A stretch of 64,000 nt of DNA from an uncultured Woeseiaceae bacterium (GTDB taxonomy: Bacteria > Pseudomonadota > Gammaproteobacteria > Steroidobacterales > Woeseiaceae). A program made the translations under genes and the position numbers. The stretch lies in contig CABXCS010000001.1 of NCBI GenBank assembly GCA_902510755.1, positions 1 to 64,000 of the forward strand, written 5' to 3'. The notes beneath the pieces were generated by a model. It had not been told where the DNA came from and did no database searches. It saw only the letters and a program-made list of their open reading frames with translations. Each line of letters opens with the position of its first letter. The stretch's first letter is position 1. Shown piece after piece: positions 1 through 64,000 of the stretch.

Positions 1-1579
1 TTGCTAATGTGGATTTCAGTTCCTTTGGTGAATTTAATCGATATCCGTCAGCACCAAATGATTCTGCAATTTTTAAGAAATCTGGGTTGGTTAAATCAGC
101 ACCAATAATATGTGATTCAAATCTGTCTTTTTGATCTCGTCGCACATTACCAAATGAACTATTGTTGAATACAATAGTTATTAAGCCGATATTATGCTGT
201 ATTGCAGTTGCTAATTCAGGCATGGCAAATAAAAATCCGCCATCCCCAATTATTGATACAACTGGCTTATCTGGTGCTGCAACTTTTACTCCCAAAGCAG
301 TTGGGAATCCATAACCCAATGTTCCTTGATATCCAGATGATACATAGGTTCTTGGCTCATAGGTTGGAAATCCATAATAAGAAGTGAAACCTGCTTGGCA
401 TAACTCCTCAACAAAGTACCCATCTCTCGGAAGTACATCTCGAATCACATTTAAATATGACATTTGTGGCTGGATCTTCTCTATAGCAACACCCATTTTT
501 GTTTTAGCTGCAGTGATTCGGTCAATATTTCCCGCCTTAAAACCAACCTTATTGATTTTATTGATTAATGCACTAACACCGTCAACAGAATCAGCAACAA
601 TACCCACATCTGGCTTTAAGCGAGTCATTTCTTCAGGGTCTATATCTATTCTAATTAATTTCGGTGCATTTGCGTATACAGACCCAACCCACCCTGGAGG
701 TGATCGATCATAGTACTTCATCATTGACAACCAACGCATATATTGCATTTCTAAGCGTGAACCAATTCCGATTAACAGATCTGTATCATTCCATAACTTT
801 CTCGCTGCTGCACTTGACACACCAACTTCACTATCTTCACTTACAACTCCTTTACCACTTCTTAATGCAGTAGAGGCGGCACCTAACAGCGAAGATAACT
901 CTCTTACCTCTGCACTCGCGTGCTGTGCTCCACTTCCAGACATAATCATTATATTCTTTGATTTTGCTATCAGATTTGCCGCTTGACTGATAGCGTCATC
1001 ATTAATTGAGGGTTTATCAATCTCAATATTTCCTGGAAGGCATTCCACATCCCATAACTGCGCCATTGTATCCCAGCACATTTCAACAGAAACTGGTCCA
1101 GGTCTCCCACTTTGCATGGTTTTGAATGCTTGATTCATGAAAGCAGGAGTCTCAGTCGGATCTGAAATGTGTCCGGCATATTTGATAATTGTCTCTAACG
1201 TTGCGGTTTGACTTGATAATTCATGCAAATGACCTCTGCCTTTGCCAAGAAACTCTGAAGGAACCTGTCCTGTCATACATAAAAGAGGTACATTACCCCC
1301 AGCCGCTGTACACAATGCAGCTGTAGTATTTAAAACACCGGGGCCAGGTACGACTGAAAAAGCTCCAGGTTTACCCGTTGCCTTAGAGTAACCATAGGCC
1401 ATATAACCAGCACCCTGTTCATGTCGTGTAATTACCGTTTTAATATCAGGCTGCTTATATAAAGCATCAAATATTGGGTAGGTTTGAGCTCCTGGCAAAC
1501 CAAAAACTGTGTCAATACCATTGGCTTGTGCCGCCCTAACCATGGCTTCACCACCTGACATTTTTTCTAATTTCTTCAC
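1..1579 (-). CDS. Thiamine-pyrophosphate enzyme (acetolactate synthase / 2-oxoacid decarboxylase fold), 3' end cut by window edge
   Basis: About 526 residues are visible and the C-terminus runs off the window. The TPP/ALS fold is clear. The N-terminal PYR domain has the catalytic-type Glu in RHEQGAGYMA (about residue 54). The C-terminal PP domain has the Mg-TPP motif beginning GDGGF near residue 443 and closing with NN about 26 residues later. The likely start is GTG at 1579, which overlaps the stop of the upstream Nramp-like gene (GTGA) and has AGGA upstream. Family members decarboxylate 2-oxoacids or join C2 units; the substrate cannot be read from the sequence. Being third in an operon behind an aldehyde dehydrogenase suggests 2-oxoacid decarboxylation followed by aldehyde oxidation (inference). 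Biosynthetic acetolactate synthase is less likely because no small subunit is nearby. Confidence 0.88.
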   Translation of the reverse strand, partial: MKKLEKMSGGEAMVRAAQANGIDTVFGLPGAQTYPIFDALYKQPDIKTVITRHEQGAGYMAYGYSKATGKPGAFSVVPGPGVLNTTAALCTAAGGNVPLLCMTGQVPSEFLGKGRGHLHELSSQTATLETIIKYAGHISDPTETPAFMNQAFKTMQSGRPGPVSVEMCWDTMAQLWDVECLPGNIEIDKPSINDDAISQAANLIAKSKNIMIMSGSGAQHASAEVRELSSLLGAASTALRSGKGVVSEDSEVGVSSAAARKLWNDTDLLIGIGSRLEMQYMRWLSMMKYYDRSPPGWVGSVYANAPKLIRIDIDPEEMTRLKPDVGIVADSVDGVSALINKINKVGFKAGNIDRITAAKTKMGVAIEKIQPQMSYLNVIRDVLPRDGYFVEELCQAGFTSYYGFPTYEPRTYVSSGYQGTLGYGFPTALGVKVAAPDKPVVSIIGDGGFLFAMPELATAIQHNIGLITIVFNNSSFGNVRRDQKDRFESHIIGADLTNPDFLKIAESFGADGYRLNSPKELKSTLA

Positions 1580-2811
1580 ATTACTATCCTTGTATATATA
1601 AAACCTATTGCAAATAAAGTCATAATTAAAATACATGACCAATTCCAAATAACTAGTATCTTATTAGGTCTGTACTTTGTTGGAATTTTTTTTGATGTAA
1701 TAGCCAAATAATTATAATAAGCAATCGTAGGTGCAGCAATTAGCCCAACACTTGTCGCGAAATACAAAAACGCTTTGAAACTACTCAATAGGAATAATAA
1801 TATTATAATTATCCCAATAACTTGAATACATGAAAATAACTTATATCGATCTGGTAAATGAACAGGTCTTTTCATTATCACACCAGCTAAGCGATCAGTT
1901 AAACGAGGCATTACATCCATTAATGCAATTTGAGTAGACCACATAACTGCGAGGCCTGCACTGGCAATAACAGGATAAGACCACTTGCCTATTGTCTCTG
2001 TGAAGACATGAAATAATTCAGCGGCAAACTCTGGTGGGGTAACTGGGACCTCTCTACCTGTCCCAAATAGGACTGCTGTACCCATTACGACAAAACATAC
2101 CGCTAAAAATAATGTTAAAAAATAACCTATCTTAAAATCTCTAATTGCATCTTCACCACTAAAATTAGCTTCATCAAGTTTCCTTTTTTCGACCACCCAT
2201 TTGGAAAATAAAATAGCTCCATTAGTGGGCATAGGCATCCATCCTGCAACCGCTATTACAAATAGAGATAGCGGCATATCAATGGATACATCAGCTAATA
2301 TAGGTCTGCCATTACTTCCCAATAGAGGCAGTGCAAACAAAAGAGCTGCTAAAGTTAAAAGTGAGAATACTATAACCAGAATTTTAACAATATTTTCTGC
2401 TTTTCCATACTGACCATTCATTAATATGAGTGCTGAAAATATAGTGATAATAATTGCTACATAGGGTGCGGAATAAGATAAATCAAAGACACTTATAAAT
2501 AAACCAGCAGTAACCATTGAAACGGCACTGGTGGCAATGAAAGTATCTACTATAAAACCAGCCAAGAGCCAAGCAAGGGCTAACTTACTTATCTCACCAT
2601 AAGCTTTTACTAAACTCTCACCAGTTGCATTGGCATAATCTACAGCGAAACGGAATGCTGGGTATTTTATCAATGTCACCGCTATTATGAGCCATAACAA
2701 AGATAACCCATAATCTGCACCTGCTTGCGTTGAATAAACCAAATGGGAAACACCTACACCAACTGCTGCAAGCATTAGACCAGGCCCAACACGTGATAAA
2801 ATTTTGTTCAT
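1576..2811 (-). CDS. Divergent Nramp-family (SLC11-like) membrane transporter lacking the DPGN motif
   Basis: 411 residues, the usual Nramp length, with about 11 hydrophobic segments. The N-terminus (GPGLMLAAVG...QAGADYG) matches the Nramp start. However, the TM1 metal-binding DPGN of MntH-type proteins is replaced by a GVSH stretch, and the TM6 MPH motif by GWMPMPTN. Those positions normally coordinate Mn/Fe, so the protein probably does not carry transition metals in the usual way. It belongs to a divergent subfamily whose substrate I do not know. It lies 4 bp after the aldehyde dehydrogenase gene and overlaps the next gene by 4 bp, so the three are translationally linked. A role in uptake of the compound handled by the two enzymes is possible (inference). 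Confidence 0.85.
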   Translation of the reverse strand: MNKILSRVGPGLMLAAVGVGVSHLVYSTQAGADYGLSLLWLIIAVTLIKYPAFRFAVDYANATGESLVKAYGEISKLALAWLLAGFIVDTFIATSAVSMVTAGLFISVFDLSYSAPYVAIIITIFSALILMNGQYGKAENIVKILVIVFSLLTLAALLFALPLLGSNGRPILADVSIDMPLSLFVIAVAGWMPMPTNGAILFSKWVVEKRKLDEANFSGEDAIRDFKIGYFLTLFLAVCFVVMGTAVLFGTGREVPVTPPEFAAELFHVFTETIGKWSYPVIASAGLAVMWSTQIALMDVMPRLTDRLAGVIMKRPVHLPDRYKLFSCIQVIGIIIILLFLLSSFKAFLYFATSVGLIAAPTIAYYNYLAITSKKIPTKYRPNKILVIWNWSCILIMTLFAIGFIYTRIVM

Positions 2812-2815
2812 TCAA

Positions 2816-4231
2816 TTACGCTTTTGCAACATTTACGATCTGAATATTCGTGTACTCATGGAGGCCTTCTTCAGCAAATTCTACCCCAATTCCAGAACAT
2901 TTGACTCCGCCAAATGGAACATTTGGAGCAATTCCACCATGACCATTTACCCATGCTGTACCACACTCCAATTGGCTAGCAACTTTTGCAGCTCGCTCCG
3001 TATCAGAGGACCAGACAGAACCGCCCAAACCCGTCTCAAGGGCATTAGCACTATTAATTGCGTCATCTAAATCTGAGTATTTGATTATCGGTAATAGTGG
3101 TCCAAACTGCTCTTCATCAACTATCCGCATTCCATCATTAACATCAGCAACCAGCGTATATGGCATAAAATATCCTGGCTCATTAGGTATATCTCCTCCA
3201 CAAAGAACGCGACCACCTTGTTCTTTCGCATCCTCGAATAAAGCTACAACTTTGTCATATTGCATTTTATTTTGAATTGGACCTTGTAAGTTATTCTCAT
3301 CAAGACCATCTCCCATTGGGATACCAGATGCAGCATTAGCTAACTCTTTACATAAATCATCATAAATCGAATCATGAACATATAATCTTTTCAAAGCAGC
3401 ACATGTTTGACCATTATTCAGAAATGCACCCTGAATTATATCCGGTGCAACTGCGGCTGGATCAACATCATCAAGAACAATACCCGCATCATTACCGCCA
3501 AGTTCGAGCGTCAATCTTTTCAAACTCGCAGAAGAACTGCTCATGACTTTTTTGCCAGTTGGAATAGATCCTGTAAAAATAATTTTTTGGATATTGGGAT
3601 GCTCAGTCATCCATTGACCTAAATTATCTTCACCTGTAACACAATTAAGCACACCAGCTGGTAAACAAGCGCTGATAATTTCTGCCATACGCAGCGAACT
3701 CAAGGGAGTATATGGTGAGGGTTTCATTACCACTGTATTGCCCGCCCTAATAGCCGGTACAATATGCCAAACCGCAATCATAAGCGGCCAATTCCAAGGG
3801 AGTATAGAACCAACAACACCTATTGGTTTTCTGGTTTGAACGATTTTTGCATTTTCATCATCTTGGATAATTTTTTCAGGAAGCTTTAATGTACTGGTAT
3901 AACCTGCCCATCCAGCTGCGCCACCAAGTTCAAATCTTGAGCCGGCCCCTTCAAGAGGTTTACCCTGTTCTTGAGTTAATAATTTAGCCAACTCTTCTGA
4001 GTGTGATGCAATTGCTGATGATATTTTTCCACAAACAGCAGCTCTGTCATCATCTGAAACTTTTGACCAAGTTATAAATGCATCAGAAGCTGCTTTCACG
4101 GCACTGTTCAAATGATCTTTTGTTGCGATTGGGCAATTCGCAACCACCTCTTCATTAGCTGGGTTTTTCACAGCAAATGTTTTCTCAGTGACTATTTTGT
4201 CACCATTTATAATTAGACCATAATCAGACAT
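2816..4231 (-). CDS. NAD(P)-dependent aldehyde dehydrogenase
   Basis: About 471 residues. It has the ALDH-superfamily hallmarks: a Rossmann segment around GSILPWNWPLMIA, the glutamate motif LELGGNDAG and the nucleophile Cys in NNGQTCAALKR (about residue 276). The ATG at 4231 is preceded by AGGAG at good spacing; a TTG six bases upstream is less likely. It is first in a three-gene operon (ALDH, Nramp-like, TPP enzyme) expressed from the conserved promoter at 4337-4375, leaving a leader of roughly 100 nt. That promoter is nearly identical to the one of the homoprotocatechuate genes, so a substrate such as 4-hydroxyphenylacetaldehyde or another aromatic aldehyde is reasonable (inference). The family assignment is firm; the substrate is not. 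Confidence 0.93.
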   Translation of the reverse strand: MSDYGLIINGDKIVTEKTFAVKNPANEEVVANCPIATKDHLNSAVKAASDAFITWSKVSDDDRAAVCGKISSAIASHSEELAKLLTQEQGKPLEGAGSRFELGGAAGWAGYTSTLKLPEKIIQDDENAKIVQTRKPIGVVGSILPWNWPLMIAVWHIVPAIRAGNTVVMKPSPYTPLSSLRMAEIISACLPAGVLNCVTGEDNLGQWMTEHPNIQKIIFTGSIPTGKKVMSSSSASLKRLTLELGGNDAGIVLDDVDPAAVAPDIIQGAFLNNGQTCAALKRLYVHDSIYDDLCKELANAASGIPMGDGLDENNLQGPIQNKMQYDKVVALFEDAKEQGGRVLCGGDIPNEPGYFMPYTLVADVNDGMRIVDEEQFGPLLPIIKYSDLDDAINSANALETGLGGSVWSSDTERAAKVASQLECGTAWVNGHGGIAPNVPFGGVKCSGIGVEFAEEGLHEYTNIQIVNVAKA

Positions 4232-4336
4232 TCTCAAACTCCTAATTTTTTATTATCATTTAAACTAACGACCCTTTATAAATTCAGGGTACGATTGTTA
4301 CATGCTATAACTAATAACACCATAAAGATGAATTCA

Positions 4337-4375
4337 TAAGAAAGTATACTTAACATGTTAAATTAACTCAAATCA
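4337..4375 (-). promoter_or_regulatory. Conserved promoter/operator, copy 1 (ALDH operon; faces sulfatase)
   Basis: Read on the minus strand, a -35-like TTGAGT (4371-4366), a 17-base spacer and a -10-like TATACT (4348-4343) drive the ALDH operon. The spacer contains the perfect palindrome TTAACATGTTAA, and the -10 sits inside the palindrome AAGTATACTT. The whole 39-bp block matches the block at 18468-18506 in 38 of 39 positions, inverted. The spacer palindrome fits a MarR-type repressor operator, with HpaR the obvious candidate (inference). No clear plus-strand promoter for the sulfatase gene was seen. Confidence 0.75.
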
Positions 4376-4429
4376 TGATATTTATACTAAATAAGTTTTA
4401 ATATATTATTTAAAAAGGGAATTAATTCA

Positions 4430-6097
4430 ATGCAACCTCTAAAAATCAAAATATTCAAATTAATTTTATTAATCCCTTTTTTGAGTTTTGGCTCGTATCT
4501 CTATGCGAATGAATCAGAACCACCTAATATAATATTAATTGTTGCAGATGATTTAGGGTATTCAGATCTGGGTGTATATGGTAGTGAAATAAAAACACCT
4601 AATTTAGATAATATGGCAAAAAATGGTATTCAATTAACAAATTACCATACTGGTCCAACATGCGGACCAACCCGAGCCATGCTAATGACTGGTGTCGATA
4701 ATCATCGTGCTGGCCTTGGGACAAATGCAGCTGCGTTAAGGCGACTTCCTGAGTTGAGGGGATTACCAGGTTATGAGGGGTTTTTGAATGACCGTGTAAT
4801 GCCGTTCTCAAAAATCTTAAATGATGCTGGTTATCATACATTTATGGCTGGGAAATGGGATCTGGGGAAAACAAAAGGAAAGCTTCCAACAGATCAGGGA
4901 TTTGATCGATATTTTGGAATAGCTGATGGCGGCGGCAGTCATTTTAGTGATGGTCGAGGAACATTTGCTGGTCAACAAATTGCAGCTTATTTTGAAGATG
5001 GTAAGAAAGTTACAAAACTAGATAAAGAATTCTACTCAACAAAAGATTATACCAATCGAATTCTTAATTATATAAAGAATAAGCCTCAGGACGACAAACC
5101 TTTCTTTGCCTACTTAGCATATACCGCGCCTCATTGGCCGCTTCAGGTACCTGATGCATGGATAGATAGATATAAAGGGACTTACGATAAAGGTTGGGAA
5201 GAAATTCGTAAGCAACGTTTTGAACAACAGAAATCATTTGGGTTGCTAAATCCAGATGTTCAGTTAACCCCTCTAAATCGTGCGGTAAAGAGCTGGGACT
5301 CACTACCAACTTTTCAAAAACAAACAGAAATCAAGCGAGCAGAACTGCATGCCGCAATGATCGAATTAATGGATCTTCATATAGGTCGACTTATAGAGTT
5401 TTTAACTGACAACATTGATAGAGAAACTATCGTAATTTTTGTTTCTGATAATGGGGCTGAAGGAAATGATATTGGTGCAGTTGGTGATAATAAATACTGG
5501 ATTCCTGCTACCTTTGATAACAGGATAGAGAATATGGGAAAAAGAGATTCTTATGTATGGTTGGGAGCTGGATGGGCTCACGCCATGGTCTCACCTTTTC
5601 GAAATTATAAATCTTATACAACCGAGGGTGGCATAAAAACTCCAGCTATATTTTATAGCACTAAAAATAGATTTAATAATGGAATCAAAAATTCAGTTAT
5701 GTCAGTTATGGATATTGCTCCAACCATCCTTGATATAGTAGATCTGAAGCACCCGCATGTATCTGAGAAAGAGTTGATCCCCATGACTGGTAAATCAGCA
5801 TTGAATTATCTTACTGATCAATCAGAAACAATACATGGAGATGAACCTATTGGTTGGGAATTATATGGGAATCGTGCATTGATAAAAAATAAATATAAAG
5901 CAGTCCTTATCTGGCCTCCAGAGGGCACTGGTGAATGGCAGCTCTATGATATATCTGAGGATCCTACTGAAAGTAATGATCTTTCAAAAAGCCACGCCAA
6001 CCTTCTTGAGAAAATGATCAATGACTGGAATGGTTACGCTGAAGTTAATGGTGTAGCTATAGTCAACGAGGATATTGGATATGGTCGATATAAATAA
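4430..6097 (+). CDS. Type I sulfatase (arylsulfatase), exported
   Basis: 555 residues with an N-terminal signal peptide ending near YANE, so periplasmic or secreted. NIILIVADDLGYSD carries the metal-binding aspartates. The sulfatase signature CGPTR around Cys78 has the C-x-P-T-R form seen in Pseudomonas arylsulfatase; this Cys must be converted to formylglycine by a maturation enzyme that is not in the window. FVSDNGAEG supplies the second metal site. The enzyme hydrolyses sulfate esters. The gene is divergent from the ALDH operon and shares its regulatory element with the hpa genes, so a phenolic sulfate substrate is plausible (inference). A carbohydrate sulfatase cannot be excluded, but the sequence looks closer to arylsulfatases. 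The start has AGGGA upstream. Confidence 0.92.
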   Translation: MQPLKIKIFKLILLIPFLSFGSYLYANESEPPNIILIVADDLGYSDLGVYGSEIKTPNLDNMAKNGIQLTNYHTGPTCGPTRAMLMTGVDNHRAGLGTNAAALRRLPELRGLPGYEGFLNDRVMPFSKILNDAGYHTFMAGKWDLGKTKGKLPTDQGFDRYFGIADGGGSHFSDGRGTFAGQQIAAYFEDGKKVTKLDKEFYSTKDYTNRILNYIKNKPQDDKPFFAYLAYTAPHWPLQVPDAWIDRYKGTYDKGWEEIRKQRFEQQKSFGLLNPDVQLTPLNRAVKSWDSLPTFQKQTEIKRAELHAAMIELMDLHIGRLIEFLTDNIDRETIVIFVSDNGAEGNDIGAVGDNKYWIPATFDNRIENMGKRDSYVWLGAGWAHAMVSPFRNYKSYTTEGGIKTPAIFYSTKNRFNNGIKNSVMSVMDIAPTILDIVDLKHPHVSEKELIPMTGKSALNYLTDQSETIHGDEPIGWELYGNRALIKNKYKAVLIWPPEGTGEWQLYDISEDPTESNDLSKSHANLLEKMINDWNGYAEVNGVAIVNEDIGYGRYK

Positions 6098-6115
6098 AAT
6101 TATCCATCTTATTTA

Positions 6116-6751
6116 CTATTGAAATGAACGGCCTAATTCAATTAACTCAGAATAAAAACCAGATACATTTAAGGTAATTTCAATTGGATGCTCTTCAATA
6201 TTCAACCAATACCATCCATGGTTACCACCGAATGGAGCAACAATTGAGCCTGCACTACTGGATGTTTCACTCTCCCTGTAACGAATAAAATAATCATCTG
6301 GATAAAGTTGAACATCTTGCTTAGGGTCAGCATGAAAATCTGTATAAACCACACCTTTATTAACTGACCATGAATAAACCAAAACATCACCTTGCTGCAT
6401 GAGCGCCTTATATTCGAGTTGTTCACCGCTATCAAGATTTATTATAATTTGATCACTAGAAAAAGAATTCAACTGTGTTGTTGAGAATGGAGCGCCTATA
6501 ACATCTGGCTCCCATGAGTCAAATTCTTCGGGAATTGCTGGATAGTCACCACTAATCACTCTCACTACCGTGTTTTGTTCTGAAGGAGCTTCTTTATCCG
6601 TAAGCTTTATTAATCCCAATTTATTTCCAACTCCAGTTGGGTCAACGCCATATTCAGCAGGTAATATAAACATTACAACTATAATAATTGCTAATAATAA
6701 AACTCCCATAATCCCTGAAAATGAAAGCTTATTTTCGTTTTTATCGCCCAT
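6116..6751 (-). CDS. Transmembrane anchor-type protein, HupE/UreJ partner
   Basis: 211 residues. One N-terminal membrane helix (GVLLLAIIIVVMFILP) is followed by AEYGVDPTGVG and a largely soluble, beta-rich C-terminal part that would face the periplasm. The helix followed by PAEYGxDPTGxG is what I recall from proteins called 'transmembrane anchor protein' in proteobacterial genomes, often next to HupE/UreJ genes, as here. The function is unknown. It lies 93 bases downstream of the HupE/UreJ gene on the same strand and is probably co-transcribed. No catalytic motif is apparent. Confidence 0.65.
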   Translation of the reverse strand: MGDKNENKLSFSGIMGVLLLAIIIVVMFILPAEYGVDPTGVGNKLGLIKLTDKEAPSEQNTVVRVISGDYPAIPEEFDSWEPDVIGAPFSTTQLNSFSSDQIIINLDSGEQLEYKALMQQGDVLVYSWSVNKGVVYTDFHADPKQDVQLYPDDYFIRYRESETSSSAGSIVAPFGGNHGWYWLNIEEHPIEITLNVSGFYSELIELGRSFQ

Positions 6752-6844
6752 AAAACACTCTTTGTAGAATTAAATTAATACCTAAAAATTGTAAACTTAA
6801 ATTAGACGTGACTCATTGTCATTTTTTTATTATAGGTTGATTGT

Positions 6845-7570
6845 TTATAAAAGTGCAAAAGATAAGAAATATCCACTTATTTGAAAACTAGCTAGCATAA
6901 AGCCAGAAAACATTAAGCAATAGTTAAACATTCTGGCATGCTTATAAAAACCTCCTTGTGTTCGCCATAAATTAATAGCAACTAAAGCACCTAATAACGC
7001 TATCATTTGCCCTATTTCAACACCTAAATTAAAAGAGAGTATGTTTGTAACCAAACCATCATCAGACAAAGTCATGTCCTGAATTTTGGTTGCCAAGCCT
7101 AATCCATGAATTAATCCAAAGATAAATACCGCTAATTTGGGATTTGGTATTTTACTGATAATCGACTTTAAACCATCAAGATTCTCTAATGCTTTATAAG
7201 CCACTGATAACCCGATAATTGCATCAATAATATATGGGTTAATTTTCAATCCAATCAATACCCCAGAAAGCAGCGTAATACTGTGCCCTAATGCGAAAAG
7301 TGAGACAAATAATGCTACCTCCCTGAGCTTATACAAAAAGAAAATAACCCCACATAAATACAACAAATGATCGTAGCCGGTGATCATATGTTTAGCGCCT
7401 AAATAAATGAAAACTCCTATTGCCTGACCATTATTCTCTTGCAGGAAATGAGCATCTTTACCAGATATACCATGCGCTTGAACTGTGTTTAAGAGTAGTA
7501 CTAAAAATACATAAAGACACATAAATATAACTATATTGTGTTGCTTGACAGTAAAATTCAGTTTCTTCAT
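6845..7570 (-). CDS. HupE/UreJ family membrane protein
   Basis: 241 residues. It has an N-terminal signal-like segment, then AHGISGKDAHF and about six membrane helices. Conserved polar positions include YLGAKHMITGYDHLLYL, FALGHSITL and FGLIHGLGLA; the histidines in the helices are typical of HupE/UreJ proteins, which are linked to nickel or other metal transport. No hydrogenase or urease gene is in the window, so the metal role here is open. AGGAGG lies about 13 bases before the start, a long spacing. It is followed by the transmembrane anchor protein and diverges from the MhpB-like gene. Confidence 0.75.
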   Translation of the reverse strand: MKKLNFTVKQHNIVIFMCLYVFLVLLLNTVQAHGISGKDAHFLQENNGQAIGVFIYLGAKHMITGYDHLLYLCGVIFFLYKLREVALFVSLFALGHSITLLSGVLIGLKINPYIIDAIIGLSVAYKALENLDGLKSIISKIPNPKLAVFIFGLIHGLGLATKIQDMTLSDDGLVTNILSFNLGVEIGQMIALLGALVAINLWRTQGGFYKHARMFNYCLMFSGFMLASFQISGYFLSFALL

Positions 7571-7660
7571 AAGATGACAGCGCCCTCCTAATAAGGTCTA
7601 ATTGAATTAATAAATAACTTTATAAAATATTAATATTTCTAAGTATTAAGGAATAATAAC

Positions 7661-8620
7661 ATGACATCATCCCTTGTATGTGCATCTCATAGTCCTCTTC
7701 TTTATTGCTATGCGGAACAACCTAAAGATTGGGATGCACTTCAGCTCGCCTATGAAGAGCGAATAAAAGCAGTAAAAAAATATAATCCTGATTTAGTTAT
7801 TGCTTTCGGTTCAGATCACTTTAATGGTTTTTTTTTAAAGCTTATGCCATCTTTTTGTATTGGTATCAATGCAACAGCTACCAATGATATTGGTGGTTTT
7901 CCAGGAAAATTGGATGTTCCACCTGAAATAGCAATCAATATAACAAATTTCCTTCGCAATCATGATATTGATCCAGCAACCTCGACAGATATGAAAATCG
8001 ATCATGCATTCTCACAAACCATCCATACCATGTGTGGGAGCCTAAGTGCGAAACCTGTAATCCCAATATTTATAAATTGTATATGCGAACCGTTTGTACC
8101 ATTTCGTCGCTCTAGATTAATGGGGGAAGCAATTGGTAACTATATACGGTCATCCAAAAAACGAGTTTTATTGTTAGCTTCAGGTGGAATGTCACATCAC
8201 CCAAGACGCTATTATCCAGAAGTTGATCATGGACCAAAAGAAGTTAACGCATGGCAAAATTCGGGGGGTGATGATGATTCATCATTAAGTTCTGAACAAT
8301 GGATAGAACGTCTTGAAGAAATGCATCACGAGGGCGCTGAAATGATCGCAAGAGGAGAAAGGACAGCTGCTGATATGCGTTTAAACGAAGAAGCTGATAT
8401 GCGATTTTTAGAAGTACTAACAAACTTCAAGCTCAATGACTTTGATAGCTGGGATCAGAAACAACTTGTCCAAGAGGCAGGTATAGGTTCAATGGAACTT
8501 CATACATGGATTGCTGCAACTGCAGCACATAAAGCGGCTGGTGGTAGCAAGCCAAAATTAGATTTCTATTCCGTTGCTCCTGAAATTGGTATCGCTGCAG
8601 GAATTATTCACGGCGATTAA
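7661..8620 (+). CDS. mhpB: Class III extradiol dioxygenase, MhpB-like (2,3-dihydroxyphenylpropionate 1,2-dioxygenase)
   Basis: 319 residues against 314 in E. coli MhpB. It opens with SSLVCASHSPLL and keeps His10, His53, His115 (KIDHAF) and His179 (GGMSHH), the last two at the numbered positions of the E. coli catalytic histidines. The family opens the ring of 3-(2,3-dihydroxyphenyl)propionate or related catechols in an Fe(II)-dependent reaction in the cytoplasm. No other mhp gene (hydrolase, hydratase, aldolase) is adjacent. The gene stands alone on the plus strand between the HupE pair and the end of an MFS gene. It probably feeds into the same aromatic network; the true catechol substrate is uncertain. 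Confidence 0.88.
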   Translation: MTSSLVCASHSPLLYCYAEQPKDWDALQLAYEERIKAVKKYNPDLVIAFGSDHFNGFFLKLMPSFCIGINATATNDIGGFPGKLDVPPEIAINITNFLRNHDIDPATSTDMKIDHAFSQTIHTMCGSLSAKPVIPIFINCICEPFVPFRRSRLMGEAIGNYIRSSKKRVLLLASGGMSHHPRRYYPEVDHGPKEVNAWQNSGGDDDSSLSSEQWIERLEEMHHEGAEMIARGERTAADMRLNEEADMRFLEVLTNFKLNDFDSWDQKQLVQEAGIGSMELHTWIAATAAHKAAGGSKPKLDFYSVAPEIGIAAGIIHGD

Positions 8621-8628
8621 ACAATCTC

Positions 8629-9834
8629 TTATTGGTTTTTCGACTGAAACCAATTAATTATTACCAATAACACCAGGCAAGTTAATGAAAATGTAATTAC
8701 GGTTGGTCTTGCACCAAATTTACTGAACATTATTCCCGCCAGAAGACTTCCGAGTGCTGGGCTACCAAGCACAATAATCGTCCATAAACTTGAGACTCTT
8801 CCTCTGAGTTCATTTGCAACTTGCACTTGCACTTGAGATTGAGAGCCTACGGCAACAAAAGTGATAAAAAAACCAATCATAGTAACTGCAACAATCCCAA
8901 AGATAATGGATTCTACAAATGCAAATAACAAACATGAGACTACCATCCCATAGCTACCATACAAAACAGCTTTATGTAACTTAAAATCAAGCTTACCTGT
9001 CATATATAAAAAGCTAGCAACAACTGCACCCAATCCTGAGGCAGCCATTAATTCTGCTAAAACTGCACTCCCACCACCAAATGTTGTAGCAGTAAATGCT
9101 GGCAATAGTTCAATTAGACCCCTTCCAAAGAAACTACTAATTCCTGCAATTATAATTACATTTCTAATTACTTTATGATTTAAAGTATAATGAAATCCCT
9201 GGTGTAACTGCTGGAAGTAACCATCAGATGAATTCAATGGCTTACTTATTATAGGAATTTTCAGCAGTAATAATGAAATAATTACTGGGATAAATGTTAT
9301 TGCATTTATTAGATATGCGAAGCCCAATCCATAAAACGTCACAATAAATCCTGCTATACCTGGACCTAGAAATCGAGACAAATTAAACCCTGCTGAAGTG
9401 ACAGCTACTGCACTTGAAAATTGATTTGCAGGCACCAAAACAGGTATGAGGGATAATCTTATCGGTGAGTACGCACTATTTGCAATGCCATAAAATAAAG
9501 TTAAAACAAATAAATAACTCACATCCATAAGATTCATAAAAGTCAAGAAACTCAATATCATTGCGATACACATCAAAATTATATGCATAATAACTGCACT
9601 AAACCTTGGCTGAAATTGATCAGCAAATACACCAAAAAAAGGAGTTAGTAGCAATAAAGGTAAATATTGCGCTGCTGCTATCAAGCCGACTATAAAAGCC
9701 GATTCACTTAGTTGCCAGGCATGCCAACCTAGCGATAACCGTTGCACCCATATTCCAACAACGGACAATATATTTCCATAAAAATAAACACGAAAATTTT
9801 GACTTGAAAAAGCCGATTCATTGATTGAGTTCAT
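8629..9834 (-). CDS. MFS transporter, EntS-like (MFS_3) exporter type
   Basis: 401 residues with about 12 membrane helices. The beginning (FRVYFYGNILSVVGIWVQRL) and AAQYLPLLLLTPFFGVFAD match the MFS_3 subfamily of drug/siderophore exporters such as EntS. It is the last gene of the long minus-strand aromatic run, 53 bases after the small membrane protein gene, and converges with the MhpB-like gene (8 bases apart). It might export a pathway intermediate or toxic phenol (inference); no substrate-determining feature is visible. Confidence 0.82.
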   Translation of the reverse strand: MNSINESAFSSQNFRVYFYGNILSVVGIWVQRLSLGWHAWQLSESAFIVGLIAAAQYLPLLLLTPFFGVFADQFQPRFSAVIMHIILMCIAMILSFLTFMNLMDVSYLFVLTLFYGIANSAYSPIRLSLIPVLVPANQFSSAVAVTSAGFNLSRFLGPGIAGFIVTFYGLGFAYLINAITFIPVIISLLLLKIPIISKPLNSSDGYFQQLHQGFHYTLNHKVIRNVIIIAGISSFFGRGLIELLPAFTATTFGGGSAVLAELMAASGLGAVVASFLYMTGKLDFKLHKAVLYGSYGMVVSCLLFAFVESIIFGIVAVTMIGFFITFVAVGSQSQVQVQVANELRGRVSSLWTIIVLGSPALGSLLAGIMFSKFGARPTVITFSLTCLVLLVIINWFQSKNQ

Positions 9835-9887
9835 TAAAATTTTTAAAGAATATTATTAACTTTTATCACTATTTATTTGTTGAGCAA

Positions 9888-10376
9888 TCAACCAGTTCCC
9901 ACATACGGAATTAAACGGCCTAAAAGTAAAACTCCGAACCATGCTATGAGTGAAATATAAGCAGTCATTTTTGCAGATTTTGATGTATCGGCATATGGGT
10001 CCATAGATTTTAGATGAGGATTTATTTTTAATGCAAACCAAAGCGCATTAAAACCAGCAATAAAAACTAAAAGCATTTTTAACTGAAAACCTATATTTAC
10101 TGAGTATCTAGCTGGATCACCAATGAAGAAAAGTAAACCAGTAGCAAGATTAAGGAAAAACCCTATTGCGGCAAAAGGAAGTAAGCGATGTGTAACTTGC
10201 ATATTAAAATTTCTTAAAAAACCTGCCAATCGTAAATCAATTACCAGCATTGCACCGAGTAATAATGACAAACCAATGAAATGTATAATCTCTAGAGTCG
10301 GCCAAATCCAGGCCTTAGATAAAATCCAATTATTTATAAAGCTTCCTTCTAATGATTGAACCAATATTTCTATCAT
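9888..10376 (-). CDS. Small integral membrane protein (DUF6644-like), copy 2
   Basis: 162 residues with four to five membrane helices. The segment HFIGLSLLLGAMLVIDLRLAG and later in-helix histidines resemble the cytochrome-b561-like DUF6644 family as I remember it. It sits 12 bases after a second protein of the same general type (10389-10862), which shares the W...H..G......G...N/D.R..G pattern. Neighbouring genes encode an aromatic-acid transporter and a molybdenum hydroxylase. A role as haem-binding electron acceptor is conceivable but unproven. Confidence 0.6.
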   Translation of the reverse strand: MIEILVQSLEGSFINNWILSKAWIWPTLEIIHFIGLSLLLGAMLVIDLRLAGFLRNFNMQVTHRLLPFAAIGFFLNLATGLLFFIGDPARYSVNIGFQLKMLLVFIAGFNALWFALKINPHLKSMDPYADTSKSAKMTAYISLIAWFGVLLLGRLIPYVGTG

Positions 10377-10388
10377 CCCTCGCCCCTA

Positions 10389-10862
10389 TTACGAATAATA
10401 AGCAATCAACCGACCACCAAAAATTGCAGTCAGCCATAATAATAAAGAGAAAGAAGCCAAATAAGCATGTTTTCTTGCTGGTTGCTCCTCATTATGATCC
10501 CATCCACTGGCATTTGATCTAAGTTCTATTTGTATAAAATAAGCTATAATCGAACCTAGCACTATTGCTGAGATTTTAGTGATGAATGGAATGCTAGTTA
10601 TGAAAAATGTTGCTTGAGAACTAAATAGTGCAAATCCAGAGCTCACATTTACAAGTAATCCTACCCAGGCAATTTTATACAAATCTAAGAATCCAGAATA
10701 TTCAACAGTACCAAAGAAACCAAGTAGTCGAAAATTTAAAATCGTAAATATGCCCACAACAATCGCTAACCCAACCACATGAAAACTCAGCATTATTGGA
10801 TATCCCCAGAGAGATTCCCCAACCCAAACTGATAAGATAGAATACTCTAGCCATTCGAACAT
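10389..10862 (-). CDS. Small integral membrane protein (DUF6644-like), copy 1
   Basis: 157 residues with four to five membrane helices. The segment LSFHVVGLAIVVGIFTILNFRLLG parallels the downstream protein at 9888-10376, so the two are probably diverged paralogues that may form a heteromeric pair. The start ATG at 10862 is 20 bases after the AAHS transporter stop, with AGGGGAA just upstream. No function can be assigned from sequence. The operon context suggests a membrane component of aromatic oxidation or uptake. Confidence 0.6.
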   Translation of the reverse strand: MFEWLEYSILSVWVGESLWGYPIMLSFHVVGLAIVVGIFTILNFRLLGFFGTVEYSGFLDLYKIAWVGLLVNVSSGFALFSSQATFFITSIPFITKISAIVLGSIIAYFIQIELRSNASGWDHNEEQPARKHAYLASFSLLLWLTAIFGGRLIAYYS

Positions 10863-10882
10863 AAAATTCCCCTATATTTCAT

Positions 10883-12199
10883 TTAATCAACATGGAGGCG
10901 ATAAGCTATGAAACCACAAACTATCATTGGAACTGAAAAGAAAATGAAATTAGCCGACATATCATAACCTGCAAGTATTAGATATCCAGCTAATGCAGGT
11001 CCAACAACAGCACCAGTTCTCCCTAATCCAATAGCCCAACCAACTCCTGTACTTCTAATCTCAGTTGGATAAGCTTTTGCAGCTACACCATATAACCCAG
11101 TAAAAGCACTCTGTTGTAAAATACCAATCATAACTATCAAAACTAATAGAACATTTAACTCATTTGGAGCTAGAGCAAAAACAATCATACTAACGGCAGA
11201 GGCTATAGAAAGATTAAATATTAAGTTAGTTAATTTCCACTTAACAGATAAATAACCCAGTAAGTAGATACCGATAACACCCCCCATATTGAAAAGAAAA
11301 AATGCATTTCTTCCAGCAGCCATATCATATCCTGCATTTTCCATTAACTTTGGAATCCAGCTCATCAGGAAATATAAAGTAGCAAATGCGCAGAAGAATG
11401 AAGTCCATAAAGTCAGTGACAATCTGCGATATTTCGGCGATAAAAGCATCCTCATATTTCCTGTAAGACTGGCTTTAACTGAATCAGTATTTGACAATTG
11501 AGGTAGAACATCAATTGGATTTTGTTTTAGTTTTCGCAGAATTTTATTAATTTTTTGGAGAGCATTTACTGGTCTTTTTTCTATTAGATATTTCAAAGAC
11601 TCTGGAATCATTAACCAGGCTACTAAGACCATGGCCAGGGTAATTAAACCGCCAAAGATAAACATACTTCGCCAACCATAATCTGGCAATATAAGCCCAG
11701 CGATAACCGATGTCATCATTGCACCAGTCGGATAACCAGCTGTAACCAAGGCTACTGAGAGAGCTCGATATTTCTCGGGACTGTATTCTGCTGCCAACGA
11801 AGCTTGGCAAGCTAGAAGTGCGCCTGCACCCATACCGCTTATAAAACGTAAAATTATAAATAAAGTCAGACTATCAGCTCTCGCGGTTAATAAAATCGAT
11901 ACACCCACCAATATAAGACTCAGGATTATAAGCGCACGCCTTCCTATGATATCTGCTACAGGAGCAAGTACCATGGCACCAAACATCATTCCAGCTAGAG
12001 CAAAACTAAAAATCCAGCCTAACAAAGCATCAGTTAGATTTAAATCTTGCGAAACCGATGATGCAACCACAGCCATTGCGGTAATATCAAAACCATCAAG
12101 CATATTGAATATGAAGCACAAGATCACCACCAATATTTGTTGAGACGAGACAGAACCTTGATCTATAAGTTCATTCATATTTCTTATTGAGTTATTCAT
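10883..12199 (-). CDS. Aromatic acid:H+ symporter (AAHS family MFS)
   Basis: 438 residues with 12 membrane helices. TM1 carries DGFD, which in PcaK-type AAHS proteins is needed for aromatic acid uptake. The loop 2-3 MFS motif is present as APVADIIGRR, and the RFISGMGAGALL helix follows. It would import an aromatic carboxylate such as 4-hydroxyphenylacetate (inference from the operon). It follows the molybdenum hydroxylase gene by 31 bases. The ATG at 12199 has a GGGAA upstream; an internal ATG (MNELI, start at 12178) is an alternative. Confidence 0.9.
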   Translation of the reverse strand: MNNSIRNMNELIDQGSVSSQQILVVILCFIFNMLDGFDITAMAVVASSVSQDLNLTDALLGWIFSFALAGMMFGAMVLAPVADIIGRRALIILSLILVGVSILLTARADSLTLFIILRFISGMGAGALLACQASLAAEYSPEKYRALSVALVTAGYPTGAMMTSVIAGLILPDYGWRSMFIFGGLITLAMVLVAWLMIPESLKYLIEKRPVNALQKINKILRKLKQNPIDVLPQLSNTDSVKASLTGNMRMLLSPKYRRLSLTLWTSFFCAFATLYFLMSWIPKLMENAGYDMAAGRNAFFLFNMGGVIGIYLLGYLSVKWKLTNLIFNLSIASAVSMIVFALAPNELNVLLVLIVMIGILQQSAFTGLYGVAAKAYPTEIRSTGVGWAIGLGRTGAVVGPALAGYLILAGYDMSANFIFFSVPMIVCGFIAYRLHVD

Positions 12200-12230
12200 T
12201 CGCGTAATATTCCCATTTATTTATCTATAT

Positions 12231-14636
12231 TTAAAAAGTATACACCTGAAGTGGATCATGTGATTGTCTCTGATTATGTAAAGCATTTAATATCATGTCA
12301 TTTGAAATAGGTGTTCGATTAAAATAGTGGCCTCCAAGCGCGTCAGATATAGCGGAAATTAAAGCTGCGGCAGCACAACCCATTACTGGTTCGCCCATCC
12401 CTCTGACGCCCACAGGATTTTGAGGGTCGGGGATATCCACAGCATCAGATCCAAGCTTTGATGGGACATCAAGATAAGTAGGAGGTTTTGATTCATATAA
12501 AAATATATTCGCAGGTAATCCATTCTGTGGGTCATAAACAAGTCTTTCCAGATGTGCAAGTCCAATACCCATAACAGCACCTCCTTTTACCTGACTTGCT
12601 AATCCCATCGGGTGAATTACTGTTCCACAATCAATAACTCCGTTATATTCTAGAATCTCAAACTTTCCTGTTTCTTTGTCTAATTCGATCATCATAAAGC
12701 CAGCAGCTAATGCTGGTGGTGTTCCATTGATAGGGTAATTATCTTTCGCAACTCCTATTAAACCTGAACCTTTAATTGCATCGACAGAGTTACGAGTCAT
12801 ATCATTTATATCGCTAGGAATTATATGGCCATCAAATTTCCCACCAATTTCAATCGCACGAACAGCAGCTTCAGCATAAGACATGCTTTCAGACTGACTC
12901 GCTTTTTTGTATACCCTTTGACCGTCAATTGCATAATCCTTAATTTCACCACCATATGCTAAAGCAGCAATTGAAAGTAATTTTTGTTTTAGATCCATTG
13001 CAGCAGCATAGTTGCTTCTTGACATCGTAAAAGATGTATTGCTTCCAAATTGCCCAATATTCCAAGGGAGATTTTTACGACTATCCCCTCTTTCAATAAT
13101 GCATTGCTCCCAATCACATTTTAATACCTCTGCCACTACCCGTGAAGTTGCAGCATATGAATATGTACCCAGATTTCCCACTCCAGAGTGAATGTGAATC
13201 TTACCATTCGGTAAAATCCTTACTAATCCATCGAATCCAGTAAAACCAGCAGAATGATAAGCTTGACCAATACCAAGACCTATTACTTTGGAACCTTTTT
13301 GATTTTTGCTTAAGTTATGTTTTGCTTTCCAGTTAAATCTTTTAGCACCTTTATCTAAAGCTTCTACCAAATAGGCACTAGTTACAGAACCTTGCTTACC
13401 GTCATAAAGAGAGTCATTATTTGGCGCATTAATTTTTCTGATTGTTAAACGATCTACATCTAGTTGTTTAGCAGCTTTATCTAATAATGGCTCTATAATC
13501 ATTGCAATCTGATTTTGTCCTGGACCTCTTTGAGCACCCCCAGGAGGGGTATTAGTTAGAACAGGGATGCCACGATATCTCATTGCCTTTGGTTGATAAC
13601 ATAATGATACGGCTCCTGCTGCACTGTTAAAATCAGGAAACCCATATGCTGGACCACACGATTGTATGATATATAGATCAACACCAGTGACTTTTCCTGA
13701 AGAATCAAAACCAAGTTTCACACGACCTTGAAAACCCCCTCTATTAGAACCTAAGAAATATTCCTCAGATCTCGTAATTCGCATCATAACTGGTCTTCCA
13801 ATCTTCTTTGCCATAAAAGCAGGTAATGCCATTATCGCGTAGGCAGTTCCCTTTGAACCAAAACCACCACCACAGTACTCTGCTATGTAGACCAATTCTT
13901 TTGGCTCAATCCCGATTAGCTTTGCTAATCCTGGAATAATGAAACTTTGACTCTGGGTTGAGCCATAAACATAACACTTTCCATTCTGCCAATATGACAT
14001 TGCCGTTCTGGGTTCCAAGCTATGATGTGCATTACTGCCAGTTACAAATGTTTCATCGTAAACTAGTGCTGCATCACTAAAAGCACCGCTCAAATCTCCG
14101 TAACTCCATTCTGTAGCAGCGCGACCTGTCAAGGGTAATTGACCGCTCTCAATCTCATCAAAATCCTCTGCTTTCCATTTCAATTGTTGTGCGGGTATAC
14201 CCCAATTAGCAACATTAGTATCCCCCCTGGCATTAGAACCATCTGGATGTAAGCTCTTAATAGGGTCAATTACAAAATCTAATAATTCTGTATCATATTT
14301 TATTTTTTCTAATGCATCTGCTGCTGATTTTTCGTCAACCGCAGCTATTGCAAGTATCGGATCACCAACATAATGTGGATTATTTGTCAGTATTGGTTGT
14401 CTTATACCCTCTGGTTGAGGAAGATCATCTGCTGTCAGGATACCCAAAACACCTGGCATTTTTAAAGCATCATAAATATTAATATTCGTAATCCTTGCAT
14501 GCGGAACAGGACTAAGAAGTAATTTTATATAGGCCATTCCATCAGCTCGAAAATCTTCCGCATACTTGGCTTTACCCGTAACTTTGGCTTTTATATCTGG
14601 CGGTATAAAATTTTTACCTAATAATTTATATGCCAT
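12231..14636 (-). CDS. Molybdenum hydroxylase (xanthine dehydrogenase family), molybdopterin-binding large subunit
   Basis: 801 residues. An a/b-hammerhead domain (VTGKAKYAEDF...) is followed by the Mo-MPT domains, with GGGFGSK around residue 257, QRGPGQNQ, and the catalytic GxGE motif in VRGMGEP near residue 745. Enzymes of this family hydroxylate aldehydes or N-heteroaromatic and aromatic rings using water. They normally need a [2Fe-2S] small subunit, and often a FAD subunit; neither is encoded nearby or anywhere in this window. The gene is in the hpa operon between the CMD-like protein and the AAHS transporter. The substrate is unknown; an aromatic aldehyde is one option. Confidence 0.9.
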   Translation of the reverse strand: MAYKLLGKNFIPPDIKAKVTGKAKYAEDFRADGMAYIKLLLSPVPHARITNINIYDALKMPGVLGILTADDLPQPEGIRQPILTNNPHYVGDPILAIAAVDEKSAADALEKIKYDTELLDFVIDPIKSLHPDGSNARGDTNVANWGIPAQQLKWKAEDFDEIESGQLPLTGRAATEWSYGDLSGAFSDAALVYDETFVTGSNAHHSLEPRTAMSYWQNGKCYVYGSTQSQSFIIPGLAKLIGIEPKELVYIAEYCGGGFGSKGTAYAIMALPAFMAKKIGRPVMMRITRSEEYFLGSNRGGFQGRVKLGFDSSGKVTGVDLYIIQSCGPAYGFPDFNSAAGAVSLCYQPKAMRYRGIPVLTNTPPGGAQRGPGQNQIAMIIEPLLDKAAKQLDVDRLTIRKINAPNNDSLYDGKQGSVTSAYLVEALDKGAKRFNWKAKHNLSKNQKGSKVIGLGIGQAYHSAGFTGFDGLVRILPNGKIHIHSGVGNLGTYSYAATSRVVAEVLKCDWEQCIIERGDSRKNLPWNIGQFGSNTSFTMSRSNYAAAMDLKQKLLSIAALAYGGEIKDYAIDGQRVYKKASQSESMSYAEAAVRAIEIGGKFDGHIIPSDINDMTRNSVDAIKGSGLIGVAKDNYPINGTPPALAAGFMMIELDKETGKFEILEYNGVIDCGTVIHPMGLASQVKGGAVMGIGLAHLERLVYDPQNGLPANIFLYESKPPTYLDVPSKLGSDAVDIPDPQNPVGVRGMGEPVMGCAAAALISAISDALGGHYFNRTPISNDMILNALHNQRQSHDPLQVYTF

Positions 14637-14688
14637 AATTTTTAATCACCCATTAACGACAAAGATTCATCTTTTGAAATAGATTTAC

Positions 14689-15282
14689 TTATTTATGTTT
14701 ACCAACATCCCAATTAAAAGATTGGCCTATAGTTTCTTTTGCAACACCAGCTGGTAATTCTTCGATTTCTGTTGCCATCGTGTCATTCCAACGATTCAAA
14801 AAACCAAATAATGAAATCGTTGCAACAATCTCAATAATCTCACTCTCATCATAAAATTTATTTAGTTCGTCAAAATGCTCTTGAGAAGATTGACTTGGGG
14901 ACATTGCGCCATGATACGCTAATCTTAAAGCTGCTTTTTCAGCACTTGTAAATAGTTCACTAGATTCAAAATCCCATACTTGGCTAATTTTTTCTCCAGA
15001 AGCCTTATAAATCTTGGATAGATTAGCCATGTGTGCTTGACAATATTGACAACCTGAAACCTGACTTGCAATTAGACTTACCAGCATCTTTAGTTCTTCT
15101 TTTACCGAACCCTCATACAGTACAGCTTGATTTAATTGCATAAATGCGCGCACAATATTTGGACGTCTAACCATTGTTTGAATGCTGTTAGGAGTAAATC
15201 CACGAGTCTTCTGATAATGAGTAAAACGCTCCATAATATCCTCTGGAACCTTATCCAGCGATAATGGCTTCATAAATGGCAT
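14689..15282 (-). CDS. Carboxymuconolactone decarboxylase / AhpD-fold protein
   Basis: 197 residues, all-helical AhpD-like fold. The redox motif CQYCQAH (Cys about 78, Cys about 81, His about 84) matches the C-x-x-C-x-x-H of alkylhydroperoxidase-type members, so a peroxidase or thiol-redox role is likelier than true lactone decarboxylation. AGGAGG precedes the start by about 9 bases. It follows the LigB-type dioxygenase gene and precedes the molybdenum hydroxylase gene in the same operon. It may protect the oxygen-sensitive dioxygenase or act on a ring-cleavage product (inference). Confidence 0.85.
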   Translation of the reverse strand: MPFMKPLSLDKVPEDIMERFTHYQKTRGFTPNSIQTMVRRPNIVRAFMQLNQAVLYEGSVKEELKMLVSLIASQVSGCQYCQAHMANLSKIYKASGEKISQVWDFESSELFTSAEKAALRLAYHGAMSPSQSSQEHFDELNKFYDESEIIEIVATISLFGFLNRWNDTMATEIEELPAGVAKETIGQSFNWDVGKHK

Positions 15283-15315
15283 AAAACCCCTCCTTTGCGA
15301 CCTTAAATAGTTTAA

Positions 15316-16140
15316 TTATTCTATTTTAAATCTAGCTACTGTACACCCAACTGCAAATATTGGCAGCTCTGCTGTATAAAATTGAAGATCACCAATACCT
15401 TTAGCCGCTGCAGCAGCTGTTATAAAAGTTCGTATCTCAAATCCACCTTGTCCTGCATCTCTATAAGTCTCTTCATCGTTATAACTTAATAGTGCTTCTT
15501 TATCATTACGCATTAGTCGATCAAGAAATTCACGGTCCCAAGGCTCATTAATTTTCCCTGAATCTGGTGTAGCAGGCCAATGTGATATACCTCCAGTTCC
15601 GACTAGTGCAATTTTTTCAGGAGCTTCATCACAAGCTCGACGAAGAGCTTCGCCAAATTTCCATGCCCTAGTCAATGGAGTTAACGGGGGGCCTTGACAA
15701 TTAATATTAACTGGTACAACGGGTAGATCATAATGAGGAGTTAAAAAATGTAGTGGTACCATTATTCCATGGTCAAATTTCCATTCCTCAGAATATGCTA
15801 CATCAACGGTCTGCATAATATTTTTTGTAAGTCTCTTACCAAGATCTGGAGCACCGGGAATTGAAGTTTTTTCAATGCCTAACCAAGCTGGATCCTCAAT
15901 TGGTCCAGTATAATTTTCACCAATACCTATGCAATAGGCAGGCATATTATTCATAAAGAAATTAGCAAAATGTTCAGCTGCTATTACTATTATCGCCTCA
16001 GCACCACTGGCAGTAATTTCTGATCTTTGATTTTGCAGTGCAGCATAGAATTCATCTCGTTTATCTGTATTATCCACCAAATTTGCTCGCCCAGTTATCC
16101 CTGGCGCATGACTAAGTACTCCTGAATAAACTAAACTCAT
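15316..16140 (-). CDS. Class III extradiol dioxygenase catalytic (LigB-type) subunit, probable homoprotocatechuate 2,3-dioxygenase
   Basis: 274 residues. The Fe(II) ligands of the LigB fold are all visible: His11 (LSHAPG), His57 (AEHFANFF) and Glu235 (GGFEIRTF). The second-shell histidines are His124 (KFDHGI) and His187 (GGISHWP). It overlaps the LigA-like gene by 4 bp, so the two are probably a heteromeric enzyme like LigAB. Being followed in the pathway by HpaE, HpaF and an FAH-family enzyme suggests 3,4-dihydroxyphenylacetate as substrate, giving 5-carboxymethyl-2-hydroxymuconic semialdehyde. Protocatechuate 4,5-cleavage is the main alternative, but no pmd/lig downstream genes are present. 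Confidence 0.88.
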   Translation of the reverse strand: MSLVYSGVLSHAPGITGRANLVDNTDKRDEFYAALQNQRSEITASGAEAIIVIAAEHFANFFMNNMPAYCIGIGENYTGPIEDPAWLGIEKTSIPGAPDLGKRLTKNIMQTVDVAYSEEWKFDHGIMVPLHFLTPHYDLPVVPVNINCQGPPLTPLTRAWKFGEALRRACDEAPEKIALVGTGGISHWPATPDSGKINEPWDREFLDRLMRNDKEALLSYNDEETYRDAGQGGFEIRTFITAAAAAKGIGDLQFYTAELPIFAVGCTVARFKIE

Positions 16141-16472
16141 TGTTTTTTCTCTTCGGTTGTAAAACTCTCACCACCACCGGTCATTGCATACACACCATCT
16201 CTAACTGGACCATGCTTGCGCACTCCATCACGCATCATTTCTAGATAATCAAACCATTCAATACCAAGGAATGCCGCATAATGCATTAATATCTGGCCAT
16301 TAACACCAAGCACATAAAGAAGCCCGATGTCACCATCCTTAAGTGCAACTTTTTCTTCGTCTGAAAGTGAGTAATTTTCAACTAAAAGGTCAATATCCTG
16401 TTTATAACTGGATTGAACTATCTCATCTCGATTTAGTTCATATAAAAATTTTTGTAGATGATAAAGACTCAT
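16137..16472 (-). CDS. LigA-like small (alpha) subunit of extradiol dioxygenase
   Basis: 111 residues, helical. The core YVLGVNGQILMHYA followed by LGIEWFDYL matches the LigA domain, which closes over the LigB active site in protocatechuate 4,5-dioxygenase. Its stop overlaps the LigB-type start by 4 bp, and its start abuts the hpaE stop (the genes share base 16472), so it is translationally coupled on both sides. Classical HpaD enzymes work without a LigA partner, so the pairing is a variant worth noting. Confidence 0.85.
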   Translation of the reverse strand: MSLYHLQKFLYELNRDEIVQSSYKQDIDLLVENYSLSDEEKVALKDGDIGLLYVLGVNGQILMHYAAFLGIEWFDYLEMMRDGVRKHGPVRDGVYAMTGGGESFTTEEKKQ

Positions 16473-17992
16473 TATTTTCCTAACTTAGGTATAGCATGAG
16501 TACCAAATGCAGTACATATATTTTTAGTTTCCATATAGAAATCAAAACTATAATCACCCCCATCACGACCAATACCACTGTCCTTCATACCACCAAAAGG
16601 AGCGGGTAAATGACGATTATTTTCTGAGTTTATCCATATCATCCCTGCTTCCAAGCGTTGTGATAATCTCACGCTTCGCCCCACATCATTGGTCCATAAA
16701 TATGCAGCTAAGCCATAATTTACATCATTTGCTATTTCAAGAGCATGATCTTCATCAACAAAAGAGATAGCACTCAACACCGGTCCAAATATCTCCTCTT
16801 GAGCTACTCTCATCTTATTGTCTACATTGATAAATAAAGTCGGTTCAACGTAATTGCCAACACTGCTTGTATTACTTATCTTTCCACCTTTGACTATCTT
16901 TGCCCCTTCCTCAGTTGCACACTCAAAATAACTTAATACCTTATCAAGATGCTTCTTATGAATTAGTGGCCCTATTTCAGTTTCTGGATCGAGTGGATGT
17001 CCAACTTTTAACTTCGAAATACGTTGCTGCAACTTCTCAAGAAATTCCTCTTTTATCGATTCTTGGATTAATAAACGGCTCGATGAGGTGCACCTTTCAC
17101 CATTAAGACTGAATATCATAAGAACAACTGCATCAAGAGCTCTTTCAAGATTTGCGTCATCAAAAACAATAACTGGATTCTTTCCACCAAGTTCAAAATG
17201 AACTCTTTTGAGAGTATCTGCACCTTGCTTCATTATTTGAGAGCCTGTCGATGATTCACCAACAAAAGCAATGGCTTTGATGCGCTCATCCTCTGTTAAA
17301 GCTTTTCCAGCTGTTTCTCCCATCCCATGAACCACATTTAGTACTCCATCAGGCAAGCCAGCATTATGAGCAATCTCTGCTAGTATCATTGCGGTATAAG
17401 GTGACCATTCCGCGGGCTTATGAACAACTGAGCATCCAGCTGCCAGTGCTGGAGCAATCTTCCATGTAGAAAGCATAAATGGTGTGTTCCAAGGAGTAAT
17501 TATACCCACTGGGCCAATTGCTTGACGCATAGAATAATTCATGTGCTCTTCAGCTAAAAGTGATTTTCCATCTGCTGCAGTTGGTGCCAAATCAGCAAAG
17601 AAACGAAAATTAGCCGCAGAGCGAATCGCGGCTTTACTCATGTAGCGAATTGCCTGACCCGAGTCATAACTCTCTATTAAGGCAATTTCATGGGCACGGG
17701 CCTCTATGCCATCAGCAATTTTATGAAGTAGTTTCTTTCTAATTTTTCCTGAAGTTACTTTCCATTCATCAAAAGCTTGCTGAGCTGCATCGCATGCGAC
17801 ATCAATATCAGTAATATCACCCGCAGCAATTTCTCCAATAACTTGATTATCAATTGGTGAAGAATTATTGAATGTTTCTCCAGATTGGCTATATACAGTA
17901 GCTCCATTTATAAAATGAGGTAGCGTATTTCTTTTATAAGAGGCTAAAAAAGCCTCAATTTCTTTTAAATTATCTTCAAAGGTTTTTTTCAT
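16472..17992 (-). CDS. hpaE: 5-carboxymethyl-2-hydroxymuconic semialdehyde dehydrogenase (HpaE-like)
   Basis: 506 residues, ALDH superfamily. ELGGKNPVIV carries the glutamate, and NGERCTSSS holds the nucleophile Cys near residue 301; the NGERCT form is typical of HpaE rather than betaine aldehyde dehydrogenases. It oxidises the ring-cleavage aldehyde with NAD+ to 5-carboxymethyl-2-hydroxymuconate. It lies between hpaF (62 bases upstream) and the LigA gene. Function is supported by both motif and context. A related hydroxymuconic semialdehyde dehydrogenase is the alternative. Confidence 0.9.
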   Translation of the reverse strand: MKKTFEDNLKEIEAFLASYKRNTLPHFINGATVYSQSGETFNNSSPIDNQVIGEIAAGDITDIDVACDAAQQAFDEWKVTSGKIRKKLLHKIADGIEARAHEIALIESYDSGQAIRYMSKAAIRSAANFRFFADLAPTAADGKSLLAEEHMNYSMRQAIGPVGIITPWNTPFMLSTWKIAPALAAGCSVVHKPAEWSPYTAMILAEIAHNAGLPDGVLNVVHGMGETAGKALTEDERIKAIAFVGESSTGSQIMKQGADTLKRVHFELGGKNPVIVFDDANLERALDAVVLMIFSLNGERCTSSSRLLIQESIKEEFLEKLQQRISKLKVGHPLDPETEIGPLIHKKHLDKVLSYFECATEEGAKIVKGGKISNTSSVGNYVEPTLFINVDNKMRVAQEEIFGPVLSAISFVDEDHALEIANDVNYGLAAYLWTNDVGRSVRLSQRLEAGMIWINSENNRHLPAPFGGMKDSGIGRDGGDYSFDFYMETKNICTAFGTHAIPKLGK

Positions 17993-18054
17993 AATACCTA
18001 CTCAGTTATTAATATTTTGTTCAAGAGATGCTAATTCCAGTAGTAGCTCTTTTA

Positions 18055-18453
18055 TTATTTATATTCATGCCTTCTTTTCATATGTTCACGAAGGTTACTC
18101 TTTTTCCAACGTAAATCAGCATCTAATTCCTGTATTTCAAATGATAATGCTATTGGAAATGAGCTCCAAATCGGTTCGAAGAAATTATTTAGTGCATAAA
18201 ATAAACGCTCTCCTGCATCTTTTTTAATTTCGGCAGATCTTCCTGGAGCTATCCTTAGGGCTACATTCACGAATGTATTACTACTATCACCATCCGCTAT
18301 AAGGTAATCTTGTCTTGATACAGCGCGTGTTCTCAAACCACCTAACGGCAATGCCTCTATATCAGCTGCAGTCTCATGCATAACTTTTACTAAATCAGTA
18401 ACATTGATATTGTCTTCAACATTTTTGGAATATTCAATTGTCAAATGTGGCAT
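18055..18453 (-). CDS. hpaF: 5-carboxymethyl-2-hydroxymuconate delta-isomerase (HpaF)
   Basis: 132 residues, the usual CHMI length (about 126-130). It begins MPHLTIEYS: the proline after Met is the catalytic base of this tautomerase-superfamily enzyme. The inner motif GGLRTRAVSRQDY is also typical. It isomerises the hydroxymuconate made by HpaE before decarboxylation. It is the first gene of the long minus-strand operon. AAGGA precedes the ATG, and the promoter TTGACG-16-TATACT lies in the regulatory region at 18468-18520. Confidence 0.92.
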   Translation of the reverse strand: MPHLTIEYSKNVEDNINVTDLVKVMHETAADIEALPLGGLRTRAVSRQDYLIADGDSSNTFVNVALRIAPGRSAEIKKDAGERLFYALNNFFEPIWSSFPIALSFEIQELDADLRWKKSNLREHMKRRHEYK

Positions 18454-18467
18454 CGCTATCCTTATCT

Positions 18468-18520
18468 TGATTTGAATTAATTTAACATGTTAAGTATACT
18501 TTCTTAAAATTTAACGTCAA
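18468..18520. promoter_or_regulatory. Divergent overlapping promoters with operator, conserved element copy 2 (hpaF / aldolase operons)
   Basis: Plus-strand promoter: TTGAAT (18472-18477), 17-base spacer, TATACT (18495-18500), driving the aldolase-FAH-hpaR operon. Minus-strand promoter: TTGACG (18520-18515), 16-base spacer, TATACT (18498-18493), driving hpaF. Both -10 boxes lie in the same palindrome AAGTATACTT. The perfect palindrome TTAACATGTTAA (18482-18493) lies in the spacer of one promoter and at the expected start point of the other, so one bound repressor would block both. HpaR, encoded in the plus-strand operon, is the obvious candidate (inference). Bases 18468-18506 match 4337-4375 inverted, 38 of 39. 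Confidence 0.78.
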
Positions 18521-18554
18521 GCCTCTGCTCAAGATTTAAGTTAAGGAAAATCAC

Positions 18555-19448
18555 ATGAGAAACTTGGAAAAAATCAAAGGTTCTATCCCTCCAATAATTA
18601 CACCAATTTGCAATGGACAGGTTGACTATAACGCCTATGCTAATCTTGTAGAGTATCAGCTCAATCATGGCTCTCATGGTATTTTAGTGAATGGAACCAC
18701 TGCAGAACCATCAACTCTGTCTATCGAAGAGCGCAATAAATTAATTGATGTAGCCATTGAAGTTGTTGGTAATAAAATACCAATCATTGCTGGTACTGGT
18801 TCACAATCTTTAATTGAGACTAAAATATTAACTGATCACGCAATCAAAGCTGGAGTTGATGGCTTATTAATAGTCACACCTTATTATATCAAACCGCCGC
18901 AAAGAGGTTTGATCAACTATTACCTAGAACTAACAAAAAATACTGATGTTCCGTGGATGATTTATCATATTCCAGGGCGAACAGCGGTGAGTGTCACTCT
19001 AGATTCTATGAAGGAGCTAAAAGAACGCTCCTCCAACTTTATTGGAATGAAGCATGCGGTAAATGATTTAGGTTTTGTTACAGAATGTTTGGGAAGTTTG
19101 GGGAATGATTTTAAAATTTTTGTGGGTCTAGAAGAACTCTCATTCCCAATGATGACTATTGGTGCCTGTGGGCTTATGAATGCCGTAGGTAATTTAAGGC
19201 CTAAAATCCTCTCAGAGATGTGTGAAGCAATATGGGAAGGTGATTTAGAAAAAGGCCGTGAACTTCATCAAAATTTATTGGAAATTAACCAGGCTGTATT
19301 CTATGACACTAATCCAATTGCTATAAAATATATGATGAAAAAACTTGGTATTATGCCTTCAAATGAGCATCGATTGCCGATGGAAGCCGCAACGCCAGAA
19401 TTAGAAAAACGTCTCGATGCTGTTTTGGAGAGAGCGAGCCTAATATAA
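18555..19448 (+). CDS. DapA/NAL-family (class I) aldolase, probable aldolase of the homoprotocatechuate pathway
   Basis: 297 residues, TIM-barrel DHDPS superfamily. NGTTAEPSTLS matches the pyruvate-binding loop (usually GTTGE), YHIPGRT supplies the catalytic Tyr137, and the Schiff-base lysine is Lys166 in GMKHAVND. It is first in a plus-strand operon with the FAH-family gene and hpaR, with AAGGA before the ATG. Lysine biosynthesis is unlikely in this context. The classical HpaI aldolase is absent from the window, so this protein probably cleaves 4-hydroxy-2-oxoheptanedioate to pyruvate and succinic semialdehyde, or a similar product (inference). Confidence 0.85.
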   Translation: MRNLEKIKGSIPPIITPICNGQVDYNAYANLVEYQLNHGSHGILVNGTTAEPSTLSIEERNKLIDVAIEVVGNKIPIIAGTGSQSLIETKILTDHAIKAGVDGLLIVTPYYIKPPQRGLINYYLELTKNTDVPWMIYHIPGRTAVSVTLDSMKELKERSSNFIGMKHAVNDLGFVTECLGSLGNDFKIFVGLEELSFPMMTIGACGLMNAVGNLRPKILSEMCEAIWEGDLEKGRELHQNLLEINQAVFYDTNPIAIKYMMKKLGIMPSNEHRLPMEAATPELEKRLDAVLERASLI

Positions 19449-19459
19449 GGAAAGTTACA

Positions 19460-20320
19460 ATGAAATTTCTTAGTTTTAAACATAATGATAAATGCTGTTT
19501 TGGCTCTCTAGCAGGAGAGAAGATTATCAATTTAAGTGACATAAACCCCGATCTAATAGATCTTAGGGATGCTATTAAAAAAGAACGCCTCCCAGAATTA
19601 ATCAAACAAAGTGAATCTCTCGAGGCAAATCTTGATAAAGATGATATTGAATTCCTTCCCACTATTACCAATCCAGAAAAAATCATCTGTATTGGTGTAA
19701 ATTATACTGATCGAAATGCGGAATATAAGGATGGCTCTGAACCACCCAAATATCCTAGCGTATTTATGCGATCTAGAGAATCGTTAGTTGGCCACCAACA
19801 AAATATAATGGATCCACCAGAATCTAATCAACTTGATTATGAAGGTGAGATTGTAATAGTTATTGGCAAAGATGGCAGAAGAATTTCTCAAGATAATGCT
19901 CATGAGCATGTTGCCGGTCTAACATGCATGAATGAAGGGTCCGTAAGAGATTTTCTTCGGCACGCAAAATTTAATGTTACTCAAGGTAAGAATTTTGCTA
20001 AATCTGGATCTTTAGGCCCCTATTTAGTCACCTCAGATGAAATCAATCCATTCTCAAAACTAGAAGTAATAACACGTGTAAATGGCGAGATAAGACAACA
20101 AGATAACACTGATAATCTCATGTTTTCATTTGCTTATCTAATCAGCTATCTATCAACATTTTACCATTTAAAGGCTGGTGATATTATTGCTACAGGGACT
20201 CCAAATGGAGCTGGTGCTCGTTTTGAACCGCCAAAATATCTCAAGCAAGGAGATGTGGTTGATGTTGAAGTTCCAGGGGTAGGAGTCTTATCAAATAATA
20301 TTGCTACAGAAATCGTCTAA
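19460..20320 (+). CDS. Fumarylacetoacetate hydrolase family protein (HpaG-like decarboxylase/isomerase)
   Basis: 286 residues. A short N-terminal domain precedes the FAH core. IICIGVNYTDRN opens the core, YEGEIVIVIG contains metal-binding acidic residues, and TGTPNGAGARFEPP is the conserved C-terminal loop. In the homoprotocatechuate pathway HpaG (two fused FAH domains in E. coli) decarboxylates and isomerises OPET to 2-hydroxyhepta-2,4-dienedioate, and HpaH hydrates it. Here only one FAH-type gene is present, so it may do the HpaG step as a single-domain version, with the hydratase elsewhere. It is 11 bases after the aldolase gene. Confidence 0.85.
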   Translation: MKFLSFKHNDKCCFGSLAGEKIINLSDINPDLIDLRDAIKKERLPELIKQSESLEANLDKDDIEFLPTITNPEKIICIGVNYTDRNAEYKDGSEPPKYPSVFMRSRESLVGHQQNIMDPPESNQLDYEGEIVIVIGKDGRRISQDNAHEHVAGLTCMNEGSVRDFLRHAKFNVTQGKNFAKSGSLGPYLVTSDEINPFSKLEVITRVNGEIRQQDNTDNLMFSFAYLISYLSTFYHLKAGDIIATGTPNGAGARFEPPKYLKQGDVVDVEVPGVGVLSNNIATEIV

Positions 20321-20325
20321 AATGT

Positions 20326-20784
20326 ATGAAAAAGAATCCGTCGACTAAATTATCCATAAGAAGCTTTGATCAATCTTTGCCTATGCAACTTTTGAAGGCC
20401 CGTGAAGCTGCGATGTCTAGATTCCGTCCAATGTTGAGGGATCATGGCCTAACCGAGCAACGATGGCGAGTGATTCGTGCCATTCATGAGCATAACAAAA
20501 TTGATGCTAGTGAGTTGGCTGCGAAGAGCTTTCTATTATCTCCAAGCCTAACTAGAATTTTAAAATATCTTGAAGCTGAGAATATCATAATAAGAACAGG
20601 TGACACTAATGATCTTCGACGTTCAGTATTTTGTCTCTCAAAAAAAGGCAAGAAAATTATAATGGATATAACCCCTGAAACTGAAAATTTATATCAAGAG
20701 ATTGAATCTCTATTTGGTGCTGATAAATTTAAAGAAATTATTACCTTGCTGATAGAATTTTCTACCAAAATAAATAAGAATTAA
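20326..20784 (+). CDS. hpaR: HpaR, MarR-family regulator of homoprotocatechuate degradation
   Basis: 152 residues with a winged-helix MarR fold. The N-terminal SLPMQLLKAREAAMSRFRP and HGLTEQRWRVIR segments are characteristic of HpaR, which represses hpa meta-cleavage genes and is released by the hydroxyphenylacetate compounds. It is third in the operon of the aldolase and FAH genes, 5 bases after the FAH stop, so it would be autoregulated through the element at 18468-18520 (inference). It converges with hpaB, with one base between the two stops. The assignment is strong from sequence and context. Confidence 0.92.
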   Translation: MKKNPSTKLSIRSFDQSLPMQLLKAREAAMSRFRPMLRDHGLTEQRWRVIRAIHEHNKIDASELAAKSFLLSPSLTRILKYLEAENIIIRTGDTNDLRRSVFCLSKKGKKIIMDITPETENLYQEIESLFGADKFKEIITLLIEFSTKINKN

Positions 20785-20785
20785 T

Positions 20786-22267
20786 TCAAGCCTGACCGAG
20801 TAGGTTATTTACACGATCAATCATGTCATCCTTATCATATAAGTCATAATAAATAGAGGCCATCACATTTGGGGGTCCAAAGAAAAAACGCTCATATAAA
20901 GTTTGACGTCCACCGAAACCTGATACCGACAAATCATGAGCCATCCGAAACAAGGCAATCCGATCTTTACTCTCAAGATTTAATAATTGAAAGTACTGTG
21001 TTACATCGCCAGCAATATCATTTGTTAAATCCAGTTCACTAGGGGTTGCCATTAACGAGCTTGAGCCCAGTAACTGAACTAATTCTATGAGTCTTGGATA
21101 CATTTTAGGAAAAAGATTACGAGAGGTATCAAGAGGACGTCGCAATGGTATAAAATTACCAAAATCATCTTCATGCGCATGCTGTTCAGCTGAATATCTT
21201 AACGCTCGAATAGTCTCAGTGATAAACATTGCCTCTGCAATTTGCCCTTTAATTGCCATATCTTTATCTTTTCCAGAAGCTTTAGCCATGGCACATAATA
21301 AACCAACAATAAATTCTGCTTTTGCAAGTTTCCCACAAATCACTTGATGCATCATCTGAGTGACAGCATTTGTCTCTGCAAAAGCACGATTACACAATAA
21401 TGGTTCTCGATAAATAAATACTCGCTCCCAAGGCACAAATACATTTTTAAAAGTGACCACCGCATCCATCTCTTCATAACGTGAGGATAATGGAGCATCA
21501 TAATGAGATTTACCATGATCATAACTATCACGACAAATCATCCGCAAACCCGGACTATTAACTGGCGCCATGAAAGCGAATGCATACTCCAAGTGCTCAT
21601 CTTTCTGACGATCTAAAAGGGTAGAAGGGAACACTTCCACTTCATCAGCTTGTGGACCCAATGTTGCCAAAAGCCGTGCACCACTGACAAATATTCCCGC
21701 GTCATTCTCTTTTACAACTTTCAAGGTAACATCCGCACTGGATCGTCCAGCCTTAGCTTCAGCAAAATTTACTGTTGGATTAAGGAGAGAATGCGTTAAG
21801 ACTTTATCATTAGTTGCAGCATAGTGATAATAACGGCGCATATTTTCTGCAAATTCAATCTTTCCTTCTTCAAGGAACTTGGCGGCAGCGGTGAAAGCCA
21901 TGATAGATGCATTCTTATAATCAGGAGTTCTGCCAAAAATACCATTAGACCAGGTAGCCCACTCGTAAAAAGCAGCACCACGTTTAACCACATCCTCTTT
22001 TGATTTTGGGATTAAATAGGACATCGCTATATCTCGATTATCTTCTTCAAAGGTTACTATTTTTTTATATTTTTGCTCTGACTGTTTATCCATAAAACCA
22101 GCCAAGGTTTCAGCGCCACGACGCAAGCCAGGATGCTCGGCAACATTGGATACTTTTTTTCCTTCCAGCCAAACATCTCTATCATCATTAAGGCCAGCTA
22201 GATACTCAGCTCCTGAGCGTACACCCTTACCTAGGGTTAATGTATTCTCACTTAATTTCGCTACCAT
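20786..22267 (-). CDS. hpaB: 4-hydroxyphenylacetate 3-monooxygenase, oxygenase component (HpaB)
   Basis: 493 residues against about 520 in E. coli HpaB. The acyl-CoA-dehydrogenase-like fold is recognisable from SGAEYLAGLNDDRDVW at the start and FGRTPDYKN (HpaB family GRxPDYxN). The enzyme uses FADH2 supplied by a reductase to hydroxylate 4-hydroxyphenylacetate to homoprotocatechuate. No hpaC-type flavin reductase is visible in the window. It starts exactly after the second MarR gene (22268) and is co-transcribed with it from the palindromic promoter. Related PvcC or chlorophenol monooxygenases are alternatives, but the hpa context is decisive. Confidence 0.92.
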   Translation of the reverse strand: MVAKLSENTLTLGKGVRSGAEYLAGLNDDRDVWLEGKKVSNVAEHPGLRRGAETLAGFMDKQSEQKYKKIVTFEEDNRDIAMSYLIPKSKEDVVKRGAAFYEWATWSNGIFGRTPDYKNASIMAFTAAAKFLEEGKIEFAENMRRYYHYAATNDKVLTHSLLNPTVNFAEAKAGRSSADVTLKVVKENDAGIFVSGARLLATLGPQADEVEVFPSTLLDRQKDEHLEYAFAFMAPVNSPGLRMICRDSYDHGKSHYDAPLSSRYEEMDAVVTFKNVFVPWERVFIYREPLLCNRAFAETNAVTQMMHQVICGKLAKAEFIVGLLCAMAKASGKDKDMAIKGQIAEAMFITETIRALRYSAEQHAHEDDFGNFIPLRRPLDTSRNLFPKMYPRLIELVQLLGSSSLMATPSELDLTNDIAGDVTQYFQLLNLESKDRIALFRMAHDLSVSGFGGRQTLYERFFFGPPNVMASIYYDLYDKDDMIDRVNNLLGQA

Positions 22268-22711
22268 TTATTTAATTTCCTTTTGTTCATGAATTGAAGA
22301 TAATTTACTAAGCAAAGTGAGCGTCTCATTGAGATCTTTAGTTCCCATCGATGATTCTATTTCATCATATACAGCCTCAACTTTTGGTATGATTTGTGAC
22401 TCTAATACTTCACCTTTATTAGTTAAACTTATAATAATTATGCGTCGATCAATATCTGAGATCGTTCTCACTACTAAATCATTTTCAGCCATTCGATCCA
22501 CAATACCAACTAGACTTGGAGGAGAAATTAACGTTAAAAATGATAATTCTGTAAATGAAACTTTTTTATATTGCCATAAAATTCTCACTACTCTAGCTTG
22601 TTGTTCTGTAATGCCAAACTGTTTAAAAATGGTACGAAATTTGGGCATTATATGATCTAATGCTCTGATGAGCATCATCGGTAAAGAAGTTTGGAACTCT
22701 TCTATTGCCAT
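22268..22711 (-). CDS. MarR-family transcriptional regulator (second, HpaR-like)
   Basis: 147 residues, MarR winged-helix fold. It shares LPMMLIRALDHIMPKFR...FGITEQQARVVRILW with HpaR but is clearly diverged. The wing region NDLVVRTISDIDRRIIIISLT is typical. Its stop abuts the hpaB start, forming a two-gene operon. The start lies next to a perfect 35-bp palindrome (22723-22757) placed between two divergent promoters, so autoregulation together with hpaB and the MTHFR operon is likely (inference). The ligand is unknown; an aromatic carboxylate is probable. Confidence 0.9.
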   Translation of the reverse strand: MAIEEFQTSLPMMLIRALDHIMPKFRTIFKQFGITEQQARVVRILWQYKKVSFTELSFLTLISPPSLVGIVDRMAENDLVVRTISDIDRRIIIISLTNKGEVLESQIIPKVEAVYDEIESSMGTKDLNETLTLLSKLSSIHEQKEIK

Positions 22712-22716
22712 AAATA

Positions 22717-22773
22717 TTGACTTTAGTTAATATATTAATTATTAATATATTAACTAATATAGTAGCTTGTCAA
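22717..22773. promoter_or_regulatory. Divergent promoters around a perfect 35-bp palindrome (marR-hpaB / MTHFR operons)
   Basis: Positions 22723-22739 and 22741-22757 are exact 17-bp inverted repeats around one base. Each arm contains the 12-bp self-palindrome TTAATATATTAA, so two half-operators lie 15 bp apart. On the plus side TTGACT (22717-22722) is followed after 17 bases by TATTAA. On the minus side TTGACA (22773-22768) is followed after 18 bases by TATATT. Both -10 boxes are inside the palindrome. This is the expected layout for a MarR dimer-binding site that shuts off both operons. Confidence 0.78.
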
Positions 22774-22819
22774 GTCAGTTTTATATTTTTTAATTTAATA
22801 AAATAAGGATTAGATAATA

Positions 22820-23695
22820 ATGGCAAACAGTCTTTTTCAAAATAATGATCAGACTTTCATCTTTACCGCAGAAACTACACCTGCTGTATCCACAAATTTG
22901 AAGAAAAATATCCTAAAAGTTGAAAGTCTAATCGGCGTAGCCGATGCCATAAATATTACTGATGCTCCGAATTGTCAGCCTAAATTAAGCAGTTTAGTAG
23001 TAGCTGGAGAGATACAAAAAAGTGGTCTAGAGGTTATTCTTCAAATTACTGGAAGAGACAGAAACAGTATTGCACTCGAATCTGAAATACTTGGAGCTTT
23101 GTCTCTGGGTATTAATAAGGTCTTATGCCTATCTGGAGATAAACCTCCTGAAAACGGACCGAAAGCAGTCAATGAAATGAATAGCACGAACCTCATCAAT
23201 TTGTTAAAGAGAATGTCCAACGGGACATTAATTAATGGGGCAGAAATTAAAGAACCCATGCAATTAATCTCTGGTTGTGCTGATAGTATTCATGATCATT
23301 TTGTGAGAGATCAGCACTCAAAATTTTTTAAAGAAAAAGTAAATTTAGGGGTGAATTTCGTACAAACACAATATTGTTATGACCTAGAGCTGTGTCAAAA
23401 ATATTCTCATTTTATTATGGATAATAAATTATCAGGTACCAATTTCTTGATAGGTTTAGGGCCACTTAAATCTGCAAAGCAAGCCACATGGATGAGAGAA
23501 AATCTTTATGGAGTGAAAATTCCTGACTCAATCATAGAAAGATTAGATCAGGCAGCAAATCCACTTAATGAAGGCAAGAGGATTTGTGAGGAATTAATTG
23601 AAAAACTCATGCAAATGCCAGGTATAAGTGGTGTTCATCTTATGGGCCCTAACTGTGAAAATCAGTGTGCAGAACTTATAAAAACCTTCAGATAG
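22820..23695 (+). CDS. Methylenetetrahydrofolate reductase family protein (MetF-like)
   Basis: 291 residues, FAD-binding TIM barrel of the MTHFR family. FTAETTPA near the N-terminus holds the conserved Glu. ITDAPNCQPKLSS, ITGRDRN and CLSGDKPP match substrate/FAD segments, and VHLMGPN comes near the end. Biosynthetic MetF reduces methylene-THF to methyl-THF. Divergence from hpaB with a shared promoter/operator suggests a catabolic role, such as reoxidising methyl-THF after O-demethylation of methoxylated aromatics, as known for LigM systems; no demethylase gene is visible here. The function in this context is inference. Confidence 0.82.
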   Translation: MANSLFQNNDQTFIFTAETTPAVSTNLKKNILKVESLIGVADAINITDAPNCQPKLSSLVVAGEIQKSGLEVILQITGRDRNSIALESEILGALSLGINKVLCLSGDKPPENGPKAVNEMNSTNLINLLKRMSNGTLINGAEIKEPMQLISGCADSIHDHFVRDQHSKFFKEKVNLGVNFVQTQYCYDLELCQKYSHFIMDNKLSGTNFLIGLGPLKSAKQATWMRENLYGVKIPDSIIERLDQAANPLNEGKRICEELIEKLMQMPGISGVHLMGPNCENQCAELIKTFR

Positions 23696-23707
23696 TTTAT
23701 CTAGAAT

Positions 23708-25123
23708 ATGCAAATCAGGAATGCACAACAATCAATAAACCAAATTTGGGATGACTCAATAATTCCAAAGCTATGTGATTACATTAAGATTCCAAATAAA
23801 TCACCAGCTTTTGATCCTCATTGGGAAAATCACGGTCATATGGATGAGGCTATTGGCTTACTTAAAGATTGGTGCGAAAAACAACCTATCAAAGATATGC
23901 AGGTTGAGATCATTAAACTCGATGGCAGAACACCACTATTATTTATTGATATACCTGGTCAAGCAAACGATAAAATTCTTTTGTATGGTCATTATGACAA
24001 GCAGCCAGAATTTGATGGATGGGAAAAAGGTCTTGATCCATGGAAACCTGTCATTAAAGAGAATAGATTATATGGTCGAGGTGGCGCGGACGACGGGTAT
24101 GCTGTTTTCGCCTCACTCACCTCAATAAGGATACTCCAGGAACAAGACTTACCGCATTCTCATTGCGTTATTCTTATTGAAGGTTGTGAAGAAAGTGGTA
24201 GTTTTGATTTGCCTTATTACATCGATGCACTTAAGGATAAAATCGGCACCCCTTCATTGGTTATATGTCTTGATGCGGAGAGTGGTAATTATGATCAGTT
24301 ATGGTGCACTACTTCATTGCGAGGTAATTTAGTAGGTACACTTGATGTTAAAGTATTAACCGAAGGTGTACACTCGGGAACTGCCAGTGGCATCGTCCCT
24401 TCAAGTTTTCGCATAATAAGAAGCTTATTAAGTCGCATTGAGGACCATGACACCGGTGATATTCTTATCGATGAGCTTCACAAAGACATCCCACTACAAA
24501 GACAACAACAAGCAAAAATTGCTGCCGAGGTGCTTGCAGATTCAGTTTATAAAAAATACCCATGGGTAAATTGCCCTGAAAAATCAGATCAAAGCCCCTA
24601 TGAATTATTGCTCAATAACACATGGCGTCCAGCTCTAAGTGTCACTGGGGCCGATGGATTACCTCAAAACAAAGTTGCTGGAAATGTCACTCTACCGGAG
24701 TTAAAGCTAAAGCTTTCATTTAGATTACCGCCTACAACAGAACCTAAATCTGCCGCAAAAAAAATAAAAAATATACTTGAAAAAAATCCACCTGAGAACT
24801 GTCAAATACATTTTAATATTGAATCAGCTATGGGGGGATGGAATGCTCCTGAAACAGCACCCTGGCTCGAAAAATCAATGCAAATAGCATCTGAAAACTA
24901 CTTCAACAAGCCTTCTTTATATATGGGAACAGGTGGCAGTATTCCTTTTATGGGAATGCTGGGAGAAAAATTCCCGAAGGCTCAATTTCTTGTCACAGGT
25001 CTACTTGGACCAAACTCTAACGCCCATGGCCCAAATGAATTTCTTGATATAGACACAGGAAAAAAGCTAACTGGTTGTGTTGCCCAGATAATTTTAGATC
25101 ATTTTATTAACATTACAGCATAA
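23708..25123 (+). CDS. M20-family metallopeptidase (dipeptidase-like)
   Basis: 471 residues, M20/M25/M40 family with catalytic and dimerisation domains. Zn ligands and catalytic residues are visible in LLYGHYDKQP (His, Asp), GRGGADDGY (Asp), EGCEESGS (catalytic Glu and ligand Glu), LDAESGNY (Asp) and SNAHGPNEF (His). It is a cytoplasmic-type enzyme without a signal peptide that hydrolyses dipeptides or N-acyl amino acids. The gene follows the MTHFR gene by 12 bases, so it is in the same operon. A role in releasing an aromatic moiety from an amino-acid conjugate is possible but speculative. Confidence 0.88.
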   Translation: MQIRNAQQSINQIWDDSIIPKLCDYIKIPNKSPAFDPHWENHGHMDEAIGLLKDWCEKQPIKDMQVEIIKLDGRTPLLFIDIPGQANDKILLYGHYDKQPEFDGWEKGLDPWKPVIKENRLYGRGGADDGYAVFASLTSIRILQEQDLPHSHCVILIEGCEESGSFDLPYYIDALKDKIGTPSLVICLDAESGNYDQLWCTTSLRGNLVGTLDVKVLTEGVHSGTASGIVPSSFRIIRSLLSRIEDHDTGDILIDELHKDIPLQRQQQAKIAAEVLADSVYKKYPWVNCPEKSDQSPYELLLNNTWRPALSVTGADGLPQNKVAGNVTLPELKLKLSFRLPPTTEPKSAAKKIKNILEKNPPENCQIHFNIESAMGGWNAPETAPWLEKSMQIASENYFNKPSLYMGTGGSIPFMGMLGEKFPKAQFLVTGLLGPNSNAHGPNEFLDIDTGKKLTGCVAQIILDHFINITA

Positions 25124-25136
25124 GGACTAATATCTA

Positions 25137-25523
25137 ATGCATTATTTAAATACATTATCAGGGCTGATTATTGGAATTATTCTTTTTCATACTGGCTTCA
25201 TTACACGCACTGTGTTTAATCACCTTGATGAAGAAAGTACGAAAATATTTCTCCGTGCAATTTTTCCAAAATTCTTCTTACTCCTGGCTTTTATAGGTTT
25301 TAGTTTTATCCTAGTAGGTGGGTATCTCAACCCAGGATTAAACAAAACATTTGCGGTTGGAGTCGTCAATGCCATACTGCCATCAATCTGCTATTTCCTT
25401 ATTCCAGTGACGAATTCAGCAAAAGATAACAACGAAACGAAAAAATTCAAACTACTTCACTTTATCAGCGTCATGCTTACAGTAATTACCTTACTCGCAA
25501 ATATCCTATTCGTCTTTAGCTGA
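25137..25523 (+). CDS. DUF4149-like four-helix membrane protein
   Basis: 128 residues with four predicted membrane helices and no soluble domain. The pattern of [13 protein letters not shown] in the first loop and small helical hairpins resembles the DUF4149/TMEM205-like proteins. No function is known. It is third in the MTHFR-M20 operon, 13 bases after the peptidase gene. Its last 18 bases overlap the 3' end of the convergent sstT gene. Confidence 0.65.
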
Positions 25524-26708
25524 CATACTGACAGCGCCGGTAAAAACGACATCTGTAGAACTATTAAGAGCTGTTTCTGCAGAATCCTGCAGAACACTGA
25601 TAACAAAACCAACTGCTACAACTTGCATTGCTATATCATCGGGTATTCCAAATAGGCTGCAACTTAATGGAATTAATAATAAACTTCCACCAGCTACACC
25701 TGAAGCACCACAAGCAGAGAGTGCTGAAATTACACATAAAAGTAATGCACTTGAAAAATCAACATTAATACCAAGTGTATTTGTAGCTGCGAGGGTGAGA
25801 ATAGTAATAGTAATTGCGGCTCCACCCATGTTAATGGTAGCTCCAAGTGGAATAGACACCGCAAAAATATTCTTCTGAAAACCTAGCTTTTCACAAAGAC
25901 TTAAATTAACTGGGATATTTGCTGCTGAGCTTCGAGTGAAAAAGGCTGTTATGCCACTTTCTCTTAAAGCAGTAAAAATCAAACTATAAGGGTTGCTTCT
26001 GATTTTAATCCATACAATTAAAGCATTAATAAATAAAGCCATGATCAACATTGAGCTTAATAAGACCAGAAGAATTTTAGCGTATTGACTCAGTACTTGA
26101 ATACCGAATTCGGCCAAAGTTCCTGCCACTAAACCTAAAATACCAAGCGGGGCCAATCTAATAATCACCCTGACAATCTGAGTAATAGCATGAGATAAAT
26201 CTTGGAAACCCAGTTTTGTAGAGGCAGAGGAGTGTCTTAAGCCAAGACCAACCGCCACTCCCCAGACCAGAATACCAATAAAATTTCCAGTTATGAGGGC
26301 GTTAACCGGATTATCTACCAATTTAAATAATAAATTATTTAATACTTCTCCAATACCTTGCGGAGCAGTTAACTCAAGATTAGTTACGTCCAGTTGGATA
26401 TTTGTGGGAAATAATTTGCTCATAATTACTGCTAGTAAAGCAGCACAGAGTGTACCAATGATGTACATGAATAATATTGGCCGTAATTTTGCATCTTGCC
26501 CTTGTGGTTGATTAGCTATCGCACTTATCACAAGGAAAAAAACCAAAATTGGAGCAACAGCTTTAAGACTTTGGACAAATAAGGTTCCAAACAAAGCTAG
26601 TGAAGAAGCCCATGCTGGGGAAACTAGAGAAACAATAACTGCAACAAAGATACCTATTGCAATCTGAGCAGTTACGTCAAGGTTTATTAATTTTTTTAGA
26701 AAAGTCAT
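25506..26708 (-). CDS. sstT: Serine/threonine:Na+ symporter SstT
   Basis: 400 residues against 414 in E. coli SstT, dicarboxylate/amino acid:cation symporter (DAACS) family. The re-entrant loop and substrate-site segments are visible as [13 protein letters not shown] and [14 protein letters not shown], followed by [15 protein letters not shown]. It imports L-serine and L-threonine with Na+ across the inner membrane. It is a single gene with 3' overlap to the DUF4149-like gene. The upstream neighbour on the same strand is the small lipoprotein gene at 26755. Confidence 0.93.
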
Positions 26709-26754
26709 ATGAGAATCTATGCTTTATAATTTGTTTAATTTAATTCGTTCTAGC

Positions 26755-27012
26755 TTACCATCTTCCAGTCAGATCGGGGTTACAAGAACAGTAGCCAGCG
26801 GCCATTTTTTTTCGACCAAAACGGCGGTCACTAACTCTTCTCTCAGTCAAACAAACTAAAGTTTCTCCCGCATTACATTTTATTTCTTGCTGAGGTGAGT
26901 TAGGCGCTGTTGACGGTATTTTTGCCGATGGATACTCAGGTTGCTCTAGAGAGCCAGCACAGCCAAACAAAAATAGGGCCACTCCAAATAGCCAAAACTT
27001 TTTTTTATTCAT
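26755..27012 (-). CDS. Small lipoprotein with Cys-rich RVSDRRFGR C-terminus (paralogue A)
   Basis: 85 residues. Signal peptide with lipobox LFGC, so lipid-anchored at the membrane. A Pro/Ser-rich linker (YPSAKIPSTAPNSPQQ) leads to a C-terminal module: Cys, seven residues, Cys, then LTERRVSDRRFGRKK and a final CSC. The same module ends the proteins at 27074 and 27599, so this is a small tandem family. The four cysteines probably form disulfides or bind a ligand in the periplasm. No known domain is recognised and the function is unknown. Confidence 0.75.
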   Translation of the reverse strand: MNKKKFWLFGVALFLFGCAGSLEQPEYPSAKIPSTAPNSPQQEIKCNAGETLVCLTERRVSDRRFGRKKMAAGYCSCNPDLTGRW

Positions 27013-27073
27013 TTTTCTGCCCTACTTAAAATAAATCTTTAGTTTTAAAATTGTAATTATTTAATATTAATTA

Positions 27074-27505
27074 TTAAAATCGACCAAACATTGGGCCACA
27101 AGCGCAGCGTTTATCATCAGTTAACTTATTTCGACCAAAACGGCGATCACTTACACGTCTTTCGGTTTCACAAAATAACATTTCGCCTTTTTTGCAATCA
27201 CTATTATCAGCTTCAGGTTTTGCGATCTCCGATCTTAAAAATTCTACTAATTTAATTTTCTCTTCATCATCAATAACATCATCTACATCGGTTGAGGTGA
27301 TACCTGCCGCCATTAAAAGCTTTGAAAGATCCTTTGCTGTCATTTTCAATAAGTCAGTTAATTCTCCAACAGTTATAGTTGATTTATCTGATGACTCTGG
27401 AATTTTAGCACCAACTTTGACAACATCTAATGCTTGCTCAATAGCATTTACGTGTCCAAATATGTTTAAACTTGCGAGTAAAATAACTAATTTTACTGTA
27501 TTCAT
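27074..27505 (-). CDS. Exported protein: IF-2 N-terminal-like domain plus Cys-rich RVSDRRFGR module (paralogue B)
   Basis: 143 residues. Sec signal peptide ending about HVNA, no lipobox. Residues about 44-95 (ITVGELTDLLKMTAKDLSKL, then MAAGITSTDVDDVIDDEEK) resemble the small helical N-terminal domain of translation initiation factor IF-2: the T-I/V-x-x-L start, the A-G-I turn, the D-D-x-V and the E-K-x-x-L match by eye. The C-terminus is the cysteine module of its neighbours: C, seven residues, C, ETERRVSDRRFGR, CAC. An IF-2-like domain on an exported protein is unusual. Function unknown. Confidence 0.75.
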   Translation of the reverse strand: MNTVKLVILLASLNIFGHVNAIEQALDVVKVGAKIPESSDKSTITVGELTDLLKMTAKDLSKLLMAAGITSTDVDDVIDDEEKIKLVEFLRSEIAKPEADNSDCKKGEMLFCETERRVSDRRFGRNKLTDDKRCACGPMFGRF

Positions 27506-27598
27506 TTCTCACCTTTATTCTGATCTCCACTTAATGTTATACACCTTTTTGATCAGAAAAAGGAAAAATAGACAGATTTTAATTATAAATGATATTTA

Positions 27599-27889
27599 TT
27601 AACCTTCACCTAAAACATCAATTTGCATCATGTTACTAAGATCCGTTTCGGGCTGACATGAACACTTCTTACTTTTATTGTTTTTCCTACCATACCTTCC
27701 ATCACTCACTCTATGAGGTGAGCGTGTTTCACATATAAGTACTTCATTTGCGTTGCACTTTAAGGTTTTATTTGGTGAGCTAGGAGCTGATGAAGGTGTC
27801 CGTGACGAAGGATATTCTCCTGAGTTTGAAGCACACCCAGCTGTTAATAATGTAATTACTACAATTATTAGATTGAGAGATCTGGTCAT
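27599..27889 (-). CDS. Small lipoprotein with Cys-rich RVSDxRxGR C-terminus (paralogue C)
   Basis: 96 residues. Lipobox LTAGC; linker YPSSRTPSSAPSSPNK closely parallels paralogue A. The C-terminal module reads C, seven residues, C, ETRSPHRVSDGRYGRK and CSC, followed by an extra tail of about 18 residues. It is the most upstream of three same-strand paralogues. A perfect 7-bp inverted repeat (27544-27563) lies between it and paralogue B but lacks a T-tract, so it is not called a terminator. Function unknown. Confidence 0.72.
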   Translation of the reverse strand: MTRSLNLIIVVITLLTAGCASNSGEYPSSRTPSSAPSSPNKTLKCNANEVLICETRSPHRVSDGRYGRKNNKSKKCSCQPETDLSNMMQIDVLGEG

Positions 27890-27980
27890 TTTTTTCCCCT
27901 ACTGTAATTCAAAATAGTTTAATTTAATGACACGCTAACCCATATCCACTTAGATAGCACGTAAAAAATAAATTCATTAT

Positions 27981-28661
27981 CTATTGTACTGGAAAATTAA
28001 AGTATGGATAAGATACCTCTGATTGATATGAGAAATGCCACCACTCCAATTCGTAATTGACGAAATTAAATTGCTCCATGGCATCTTTTAATAAAAGCCT
28101 ATTTTTTTGCTGTAGCGAGTCAATCTGTTCTGTCTTGGTATGTGACTTTGGATCAAATAGATCATAGTTTGATCCCATATCTAAATCATAATATTCACCA
28201 TTATCAGAGACCATAATAGTCAAATCTATGGTATTTCCTCTACTATGGCCAGATTGTGCGGCTATATATGGACCCAATAATTTATCTTTTCCAATATTTG
28301 GATAATATTCCAATTTGGTCTCTTGATCTGTTAAGTCCTTTGTCCAAGCAATAAACTGATCCACAGCTCGCTGAGGTCGATAACAATCAAAAACCTTTAA
28401 AATCATCCTCTTTTCAAGAAGTGCCTCTTGAACCCTTTTCAAGGCAAGCGCAGTATCTTTTGTTAAAAAGCATTTATTAGCAAAATAACCATCCACTGGC
28501 TTTCCTGTGAAATTATTTGCTGATGCGTATCTAGCATCAATGATTATTTCAGGTATGTAATTACCGATATCAATAAAAGGTTTCGGTAAAGAAACTTCAC
28601 TCAGTTGAGAGGCACAACTAGTGATCGTCAGATAGATAATTGAAAAAATTAATAACCGCAT
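27981..28661 (-). CDS. D-Ala-D-Ala dipeptidase, VanX/DdpX type, lipoprotein-like signal
   Basis: About 226 residues, peptidase M15D family. The zinc and catalytic residues appear as SGHSRGNTIDL (His, Asp) and EWWHF (Glu, His). The N-terminus has a lipobox-like LTITSC, which points to an exported, possibly lipid-anchored enzyme; cytoplasmic VanX lacks this. It cleaves D-Ala-D-Ala or related D-dipeptides. The ATG at 28661 lies 2 bases after the DgcA-like stop; an upstream GTG (28673) would overlap that gene. With DgcA and DgcN it points to use of peptidoglycan-derived D-amino acids. Confidence 0.87.
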   Translation of the reverse strand: MRLLIFSIIYLTITSCASQLSEVSLPKPFIDIGNYIPEIIIDARYASANNFTGKPVDGYFANKCFLTKDTALALKRVQEALLEKRMILKVFDCYRPQRAVDQFIAWTKDLTDQETKLEYYPNIGKDKLLGPYIAAQSGHSRGNTIDLTIMVSDNGEYYDLDMGSNYDLFDPKSHTKTEQIDSLQQKNRLLLKDAMEQFNFVNYELEWWHFSYQSEVSYPYFNFPVQ

Positions 28662-28663
28662 GA

Positions 28664-29641
28664 CTAGCCCCACATATCTGAATTATAACGAAGGGAATTT
28701 GGTCCTACCATTAAACTAGGCGACCTATCCTTATCCAATAAAAAAGGTCCATCCAAATCGATAAATTCAGTATTTTCAGTTAATAATAATGCAGGCGCCA
28801 TCGATAGAGAGGTCGCTACCATACAACCCACCATAAGACCTAAATCATGCCTATGCGCTTGCTCTTTCAATCGCAATGCTTCAGTCAGTCCGCCTGTTTT
28901 GTCTAACTTTATATTGATGTAGTCATACATATCAGCTAAACGAGCTATATCATCAGTTGTATGGCATGACTCATCAGCACAAATAGGCACCATATGCTCA
29001 AAGTTAGATAAAGACGAATCTTTTCCAGCGGGCAATGGTTGTTCAATGAGTGAAACATTCAAAGAGAAGAGCTCCTCTTGCCAAAGTTTGATTTGCTCTA
29101 GAGTCCACGCCTCATTAGCATCGATGATTAATTTTGGATAGGGGGCAGCCTCCCTAACGGCACGAATAGACTCTAATACATCTTTAGCTCCTAATTTTAA
29201 TTTTAATAAGTCATATGTTTTATAGATAAAGCTCTCTGCTGCCATCTTCTCTGGGCTATCCATACTCAAAGTCATAGCAGTAGTTATTTCATTCGAGAGA
29301 TTTATATTGAGTTCATTATAAAGTGGTGTCTTATCAATTTTCGCTTGTAAATCCCATAAGGCACAATCAATTGCATTTCTTGCCGCTCCGGGTTCTAGAG
29401 TGCCCTGTAACTCCTCACGATCTAATCCATTTTCGAGATCATTACTGATTGCCTTAATTTGGGAGATAACACTAGCCACAGATTCACCATAACGTTTATA
29501 GGGAACAGCTTCTCCTTTGCCAATATAATCCCCTTCTTGAATCTCTAGATAGATGACATCTGCAGATATTTTTGAGCCCCTTGAGATGGTGAAAATCTTT
29601 CTCAAGGCCCAAGATTCATGCTTTATTGATAAAGTTCTCAT
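28664..29641 (-). CDS. dgcA: Enolase-superfamily racemase/epimerase, DgcA-like (N-acetyl-D-glutamate racemase or Ala-Glu epimerase)
   Basis: 325 residues, MR/MLE-type enolase fold. The motifs are in order: LKLKLG (KxK, general base), DANEAW, IEQPL, CADES (metal ligands) and NIKLDKTGG (second Lys base). Older annotation calls this family dipeptide (L-Ala-D/L-Glu) epimerase. The pairing with a DUF1611 protein upstream matches the DgcN-DgcA arrangement described for D-glutamate catabolism in marine proteobacteria, in which DgcA racemises N-acetyl-D-glutamate. It is 11 bases after dgcN. Which of the two activities it has cannot be decided from sequence, but the neighbour favours DgcA. Confidence 0.82.
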   Translation of the reverse strand: MRTLSIKHESWALRKIFTISRGSKISADVIYLEIQEGDYIGKGEAVPYKRYGESVASVISQIKAISNDLENGLDREELQGTLEPGAARNAIDCALWDLQAKIDKTPLYNELNINLSNEITTAMTLSMDSPEKMAAESFIYKTYDLLKLKLGAKDVLESIRAVREAAPYPKLIIDANEAWTLEQIKLWQEELFSLNVSLIEQPLPAGKDSSLSNFEHMVPICADESCHTTDDIARLADMYDYINIKLDKTGGLTEALRLKEQAHRHDLGLMVGCMVATSLSMAPALLLTENTEFIDLDGPFLLDKDRSPSLMVGPNSLRYNSDMWG

Positions 29642-29652
29642 TGACCTTAACC

Positions 29653-30651
29653 TTATATTATAGATTCAAGCAGATTATCAATACCATGCTTCATTGGATC
29701 AAACGTCAGCAAGTTGAACTCTTGAGAAAGCTCATCGATTATTTTTGATGTTTCTTTTTCATCTAAAGCAACTGAGTTAATCGCAATCCCAGAAACACGT
29801 ACCTCAGCATTAACTAACTCAGCAGCTCTTAAATTTGCTTCAATGCACTCATTAATAGATGGCAAAGGCATATTGGGTAATCCTCGCATATGCTTGCGAG
29901 TTGGTTCATGACATAGGATTAAGTTACTAGGTTGAGCGCCATGCAACAAACCAAGGCTGACCCCAGCAAAAGACGGATGGAATAATGATCCTTGACCTTC
30001 AATTATATCCCAATGCTCAGCATCATTAGCTGGACATAATTGTTCAATAGCACCACTCATAAAATCAGCGGTGACAGCATCAATCGGAATACCACTGCCA
30101 TTAATTAATATTCCTGTTTGGCCAGTAGCTCGAAAATCTGCAGACAACCCTCTTTCTTTCAAGCCTTTCTCAATTGCGAGTGCTGTATACATTTTACCGA
30201 CCGAGCAATCTGTACCTACGGTCAATAAACGTTTACCAGCGCGAGGTTCAGCTGTGGCAATTACATCTGGGCAGCTTGGAATTCTCGCTTCATATAACGT
30301 AACCTCATTACTAGCAGCCATATTTGATAAATTAGGTACACTCGAAAGTAATTGATGTAAACCTGAGGCGATATCCAAACCCAGTTTTGCTGCTTTTATT
30401 AAGGTGTCATGCCAACTTTCAGAGATACCTCCACCACGATTTGCCACACCTACAATTAGAGTTTTAGCGCCACTTTCAATAGCGGCTTCAACAGTTAATA
30501 ATGGAAGCGCAATTGAAGCTTTACAACCAGGTAATTTAATTTGACCAACACAATCGTTCGGGCGCCAATCAGCTATACCATGGGCAACTTTAGCAGCCAA
30601 ATCATCTTCAACATCACCTAAAAATAAAACGTATGGTTTTTTTAATTTCAA
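29653..30651 (-). CDS. dgcN: DUF1611 / DgcN-type protein (D-glutamate N-acetyltransferase)
   Basis: 332 residues. An N-terminal Rossmann-like domain is followed by a P-loop-like domain with GTDCSVGKMYTALAIEKGL and RATGQTGILINGSG. This is the DUF1611 family, members of which (DgcN) acetylate D-glutamate using acetyl-CoA. The start is probably TTG at 30651 with GAGG about 9 bases upstream; there is no in-frame ATG near it. It is first in the dgcN-dgcA-vanX-like operon, downstream of tRNA-Arg and its terminator. Confidence 0.8.
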   Translation of the reverse strand: MKLKKPYVLFLGDVEDDLAAKVAHGIADWRPNDCVGQIKLPGCKASIALPLLTVEAAIESGAKTLIVGVANRGGGISESWHDTLIKAAKLGLDIASGLHQLLSSVPNLSNMAASNEVTLYEARIPSCPDVIATAEPRAGKRLLTVGTDCSVGKMYTALAIEKGLKERGLSADFRATGQTGILINGSGIPIDAVTADFMSGAIEQLCPANDAEHWDIIEGQGSLFHPSFAGVSLGLLHGAQPSNLILCHEPTRKHMRGLPNMPLPSINECIEANLRAAELVNAEVRVSGIAINSVALDEKETSKIIDELSQEFNLLTFDPMKHGIDNLLESII

Positions 30652-30700
30652 TTCAATGACCTCAGCAATATCCTATGAATAATACTATCGCCTTAAAGAG

Positions 30701-30726
30701 AAAATAAAAACCCCACATGAGTGGGG
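30701..30726 (-). terminator. Rho-independent terminator after tRNA-Arg
   Basis: On the minus strand a six-pair GC-rich stem (CCCCAC / GTGGGG, loop TCAT) is followed by TTTTTATTTT. It lies 9 bases past the tRNA-Arg 3' end and separates it from dgcN. Confidence 0.85.
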
Positions 30727-30735
30727 GTAATTATG

Positions 30736-30812
30736 TGGCGCGCCCGGAGAGATTCGAACTCCCGACCGCCTGGTTCGTAGCCAGGTACTCTATCCAGCTG
30801 AGCTACGGGCGC
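30736..30812 (-). tRNA. tRNA-Arg (anticodon ACG)
   Basis: 77 nt including an encoded CCA. The acceptor stem GCGCCC pairs with GGGCGC. The anticodon stem CCTGG/CCAGG encloses loop CTACGAA, giving anticodon ACG (wobble inosine expected). The T-arm contains GTTCGAATC. A TATAAT box (30840-30835) lies 22 bases upstream of the 5' end, without a good -35. Confidence 0.97.
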
Positions 30813-30928
30813 ATTTATGAACGAAGTTATTACAATTATATTGAGAGATCACTAAGAATACTATGAATAATAATTAAGATTTTATCTTTAATATTCCAAA
30901 TCCACCATATTAATGCTTAATATACAGA

Positions 30929-32233
30929 ATGAGTTTAAAAAAAATTATAAGTCCTCTAGCTACAAGAATCCTAACTAGCTCAAGATTAGCCAATACAAGA
31001 CGATTTTTTTATGAGCAAAAAAGAAAGTTACTTGACCAACCTCACGAGATCCACTTCTTTTTTCAGGTAGATGATCCTTATAGTTTTCTTGTGTCACAAC
31101 TGTTGGAAAAATTTAAAAATAATTATAACGTAACTATTAATATTCATTTGGTCGCTGCGCCCGATGATCAGGCTGCACCAAAGAAAAAGGAGTTAGCTAA
31201 CTTCTCTCTAAAAGACGCAAAAAAGATTGCGTCATTTCATGATGTTGAGTTTGCTGATAATGTAAGATTCCCATCAGCTCAGCAAATATCCATAGCACAG
31301 CGGGCTTTAGTAGTCTCTGATGATCTATTAATTGATTGCGTGCTAATTGGACGGGAACTCTGGGGTAATCGATTTGATCCTTCAAAATATCAAAAACTTG
31401 CATCAGAAATTGAGACTGAGGCTATCATTAATAAAGGTACCTCACTGAGAAACCAACTAGGTCATTACTTGAGTGCCACATTCTATTATGCTGGCGAATG
31501 GTATTGGGGGATAGATCGTTTGCCCTACTTAGAGGAAAGATTAAGCACCCTTGGAGTAGCTAAGAATCCTAAAGTAGCAATCTCTAGGTTTAAAAAAAAT
31601 TGTTCGAAGATTGAATATACTCAACCAATAACCCTTACTGTTGAGTTTTTTATCTCCATTAGAAGTCCTTACAGCTATCTAGCACTTCCTGAAATTCTTG
31701 AATTTGAGAAAAATTATCCTGTTAAAACGATTATAAAACCAGTAATGCCAATGGTGATGAGAGGTCTGGCTGTACCAAAAAATAAGGTTGCTTACATCGT
31801 CATGGACGCAAACCGAGAAGCAAACCGAATTAGTATACCCTTCGGTACAATTAATGATCCACTTGGGAATGCAGTTTTAAGAGGTTATTCACTTTATCCT
31901 TATGCGCTGGCTCAAAATAAATCAATCGAATATCTTTTGGAATTCTGTCGTCTTGTCTGGGCAAAAGGAAAAGATATGAATAGCGAAAAAAACTTAAGAT
32001 TAGCTATAGAGAATATTTCATTGGACTGGCATCAAGCCAAACTTCATCTAGATAACCCTGATTGGCAAGAATCAATTGAAGATAATAGGCGACAACTTAT
32101 CAAATCAGGTCTCTGGGGTGTTCCGAGCTTTCGTTTGCTCGACGCTTCTCAAAATGAAGTCTTTTCCAGTTGGGGCCGAGATCGAATCTGGCTTCTTACC
32201 CATGAAATCAACAATGCACTAATAAGAAATTAA
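30929..32233 (+). CDS. Tandem DsbA/GST-kappa-like (2-hydroxychromene-2-carboxylate isomerase family) protein
   Basis: 434 residues made of two thioredoxin-fold DsbA-like domains. The first (about 40-215) has FFFQVDDPYSFLVSQLL. The second (about 230-430) has EFFISIRSPYSYLALPE and ends with the SGLWGVPSF motif typical of the HCCA isomerase/GST-kappa group. There is no CxxC motif, so it is not a disulfide oxidase. Single-domain relatives use glutathione in isomerising aromatic breakdown products. No signal peptide, so cytoplasmic. It is followed after 10 bases by a small exported protein and then a GMC oxidoreductase. The substrate is unknown. Confidence 0.82.
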   Translation: MSLKKIISPLATRILTSSRLANTRRFFYEQKRKLLDQPHEIHFFFQVDDPYSFLVSQLLEKFKNNYNVTINIHLVAAPDDQAAPKKKELANFSLKDAKKIASFHDVEFADNVRFPSAQQISIAQRALVVSDDLLIDCVLIGRELWGNRFDPSKYQKLASEIETEAIINKGTSLRNQLGHYLSATFYYAGEWYWGIDRLPYLEERLSTLGVAKNPKVAISRFKKNCSKIEYTQPITLTVEFFISIRSPYSYLALPEILEFEKNYPVKTIIKPVMPMVMRGLAVPKNKVAYIVMDANREANRISIPFGTINDPLGNAVLRGYSLYPYALAQNKSIEYLLEFCRLVWAKGKDMNSEKNLRLAIENISLDWHQAKLHLDNPDWQESIEDNRRQLIKSGLWGVPSFRLLDASQNEVFSSWGRDRIWLLTHEINNALIRN

Positions 32234-32243
32234 AGGAGAAAAT

Positions 32244-32435
32244 ATGAAAAACTCAATACTTTCAATCATAATGGTTTGCTTAATTCTAATCACAGTAAAA
32301 ATATATACTCCAATAGCCAATGCTAAAGTCGCTGGCATGAACGGTTTTGATTTAAGCCAAGATTATGATTTTAGACAGGCTGTGGGCATAATTGTTGAAG
32401 ATTGTGAAATCAAAGAGAATTATATAGATTGTTAA
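32244..32435 (+). CDS. Small exported protein of unknown function
   Basis: 63 residues. A clear signal peptide ends near IANA, leaving a mature peptide of about 36 residues with two cysteines near its end (EDCEIKENYIDC), which could form one disulfide. AGGAG stands directly before the start, supporting expression. It lies between the DsbA-like gene (10 bases) and the GMC oxidoreductase gene (39 bases), so the three are probably one operon. No family recognised. Confidence 0.65.
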   Translation: MKNSILSIIMVCLILITVKIYTPIANAKVAGMNGFDLSQDYDFRQAVGIIVEDCEIKENYIDC

Positions 32436-32474
32436 TTAATAGCATATTATTTATTACTGAAAAAAGGCAATATA

Positions 32475-34154
32475 ATGGCCGACTATGACTTCATTATTGT
32501 TGGTGGTGGTTCAGCTGGATGCGTACTTGCAAATCGATTAAGTGCAATTTTAAGCAATAGGGTATGTCTCCTCGAAGCAGGGGCCAAAAATAATGATATC
32601 CGTATCAGTACACCCATGGGATTTCCTTTTATTGTCGGACGAAATAGTAAATACAATTGGAGTTATGAGACAGAGCCACAACTCGCATTTGGAAAAGTTG
32701 CTCTCCCGCAAGCAGCATCTTATCTTGTCGATTCAATTGGAGATTTACATAAAACCAGTATAGAAAACGAGGAACATAGGAGAGGATTCCAACCCAGAGG
32801 TAAAACGCTTGGAGGATCGAGCGCCATTAATGCCATGCTTTATGTTAGAGGTCAAAAGGCTGACTATGATAATTGGTTAAACTTAGGTAATAAAGGGTGG
32901 TCATATGATGATGTTTTACCTTATTTCAAAAAAGCAGAGGCAAACGAAGTTCATTTTGATAAATTTCATGGTAACACCGGACCTCTCAATGTAAGTAATA
33001 TTCGAAATAAGAATGATCTTACGGAAGCTTTCATCAAGGCAGGCTCAAAAATTCATAACTACAATCATGACTTTAATGGTAGAAATCAGGAAGGTATAGG
33101 CTACTACCAGGTAACACAGAAAAAAGGGAAGCGCTGGAGTTCAGCTAAAGCTTATCTTGATCCAATAAAGAGTAGATCCAATTTAACCATAATAACCGAT
33201 GTCACTGTCGATAAATTAATTATTAAAAATGAGAAAGTACTGGGTGTTACCTATCTTGATAAACGCAACAGTGTATGCAACATTTATGCTAAAAAAGAGA
33301 CTCTTCTCTCCGCTGGAGCATTTGGCTCGCCACAAATATTACTCAGATCTGGTATTGGTCCAATTAACGAACTAAAAAGACACAACATAAAGATAGAAAA
33401 AGTTCTTCCAGGTGTAGGAAACAATCTTCAGGACCACATCGATTTCGTTCAGTCATATAAATATAATTCATTAGATGCCATTGGATTCTCAATAAAATCA
33501 TTTTTATACAAGTTTCCTCTCGAATTTCTCAAATATATCATAGGCAGAAAAGGTCAATTTGCCTCATCAGTCGCAGAGGCAGGTGGGTTCATCAAAACCT
33601 CTCTCGAAGAAGACACTCCAGATGTGCAAATTCATTTTGGTATAGCAATGACAGTAGATCATGCAAGAACTTTACTTTGGGGGCACGGTATAAGCTGCCA
33701 TGTATGTCTATTAAGACCTCAATCAGTGGGTACGGTAACCTTGAATTCAAGCAATCCATTAGATCCGCCTTTAATTAATCCAAATTTTCTATCTAAGAAT
33801 GAAGACATGAAAAAAATGATACAAGGATATAAAGAAATGCTAACGATCTTAAATGAAGAGCCACTATCTAAATATACTCGAAATCCTATCGATAAAATTC
33901 CTGATCACAGTGATAAAGAAATAGAAAAAGCTATTAGAAATAAGTCAGATACTGTTTATCATCCAGTGGGTACTTGCAAAATGGGTATCGATGACATGGC
34001 AGTTGTTAATCCAGAATTAAGCGTAATTGGTCTTCAGAACCTTAGGGTTGTGGACGCGTCAATCATGCCTCAAATAGTCAGCGGCAATACTAACGCACCA
34101 ACCATAATGATTGCTGAAAAAGCTGCTGATCTCATAATCAATCGTTATGCATAA
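32475..34154 (+). CDS. GMC-family FAD oxidoreductase (choline/alcohol dehydrogenase type)
   Basis: 559 residues. The FAD dinucleotide-binding motif DFIIVGGGSAGCVLANRL is at the N-terminus. The PROSITE-type GMC motifs follow as RGKTLGGSSAINAM and GAFGSPQILLRSGIG. Near the C-terminus are the catalytic His in VYHPVGTCKMG and the partner Asn in SGNTNAPT. The family oxidises primary alcohols, for example choline to betaine aldehyde or aliphatic alcohols. No betaine aldehyde dehydrogenase is adjacent, so choline is not favoured over other alcohols. Confidence 0.92.
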   Translation: MADYDFIIVGGGSAGCVLANRLSAILSNRVCLLEAGAKNNDIRISTPMGFPFIVGRNSKYNWSYETEPQLAFGKVALPQAASYLVDSIGDLHKTSIENEEHRRGFQPRGKTLGGSSAINAMLYVRGQKADYDNWLNLGNKGWSYDDVLPYFKKAEANEVHFDKFHGNTGPLNVSNIRNKNDLTEAFIKAGSKIHNYNHDFNGRNQEGIGYYQVTQKKGKRWSSAKAYLDPIKSRSNLTIITDVTVDKLIIKNEKVLGVTYLDKRNSVCNIYAKKETLLSAGAFGSPQILLRSGIGPINELKRHNIKIEKVLPGVGNNLQDHIDFVQSYKYNSLDAIGFSIKSFLYKFPLEFLKYIIGRKGQFASSVAEAGGFIKTSLEEDTPDVQIHFGIAMTVDHARTLLWGHGISCHVCLLRPQSVGTVTLNSSNPLDPPLINPNFLSKNEDMKKMIQGYKEMLTILNEEPLSKYTRNPIDKIPDHSDKEIEKAIRNKSDTVYHPVGTCKMGIDDMAVVNPELSVIGLQNLRVVDASIMPQIVSGNTNAPTIMIAEKAADLIINRYA

Positions 34155-34177
34155 TTAATTAGATTCAGGAGAATACA

Positions 34178-34657
34178 ATGACAAAATTACCTGTAACAAT
34201 TTCATTTACTGGAGTAACCAACTTACTTGGTATAATCGGAATCATAGGCTCACTTGTTTTTGTCGGGATGGAACTGAGACAATCTCAACAAATTGCTCTA
34301 GCTGCTCAACAACAACAAAGAGCGGCCTTAATTACAGAAGTAATTGGCACATTTTCAGATGCCAATCCACCCATAAGCTTTTTAGATTTTCTAAATCAAA
34401 CTATAGATATGGATGATAAGAATAATCGTGCTACCACTGAGACCTATATGTATCGAGTGTGGATGATATATGAGAATGATCACCTCCAACATAAACTGGG
34501 ATTAATGGATGAAGATGTATGGCAAGCTAAATTAACCTCTATGCGAGCAATATATGGCATGTGCCAATACAAAGAGGTCACTAGATTTGCATTATCATAT
34601 TCGAGTCAAGATTTAAGGGAAACACTACAGGGTTCTGGACCAAATCCTTGTCCATAA
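34178..34657 (+). CDS. Single-TM paralogue family, member 1
   Basis: 159 residues. One membrane helix (NLLGIIGIIGSLVFVGMEL) is followed by RQSQQIALAAQQQQR, predicted to be helical, and a soluble domain containing VWMIYENDHLQHKLGLMDEDVW. The same plan recurs in proteins at 35739, 36328, 36847 and, distantly, 47309. AGGAGAA precedes the start, and it follows the GMC gene by 23 bases. I recognise similar proteins in marine metagenomic genomes only as hypotheticals. Function unknown. Confidence 0.75.
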   Translation: MTKLPVTISFTGVTNLLGIIGIIGSLVFVGMELRQSQQIALAAQQQQRAALITEVIGTFSDANPPISFLDFLNQTIDMDDKNNRATTETYMYRVWMIYENDHLQHKLGLMDEDVWQAKLTSMRAIYGMCQYKEVTRFALSYSSQDLRETLQGSGPNPCP

Positions 34658-34674
34658 AAAATTATAAGTGTTGG

Positions 34675-35238
34675 TTAATTAGCTTGGATAATCTCTGTGC
34701 GTAACGCTTCTAAGTAATCAATCCAAGGTTGATTTATACCTTGTGCTTTTGCGCCTTTTATCATGTATCCCAGGTACTTAATAGATGGAATAAATGGACC
34801 TTTTGGAGTGACAACACGATACAAATCAGCATTATACCAAATACCATCTTCTGTTATGACTTTGAATGTTTCACGTTTATATATTCCTAATGGAACGTCC
34901 TCCAAAACATCCAATTCCTCCATCTCTGATTTTTCAATCGTGTAAATAACGCCTTGAACCATTCCACCTGGTTTTTCAATGATACTGCTTATCCCACCCT
35001 CTAAGTCTGTGGAGTATTTCCTAAATTGGATCTCAAAATTTGGTAATCTGGCAAGCGAAACAAATTTTAAACTCGGCGTCCACTGTCGCATATAATCTTC
35101 ATCAAGATTTGAGCCATAACCAAAGTAATAGATAACATTATCATTTTCGGGATTTTTTCCACCAGTATCATAATCAGCAGACATAGATACTCCGCTTATT
35201 GCAAAAATGAGAGCAAAAATAACTAGCTTCTTATTCAT
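34675..35238 (-). CDS. Gamma-glutamylcyclotransferase-like (AIG2/GGCT fold) protein with signal peptide
   Basis: 187 residues from the ATG at 35238 (a GTG at 35244 is possible). An N-terminal signal peptide ends near SMSA, so the protein is probably exported. The GGCT fold is indicated by YYFGYGSNLD (substrate loop), GMVQGVIYTI and the acidic EELDVLEDVPLGIYKRE region that usually carries the catalytic Glu. Cytoplasmic relatives convert gamma-glutamyl compounds to 5-oxoproline; a periplasmic location would be unusual. It is convergent with the paralogue gene at 34178-34657 and next to tRNA-Ser. Confidence 0.78.
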   Translation of the reverse strand: MNKKLVIFALIFAISGVSMSADYDTGGKNPENDNVIYYFGYGSNLDEDYMRQWTPSLKFVSLARLPNFEIQFRKYSTDLEGGISSIIEKPGGMVQGVIYTIEKSEMEELDVLEDVPLGIYKRETFKVITEDGIWYNADLYRVVTPKGPFIPSIKYLGYMIKGAKAQGINQPWIDYLEALRTEIIQAN

Positions 35239-35327
35239 AATCACTAAAGACTACAGAACCTGCAGAGTTTTGTGAAGTAGAGGTAGTTAGATTGGGTTTA
35301 AATTTATTTTTAATTAATACAAGAGTG

Positions 35328-35418
35328 TGGCGGAGAGCGAGGGATTCGAACCCTCGATGGGCTATTAACCCATACTCCCTTAGCAGGGGAGCGCTTTCGA
35401 CCACTCAGCCAGCTCTCC
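35328..35418 (-). tRNA. tRNA-Ser (anticodon GCT)
   Basis: 91 nt including encoded CCA, with the long variable arm typical of tRNA-Ser. The acceptor stem GGAGAGC pairs with GCTCTCC. The anticodon stem CTCCC/GGGAG encloses loop CTGCTAA, anticodon GCT. The T-arm has GGTTCGAATCC. Confidence 0.97.
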
Positions 35419-35738
35419 ATACCTTTAATTGTAAGGGTTTCAGCCTGATAGATTATTTCTTACCTATGAGCTGTATAGCTATTGTATAGCAAAGACCCTC
35501 TACTTCTCCCCGATAATTATCTATTGAACGCTACTTCAAAAATTATCTGGTCGGTGATTATACAACTCATCTTATCTGCAAGTCACTCATTAGTTGCCCT
35601 ACTTTTTTTCTGACGCAAGCCAGCTCTCTATTGCAAGAAACACATAGCTGCTAAGTGGGTAGGCAGAGTGCCATACCGGGTAGGCGGGATATATATCTAG
35701 TACTTGAACATTTTTAGCCAGATTGGCTGTTAAGTAGA
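35419..35738. other. Gene-poor stretch after tRNA-Ser with a possible gene remnant
   Basis: No intact gene is seen. An 8-bp direct repeat TGTATAGC occurs at 35472-35479 and 35483-35490. On the minus strand, codons from about 35745 down to a TAG at 35599-35601 form a stop-free run of about 48 codons ending in VFLAIESWLASEKK, with no start codon. It looks like the C-terminus of a decayed gene, perhaps a LysR-type regulator, but this is weak. tRNA-Ser ends are common integration targets; no integrase is present. Confidence 0.35.
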
Positions 35739-36233
35739 TTAGAGTTTCTTGCAATCTTCAAAAGGTATTTCTTCGACGAGTTTTACAAATTCAGAATCAA
35801 GAATAAGTCTATTATCGTTCCAAACTCTATCTCTTATCATACAATCAAAAGAATTATCATTTTTTTTAATACTATTTATAGAATTTAATCTTCCTTGCCA
35901 AGCATCATCTGTCATAAGTCCAAGTCTGTATCTCAAATAGTCTGCTTCATATATATTCCACATCGCATTAAATGAATTATGAACATAAATGTCATAATCA
36001 CTATAGTGATCTTGATCGTACTGATGGGCTAATGAACGGCTCGTTGCTGAATTATAAACACTAACCCAAACTTGGGCTCTTGCTAGATGCTGATCAGACA
36101 TAGCAATTTTATGAGATTGTCTTAATTCAAGACCTACAAAGATTAACGATGAGATTATACCAATCACACCAATAATCTGAAAAAAATCACCATACTTAGA
36201 CAACGTGTTCATTGAGAAGATACTTTTATTCAT
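35739..36233 (-). CDS. Single-TM paralogue family, member 2
   Basis: About 164 residues from the ATG at 36233. The N-terminal segment MNKSIFSMNTLSKYGDFFQI and helix IGVIGIISSLIFVGLELRQS are nearly the same as in the two upstream paralogues. The core NIYEADYLRYRLGLMTDDAW matches the family motif, and the C-terminus has two cysteines. The DNA around its start, 36212-36269, repeats at 37341-37398 with one difference, which points to tandem duplication. Function unknown. Confidence 0.75.
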   Translation of the reverse strand: MNKSIFSMNTLSKYGDFFQIIGVIGIISSLIFVGLELRQSHKIAMSDQHLARAQVWVSVYNSATSRSLAHQYDQDHYSDYDIYVHNSFNAMWNIYEADYLRYRLGLMTDDAWQGRLNSINSIKKNDNSFDCMIRDRVWNDNRLILDSEFVKLVEEIPFEDCKKL

Positions 36234-36269
36234 AAACAAAGCCTACACAACTAACAAACTCTTGTGAAG
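36212..36269 (-). repeat. 58-bp duplicated start region, copy 1
   Basis: Covers the first codons and the upstream region of the gene at 35739-36233. It matches 37341-37398 in 57 of 58 positions, differing at one base in the coding part. The upstream non-coding half is identical, so the promoter or ribosome-binding region is preserved along with the gene. Confidence 0.9.
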
Positions 36270-36327
36270 ACTAGGTGTTGGTTTAGCTAAATATGGCTGC
36301 TAGAAGGCTTTTAGGAAATGCTTATGT

Positions 36328-36843
36328 CTATTCAAATCTTTTTATTAAACCATCTGAATTATTTTCATCATTGCACAGATCGGGAAGACTTCTAACATAA
36401 TCTTCAAATGGCTCTATAAATATCTGTGCTTCAAAGACATAACGCAGATGACAATGATTCCATTGTAATTCAGTATATTGTTTTTCTTTATCCCAAATAA
36501 CTTGATCCATCATTCCTTGTTTATATTGATAGAAGTTATTCTCATTTACAGTCCAATAATAAACTTGGCGTTGTTCTCTGTTGTAACGCTGAATTTCTGA
36601 TTGATTCTCCCACGCTATATTTTCAACTCCAATTTCTTCAGGGCTAAACTCATAAGTAGATAATATTTGATTTGTTCTAAGTATTGTCCTTGATTGCTGT
36701 TGACCTGCTATTGCTATTTTTTGTGTTTGTCTTAATTCTAAGCCCACAAATATCAGAGAAGCAATCAAACCAATCACACCAACTATCTGAAATAGTTCAC
36801 TGTATTTGGAAAGACTGTTAATCGAGAAGATACTTTTATTCAT
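36328..36843 (-). CDS. Single-TM paralogue family, member 3
   Basis: 171 residues. N-terminus MNKSIFSINSLSKYSELFQI and helix VGVIGLIASLIFVGLELRQT are almost identical to member 4, but the soluble domain differs strongly (YYWTVNENNFYQYKQGMMDQ is the counterpart of the family motif). It begins only 3 bases after the stop of member 4, so the pair is one transcription unit. The conserved membrane part and variable soluble part suggest the soluble domain is the diversified, functional portion. Function unknown. Confidence 0.75.
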   Translation of the reverse strand: MNKSIFSINSLSKYSELFQIVGVIGLIASLIFVGLELRQTQKIAIAGQQQSRTILRTNQILSTYEFSPEEIGVENIAWENQSEIQRYNREQRQVYYWTVNENNFYQYKQGMMDQVIWDKEKQYTELQWNHCHLRYVFEAQIFIEPFEDYVRSLPDLCNDENNSDGLIKRFE

Positions 36844-36846
36844 TTC

Positions 36847-37362
36847 CTAATTTTCTTCACTCATTAATGATTCACATGTGTTGGGCAGGTTTTCGACCAA
36901 CTTTCTAAGATCCGGATGTATTCCAGCCTTTCTTCGTTCCCATATCCTTTTTGCGATTATACATTCTTCTCTATTACGCCCATTCAAATTTCGTATCATT
37001 CCATTATTTAGTTTTATAAGAAATTGAGTTTCATCTCTATACCCTTTCCGATATAACTGGTAATCGAGATCATAGATATTCCAAAAACTATTTTTTAGAG
37101 AAACAACAAATTCTCTATTTTCCTTATTTACACCATTTTCTAACCAATCAATAAAATCTATTCCATTCTCAGCCCATCTCTGTTGTATTCCAACTACAAG
37201 ATGAACTCTCTCTTGTTGTTGATCAATCAAGGCTATTTCTTGTGATTGTCTCAACTCTAAACCCACGAAGATTAATGAAGCAATCAGACCAATCACACCA
37301 ACTATCTGAAACAATTCACTGTACTTGGAAAGACTGTTAATTGAGAAGATGCTTTTATTCAT
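36847..37362 (-). CDS. Single-TM paralogue family, member 4
   Basis: About 171 residues from the ATG at 37362. Same membrane segment and QSQEIALIDQQQER linker as the other members. The core reads SFWNIYDLDYQLYRKGYRDE. The C-terminal part contains two cysteines (EECIIAKRIW, NTCES), like member 2. It is first of a two-gene unit with member 3. Function unknown. Confidence 0.75.
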   Translation of the reverse strand: MNKSIFSINSLSKYSELFQIVGVIGLIASLIFVGLELRQSQEIALIDQQQERVHLVVGIQQRWAENGIDFIDWLENGVNKENREFVVSLKNSFWNIYDLDYQLYRKGYRDETQFLIKLNNGMIRNLNGRNREECIIAKRIWERRKAGIHPDLRKLVENLPNTCESLMSEEN

Positions 37363-37398
37363 AAACAAAGCCTACACAACTAACAAACTCTTGTGAAG
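37341..37398 (-). repeat. 58-bp duplicated start region, copy 2
   Basis: Partner of 36212-36269 (57 of 58 identical), at the start of paralogue member 4. Similarity ends abruptly just upstream of base 37398. Confidence 0.9.
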
Positions 37399-37439
37399 GC
37401 TGAGATTAAATGAACTCCAATAAGATTATTACTCTTGAT

Positions 37440-37733
37440 TTAAGCATCCGTTATATCAAATATCCTAATAGTTGGACCTTCAGCACACATTGATGTAATA
37501 GCATCAACTGTTCCATCTTCTGTTCTAAAGGCAAGATATTTCTCATAATGCTCTTTGGAATCCCAAGCCTCAGTCAATACGAAATTGTTTTGGTTTTCAA
37601 CATTTAAAGTTAAGTTAATTCCTTGGCAACCGTCGTATGCACGGGTGACTTGAAAAGCACCTTTACAAATTTGAGTAAATTCATCTACTAAACCCTCTTT
37701 TAATACGCCTTCTAGTAATACACTTACAGTCAT
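37440..37733 (-). CDS. Antibiotic biosynthesis monooxygenase (ABM) domain protein
   Basis: 97 residues, a single ABM (dimeric ferredoxin-like barrel) domain. The conserved segments are VSVLLEGVLKEGLVDEF, then NFVLTEAWDSKEHYEKYL with the Glu-Ala-Trp typical of the family. Members oxidise quinols or other small aromatic molecules without a cofactor, or have unknown roles. No signal peptide. It lies 12 bases after a small exported protein on the same strand, so the two are probably co-transcribed. Confidence 0.82.
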   Translation of the reverse strand: MTVSVLLEGVLKEGLVDEFTQICKGAFQVTRAYDGCQGINLTLNVENQNNFVLTEAWDSKEHYEKYLAFRTEDGTVDAITSMCAEGPTIRIFDITDA

Positions 37734-37745
37734 TTATCTCTCCTT

Positions 37746-37991
37746 TTATTTTTTATAATTTTTACACTTCACTGGAAAAGGTTCTGTAAAAAATTTTGTT
37801 GTTGTATACATTTGTATTAAGCTGGTTGTGTCTTTTAAAAAAATATGACCACCAATACAAACAACTGTAATGCCCAGTGACACCGGAGTATTTTCATTTG
37901 CCCTTTCAACTGGACTTGATTCCACGATAACAATTTCAGCTTGAGCAGTACTTACAATTAATAATATAACTAGCATTAGTATTTTATTCAT
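37746..37991 (-). CDS. Small exported protein of unknown function
   Basis: 81 residues with a signal peptide ending near AQA. The mature part of about 63 residues has two cysteines (ITVVCIGG, VKCKNYKK). AGGAG at ideal spacing precedes the ATG, which supports translation. It is upstream of and adjacent to the ABM gene. No family recognised. Confidence 0.6.
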   Translation of the reverse strand: MNKILMLVILLIVSTAQAEIVIVESSPVERANENTPVSLGITVVCIGGHIFLKDTTSLIQMYTTTKFFTEPFPVKCKNYKK

Positions 37992-38169
37992 CTTATTTCT
38001 CCTGTAACCAATATCAATAGCATAGCACGTGCTTTGATAGATCCATCAGATGGAGTTAAGCTGAGTCTATGATGGGTATGGGAACAAGTTAATTGAAAAT
38101 AAAAGAAATAATTGGATACCAGTTTATTAGGTTCTTTTATTCTGATACTTTGCTCAAAAGGAGATGAAT

Positions 38170-38493
38170 ATGAAACATCTAATTCTAATATCAGTAGTAA
38201 TTCTATTGAGTGGCTGTGCTGAGTTTCTTGAAATTGAACCAGAACATCCTCCCACTTATAATTGGATGGGTGATGGTCTAGGTTCTTATTCAAAACTACA
38301 GACAGATCGCTATGAATGTGCCCAAGAAGCTGCAGGAGATGATGAAATTGTGTATGTTTTTGTATTTACACAAGGTGGAACAGTTTCTGGAACTGGTGCC
38401 ACTAGAGTAAACGGTTCTTTATTTAGATCTTGTTTAGGTGCTAGAAACTGGCAAAGAAATCGTAGTGGAACAGGAATAGGAGTTGCTCCGTAG
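38170..38493 (+). CDS. Small lipoprotein of unknown function
   Basis: 107 residues from the ATG at 38170, chosen because AAAGGAG lies 6 bases before it; an ATG at 38164 overlaps that ribosome-binding site. Signal peptide with lipobox LLSGC. The mature part is Gly/Thr-rich in the middle (FTQGGTVSGTGATRVNG) with two cysteines. It is followed immediately by a terminator, so it is a single-gene unit. Function unknown. Confidence 0.68.
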   Translation: MKHLILISVVILLSGCAEFLEIEPEHPPTYNWMGDGLGSYSKLQTDRYECAQEAAGDDEIVYVFVFTQGGTVSGTGATRVNGSLFRSCLGARNWQRNRSGTGIGVAP

Positions 38494-38525
38494 TCACTCC
38501 TTTTTGAGCGACTAGAGTTTTTTTT
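38491..38525 (+). terminator. Rho-independent terminator after the lipoprotein gene
   Basis: The stop codon starts the stem: TAGTC-A-CTC pairs with GAG-C-GACTA (one mismatch), loop CTTTTT, followed within a few bases by a run of eight T (38518-38525). Confidence 0.75.
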
Positions 38526-38578
38526 CAAGATGTTTGTTTTTCTATTTTCTAGCTCTACTTTTAAGGATTTTAGAAAAT

Positions 38579-39565
38579 CTATAGATTAATTAAACATTCT
38601 TTATTGAAGATAAGGTGAACTTTATCAAGCTTTCTAATATTTGGATTTAGATCACTTGAACGAAATGTAGCTGTAATCTCCTGCTGATTATAGCTACCAA
38701 TCAGTTTCGTGTAACTGCCAAGAAAAACAAGATCTCTAATGGTCACTTCAATACCGTTTTCACTTGTTTTATAGTCTAAAACTTCAAATGATTCAGGACG
38801 AATGGTGATATTTCTACCGTCTTCTAATTTAATGAAGTTACATTCACCAAGAAAATTGGCAACCATTCTATTTTTTGGGGATGAGTAAAGTTCCTTGCAT
38901 GTTCCAGATTGAATAATTTTTCCCTGATCAAGTAAAACGATTCGATCAGATAGATACATTGCTTCTTCCTGATCATGCGTTACATAAATGATGGTTGCAT
39001 TAATATTCTTATGCAATTCTTTTATTTGTGCTTGCATCTCTTTCCTTAGATTTTTATCGAGAGCACCAAGTGGTTCATCCATTAATAATAACGACGGTTT
39101 GATAACTATTGCCCTTGCTAGTGCGACTCTCTGTTGTTGTCCTCCCGAGAGTTGATTAGGAAATCTCGTAGCTTCATTCATTAAATCTACCAGCTTCAAT
39201 GCCTCATTCACTCTTGTATTTATATCTATTTTTTTTAATTTCTGCATCTCCAAACCAAAAGCCACATTTTCTCTCACGCTCATATGTGGAAAAAGTGCAT
39301 AATTTTGGAATACCATACCTATATTCCTGTTCGCTATAGGTAAAGAGTTTAAATTTCTTCCGTTTATTTCTAAGGAGCCTTTGTCTGGAGATTCAAAACC
39401 AGCTATCACCCTTAATAAAGTGGTTTTACCAGACCCAGAAGCACCAAGGAGACTGCAAAATTCACCCTCTTGCACTTCTAGAGAAATATCATTCAATGCC
39501 ATTACGTCATTAAAACTCTTCTCTAAATTTTTAATAGTGAGTGTATTCTTAAATGTTTGAGTCAT
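38579..39565 (-). CDS. Polyamine-type ABC transporter ATP-binding protein (PotA-like)
   Basis: About 328 residues from the ATG at 39565 (start MTQTFKN, with GGAAAGAG upstream, overlapping the permease stop by 17 bp). Walker A GASGSGKTT, signature LSGGQQQRVALARA, Walker B LLLMDEPLGALD and the switch His in YVTHDQEEA are all present. A C-terminal TOBE-like regulatory domain follows. It is the last gene of the agmatine/polyamine operon. The substrate is inferred from the neighbouring genes. Confidence 0.9.
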   Translation of the reverse strand: MTQTFKNTLTIKNLEKSFNDVMALNDISLEVQEGEFCSLLGASGSGKTTLLRVIAGFESPDKGSLEINGRNLNSLPIANRNIGMVFQNYALFPHMSVRENVAFGLEMQKLKKIDINTRVNEALKLVDLMNEATRFPNQLSGGQQQRVALARAIVIKPSLLLMDEPLGALDKNLRKEMQAQIKELHKNINATIIYVTHDQEEAMYLSDRIVLLDQGKIIQSGTCKELYSSPKNRMVANFLGECNFIKLEDGRNITIRPESFEVLDYKTSENGIEVTIRDLVFLGSYTKLIGSYNQQEITATFRSSDLNPNIRKLDKVHLIFNKECLINL

Positions 39566-41222
39566 TTTCTCTTTCCGATGCAAATAATGCATTAATGGCA
39601 AATAATAAGACAGTCAAGGTTATTAATAATCCTGATATTGCGACAATCGTAGGATCTATTTCATGAGCAACACCTTCAAACATTATCCTAGGCAGTGTTC
39701 TGGATTTTATATTTGTTAAGAACAGCGCCAAAATAACATCATCAAAACTTTGGATAAAAGCAAAAATAGCACCAGCAATGATACCTGGCGTAATGGAGGG
39801 CAACATTATCCTCCAGAACATAGTTTTCCATGATGCCCCTAAACTGTATGCTGCAAGCTCCAAATTTTTATTGAAATTTTTTAAAGATGCACTGACTGTT
39901 AGAAACACAAATGGCATGGCGAGTACGCTATGAGCAATACCTAATGTAACTGCTGAATTATTCAGTCTTAGTGGGGCAATAAAGTAAAATAGACTAATGG
40001 CAAATATTATTACTGGTATCACCATGGGTAAAATAAAGAGAGTTTCCAACCAAAGACGAGTCTTTCTTTTCATTTCATTCACTCCTACCGCAGCAAGTGT
40101 TCCGATTGGCAATGAGATAGCAATTGTAACTGCAGCGGCAATAAGAGAGTTCCATAATCCTCTTAGCCATCGGTTATCCGAAAAAAAACTTTCATACCAT
40201 CTAAGGCTGTATTCTTGAGGTGGAAACTCTAGAAAAGGTGATGCACTCAAACTCATTGGAAAAACAATAACAATTGGCGCGATAAGAAAAACGCAAACTA
40301 GCCCCCCTAAAAAATACATTGTAATCTTTGAGGGAGAAAATTTTTCTTTTCGTTTATAGAACTGACTCGAACCTTTTTGTGAATTACTACTCAATAAATT
40401 ATCAAATCCAAAATATTTTTGAAAAATAATAAAAAGAATCAGTGTTGAGAATAATAATACCGATGATAAGGCTGCAGCTAGCTCCCAGTTTAAAGTTCGA
40501 TTGATATTATTTTCAATCAACATGGCAATCATTGTTTGTTTTGGCCCACCCATCAAGGCAGGAGTAATGTAGTAACCAATCGCACTCATAAAAACAATGA
40601 TAGATCCGGCGATTACACCAGGCATGGTCAAAGGTATGATGAGACGCTTAACTGTTTGATAAGACTTTGATCCTAAGCTCTCTGCCGCCTCAATAAGAGA
40701 GTAATCTATATTTTTGTATGCCGCATAGAGAGGGAAAATAACAAACGGCATTAACACATGCGTCATTCCTATTAAGACACCCGAAAAATTATATATAAAT
40801 GAGATTGGTTCATTAAAGATACCAGTAAACAAAAGCATCTCATTAAGAATTCCTTTTCGTTGAAGAATCACAATCCAAGCTGTTGTTCTAACTAGTGCAC
40901 TAGTCCAAAAAGGCAGCAATACAAGAATAAATAGGAACTTTCTCATACGCTTAGATACGTTAGCCAGCAAATACACAATCGGATAACTAAAAATGACAGA
41001 AAAAATTGTCACTAAGAGTGCGATATTAAAGGTGTTAAAAATTATTTGCCGATAGATTGGTGTCGTAATAATTTTTTGATAATGTACAAATGAAGGAGCG
41101 CTTAAGCTGTCGCCAAAACTTAGCATGAGGAAAGAAAATACAGGCCAAACAAATATTCCCAATAAAAATATCATCATTGGTGTTACCGCTAGCCATGACC
41201 ATTTTGATGTCTTTATATACAT
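39549..41222 (-). CDS. Fused ABC permease (PotB-PotC-type domains in one chain)
   Basis: 557 residues, twice the usual 280. There are two BPD_transp_1 domains, each with an EAA loop: EAAESLGSKSYQ about residue 190 and LAAYSLGASWKTM about residue 460. They are joined by a polar linker (SQKGSSQFYKRKEK) in the middle. In E. coli these are separate PotB and PotC subunits. The fusion is in frame without signs of frameshift. It forms the membrane channel with the PotA-like ATPase and receives substrate from the PotD-like protein at 42382. Confidence 0.88.
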   Translation of the reverse strand: MYIKTSKWSWLAVTPMMIFLLGIFVWPVFSFLMLSFGDSLSAPSFVHYQKIITTPIYRQIIFNTFNIALLVTIFSVIFSYPIVYLLANVSKRMRKFLFILVLLPFWTSALVRTTAWIVILQRKGILNEMLLFTGIFNEPISFIYNFSGVLIGMTHVLMPFVIFPLYAAYKNIDYSLIEAAESLGSKSYQTVKRLIIPLTMPGVIAGSIIVFMSAIGYYITPALMGGPKQTMIAMLIENNINRTLNWELAAALSSVLLFSTLILFIIFQKYFGFDNLLSSNSQKGSSQFYKRKEKFSPSKITMYFLGGLVCVFLIAPIVIVFPMSLSASPFLEFPPQEYSLRWYESFFSDNRWLRGLWNSLIAAAVTIAISLPIGTLAAVGVNEMKRKTRLWLETLFILPMVIPVIIFAISLFYFIAPLRLNNSAVTLGIAHSVLAMPFVFLTVSASLKNFNKNLELAAYSLGASWKTMFWRIMLPSITPGIIAGAIFAFIQSFDDVILALFLTNIKSRTLPRIMFEGVAHEIDPTIVAISGLLITLTVLLFAINALFASERENDSNI

Positions 41223-41229
41223 AGTTCAA

Positions 41230-42378
41230 TTAAATTGATTTTCCACCAATAAATAACCTTCTAGGAAAATTTGTTAATCTTTCATAACCATTTTCAGTTA
41301 TATGTATTGTTTCAGACATACCAAACCCATTAACTAAGAGATAGGTATGGAATGTCATTCCTTCCATAAATCTCCATGTCGCTAGCGGATGGGCCTCTAA
41401 AGGTTCACCACCATTTGGCTCCATTAAAAGCCCAATAGAGTAAAAGGTTTTGTTTGTGTATTTTTCCATAATACCAAGATTCAACAATGCCTCTCTGTAT
41501 ATGCTGTCAGGAATTGTAGCTAAAATACCGGGTTTTACCTCTTTTAGAGCTTCATCTTGAATTCTTATCAATGATTCTACTAACTTAAAATCTTCATCAG
41601 TAGCATCGCCAACCATGATGGGTCGCATAAACCGCGCATGATAATATTTAACATGCGGTGTTGTTTCTAGTTGAATTTTGTCTTTTTCCTTAAATACTCT
41701 GTCATTAAAACCACCATGTAAATACATCGCTCTCTCACCAGATGATAAAACTCCCGGGCCGGCTCGATCGCTACCACTTATAATCATTTCACTGCAGACA
41801 TTAGCGGCCATATCTCGTTCGGTGTTTCCTGGAATAGCCATCTCAATAGCTGCCGACATCCCCATCTCTGCTGCATGTCCCGCCCTTTTTTGATATTTTA
41901 TCTCTGCTGCAGATTTAATTAATCTTAGGTCACTGACGATATCTGATCCATCTTGCCATTTATATCCTGTGAGTCGATTCCTAATTTCACGATATTTTGC
42001 TACTGATAATGACCAAGCATGCTCTTCAATTGCTACTGTAGATTGCTTACCTAAAACAGATTCAATTGCTCTTGCAGCAATACTGACTTTATCATCACTA
42101 TCATTCCAGAGAGTGTAACTTGAGTATTGAGTAGTTTTTTTTATGTAAAATTCTTCCACATCTCTGCAGACAATATGCGATTGACCAGATGCAGGAATGA
42201 TGGCAAATTGAAAAGAAGAATACCCTCTGGTAAAAAATCCAGTTGCCCAGGTCACACTCTCAGGAAAAAATACGATTAATGCATCTAATTTTAAATCATT
42301 AATTTTATTCTGTATCTTTGAGATCCGTGCTTGATATTCTTCTGCAGAAAACCACAGTTCAGGTATGACTTTATTCAA
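41230..42378 (-). CDS. M24-family (creatinase/ectoine-hydrolase-like) protein without canonical metal ligands
   Basis: 382 residues. Creatinase N-terminal domain (SAEEYQARISKIQ...FFPESVTWATGF) and pita-bread C-terminal domain. Metallo-aminopeptidases have D, D, H, E, E in the C-domain; here the matching stretches read IQLETTPHV, HARFMRP and MTFHTY, so most ligands are missing and only ETIHITENG near the end remains. It may act like creatinase or DoeA-type C-N hydrolases that do not use a metal, possibly on a guanidino compound such as agmatine derivatives (inference). It overlaps neither neighbour (7 and 3 bases apart), operon-internal. Confidence 0.8.
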   Translation of the reverse strand: MNKVIPELWFSAEEYQARISKIQNKINDLKLDALIVFFPESVTWATGFFTRGYSSFQFAIIPASGQSHIVCRDVEEFYIKKTTQYSSYTLWNDSDDKVSIAARAIESVLGKQSTVAIEEHAWSLSVAKYREIRNRLTGYKWQDGSDIVSDLRLIKSAAEIKYQKRAGHAAEMGMSAAIEMAIPGNTERDMAANVCSEMIISGSDRAGPGVLSSGERAMYLHGGFNDRVFKEKDKIQLETTPHVKYYHARFMRPIMVGDATDEDFKLVESLIRIQDEALKEVKPGILATIPDSIYREALLNLGIMEKYTNKTFYSIGLLMEPNGGEPLEAHPLATWRFMEGMTFHTYLLVNGFGMSETIHITENGYERLTNFPRRLFIGGKSI

Positions 42379-42381
42379 TGG

Positions 42382-43425
42382 TTATTCCTGTATCACTAGC
42401 AGATATTTCTCTAGAGCCTGAGTTGAATGATTTGCCCACCAAGAGATATCCATAAATAATGTATTGTTTATTCGTTCTTTAGTAGATGGTAGCTTAGTCA
42501 TTATCTCTTCATCAATGTACTTAAGTGCTTCTTCACCCGCTGGTCCATATGAAATAAAACTACTAATTTTTGCTTGAATTTGAGGTTGGGTAATATAATT
42601 AAGTAGCTCTAAGGCCTGTTTTTGATTAGGAGCTCCTCGTGGAATCATCATATAACCAACATGAGAAATACTCTCATTCCAAGCCATTTCTATATTCAAT
42701 CCATTATCAATCCCTGACTGAAATCGACCATTCCAACCAAGTGCAAGATCAACCTCCCCACTACCCAGCGCTTGAACTGGTTGTGCGCCACTTGACCACC
42801 AAAAAGTAATATGATCTTTAATTTCTCTTATTTTATTTAAAGCACGCTCTAGACCCTGTTCTGTATTTAATAATTTATATATTTCTGCTTTATTTACCCC
42901 ATCAGCAAGCAGCGCAGCTTCCAAAACTGCAGCTGGGTCATCAGGAAGCGTTCTTCTGCCTGGAAATTTATTGATATCCCAAAAATCTGAAAACGTTTTT
43001 GGTTTTTCATCAGGAAATTTGTCTTTAGAGAAAGCAATTACTGTCGAATAAATTTCGGTAGGAACACCATATTGATTTTTAATTGAATCTAATATAGATG
43101 TTTGATCCACCATTTCAGCAGTTATTTTCGTAAATAAGTTGTATTCAATGCCTTTCATCAAGGTTTCACCACCACCCGTCACGATATCCCATTGAACATT
43201 TTCAGTATCAACCATGGCTCTTATTTTTGCAATTTCAGGCTCTGTATCCCTGTATATCTCGATATTACTGGCTTCTGAAAATGGATCCAACCAAGCACTT
43301 TCTAGGGCACGTTGATATGCCCCACCCCAACTTGCAAAGAAAATCTCATTCGCATTCACACTGCAACATGTAAATATCAAAATAAAATACAATTTACGAA
43401 AAGGGAGGTATTTTACTTTATCCAT
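42382..43425 (-). CDS. Periplasmic polyamine-type binding protein (PotD-like)
   Basis: 347 residues with a signal peptide ending near VNA. The ASWGGAYQRALESAWL beginning, GVPTEIYSTVIAFSKDKFP and LGWNGRFQSGIDNG segments match the SBP_bac_8/PotD group of polyamine and related substrate-binding proteins. It delivers substrate to the fused permease. It is 11 bases downstream of the amidotransferase gene. The exact ligand (putrescine, spermidine, agmatine or other) is not readable. Confidence 0.87.
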   Translation of the reverse strand: MDKVKYLPFRKLYFILIFTCCSVNANEIFFASWGGAYQRALESAWLDPFSEASNIEIYRDTEPEIAKIRAMVDTENVQWDIVTGGGETLMKGIEYNLFTKITAEMVDQTSILDSIKNQYGVPTEIYSTVIAFSKDKFPDEKPKTFSDFWDINKFPGRRTLPDDPAAVLEAALLADGVNKAEIYKLLNTEQGLERALNKIREIKDHITFWWSSGAQPVQALGSGEVDLALGWNGRFQSGIDNGLNIEMAWNESISHVGYMMIPRGAPNQKQALELLNYITQPQIQAKISSFISYGPAGEEALKYIDEEIMTKLPSTKERINNTLFMDISWWANHSTQALEKYLLVIQE

Positions 43426-43436
43426 ATCATTCGATT

Positions 43437-44133
43437 TTAGATTAGTTTAGCGAATCGCTCTATCATAATTTTAGCTGGTTTAACCTCATCTGCAACATCT
43501 ATCAAAGTTTCTACATTGGCACCATCTTTTTCTAAATCATTACGATTTTCTTCAAACCATTTTTTTGATTCTACTAGGGTTATTTCAGGATGACCCTGAA
43601 TACCCCAGATTAACTTATCTTTATATCGAAAAATATGATTAGGGCAATCTTCAGAATAAGCAATAATATTGAGATCAGGATGATCTGGCTTAACTTCATC
43701 ATTGTGCCAGACAAACATATAGACACTTTCATCTAGATGGGAGCAAATATTGTCATTCTTTATTAACTTCGTTGTTTTGAGATGCTTATAACCCACTTCA
43801 CAAGATTGTCTACGAAACACTTGCTCTTTTCCACATAATGCAGATGCTAATAGCTGTTGACCAAAACAAATACCAAGCATTGGGATATCTTTGGATGCTG
43901 CCTCTATAATTAATTCATGCTCCTCATTAATAAAAGGAATATCCTCATAAGCACCATGTGGGCTGCCTGAAATAAATATCCCATCATAACCAGCTAGGCT
44001 GCTTGGAAATTTATTATTGAATGCCCAAAATTTTTCAACTCTAAGACCAAAACTTTTAAAGCGGTCATCAAGTTTATTTGCGGAGGTTAAACTGGTTCCA
44101 TTATTCAAATAAAGAAGACGTTTTCTACTCAAG
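43437..44133 (-). CDS. Class I glutamine amidotransferase-like hydrolase
   Basis: About 232 residues from a TTG at 44133 with AGAGGAA 7 bases upstream; this avoids overlap with the preceding gene (an earlier start would overlap aguA). The catalytic Cys is in MLGICFGQQLL and the His-x-Glu in IQGHPEITL, so the triad is complete. It is similar to GMP-synthase-like GATases seen in polyamine or amino-acid clusters. By context it may hydrolyse a gamma-glutamyl conjugate, analogous to gamma-glutamyl-GABA hydrolase, though PuuD itself is of a different subtype. Confidence 0.82.
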
Positions 44134-44145
44134 GTAAATTCCTCT

Positions 44146-45171
44146 TTAAAATCTCGGTTGTTGTTGAGTAATACAATGGATTCCACCACCGCCAGTTGCA
44201 ATATTATGTATAGGAACTTGAATAATTTCTCGATTTGGATAGAGTTTTGAGTATGTCTCTACAGCTAAATGATCACGATCATAACCATATGCAGGGACTA
44301 TAACTGCATTATTGGCCAAGTATGAGTTAATATAAGAACTGCAACCGCCATTCCAGATATCCAGGTGATAAATACCTTCCTCAATAAATTCAATTTCTAA
44401 TTGCCGCCCTTTAGCATCTTTTTTATTTTTTAGAGCATTGGTATTGTCAATGCCTACTTGGTAATGAGGGTCACTTTTATCACTATTCACTTCCACCAAA
44501 ACTCTGCCTGGTTCAATAAAAGCCGCTATTCCATCGACATGGCCATCCGTTTCAGTTTCCTCTATATCGCCAGGAATCCATATCACTTTTGTGCCGCCTA
44601 AAGTACGACATAACTCATCTTCTATTTGCAATCGATCTCTTTTTGGATTTCGATTTTTGTTAAGTAAACAAGATTCAGTTGTGATAATGGTTCCTTCGCC
44701 GTCAACACTGATGCCTCCTCCCTCTGCTACTAACCAACTTGGAAAAATATCTGCATGAGCATGCTCTAGAATTCTTTTTGCCATTTGTGCATCTTGATCA
44801 TAAGGTTGATATTTCTCACCCCAGGCATTAAAGATCCAAGCTGAACCAGCCAGGTTGTCTCCGCCAACAAGAAAATTTGGCCCTGAATCTCGAGCCCAAG
44901 AATCATCGATGCTCATCTCGATAATCTCAACGCTCTGATTGAGAAAATTAGTTGCACTTTCAATTTGCTTTGGAGGTACCAACATTTTTAATGGCTCATA
45001 TTTTGCAATAGTATTTGCCACATTTGCATATTCTTGCATGGTCTCTTGATTTTTAGACCATAGACCACTCCTACATGGCCAAGCCATCCAGCAACAGTCA
45101 TGCTCAGCCCATTCTCCAGGCATAAAATACCCAAAGTCTCTCGGGTCACTTATAAAATCCCATATTCTCAT
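44146..45171 (-). CDS. aguA: Agmatine deiminase
   Basis: 341 residues, guanidino-group-modifying superfamily. The start has GEWAEHDCCWMAWP; the substrate/catalytic residues include DDSWARDSGPN, ETDGHVDG and the nucleophile Cys in GGGGIHCITQQQP near the C-terminus. It hydrolyses agmatine to N-carbamoylputrescine and ammonia. aguB two genes upstream completes the conversion to putrescine. Its start overlaps the end of the frameshifted MFS gene by 4 bp. Confidence 0.93.
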   Translation of the reverse strand: MRIWDFISDPRDFGYFMPGEWAEHDCCWMAWPCRSGLWSKNQETMQEYANVANTIAKYEPLKMLVPPKQIESATNFLNQSVEIIEMSIDDSWARDSGPNFLVGGDNLAGSAWIFNAWGEKYQPYDQDAQMAKRILEHAHADIFPSWLVAEGGGISVDGEGTIITTESCLLNKNRNPKRDRLQIEDELCRTLGGTKVIWIPGDIEETETDGHVDGIAAFIEPGRVLVEVNSDKSDPHYQVGIDNTNALKNKKDAKGRQLEIEFIEEGIYHLDIWNGGCSSYINSYLANNAVIVPAYGYDRDHLAVETYSKLYPNREIIQVPIHNIATGGGGIHCITQQQPRF

Positions 45172-46317
45172 AAGGTAGCCTGCATTTTTTTTCCTAAAAT
45201 CATAAAAACGAGTAATGTCAGGAGAAACAGTCCAATAGACAATACAAATGAATTACTATATTGCCCTTCTGAAACAACAATTGCGGCTATTCCGGGACCT
45301 AAAGCAGATCCGAAAAACGAGATTGACGAACCGGCCGCTACTACTCTCCCTTTACGATCGATTCTAGCTAACAAAGAGTCGATAAATGGCATGCAAAATG
45401 ACCATGAAAAAACCAAGTAAACAGCTGGTTAAAAAGTAAATAGAATAATTATTAGATGATAAAAGCATGGTTAATGCTAATACTGGCAGTAACAATCCAA
45501 ATGCCAATGGTTTTATTAATCCAAATTTATCACCAATCAGAAAGATTGATAGTGCACCCGGAATACCCAGAAGAGATCCAACGAGAAGGGCGGATCCTAT
45601 CTGATGCTCAGTGATATTAGATATTACGCCAAATCTTTCTATATAAGAAAATTGTGAAGTATTAGCAGCTTCAAATAACGTAAAGCCTATAATAGCTAGT
45701 AAAGCAGGTACTGTTACAATAGCACTCAAACCAGACTTAGTTTTATTATTATTGGCTAAAGATTTGTGTTCAGCAGTGAGAAATTGAGTTGCAAGAAATG
45801 CCATAAAATCCAGTACCGCAAAACCAATAAAAAATCCCATAACACCAATTAAATCAGAGTATACTGGCACGATATAGAGTGCGATACCGCTTACAATAAA
45901 TTGCAATCCCACATAAATACCATAGCCATGCTTGTAGTTATCATAATGTGCAATTGAAGATATGCTAATAGCATGACTAACCCCCATTGCAATTCCCCAT
46001 ATTACTCGAATGAAGAAAAAAATAATTGTCGCGCCTGCACTGAACGCAGATAATAAATCCATAAATACCGCTATTAACAATGCGTTTCTTGATACTTTTT
46101 GGAAATTTATACCATCCATCTTGATGGACATCAAAAAACCTGCAGAAGCAGTTGCAAGAGTTCCAATAGAAACTAACCAACCAGCAGAAAAAGAAGACAT
46201 CTCTGCGTGGTCCATCAAAATTCCTATCATTACTGGTAAAGCTAAAACTGGATAAATACTTATGACTGCAATAAATGACAGTGCCGTGAATATTCTCAGA
46301 TTAGGAATCATTTGCAT
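45168..46317 (-). pseudogene. MFS transporter gene interrupted by a frameshift
   Basis: The first reading frame (46317 to about 45410) encodes about 10 membrane helices of an MFS permease and then stops at 45364. A second frame continues without break from about 45416 (SFCMPFIDSLLARIDRKGR...) to 45168 with two more helices. Removing one base from the A6 run at 45407-45412 (T6 on the coding strand) joins them as LGFSWSFCMPFIDS. It is therefore one gene with a single-base error or slippage site. It lies between aguB and aguA, overlapping both, so it probably transported agmatine or a related compound. Confidence 0.8.
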
Positions 46318-47197
46318 GATCTGCCTTGTTAGTTTGATTACCATCTAAAGAGAGAATACCCTCATAGAGATCAGGGCGTCGGTCTCTAAATACCCCCCAA
46401 TTTCTCCGATATCGAGATATCTCATTGAGGTCAAATGAATGAGTGATGATATTTTCTGACTTGCGATCTGCCTCACAGACGAGCTCTCCAAGATGGTTAG
46501 ATATAAATGAAGAACCATAGAACTCCATTGAATAATTATCACTAGACTCATTTCCGATTCGATTAGATGCAATCACTGGTATAATATTTGCTGCTGCATG
46601 ACCTCGCATGGTCATTTGCCAGTGATCTTTACTATCAAAATCTGGCTGATCTAACTCATTACCAATGGCAGTTGGGTACAGCAATATTTCGGCACCCATT
46701 AATGCCATAGATCTGGCAGCCTCAGGAAACCATTGATCCCAACATATACCTACGCCGAGTCGACCAAATTTTGTATCGAAAGCTCGAAATCCAGTATCAC
46801 CGGGACTAAAATAGAATTTTTCTTCATAAAGTGGAAAGTCAGGAATATGACTTTTTCTATAATGACCAACAATCGATCCATCTGCGTCAATCACAACGAT
46901 AGAGTTGAAGTAAACTAATCCTGATTTTTCAAAAAAAGAGATCGGAAGAACCACTCCACGATCTTTTGCTATAACTTGCATACTCTTTATCGTAGGTTGC
47001 TCTTCTATAGTTTTAGCTAAATCAAAGTGTTCATTTTTAGTATCTATGCAAAAATATGGAGTTTCAAATAATTCTTGAAGTAATATAATTTCTGCACCTG
47101 AATCAGCTGCTTTATGAATTATATTTGTGGCTTTCTCAATGTTCTGTTTTATATCCCAAGAACATGCCATTTGAGTTGCTGCAACAGTAACCTTCAT
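46301..47197 (-). CDS. aguB: N-carbamoylputrescine amidase
   Basis: 298 residues from the ATG at 47197, chosen for the strong AAGGAGG upstream. Nitrilase superfamily with the catalytic triad Glu in LLQELFETPYF, Lys in YRKSHIPDFP and Cys in GICWDQWFPE. It converts N-carbamoylputrescine to putrescine, CO2 and ammonia. It is the first gene of the eight-gene polyamine operon; aguA is the matching partner. Confidence 0.93.
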   Translation of the reverse strand: MKVTVAATQMACSWDIKQNIEKATNIIHKAADSGAEIILLQELFETPYFCIDTKNEHFDLAKTIEEQPTIKSMQVIAKDRGVVLPISFFEKSGLVYFNSIVVIDADGSIVGHYRKSHIPDFPLYEEKFYFSPGDTGFRAFDTKFGRLGVGICWDQWFPEAARSMALMGAEILLYPTAIGNELDQPDFDSKDHWQMTMRGHAAANIIPVIASNRIGNESSDNYSMEFYGSSFISNHLGELVCEADRKSENIITHSFDLNEISRYRRNWGVFRDRRPDLYEGILSLDGNQTNKADHANDS

Positions 47198-47308
47198 TAT
47201 TACCTCCTTCAAATAAATCAATAATAGCATTCAACAGGCAAGTCATTAAGTAGTTCCAATATTAATTTAAATGGTAACCTAGAAAAATACATTTTTTAGG
47301 AGAAGAAC

Positions 47309-47854
47309 ATGAAACAAGAAATTTCAACAAAATGGTTTACTATTGCTACAAATCTTGGTGTGATTATCGGATTAATTTCAGTTATATTTCAGATGATAGA
47401 AGATCGAAATCTTTTAAAAGTCACCCTAACTAATGATTATTATCACTCATATATCAATGCCGATACACTCTTTGCTGGTGAAAACCTACCAGCAGTATAT
47501 GAAAAGGCACTGCTCAATCCAAAAGATTTAAGTATTTCAGAAATGCGAATAATGGAAGCACAAACATTCTCTCCCATCAATCGCTGGATCAATCTTTATA
47601 GAATGGCTGAAGCTGGTATCGTGGATGATACATTTTGGAAATCTCAAATTGATTTAGATACTACTTATTATCTTGGAACCCCATATGCATCAGCTTGGTG
47701 GGAGGTATCAAGCCCATTATGGTCATCGGATTTTCTTCCTGATGAAGTAAGAGAGCGGATTGAAAGAAATCTATATAATGATAATGGTAAGCCAAAAACG
47801 AGTTATACAAAAAATTATTATGAAAAAATTAAAAACGCAATTAAAGAGGATTAA
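47309..47854 (+). CDS. Single-TM paralogue family, distant member 5
   Basis: 181 residues. One membrane helix (NLGVIIGLISVIFQMI) and a soluble domain with WINLYRMAEAGIVDDTFW, which follows the W...Y......G..D..W pattern of the family at 34-37 kb; the rest is diverged. The start is preceded by TTTAGGAGAAGA. It precedes the SDR gene by 4 bases and is likely co-transcribed with it. Function unknown. Confidence 0.68.
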   Translation: MKQEISTKWFTIATNLGVIIGLISVIFQMIEDRNLLKVTLTNDYYHSYINADTLFAGENLPAVYEKALLNPKDLSISEMRIMEAQTFSPINRWINLYRMAEAGIVDDTFWKSQIDLDTTYYLGTPYASAWWEVSSPLWSSDFLPDEVRERIERNLYNDNGKPKTSYTKNYYEKIKNAIKED

Positions 47855-47858
47855 TTAA

Positions 47859-48551
47859 ATGGTAACCGTATTAGTGACTGGAGCAAATCGTGGGCTAGGA
47901 CTTGAATTTATCAGTCATTATCTTGATAGAGGGAATCATGTAATTGCCACATACAGGGATATAGCATGCTCAACTGAGTTAATTAAGATGAGTGAAGATC
48001 ATGATAATTTAATGACGTTTAACTTGGATGTAGATTCAGAAAAGTCCTTAACTGATTTTTCGAAACAATTAGGTAATATTCCTATTGATATTTTTATTAA
48101 TAACGCGGGTATCTATGGACCAAGAAACTCTTCATTTGGGCATGTAGGTACTGAAACTTGGATTCCCGCCCTAAGAATTAATACCATCGCACCAGTAATA
48201 CTTACCCAGTTGATTATTGATAATTTAAGAAACGGATCGGTCAAAAAACTAATCTATATTACTTCAAAAATGGGTTCGATCGATGATAATTCTGGTGGCG
48301 GATCATACGTCTATCGAAGTACTAAAGCGGCTCTAAACTCAGTCGTGAAGAGTTTATCCATCGATCTTAAAAATGAGGGAATGATTGTCACGCTTTTGCA
48401 CCCAGGATGGGTGCAGACAGATATGGGTGGCCCAAACGGGCTAATTGATAAAAATACAAGTGTCTCAGGAATGATTAAAGTTATAGATGGCTTGGAGCAA
48501 TCGCAGTCTGGTAGTTTTTTAGATTACACTGGATGTCATATTCCATGGTAA
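47859..48551 (+). CDS. Short-chain dehydrogenase/reductase (SDR)
   Basis: 230 residues. NAD(P)-binding TGANRGLGLEF at the N-terminus, the NNAGIYG motif, the Ser in YITSKMGS and the active-site YRSTK (Tyr-x-x-x-Lys) are all in place. The sequence VLVTGANRGLG and overall length resemble the C-factor/sniffer-like subgroup. It reduces or oxidises a carbonyl/alcohol; the substrate is unknown. It converges with csrA (no gap between the stop codons). Confidence 0.88.
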   Translation: MVTVLVTGANRGLGLEFISHYLDRGNHVIATYRDIACSTELIKMSEDHDNLMTFNLDVDSEKSLTDFSKQLGNIPIDIFINNAGIYGPRNSSFGHVGTETWIPALRINTIAPVILTQLIIDNLRNGSVKKLIYITSKMGSIDDNSGGGSYVYRSTKAALNSVVKSLSIDLKNEGMIVTLLHPGWVQTDMGGPNGLIDKNTSVSGMIKVIDGLEQSQSGSFLDYTGCHIPW

Positions 48552-48734
48552 TCACTCAGTCTCATGATCCCCATCATCTTGAATGCGATCAAAAATTTCT
48601 TCTCTATGCACGGCCACATCTTTTGGGGCATCTATTCCGATTCTTACTTGGTTACCTTTTACCCCAAGCACTTTTATGGAGACATTCTCTCCTATCATAA
48701 GTGCCTCACCAGCTCGTCTTGTTAGTATTAACAT
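48552..48734 (-). CDS. csrA: Carbon storage regulator CsrA
   Basis: 60 residues. [18 protein letters not shown] and [18 protein letters not shown] are the CsrA hallmarks, including the RNA-contact residues Arg in LTRR and in VHREE. It is a dimeric post-transcriptional regulator that binds GGA motifs in mRNA leaders. Its position downstream of alaS is the usual gammaproteobacterial arrangement. Confidence 0.96.
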
Positions 48735-48823
48735 TTATAAACCAACCTTCTACAAATCAATATTATGAGCAAACAATAACCTGAAATTTATTCATTTCAT
48801 ATGTAACTATATAAAAATTTTCC

Positions 48824-51427
48824 TCATAGTTCATCTTTTATTAATTTGAGTGCTGATTTTAATGCCTCATCTATTTTTTCTTTATCTGGGCCACCGGCCT
48901 GAGCGAAATCTAGTCTACCACCACCTCTACCACCAACTACTTCTGCGATTGATTTAATTAAATTTCCAGCGCTAATTTGCTTATTAAGGTCTTTTGTCAC
49001 GCCTACAGCTAATTTAACTTTATCCTCATGTATCGATCCTAAAATCACAATTGCACTGCCTAACTTATCTTTAAATTTATCAATGGCTGTTCTCAAACTT
49101 TTTGCGTCTAAGCCGTCTAATCTCTGAATCAAGACATTAACCTTTCCTATCTGAATAGCCTGCTCATTAAGATCAATCGAATCACCACCTAGCATTTGTT
49201 GTTTTGTGGCAGCTAGTTCCTTTTCTAGGGCTTTATTTTGTCTTAAAAGTTGTTCAATTTTAGGTAATATTTGTTCTGAGGAAGTTTTTAGAAAGGACGC
49301 TGCATTCTCAATGGTGTCTTTATAAGATGTTAACCTCTCAATGGCTACCATTCCTGTCACCGCCTCTATGCGTCGCACACCAGAAGCTACTCCACCTTCA
49401 GTTATAATTTTGAACAGGCCTATATCACCAGTTCGCGTCACATGGGTGCCACCACATAACTCAATGGAGTAATCACCAAAGTGTAGGACCCTTACCTTAT
49501 CTGCATATTTTTCACCAAATAATGCCATTGCGCCTGATTTTATTGCATCATCATAAGTCATAAGCACAGTGTCTCCTTTGTGGTTGCATTGAATATGATG
49601 ATTTACTTCTGACTCGATTTTGGAAAGCTCTGTCTTAGATAATGGTTTATTATGAGAAAAATCAAAACGTAAGCGATTAGCATCGACCAAGGATCCTTTT
49701 TGCACTACATCATCCCCAAGTATATTTCTCAAAGCAGCGTGCATTAGATGCGTAGCAGAGTGGTTAGCAGCGATACGAGAACGTTGGTGGTTATTGATAC
49801 GCATTTTTACTTGATTACCGACTGCTATTTCTCCGACATCAACCACACCAAAATGCATGATCGCATCGCCACTCTTCTGTGTATCTGTCACCTTAAAAAC
49901 ACTATCCTCGGTCTCGATAATACCCGTATCACCAACTTGTCCACCAGATTCAGCATAAAAGGCAGACGCATTTGTAACTATCATACCCTCTTCCCCGACT
50001 TTAATAGAGGCTACGGGAGCTCCTTGTGAAAATAATTCAGTGACAGTCGAGTCGTTATCCATAAATTCATAACCTAAAAAATCTGAATGTGTGGTTGTTT
50101 CAGCAATTAATTCCTTAGTTTGAGTAAACTTATTTGCTTCTCTAGCTCTGGATCGCTGTATCTGCATTGCCTTCTCAAAGCCATCCATATCAATAGATAT
50201 ATTACGCTCACGGGCAATATCATTAGTCAAATCAACTGGAAAACCATATGTATCATATAACTTAAAAGCAATCTCGCCAGGTAACCTAGTGCCCTCTAAA
50301 CTTAAAATTGCCTCTTCAAGAATTTCCATTCCTTGATCTAAAGTGACAGAAAAACGTTCTTCCTCCGCCTTAATTATATCTTCAATATTTTTCTTTGAAC
50401 TCACCAATTCAGGATATGCATCACCCATTTCTTTAGCTAATGGTGCTACTAATTTATAAAAGAAAGCGTCTTTAACACCTAACTTTTTACCGTGACGAAT
50501 CGCCCTTCTGAGAATTCGCCTCAAAACATAGTTTCTACCCTCGTTACCAGGAATAATGCCGTCAATAATTAAAAAAGAACAAGCGCGAATATGATCAACA
50601 ATGACATTTAACGAGCTTGATTCTTGGTCTTTTATTGCCAATATTTTCTTTGTTGCAGAAATTAAGTTTTTAAATAAATCAGTCTCATAATTACTATGTA
50701 CCGACTGCATCACTGCTGCCAATCTTTCCAATCCCATTCCAGTATCAACAGAGGGTTTTGGAAGTGCTGTCGTTGAGCCATCTTCACCACGCTCAAACTG
50801 CATAAAGACCAGATTCCAGATTTCAATATAACGATCTCCATCTTCATCTTTAGAACCTGGAGGACCTCCAGCTACATCCGTTCCATGATCATAGAATATT
50901 TCACTACAAGGGCCACATGGGCCAGTGTCACCCATTGACCAAAAATTATCTTTTTCCCCTAATCTAGTGAATCTTTCTGGATCAATCTTAATTGTGTTTA
51001 ACCAAATATCTGCAGCTTCATCATCATCCTTAAAAACTGTAACCCATAATTTCTCTTTGGGTAATTTAAGGTTATTAGTTAAAAAATCCCATGCCTGAAT
51101 AATAGCCTGCTCTTTAAAATAATCACCGAAACTAAAATTACCCAGCATTTCAAAAAAAGTGTGATGTCTTGCAGTATAGCCAACATTTTCAAGATCATTA
51201 TGTTTGCCTCCTGCACGAAGGCAACGTTGTGAAGTAACTGCACGTTGATATTTTCTTTTATCTTTCCCAAGAAATACATCTTTAAATTGAACCATACCTG
51301 CATTGGTAAATAACAAAGTTGGATCATTGCTTGGTACAAGTGATGAGCTTTTGACTTTCTCATGATCCAAATCATGAAAATAGTCTAAGAACCTCTGTCG
51401 TAAATCATTGCTAGTAAAGGATTTCAT
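48824..51427 (-). CDS. alaS: Alanyl-tRNA synthetase
   Basis: 867 residues against 876 in E. coli. The class II catalytic core (LVPSNDPTLLFTNAGMVQFK), the editing-site zinc motif HSATHLMHA with ELCGGTHV, and the C-terminal C-Ala domain ending VGGRGGGRLDFAQAGG are all present. It charges tRNA-Ala. It lies between recX and csrA on the same strand. Confidence 0.98.
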   Translation of the reverse strand: MKSFTSNDLRQRFLDYFHDLDHEKVKSSSLVPSNDPTLLFTNAGMVQFKDVFLGKDKRKYQRAVTSQRCLRAGGKHNDLENVGYTARHHTFFEMLGNFSFGDYFKEQAIIQAWDFLTNNLKLPKEKLWVTVFKDDDEAADIWLNTIKIDPERFTRLGEKDNFWSMGDTGPCGPCSEIFYDHGTDVAGGPPGSKDEDGDRYIEIWNLVFMQFERGEDGSTTALPKPSVDTGMGLERLAAVMQSVHSNYETDLFKNLISATKKILAIKDQESSSLNVIVDHIRACSFLIIDGIIPGNEGRNYVLRRILRRAIRHGKKLGVKDAFFYKLVAPLAKEMGDAYPELVSSKKNIEDIIKAEEERFSVTLDQGMEILEEAILSLEGTRLPGEIAFKLYDTYGFPVDLTNDIARERNISIDMDGFEKAMQIQRSRAREANKFTQTKELIAETTTHSDFLGYEFMDNDSTVTELFSQGAPVASIKVGEEGMIVTNASAFYAESGGQVGDTGIIETEDSVFKVTDTQKSGDAIMHFGVVDVGEIAVGNQVKMRINNHQRSRIAANHSATHLMHAALRNILGDDVVQKGSLVDANRLRFDFSHNKPLSKTELSKIESEVNHHIQCNHKGDTVLMTYDDAIKSGAMALFGEKYADKVRVLHFGDYSIELCGGTHVTRTGDIGLFKIITEGGVASGVRRIEAVTGMVAIERLTSYKDTIENAASFLKTSSEQILPKIEQLLRQNKALEKELAATKQQMLGGDSIDLNEQAIQIGKVNVLIQRLDGLDAKSLRTAIDKFKDKLGSAIVILGSIHEDKVKLAVGVTKDLNKQISAGNLIKSIAEVVGGRGGGRLDFAQAGGPDKEKIDEALKSALKLIKDEL

Positions 51428-51516
51428 ACATCAATAGTGTATAGATAAAAAGAAAATAATAACATTCTCTTTTTAGGATATTTCTTAAAGTCGAACAATC
51501 AGTAGTGTTATGAAAT

Positions 51517-52017
51517 TTAATTTTTCAAAGCAGCTGAAATCTGCTCCATATTGAACCCTCGTGACTGAAGAAAACGGATTTGACGTGATTTCTCTTTATA
51601 TTCGACTGGTGATTCTACTCCAAACTTTTTTACTTTTACCTCCCTCGCCAAATCGAACCAATCCGCCTCTAAAGCTGCCAAAGCCAAATCTATGACTTTT
51701 CTGGGAAGTTTTTTAGCTTCCAGTTCATGCATTATTCGTGCTGGGCCCTTACCTTGTTTGTATCTGGAACGAGAGTAACTCTCTGCAAATCGAGAGTCAT
51801 TCTGCAAACCATCTTGTTTGAGTTTTTCAACAGTCTCAGCTGAAATCTGACGTGAGTAACCTTTTGTTTGTAATTTTAAAATTAACTCTTCATGACCGTA
51901 TTCTCGTATAGCAAGAAAATCCATACCTTTTTTTCGCGCATTTTTCGGGTCAACAGATTTTTTATCACACTGCGGGTGAAAGAGATCAGCATTTAATTCA
52001 TTAATAGATTTTTTCAC
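51517..52017 (-). CDS. recX: RecX, regulator of RecA
   Basis: 166 residues, three-helix repeat protein. AIREYGHEELILKLQTKGY, GLQNDSRFAESYSRSRYKQGKGPARI and the C-terminal FLQSRGFNMEQI match RecX. It modulates RecA filament growth. It begins 17 bases after the recA stop and is co-transcribed with it. Confidence 0.93.
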   Translation of the reverse strand: MKKSINELNADLFHPQCDKKSVDPKNARKKGMDFLAIREYGHEELILKLQTKGYSRQISAETVEKLKQDGLQNDSRFAESYSRSRYKQGKGPARIMHELEAKKLPRKVIDLALAALEADWFDLAREVKVKKFGVESPVEYKEKSRQIRFLQSRGFNMEQISAALKN

Positions 52018-52034
52018 TACAACTATTATTTAAA

Positions 52035-53090
52035 TTAAGACTCTGTTGCCTCGGAGCCAGTTTCTTCATCTGACGATTCATCATTGGCATTATCTTTTTT
52101 TGCTGGAAGTAATGTTGCTCTAATCTGTTCTTCAATATCTTTCGCAATCTCTGGATTGGTACGTAAAAATTCACGAACATTTTCTTTACCTTGACCAATA
52201 CGATCTTCCTTATAACTGTACCAAGATCCTGATTTCTCAATTAATTCTTGATCTACACCATAGTCAATTATCTCACCCTCGCGTGAAATCCCTTCACCAT
52301 ATAATATTTCAAATTCAGCCATTTTGAAGGGTGGTGAAACTTTATTTTTAACCACTTTAACACGGGTTTGATTTCCTATAATCTCATCACCCTTTTTGAT
52401 TGCTCCAATTCTTCTAATATCTAATCTCACAGACGAGTAAAATTTCAAAGCATTCCCACCGGTGGTTGTTTCTGGACTACCAAACATAACTCCGATCTTC
52501 ATTCTGATTTGGTTAATAAAAACCACCATAGCATTTGATCGTTTGATATTACCTGTAAGTTTACGTAACGCTTGTGACATTAATCGTGCTTGCAGTCCCA
52601 TATGTGAATCACCCATGTCACCTTCAATTTCAGCTTTTGGAGTTAAAGCTGCTACCGAATCAACAATAATGATATCGACGGCTCCTGAGCGGACTAACAT
52701 ATCTGTTATCTCGAGAGCTTGCTCACCCGTATCAGGTTGCGATACCAGTAATTCGTCAACATTAACTCCTAACCTTTCCGCATACTGAGGATCTAAGGCA
52801 TGTTCAGCATCAACGAATGCAGCAGTACCTCCCATTTTTTGAGCCTCTGCAACTACCTGCAGTGTTAATGTTGTTTTTCCTGATGCTTCTGGACCATATA
52901 TTTCAACTACTCGACCTTTTGGTAATCCACCAATACCTAAAGCCACATCCAAACCAATAGATCCTGTCGAAATAGATTCAAAATATCTTGCCACTCCACC
53001 GTCACCCAGGCGCATAACTGAACCTTTCCCGAATTGTTTATCAATTTGGCCTAATGCCGCTGCAAGCGCTCTTTTTCGATTTTCATCCAT
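52035..53090 (-). CDS. recA: RecA recombinase
   Basis: 351 residues. Walker [13 protein letters not shown] motif region, Walker [13 protein letters not shown], loop L2 region [14 protein letters not shown] and an acidic C-terminus ([15 protein letters not shown]). It performs homologous pairing and LexA cleavage stimulation. Between its start and the pncC stop (about 64 bases) no CTG-N10-CAG LexA box was seen. Confidence 0.98.
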
Positions 53091-53154
53091 AATAAAACAT
53101 CACTTTTTTTGAGTTAACTAATTGACTCATTATTTCACAATTAAAATTATTTAG

Positions 53155-53685
53155 TTAGACAGAATGTAACTTTTTCAATCTTTTTTCCAAACCAGTGAGT
53201 GCTATCATAGTTGATTCCAGACGCACCTTATTTCGATCGCCGTCAAAGTAACAAAGCTGTGTATCAATCACAATTTGATTTTCTTTATAGTAACTCCAAG
53301 CAAGCCATACCGTTCCAATAGGTTTGTTATTACTGGCGCCTGTTGGGCCAGCAATTCCGGTTATAGCGACCGATACATGACTTAAATTCTCATTCAAGGC
53401 ATTCTTGGCCATCATGATAGCTATTTGTTCGCTTACTGCACCATGTTCTTTGAGTGCAGTTTTCTTTATATTCAAAATCGTCGTTTTTGCACTATTACTG
53501 TAAGCAACAATACCATGAGAAAATCCAGATGAGCTGCCAGGAATATCTGTTAATGATTTCGCAACTAAACCACCTGTGCAAGACTCAACAGTTACAATCA
53601 TCCTTCGCGCCTTAATCGCCAAATCAATCACTTGAGATGATAATTTAATTAATTTGTCTTTTTCTTTCATTGCGAACCGATTCAT
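53155..53685 (-). CDS. pncC: Nicotinamide-nucleotide amidohydrolase (CinA C-terminal domain)
   Basis: 176 residues, equal to the CinA C-terminal domain alone, as in E. coli PncC. VESCTGGLVAKSLTDIPGSS, SHGIVAYSN and ITGIAGPTGAS are the signature segments. It recycles nicotinamide mononucleotide to nicotinate mononucleotide. A start at ATG 53670 (MKEKDK) is equally possible; the longer form overlaps the glycosyltransferase stop by 41 bp. It is upstream of recA in the standard order. Confidence 0.92.
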   Translation of the reverse strand: MNRFAMKEKDKLIKLSSQVIDLAIKARRMIVTVESCTGGLVAKSLTDIPGSSSGFSHGIVAYSNSAKTTILNIKKTALKEHGAVSEQIAIMMAKNALNENLSHVSVAITGIAGPTGASNNKPIGTVWLAWSYYKENQIVIDTQLCYFDGDRNKVRLESTMIALTGLEKRLKKLHSV

Positions 53686-54748
53686 ATAATTGAATGTGCT
53701 GTTCTGTCATCTCAGTGACAGAAAAATTATCTTTAATCCATCTTTTAGCCCTTTCTGAGTAGCCAATTTTTAACTCTTGATTTTCAATAAAATAGGCAAT
53801 ATTTTTCTCAAAGGTTGATTGATCTCCAGTTTTTGCAAGTAATCCTGTTTTACCATTTACAATGACCTCAGGTATACCACCAACCTCAAAAGCCACTACC
53901 GGTAATCCTACCGCACCAGCCTTCATAAGTATGACACCAAGACCTTCCTTGCTGGCTGGATGCGCCAGTAAGTCAAAATGATGTAAGTATTTATCAAGAT
54001 TAAGATCAAAGCCTCCAAACAGGACGACATCCTCTAATTTATTTTTATATACCAATTTTCTCAATGAGGCATTTAGTTTACCTTGACCCATAATAATTAA
54101 TTTCAATTTTGGGTGAGATTTACTCAAATTATTAATCATTTCAATAAGTAAATGATGTTGCTTTCTTTTGATGAGTTGACCAGCCGATACGATAATAAAG
54201 TCATCTTTTGATAACTTGAACTTTTCTAAAAATTGCTCCCTTGAAATTTTCTCTAAACAATCTTGATTCTCTACCGCACTGCGAATTAATGATAATTTTC
54301 CAGAACAACTTTCAAGTGGTAATAAAATATCATATATGTTCTTTGAGATAGCAATTATCTTGTCGTATAAATTATAGCGCCATTGGGCAAAAAAATTTGA
54401 TTCCATACTATCAACTCTTCTTGATAGAACGACTGGTATTGAGTAATGTTGAGCGATAATTCCAGTAATATAATCCGCACCTCTTCGACTATGACAGTGA
54501 ATAATATCTGGATGATAATCATGTAAAAATTTATACAATTGATAAGCAAAAATTAAATCAAAATCACCTCTGCATGTCAGATTAATTACTCGGATATTTT
54601 TTTTCATGGCTAATTTTCCTAAATCACTTCGAGGTGGACAAATAAGTGTATTCTGGAGTCCCCGCATTTCAAGTGATTCACAGAGATAAAGAACCTGTTG
54701 TGGACCACCATAAAAGTTTTTTCCTGTTTCTATATGCAGAATTTTCAT
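53645..54748 (-). CDS. GT4-family glycosyltransferase
   Basis: 367 residues, GT-B fold. The N-terminal domain begins LHIETGKNFYGGPQQVLYLCESL; C-terminal segments include VSAGQLIKRKQHHLLI, IIMGQGK and PASKEGLGVILMKAGAVGLP. In most GT4 enzymes the last block has the pattern E-x7-E; here the second Glu is Lys (EGLGVILMK), so the usual donor contact is altered. It probably acts on cell-surface sugars. It is the only surface-glycan gene in this housekeeping stretch. Confidence 0.85.
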   Translation of the reverse strand: MKILHIETGKNFYGGPQQVLYLCESLEMRGLQNTLICPPRSDLGKLAMKKNIRVINLTCRGDFDLIFAYQLYKFLHDYHPDIIHCHSRRGADYITGIIAQHYSIPVVLSRRVDSMESNFFAQWRYNLYDKIIAISKNIYDILLPLESCSGKLSLIRSAVENQDCLEKISREQFLEKFKLSKDDFIIVSAGQLIKRKQHHLLIEMINNLSKSHPKLKLIIMGQGKLNASLRKLVYKNKLEDVVLFGGFDLNLDKYLHHFDLLAHPASKEGLGVILMKAGAVGLPVVAFEVGGIPEVIVNGKTGLLAKTGDQSTFEKNIAYFIENQELKIGYSERAKRWIKDNFSVTEMTEQHIQLYESVRNERKRQIN

Positions 54749-54811
54749 ACTATTTAAATTGTATTTTTTTGACCATAGAGCTTAAATAATCCAGTGTAAC
54801 ATCAAAAAAAA

Positions 54812-55255
54812 CTACATTTTTAATTCCACGGCAAGCCTTTTTAGAGCCTCTTTATTCGTCCAAGACCATACTTTATCAATAGCTTCACTAATTCTTAACC
54901 ATCGATATTGATGATGCTCTCTCGCATCTAATTTAATTTCACATTTGTCTTCAAGAATATAATGAAATTCATATTCAGAGTTAGTCTTATCGAATGATTG
55001 GTAACGATTTTGCCAACGCGAGTCGATATTAAAAGTTCGTTCAGTCTTTCGATCAATCAGTTCCCCTTGATCAGTTAGACCTGTTTCCTCTAATAACTCA
55101 CGACTTGCTGCAGAGTTCTTGGATTCGTTATTATGAAGACTTCCGGTAACAGATTGCCAAAAAGAAAAAGGTTGAGTCCTCTGCAACACCAAAACCTCAG
55201 ATTTTTGGGTATATATTACGACTAAAACTGATTCCGGTCTCCGATAAACGACCAT
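54812..55255 (-). CDS. nudB: Dihydroneopterin triphosphate diphosphatase
   Basis: 147 residues, Nudix hydrolase. The Nudix box is GSLHNNESKNSAASRELLEE, continuing TGL (G-x5-E-x7-REUxEExGU fits). The start YRRPESVLVVIYTQ and QRTQPFSFWQSVTGS are typical of NudB, an early enzyme of folate synthesis. It is 3 bases downstream of aspS, the usual gammaproteobacterial neighbour. Confidence 0.92.
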   Translation of the reverse strand: MVVYRRPESVLVVIYTQKSEVLVLQRTQPFSFWQSVTGSLHNNESKNSAASRELLEETGLTDQGELIDRKTERTFNIDSRWQNRYQSFDKTNSEYEFHYILEDKCEIKLDAREHHQYRWLRISEAIDKVWSWTNKEALKRLAVELKM

Positions 55256-55258
55256 CAG

Positions 55259-57031
55259 TTACTCTATTGGTTTTGGGCGTAAACGTATTCCTGTCTCTTT
55301 GAGTTGCTCGGTTGATACTTGACCTGGAGCATTAGTTAATGGGCAACTTGCTGATTGAGTCTTGGGGAATGCGATTACATCACGAATACTTTCCGCGCCT
55401 GTCATAAGCATGATCATTCGATCTAAACCAAATGCAATTCCACCATGGGGTGGGCAACCAAAATCCAGCGCCTGTAATAAAAAGCCGAATTTTTCCTCAG
55501 CCTCTTCGTCACTAATATTTAACAATTTAAACACGCTGGCTTGCATCTCTTTGTTATGAATCCGAATTGATCCACCACCAATTTCAGAACCATTAAGCAC
55601 CATATCATAAGCTTTAGAGAGAACTGTTCCAGGGTTATTATTTAATTCATCAACTTCTGATATTGCAGGAGCAGTAAACGGATGATGTAATGAAGTCCAT
55701 TGGTTTGAAGTTTTATCTTTTTCAAACATTGGAAAGTCAACTATCCAAAGTGGTTGCCAACCTTTTTCAATTAAATCATGATCCTCACCTAAACGAACTC
55801 GTAAGGCACCCAGCGAATCATTGACAATATTAACTTTATCGGCTCCAAAGAATATTAGATCACCATTTTTGGCAGCAGTTCTTGTCATAATTTCTGTTAC
55901 AACATTATCAGGAAGAAATTTTAGTATTGGTGATTGCAAACCATCTTCTTTGTTTTTGAGGTCCAAAACCTTAATATAAGCTAAGCCCTTAGCTCCGTAA
56001 CGACCAACATATTTTGTATAATCATCTATCTCTTTACGACTCATTTTACTACCATTAGGTACACAAATAGCTGCTACACGTCCTTCTTGATCATTTGCTG
56101 GGCCAGAAAAAACTTTAAATTCTACATTCGACATTAAATCTGATAAATCGATTAACTCCAGTGAGATTCTTAAGTCAGGTTTATCTGAACCAAATCTATA
56201 CATAGCCTCAGCATAAGGCATTCTTATGAAGCTCTTTGGTAAAGAGACGTTCATAACCTTTTTAAAAACTACCCGAACTAATTCCTCCATTGTACTCATG
56301 ACTTTATCTTCATCGACAAAACTCATTTCAATATCAAGTTGAGTAAATTCAGGTTGGCGGTCAGCCCGAAGGTCCTCATCCCTGAAGCATCTTACAATTT
56401 GATAATAACGATCTAGACCTGACATCATAAGCAGTTGCTTAAATATCTGTGGGGACTGCGGTAAGGCGAAAAATTTTCCTGGGTGGGTTCTGCTTGGAAC
56501 AATGTAATCTCTTGCACCTTCTGGTGTCGCTCGAGTGAGCATAGGTGTCTCTGTATCAATAAAACCAGCATCATCAAGAAATAATCTTAATTCTCTTGTA
56601 ACCGCATGACGCAGACGTAAATTAGCGAGCATGTGATCTCGGCGTAAATCAAGGTAACGGTATTTTAATCTGAGCTCTTCATTTGCCTTTTCATCATGAT
56701 GAAAAGGTGGTGTCAATGAATCATTCAAGGTTACTAAATCTGTTACTAAAATTTCGATTTCACCAGTTTTCATACCAGCATTTTTTGTTCCTTCTGGCCT
56801 CGCGCGAACTTGGCCAGTAATTGCTAACACATACTCACCACGTATCCTTTCAGCTTCAGAAAAGATTTTTTTACTATCAGGATCAAAAACAACCTGAACC
56901 AGTCCCTCACGATCTCTTAAATCAACAAAGATTACACCGCCATGATCACGGCGACGGTGCACCCATCCCGTAACGGAAACTTCCTTGCCTTCAAGTCGAC
57001 TGTTAACTTCACCACAATAATGACTTCGCAT
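55259..57031 (-). CDS. aspS: Aspartyl-tRNA synthetase
   Basis: 590 residues from the ATG at 57031 ([10 protein letters not shown]), the same length as E. coli AspS. N-terminal OB fold ([21 protein letters not shown]), class II motif 2 [18 protein letters not shown], and motif 3 [11 protein letters not shown] are present, with the bacterial GAD insertion in between. An upstream TTG would add five residues and is not favoured. Confidence 0.97.
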
Positions 57032-57134
57032 AATAGTTCTTATCAAGTAGAAAAAAACGAAATACTACGGATTAACGATTTCATCTGCAAGATTCTTTCC
57101 TTATTTGTGTTTAATATAAAAATTTTTAATAAAT

Positions 57135-57788
57135 TTATCTATCATCTAACGATGACTTTATCGGTAAATCAGCTAAATTTTCTTCACTCCATGTAGGTAC
57201 AACAACCCCTAAAGAGACAATCATTTTAAATGCCTCATCAACACTCATGTCCATTTCTATAACATCTTCCTTAGGTAAAATAATGATATATCCGGAAGTA
57301 GGATTAGGAGTTGTCGGTACAAAAGTACAAACCACATCTGAACCCGTTTTCTTTTGCACCTCACCTAATGCAGTCGAAGTCTGAAAAGCGAGACTATATA
57401 TTCCTTTTCTTGGGTACTCTATGAGCAAGACCTTCTTAAACGATTGACCTGTTTCAGAAAACACAAGTTCTGAAAAATTTTTCGCCGCAGAGTAAACAGA
57501 CCGTACTACGGGGATACGTTTCAAGGCTCTCTCCCCAATACCAACCATCGTTTTTCCAACTATGTTGGCAGCAAATATACCTGTCACCAATAAAACCAGT
57601 AAAGTCAGAATAACCCCAAGCCCTGGTAATGAAAATCCAAGTAGAGATTCAGGTCTAATTTGTGGTGGCAGGAGAATAAGCGTCTGATCCATAAGAGAAA
57701 TCAAAAAACGAAATAGCAACACGGTCACCACAATTGGTAACCAAACTAGTAAACCTGCAATTAAGTATTTTTGTATATTTTTCATCAC
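57135..57788 (-). CDS. DUF502 membrane protein
   Basis: 217 residues with two membrane helices near the N-terminus (YLIAGLLVWLPIVVTVLLF and LGVILTLLVLLVTGIFAAN). The VYSAAKNFSELVF segment and FVPTTPNPTSGYIIILPKED are the DUF502 core. The function is unknown. Between the FmdB-type gene and aspS it keeps the common gammaproteobacterial order. The spacing to the FmdB-type gene is 4 bases. Confidence 0.88.
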   Translation of the reverse strand: MMKNIQKYLIAGLLVWLPIVVTVLLFRFLISLMDQTLILLPPQIRPESLLGFSLPGLGVILTLLVLLVTGIFAANIVGKTMVGIGERALKRIPVVRSVYSAAKNFSELVFSETGQSFKKVLLIEYPRKGIYSLAFQTSTALGEVQKKTGSDVVCTFVPTTPNPTSGYIIILPKEDVIEMDMSVDEAFKMIVSLGVVVPTWSEENLADLPIKSSLDDR

Positions 57789-57792
57789 TTTT

Positions 57793-58107
57793 TTAGCTAC
57801 TCTTATTATTTTTTTTTACTGTTGTCGTCTTACTCTTTTCTTTATTTTTTGCCTTTGTTTCATTGGTTGTCGATGATTTAGTTTTATTCACATCATTATC
57901 ATTTTTTGAAATATTGCGCTGATTATCTTTCTTGAAATCAGTCTCGTACCAACCACCACCTTTTAAACGAAAACTTGGTGCTGATAGTAATCGAGCTAAT
58001 TCAGGTAACTCACACTCAGGACAATCTACTAATCGATCATCATTCATCTTTTGCAATTCATCAAAAGTATGCGCACAATTTTTACATTCATATTCATATA
58101 TTGGCAT
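57793..58107 (-). CDS. FmdB-family zinc ribbon protein
   Basis: 104 residues from the ATG at 58107 (MPIYEYECKNC), with GGAGA upstream. The N-terminal zinc ribbon has Cys pairs in YECKNCAHTF and DCPECELPEL. The C-terminal half is a low-complexity Lys/Asn/Thr tail (KTTTVKKNNKSS). Function unknown; a regulatory or RNA-binding role has been suggested for the family. It is first in the operon with DUF502 and aspS. Confidence 0.88.
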   Translation of the reverse strand: MPIYEYECKNCAHTFDELQKMNDDRLVDCPECELPELARLLSAPSFRLKGGGWYETDFKKDNQRNISKNDNDVNKTKSSTTNETKAKNKEKSKTTTVKKNNKSS

Positions 58108-58193
58108 GAGAGTCTCCACTAATCACTAGTATACTCTTGAAGGTCAAAATTCTGAATAAATTTAAATTTATTATGCTATGAAAAATAAAGATC

Positions 58194-58937
58194 TTAACTT
58201 TTCATATATATTAAACTTGCCATCCTGCCACAAGCACCATCTCTTCGATATGAGTAGAATTTTTCTGAATCACTGTAAGTGCAATCCTTTCCACCAAATA
58301 TATTATAAATTCCAAGTGCGTTTAAATTTATTTTTGCCAACTGATATATGTCAGCTTGCCATCGTTTACGACTATTAATTTTAAAACATTCTAAGAAGTT
58401 TATATTTTCTTGTTGGAAAATCTCTCTAACCTCATCACCCACTTCAAACGCCGATTGTGAGATAGCAGGAGCTAACCAGACTAATATTTCATTCGCATTG
58501 CAATTCATTGCCGCAATAGTATTCTCAATAACCCCAGAAGCCAGGCCCCTCCATCCAGCATGAATAGCCGCTACCATGCTACCTGATGTGTTTGTGATCA
58601 ATAATGGTAGACAGTCTGCTGTCATCACAACACACACTTTATTTTGTATGGTTGCAATACTTGCATCAGCAGTCACTGTCGTTTTATTACATGGGTTTAT
58701 CGCGACTTCAGTACCGTGAACTTGATTTAACCAACAAGGCTCCTCAGATAAAGAGAGCGATGTCTTGAGTAATGAACGATTTTCTCTTACTGCTATGACA
58801 TCATCTCCGACATGTGCTCCTAAATTTAGAGCTGTGTATGCCCCTCCACTCAATCCACATTGCCTTAGAGTCGTTCCTGCTATTATATTCGCAGGTGCCG
58901 GCCAAACCGCCTCCAAAAAAGCTATTTTATTCTTCAT
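58194..58937 (-). CDS. pgeF: Peptidoglycan editing factor PgeF (laccase-domain, YfiH)
   Basis: 247 residues. The metal site residues lie in WLNQVHGTEV (His), TADCLPLL (Cys) and AIHAGWRGL (His). The family removes wrongly placed L-Ser in cell-wall precursors and has been reported to have purine nucleoside activity. It overlaps the 3' end of rluD by 11 bp, the standard rluD-pgeF operon. Confidence 0.92.
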   Translation of the reverse strand: MKNKIAFLEAVWPAPANIIAGTTLRQCGLSGGAYTALNLGAHVGDDVIAVRENRSLLKTSLSLSEEPCWLNQVHGTEVAINPCNKTTVTADASIATIQNKVCVVMTADCLPLLITNTSGSMVAAIHAGWRGLASGVIENTIAAMNCNANEILVWLAPAISQSAFEVGDEVREIFQQENINFLECFKINSRKRWQADIYQLAKINLNALGIYNIFGGKDCTYSDSEKFYSYRRDGACGRMASLIYMKS

Positions 58938-59883
58938 TTAATGATAAATCTTCCTGCATAACGCTTAATAAATTTTTAAAATCATCCGCAGGAGGTACCT
59001 CAATAATTAATTCTTCAGTAGTTAAAGGGTGGATTAATTTTAATTTGGTGGCACATAGTGCCTGCCTTTTGAAGACACTTAATGCTTCTCTTAATTTGGA
59101 TGAGCATCCTGCCGGAATCATCAATCTCCCATAAAGCGGGTCTCCTACTAATGTGTGCCTGCGATAAGCAAAATGCACTCTTATTTGATGTGTTCTGCCC
59201 GTCTCTAAACTGACTTTAATGTGAGTATGAGCTCTAAAACGATGTTGCACGCGATAATGAGTTATAGCTTCCTTACCATCATCTCTCACTGTCATTTTTT
59301 TGCGATTCACATGATGTCGCTTGATAGCTTCATTAATTGTTCCACCTCCGGTTAAAACACCATTGCAGATCGCGTCATATTCACGAGTTACCTCTCGTTT
59401 TTCGAGCTGACGAACCAATGAGTTATGAGCAATATGAGTCTTCGCAACCACCATAAGACCACTAGTCTCTTTATCTAATCGATGAACTATGCCTGCTCTG
59501 GGTAATTCATTTAAGTCAGGCCATTGATGAAGCAATCCATTCATCAGTGTTCCATTTAAATTTCCTGCACCAGGGTGAACAACCAAGCCAACGGGCTTAT
59601 TAATAACTGCTATCTGCTCATCCTCGTATCTGATATCAAGTATGATTGGCTCTGCTTTATTGTAAGTAAGTTCAGTAAAAACAGTTTGCAGCTCAATAAT
59701 TTCTCCACCATTAATAATATCTCGTGGCCTTAACTGTTGACCATCAACAAGCAATGAGCCATCTTTAATCCAGCTTTTTATTCTGTTTCTAGAAAATTCA
59801 GAAAAAATCTTTGCTGCAGATAGATCCAATCTATTACCTGCTAACTCATCAGGTATAATCATTTTTTTAGAATAATTTGTCAT
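58927..59883 (-). CDS. rluD: 23S rRNA pseudouridine synthase RluD
   Basis: 318 residues. S4-like RNA-binding domain at the N-terminus, catalytic domain with the Asp in GIVHRLDKETSGLMV, and ETGRTHQIRVHFAYRRH. It modifies U1911, U1915 and U1917 of helix 69. It diverges from bamD, as in many gammaproteobacteria. Confidence 0.95.
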   Translation of the reverse strand: MTNYSKKMIIPDELAGNRLDLSAAKIFSEFSRNRIKSWIKDGSLLVDGQQLRPRDIINGGEIIELQTVFTELTYNKAEPIILDIRYEDEQIAVINKPVGLVVHPGAGNLNGTLMNGLLHQWPDLNELPRAGIVHRLDKETSGLMVVAKTHIAHNSLVRQLEKREVTREYDAICNGVLTGGGTINEAIKRHHVNRKKMTVRDDGKEAITHYRVQHRFRAHTHIKVSLETGRTHQIRVHFAYRRHTLVGDPLYGRLMIPAGCSSKLREALSVFKRQALCATKLKLIHPLTTEELIIEVPPADDFKNLLSVMQEDLSLNEE

Positions 59884-59983
59884 AAGCTGCCATTAAAAAA
59901 TTCATTTATGTTGAGTTATACTCTAGAATCAGCAATAGATTAAAATTAAATCCAATCATTTTAAACAAAAAATCTCACTGAAT

Positions 59984-60829
59984 ATGCTATACATAATCAA
60001 AAATACACTACTTTCATTAATAATATTAACATTGATTGCATGTGCAAATAATGAAGAATCTGCTGAAGAGGAATTCATTAATGACTTGGTAAGAGCATAT
60101 GAAACTGCACAGACAGCGGTAGAGGCAGGAAATTTCAGACGAGCCATAGGTATTTTTGAGAGTATTCAATCACGATTCCCATTCAGTGATCTATCAAATC
60201 AGATTCAATTAGAGTTAATTTATGCTTACTATAAAAGTAATGCAAAAGAACAAACTATAGATCAAACCGAAGCATTTATTAGGGAAAATCCAACCTCCCC
60301 AAGGATCGACTACGCTCTATATATCCAAGCTTTATCTTATTTTGATGAAGAGCCTGATATTTTAGAAAAAACTTTCCGTAAAGATATGAACAAAAGACCT
60401 CCCCAAGATGTTGAAAAAGCATATTCAATTCTTGACAGATTGGTCAGTAGGTACCCTGCAAGTGAATATGCAGCTGATGCAGAATTAAGAATGATTTATC
60501 TGAAGAACAGATTAGCTGCATACGAAAATATCGTTGCTGATTATTATATGAGAAGTGGCGCCTACGTTGCAGCTCTTAATCGCGCTAAAACTGCATTAGA
60601 ACAATATAATGGTGTTCCAAGTAATAGAGGATCTCTGGATATCATGATACTTGCTTATGAAAAACTAGGGATGTTTGATTTAGCCTCTGATACCAGACGA
60701 ATCCTAGCTGAAAACTATTCTGATGTTACTCCTATGGATTATTCTGATGCTAACCCTGTAATCGAATATGATGATACAAACAGTCCTAGCATCTGGGAAC
60801 AACTAAAGACACTTAATCCGCTCAGATAA
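59984..60829 (+). CDS. bamD: Outer-membrane assembly lipoprotein BamD
   Basis: 281 residues. Signal peptide with lipobox LIACA, then tetratricopeptide-like repeats (FRRAIGIFESIQSRFPFSD, LELIYAYYKSN, YPASEYAADAELRM). Slightly longer than E. coli BamD (245), with an extra acidic C-terminal tail. It belongs to the BamABCDE complex that inserts beta-barrel proteins. It diverges from rluD. Confidence 0.94.
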   Translation: MLYIIKNTLLSLIILTLIACANNEESAEEEFINDLVRAYETAQTAVEAGNFRRAIGIFESIQSRFPFSDLSNQIQLELIYAYYKSNAKEQTIDQTEAFIRENPTSPRIDYALYIQALSYFDEEPDILEKTFRKDMNKRPPQDVEKAYSILDRLVSRYPASEYAADAELRMIYLKNRLAAYENIVADYYMRSGAYVAALNRAKTALEQYNGVPSNRGSLDIMILAYEKLGMFDLASDTRRILAENYSDVTPMDYSDANPVIEYDDTNSPSIWEQLKTLNPLR

Positions 60830-60863
60830 AATAAAAGAAGCTATAGTCTAAATTGTCGCTTTT

Positions 60864-62495
60864 TTAATCAGGAAAGTTATAACCAGAGGTAATTGGGTAT
60901 CGCCAATCTCTTCCAAAAGCACGATTACTAATTCTAATACCAGGAGGCGCCTGCCTGCGTTTATATTCATTACGCTTAACCATTTCTAGAATACGGGTAA
61001 CTAGTGCTTTATCGTAACCTCGCTCAACAATCTCCAAAACCGAAAGATCTTCCTCAACAAATGCTTCCAAAATTGGATCTAGCAGATCATAAGGAGGCAA
61101 CGAATCACTGTCTTGTTGATTTTCTCTTAATTCAGCAGATGGTTCTCTATCGATGACACGCTGAGGTATAACTTCATTAAGCGTATTGCGATACTCTGCC
61201 AATTTTTTTACCATCGTTTTTGTGCAATCCTTGATGGGTGCAAAACCACCTGCCATATCTCCATATAATGTTGCATAACCTACCGCCATCTCACTTTTAT
61301 TGCCAGTAGTTAGGAGCATTAATCCAGTTTTATTAGAAATAGCCATAAGTAAAATACAGCGAGCACGAGATTGTATATTTTCTTCAGTGGCATCCACTTT
61401 TGCCCCATCAAAAATAGGTAATAGTAAATTATTCGCAGCATCATAAAGTGTCTCAATCGGTAAAATATCATATTGAATATTTAGGATTGAAGACTGTAAT
61501 TGAGCATCCTCAAGGCTCATTTTACTAGTATACTTAAATGGCATCATCACAGCTCTAACATTATCACTTCCAATCGCATCACAAGCAATAGCAAGGGTTA
61601 ACGCTGAATCTATACCTCCAGATAAACCCAATACAACTCCGGGAAAATTATGTTTCGAAATATAATCCCTTGTCCCCTTTACTAATGCCTTATATATACT
61701 CTCTATTTCCTCTAATTTAGGCTCTATTGAGTTACTTATTGGTACTATAGTTTTCTGTATACGTTCAAACTCAATACATGCGATCGTCTCTTCAAACGCA
61801 GGCGCTCGATATGTCACATCACCTTTTTCGTTCATGACAAAAGACGCACCATCAAATATTAATTCATCTTGGCCGCCAACTAAATTCAGATAAACAATTG
61901 GTATTTTTACTTCAGAAATTCTTCTTTTAATTGTCGATTCTCTTATATTTTGACCATCTTTCTGATAAGGGGATCCGTTTATAACAATTATTAACTGAGC
62001 ACCAGCTGATTTAGATAAGCGCGCTGGCTTGGAGTACCAAATATCCTCACAAATATTAATTCCTATTTTAATGCCGTGAAGTTCAAAAACAGCAGTTTCA
62101 TTTCCAGGTGTGAAATATCTTTTTTCATCAAAAACACTGTAATTTGGAAGTGCATGTTTTCGGTAACGGATTAATTCCTTGCCATTATTGTATACAGCGC
62201 AACTATTAAATATATGATCTTGAGTATACTCAGGAAAGCCAACCAATACGGCAATTCCCCTCACATTCTGTCTAATGAGCTCCACGGCTTCGGCAATTCT
62301 TCTCTTTAAACCAGAATGTAACAAGAGATCTTCGGGCGGATAACCTGATATTGATAATTCTGGGAAAACAATTAAATCTGCATCAGATTCAACTTTTACA
62401 CGTTCACAGTATTCCAAAATACATGTTGTATTCCCCGAAATATCACCAACAATTAGATCAATTTGAGCTAAAACAATAGAAATTTTTTCGTTCAT
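60864..62495 (-). CDS. nadE: Glutamine-dependent NAD+ synthetase
   Basis: 543 residues from the ATG at 62495 (MNEKISIVLAQ); a TTG 15 bases upstream is an alternative. N-terminal nitrilase-like glutaminase with the triad Glu (FPELSISGYPPEDLL), Lys (YRKHALPNYSVF) and Cys (GINICEDIWY). C-terminal ammonia-dependent synthetase with P-loop LGLSGGIDSALT. It makes NAD from deamido-NAD. It is downstream of sucD on the same strand. Confidence 0.95.
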   Translation of the reverse strand: MNEKISIVLAQIDLIVGDISGNTTCILEYCERVKVESDADLIVFPELSISGYPPEDLLLHSGLKRRIAEAVELIRQNVRGIAVLVGFPEYTQDHIFNSCAVYNNGKELIRYRKHALPNYSVFDEKRYFTPGNETAVFELHGIKIGINICEDIWYSKPARLSKSAGAQLIIVINGSPYQKDGQNIRESTIKRRISEVKIPIVYLNLVGGQDELIFDGASFVMNEKGDVTYRAPAFEETIACIEFERIQKTIVPISNSIEPKLEEIESIYKALVKGTRDYISKHNFPGVVLGLSGGIDSALTLAIACDAIGSDNVRAVMMPFKYTSKMSLEDAQLQSSILNIQYDILPIETLYDAANNLLLPIFDGAKVDATEENIQSRARCILLMAISNKTGLMLLTTGNKSEMAVGYATLYGDMAGGFAPIKDCTKTMVKKLAEYRNTLNEVIPQRVIDREPSAELRENQQDSDSLPPYDLLDPILEAFVEEDLSVLEIVERGYDKALVTRILEMVKRNEYKRRQAPPGIRISNRAFGRDWRYPITSGYNFPD

Positions 62496-62538
62496 TATGG
62501 AGTTATTCAATACTACATCAATATTAAAGACCTAATGA

Positions 62539-63408
62539 CTATGTCACTAATTCAAGAATTGTACTACCTAATTCAGCAGGAGATTTCACTGTAGCTACCC
62601 CAGCCGCATCTAATGCTTTATATTTTTCCTTAGCGGTACCCTTGCCACCAGCAACTATTGCTCCAGCATGTCCCATTCTTTTACCAGGAGGCGCAGTAAC
62701 CCCAGCAATATAGGCGACAACTGGTTTTGAAACCTCACTTTTTATAAAATCAGCGGCCGATTCTTCATCTGTGCCTCCGATTTCACCTACCATAACAATT
62801 CCTTTTGTTTCAGGATCAGCCTGAAATAGTTCCAAGCAGTCAATAAAATTCATACCTCTAACTGGGTCGCCACCAATGCCAACACAAGTTGTTTGTCCAA
62901 GGCCATTTTGTGTTGTTTGATAGACCGCTTCATAAGTCAAAGTGCCCGAACGAGAAATTACGCCAATTTTACCCTTTTGATGAATGATGCCAGGCATGAT
63001 CCCTATCTTACATTCCTCTGGTGTTATAATTCCTGGACAATTTGGGCCAACCAGCAAGCAATCATAACTCTTTAGTGTTGCTTTAACCTTGACCATATCA
63101 GAGACTGGAATACCCTCTGTTATACAAACAACAAGTTCTATACCTGCATCTGCGGCCTCAATAATTGCATCAGCCGCAAAAGGTGCTGGAACATATATCA
63201 TACTTACATTGGCTTGTGTTGAACGAACCGCTTCTTCAGCTGTATCGAAAACTGGCACCCCAAGATGTGAGTCATTTTTCGATCCTGGTGTCACACCACC
63301 AACAATATTTGTACCATATTCTATACATTGTTCAGTATGAAAAGATCCTTGCTTACCTGTAATTCCTTGACAGATAATTTTGCTATCTTTATTAACCAAA
63401 ATACTCAT
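62539..63408 (-). CDS. sucD: Succinyl-CoA synthetase alpha subunit
   Basis: 289 residues, as in E. coli SucD. CoA-binding [13 protein letters not shown] at the N-terminus, the phospho-His region [17 protein letters not shown] and [18 protein letters not shown]. It completes the TCA-cycle enzyme that converts succinyl-CoA to succinate with ATP/GTP formation. Its ATG overlaps the sucC stop by 4 bp (ATGA). Confidence 0.97.
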
Positions 63409-64000
63409 GATTTGAGCGCCACAGCTACTGCTTTTTTCGCCGCATCAGTTAAATCGGATGCTGTAATAACTTCTAATTCACTTTCTTTTAACAAAGCCCT
63501 ACCTTTTTTAACATTAGTTCCTTCCAAACGAACGATAACAGGAACGTTGACACCAACTTCTTTTATAGCGCTGATAACGCCTTGAGCGATAAGATCACAT
63601 CTTACGATACCGCCAAAAATATTAACTAAAATTGCACGAACATTTGTATTTGATAAAATTAATTTGAATGCAAAAGCAACACGATCACTTGTTGCACCAC
63701 CACCAACGTCAAGAAAATTAGCTGGTTCTCCACCATGTAATTTAATAAGATCCATCGTAGCCATAGCTAGACCTGCGCCATTGACCATACAGGCTATATT
63801 GCCATCCAATGAAACATAATTAAGTTCTTTTTCAGCAGCTTCATTTTCCTTAGCATCTTCTTGTGAAGGATCTCTCATTTTTATAATTTCTTTCTGCCTA
63901 TACAAAGCATTTGAATCTATATTAATTTTTGCATCTAATGCAATTACTTTACCAGTCCTAGAGACAATCAAGGGATTAATCTCAATTAAACTCGCATCGC
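63405..64000 (-). CDS. sucC: Succinyl-CoA synthetase beta subunit, 3' portion
   Basis: The reading frame continues past base 64000; the last 198 codons are visible. The edge sequence [12 protein letters not shown], then [26 protein letters not shown] and [17 protein letters not shown] belong to the SucC C-terminal (CoA-ligase) domain. It forms the heteromer with SucD. The start and N-terminal ATP-grasp domain are outside the window. Confidence 0.96.

Follow-up and report, generated by a model that had tools for sequence, protein, structure and literature searches.

The window analysed here, a stretch of 64,000 nucleotides from an uncultured Woeseiaceae bacterium, contains two near-identical blocks of non-coding DNA in inverted orientation: one lies at the promoter of the hpa genes for 4-hydroxyphenylacetate (4-HPA) degradation, the other between the genes of an aldehyde dehydrogenase (ALDH) and a sulfatase. 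This raises the question of how the second block arose, and whether it places the genes at the left end of the window under the control of the hpa repressor.

The repeated block and the hpaF/hpaI promoter

An exact comparison of positions 4337-4375 of the plus strand with the reverse complement of 18468-18506 leaves a single difference (38/39 identical), just as the first-pass annotation had claimed. A repeat finder stretches the inverted arms to 4337-4380 and 18463-18506 (44 nucleotides, 42 identical, 95%) and beyond both arms the identity drops to background; the chance expectation for such inverted pairs per 64 kb is 9e-12 with the composition of the window and 4e-9 with 75% AT. The centre of both blocks is a perfect 12-bp palindrome, TTAACATGTTAA (4350-4361 and 18482-18493). 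The promoter elements that had been read into the block are also there: the minus strand has, from 4371 to 4343, a -35 hexamer (TTGAGT, 4366-4371), a 17-nucleotide spacer with TTAACATGTTAA inside and a -10 hexamer (TATACT, 4343-4348) that is part of a further palindrome, AGTATACT, and both hexamers face the ALDH gene. Transcription from this promoter is predicted to start near 4336. The sole mismatch within the 39 bp is position 4367, base 5 of the -35, which is off-consensus in both copies. An assembly artefact was considered and ruled out, because G060 (AG-319-E21), which was assembled independently from the same species, has the block unchanged in the corresponding position.

The block at 18 kb is part of a predicted divergent promoter that covers both strands (18463-18520) and serves hpaF, a 5-carboxymethyl-2-hydroxymuconate isomerase (PF02962; 18055-18453, minus strand), and an hpaI-like aldolase of the DapA family (PF00701; 18555-19448, plus strand), for which TIGR02313 is the best match but below its cut-off. 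Downstream of the aldolase are hpaG-like and hpaR genes, and the same cluster encodes hpaE (TIGR02299, 792 bits) and hpaB (TIGR02309, 510 bits), both above cut-off. On the plus strand, the promoter consists of TTGAAT (18472-18477), a 17-nucleotide spacer with the palindrome and TATACT (18495-18500); on the minus strand, TTGACG (CGTCAA on the plus strand, 18515-18520) is followed after 16 nucleotides by TATACT. The two -10 hexamers overlap within AGTATACT, so that the site (18472-18520) has a shared -10 with a -35 on either side: this is the layout of bidirectional promoters with a symmetric -10 described by Warman et al. (PMC12825309), with the -35 hexamers at 17 and 16 nucleotides. The promoter is present as a single copy across the Woeseiaceae: 17 Woeseiaceae genomes align gap-free over 49 bp, the position of the palindrome is conserved among relatives, and there is no variation in the -35 TTGAA, in TTAACATGTTAA, in GTATA or in the outer CAA. 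Judged by this alignment, the 18-kb copy is the ancestral one and the hpa promoter would be the source in the direction of copying, since the hpa site is conserved in relatives.

Two other features of the window were seen. A large molybdenum subunit of the xanthine dehydrogenase type is encoded inside the hpa cluster (12231-14636); among the congener loci read across that position, it was found in G007 alone. Further to the right, there are three tandem paralogous small genes (35739-37368) of about 170 amino acids with a conserved N-terminal membrane segment and 64-80% DNA identity over 196 nucleotides.

The copy at 4.3 kb (4337-4380, minus strand) retains the hpaI-facing half of the promoter, with -35, palindrome and -10, and directs it at a predicted operon of three closely spaced or overlapping genes on the minus strand: aldehyde dehydrogenase ALDH1 (2816-4231), an Nramp-like transporter (1576-2811) and a TPP-dependent decarboxylase or acetolactate-synthase-like enzyme of the PRK08266 subfamily (2-1648), the latter truncated by the end of the contig. 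In G060, the TPP enzyme is complete, with an open frame of 578 amino acids. The ATG at 4231 is the more likely start of the ALDH than the TTG at 4237, the mechanical start of the open reading frame two codons earlier, because congener ALDHs begin with MSDY. Outward from the copy, there is no TTGACG-like hexamer at a distance of 16 nucleotides, with TAAAGA in that position, and, unlike the promoters of Warman et al. and the ancestral hpa promoter, the ALDH copy is therefore predicted to be one-directional. The divergent sulfatase (4430-6097, plus strand) is probably not driven by the block, because the outward -35 (TTGACG) falls outside the copied part; it would have a promoter of its own, for which TTTATA-17-TATTAT at 4381-4409 is a candidate. 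Of the left-end genes that had been assigned to the hpa regulon in the first-pass annotation, ALDH, Nramp-like transporter and TPP enzyme thus keep their place as a prediction by sequence, while that of the sulfatase is doubtful.

Origin of the block at the ALDH/sulfatase gene pair

ALDH1 and the divergent sulfatase are adjacent in all seven congeners and the gene pair is therefore older than the block. In none of the seven (0/7) is TTAACATGTTAA present between the two genes, and no TTAA-N4-TTAA site was found before the ALDH in the longer congener stretches that were read or in other genera. The copy is confined to one marine Woeseiaceae species, represented by two independent assemblies (the genome studied here, G000, and G060). 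The intergenic region measures 198 bp with the block versus 158-165 bp in the seven congeners; the difference of 33-40 bp is near the size of the block, and the congener intergenic regions are too diverged for an exact placement of the insertion.

Searches for further copies in the genome of origin covered 1.22 Mb, which is 52% complete. There, TTAACATGTTAA occurs exactly twice, a 23-mer around the palindrome has two occurrences with 3 mismatches allowed, and a profile of the hpa promoter finds two strong sites (E-values 3.7e-13 and 2.4e-8), with the next at 0.056; since the genome is 52% complete, further sites may exist. When the profile was run on 81 genomes of the family, no other genome had a second strong site; each had at most one, and in G060 this was the ALDH copy. 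The exact 19-mer TTAACATGTTAAGTATACT was found in 26 stretches among 84,980 species genomes, a set that may leave out records close to our own genome: 25 of these adjoin hpa genes and one precedes the ALDH of the same species. The motif search proposed in the first-pass annotation thus finds the motif confined to the ALDH and hpa promoters within these 1.22 Mb. Among the species genomes, the 19-mer is found solely at hpa and ALDH genes; the palindrome also occurs outside hpa in two genomes of the family.

In one of these, G015, a TonB-type receptor gene and an MFS gene are separated by a region with two TTAACATGTTAA sites 22 bp apart (L115, positions 4233 and 4255), and a Rieske oxygenase and a sulfatase are close by; in the other, G011, a single site (L116, position 1727) is flanked by the same two kinds of gene. 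These sites perhaps belong to another HpaR-like regulon. TTAACATGTTAA sites without homologues of genes of the 64-kb window are present in G009 (C5) and in G041.

The first-pass annotation had given two possible reasons for the near-identity: the DNA was copied recently, or selection strongly favours one and the same regulator. Convergent selection that assembled the second site from scratch would favour the operator and the promoter hexamers, and it is these positions that the family alignment shows to be conserved. Yet 18 of the 19 positions that are unconserved in the hpa promoters of relatives are also identical between the two blocks (P about 1e-8), and the intergenic region is longer than that of the congeners by about one block; we consider a convergent origin very improbable. 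A mobile or dispersed repeat (MITE or REP-like) that by chance landed at two promoters would equally leave a pair of near-identical inverted copies in one 64-kb window, but it is hardly credible: there is no third site in the 1.22 Mb (52% complete), relatives have a single copy and have it at the hpa promoter, and neither terminal repeats nor target duplications were seen. Because the identity extends over 18 of 19 unconstrained positions, the data argue for recent copying rather than convergence, and species restriction, gain in intergenic length, flank identity and the profile searches together support that about 40-44 bp of the hpa promoter were recently copied into the ALDH/sulfatase intergenic region. 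Like the promoter or intergenic switching known from bacteria, such an event adds a functional promoter unit beside an unchanged gene pair; unlike it, where whole intergenic regions move between strains, the donor here would lie only 14 kb from the copy within one genome, and the copied piece would measure no more than about 40 bp.

HpaR repressors and predicted operators

HpaR footprints of Yersinia are 15-bp sites with the pattern TTAA-N4-TTAA, described as similar to those of E. coli W, and one of them (site 2) covers the -10 (PMC7180172); Acinetobacter HpaR is released by pathway intermediates (PMC12718150). The palindrome TTAACATGTTAA has this pattern (TTAA-CATG-TTAA) in both blocks, at 4350 and at 18482, and is a predicted HpaR operator in each. 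At the hpa promoter (18482-18493), it overlaps the core promoter of the hpa meta-cleavage genes: it falls within the 17-nucleotide spacer that separates TTGAAT from TATACT in front of hpaI, and it also precedes hpaF. A cognate HpaR gene is linked (20326-20784, plus strand). The locus thus resembles the HpaR systems of E. coli W, Yersinia pseudotuberculosis and Acinetobacter baumannii both in the palindromic TTAA-N4-TTAA that overlaps core promoter elements and in having hpa meta-cleavage genes with a TIGR02337 HpaR inside the cluster. It differs from Yersinia, where site 2 is over the -10, in that the operator is in the -35/-10 spacer of the divergent hpaF/hpaI promoter, and it differs from the known HpaR systems in that this species has a second operator copy directed at an operon that is not among the classical hpa genes.

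The cluster encodes two HpaR-like proteins. HpaR1 (20326-20784), a repressor of the MarR family and the predicted regulator of both blocks, scores 155.1 bits with TIGR02337 (cut-off 121.2), matches the structure of Acinetobacter HpaR (7el2, E-value 5e-25) and is encoded in the operon behind the TTAACATGTTAA promoter. HpaR2 (22268-22711, minus strand) is a second HpaR-like MarR protein, below the cut-off with 109.3 bits. Beside its gene, at the divergent hpaR2-hpaB/metF-like promoter, is a predicted tandem operator, TTAATATATTAA-N3-TTAATATATTAA (22727-22753); each of the seven congeners (7/7) has a single such tandem site in its genome, at the hpa locus, and five more genomes of the family have it with one mismatch. 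The recognition helices, assigned by their position in the MarR fold rather than from a computed structure, also differ: SPSLTRIL in HpaR1 and PSLVGIV in HpaR2. Two HpaR paralogues adjoin two classes of operators and could be co-diverged pairs of repressor and operator. The simplest assignment would pair HpaR1 with TTAACATGTTAA and HpaR2 with the tandem site, because HpaR2 is below cut-off and beside a tandem site of its own and because the recognition helices differ.

The ALDH-Nramp-TPP genes and the hpa regulon

In other genera of the Woeseiaceae, the genes for ALDH, Nramp-like transporter and TPP enzyme, or the latter two, stay together and in some of these genomes they are on the hpa contig; in most congeners, the genes are linked to hpa. 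Across 61 genomes, 16 have both the TPP gene and the hpa promoter, 7 have the hpa promoter only, 4 have the TPP gene only and 34 have neither, an association (Fisher p 3e-6 overall and 9e-4 outside the genus, with phylogeny uncontrolled) that is not seen within genus g12. The data suggest that the ALDH-Nramp-TPP genes serve arylacetate catabolism. Neither ALDH nor TPP enzyme reaches the cut-off of a specific NCBIfam equivalog, and PRK08266 is a family without assigned function. The PDB relatives of the TPP enzyme comprise acetolactate synthases, glyoxylate carboligase and acyl-CoA lyases, from which no substrate of the enzyme follows. A literature search for an operon of 4-hydroxyphenylpyruvate decarboxylase and ALDH yielded nothing useful. 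Because the PRK08266 family has no assigned function and the ALDH meets no family cut-off, it is no more than a hypothesis that TPP enzyme and ALDH turn 4-hydroxyphenylpyruvate into 4-HPA.

Two readings agree with a copied block and yet disagree with a new HpaR1 target. The copy could be a short templated insertion of recent date, close to neutral, that leaves the regulation of the ALDH-Nramp-TPP genes unaltered in the long run, as it is young and species-specific, and the two strains that have it are near-identical, too close for a signal of selection in the sequence. We regard this as unlikely: -35, operator and -10 are all intact, with a single substitution in 39 bp that hit an off-consensus base of the -35, and the copied interval corresponds to a functional promoter unit oriented towards the operon. 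It is also conceivable that the operator is bound at both blocks by a different MarR protein, either HpaR2 (22268), which is HpaR-like too (109 bits) and encoded in the same cluster, or one from outside the cluster. We give this little credence, as the TTAACATGTTAA promoter drives the operon to which the HpaR1 gene itself belongs, while HpaR2 has a distinct recognition helix and adjoins its own tandem TTAATATATTAA site, conserved in 7/7 congeners.

The explanation that we favour is that the HpaR regulon was recently extended to the ALDH-Nramp-TPP genes by a copied, repressible hpa promoter; we consider this likely for the extension as a whole, with the regulation deduced from sequence, and the copying probably placed the ALDH operon under the hpa repressor. 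A dimer of HpaR1 would bind TTAACATGTTAA and cover the -35/-10 spacer, shutting out RNA polymerase; a build-up of 4-hydroxyphenylacetate or 3,4-dihydroxyphenylacetate would then take HpaR1 off both sites, and ALDH, Nramp-like transporter and TPP enzyme would be produced alongside the hpa enzymes. More speculatively, TPP enzyme and ALDH may act as a pair of 2-oxo-acid decarboxylase and aldehyde dehydrogenase that feeds an arylacetate, for example 4-HPA, into the pathway. The fullest version of this scenario, in which a single within-genome copying of about 40 bp moved a complete, one-directional and ligand-responsive promoter and thereby created an HpaR-regulated operon that produces 4-HPA (from 2-oxo acid via aldehyde to arylacetate), is tentative and in our view rather doubtful.

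Regulatory rewiring of this kind is already known; the locus adds a clean and well-resolved natural case of regulon growth. The same gene pair lacks an operator in seven congeners and has a copied, repressible promoter of 40 bp in one species, a natural pair of before and after; how a regulon gains a gene can therefore be tested with two short DNA fragments.
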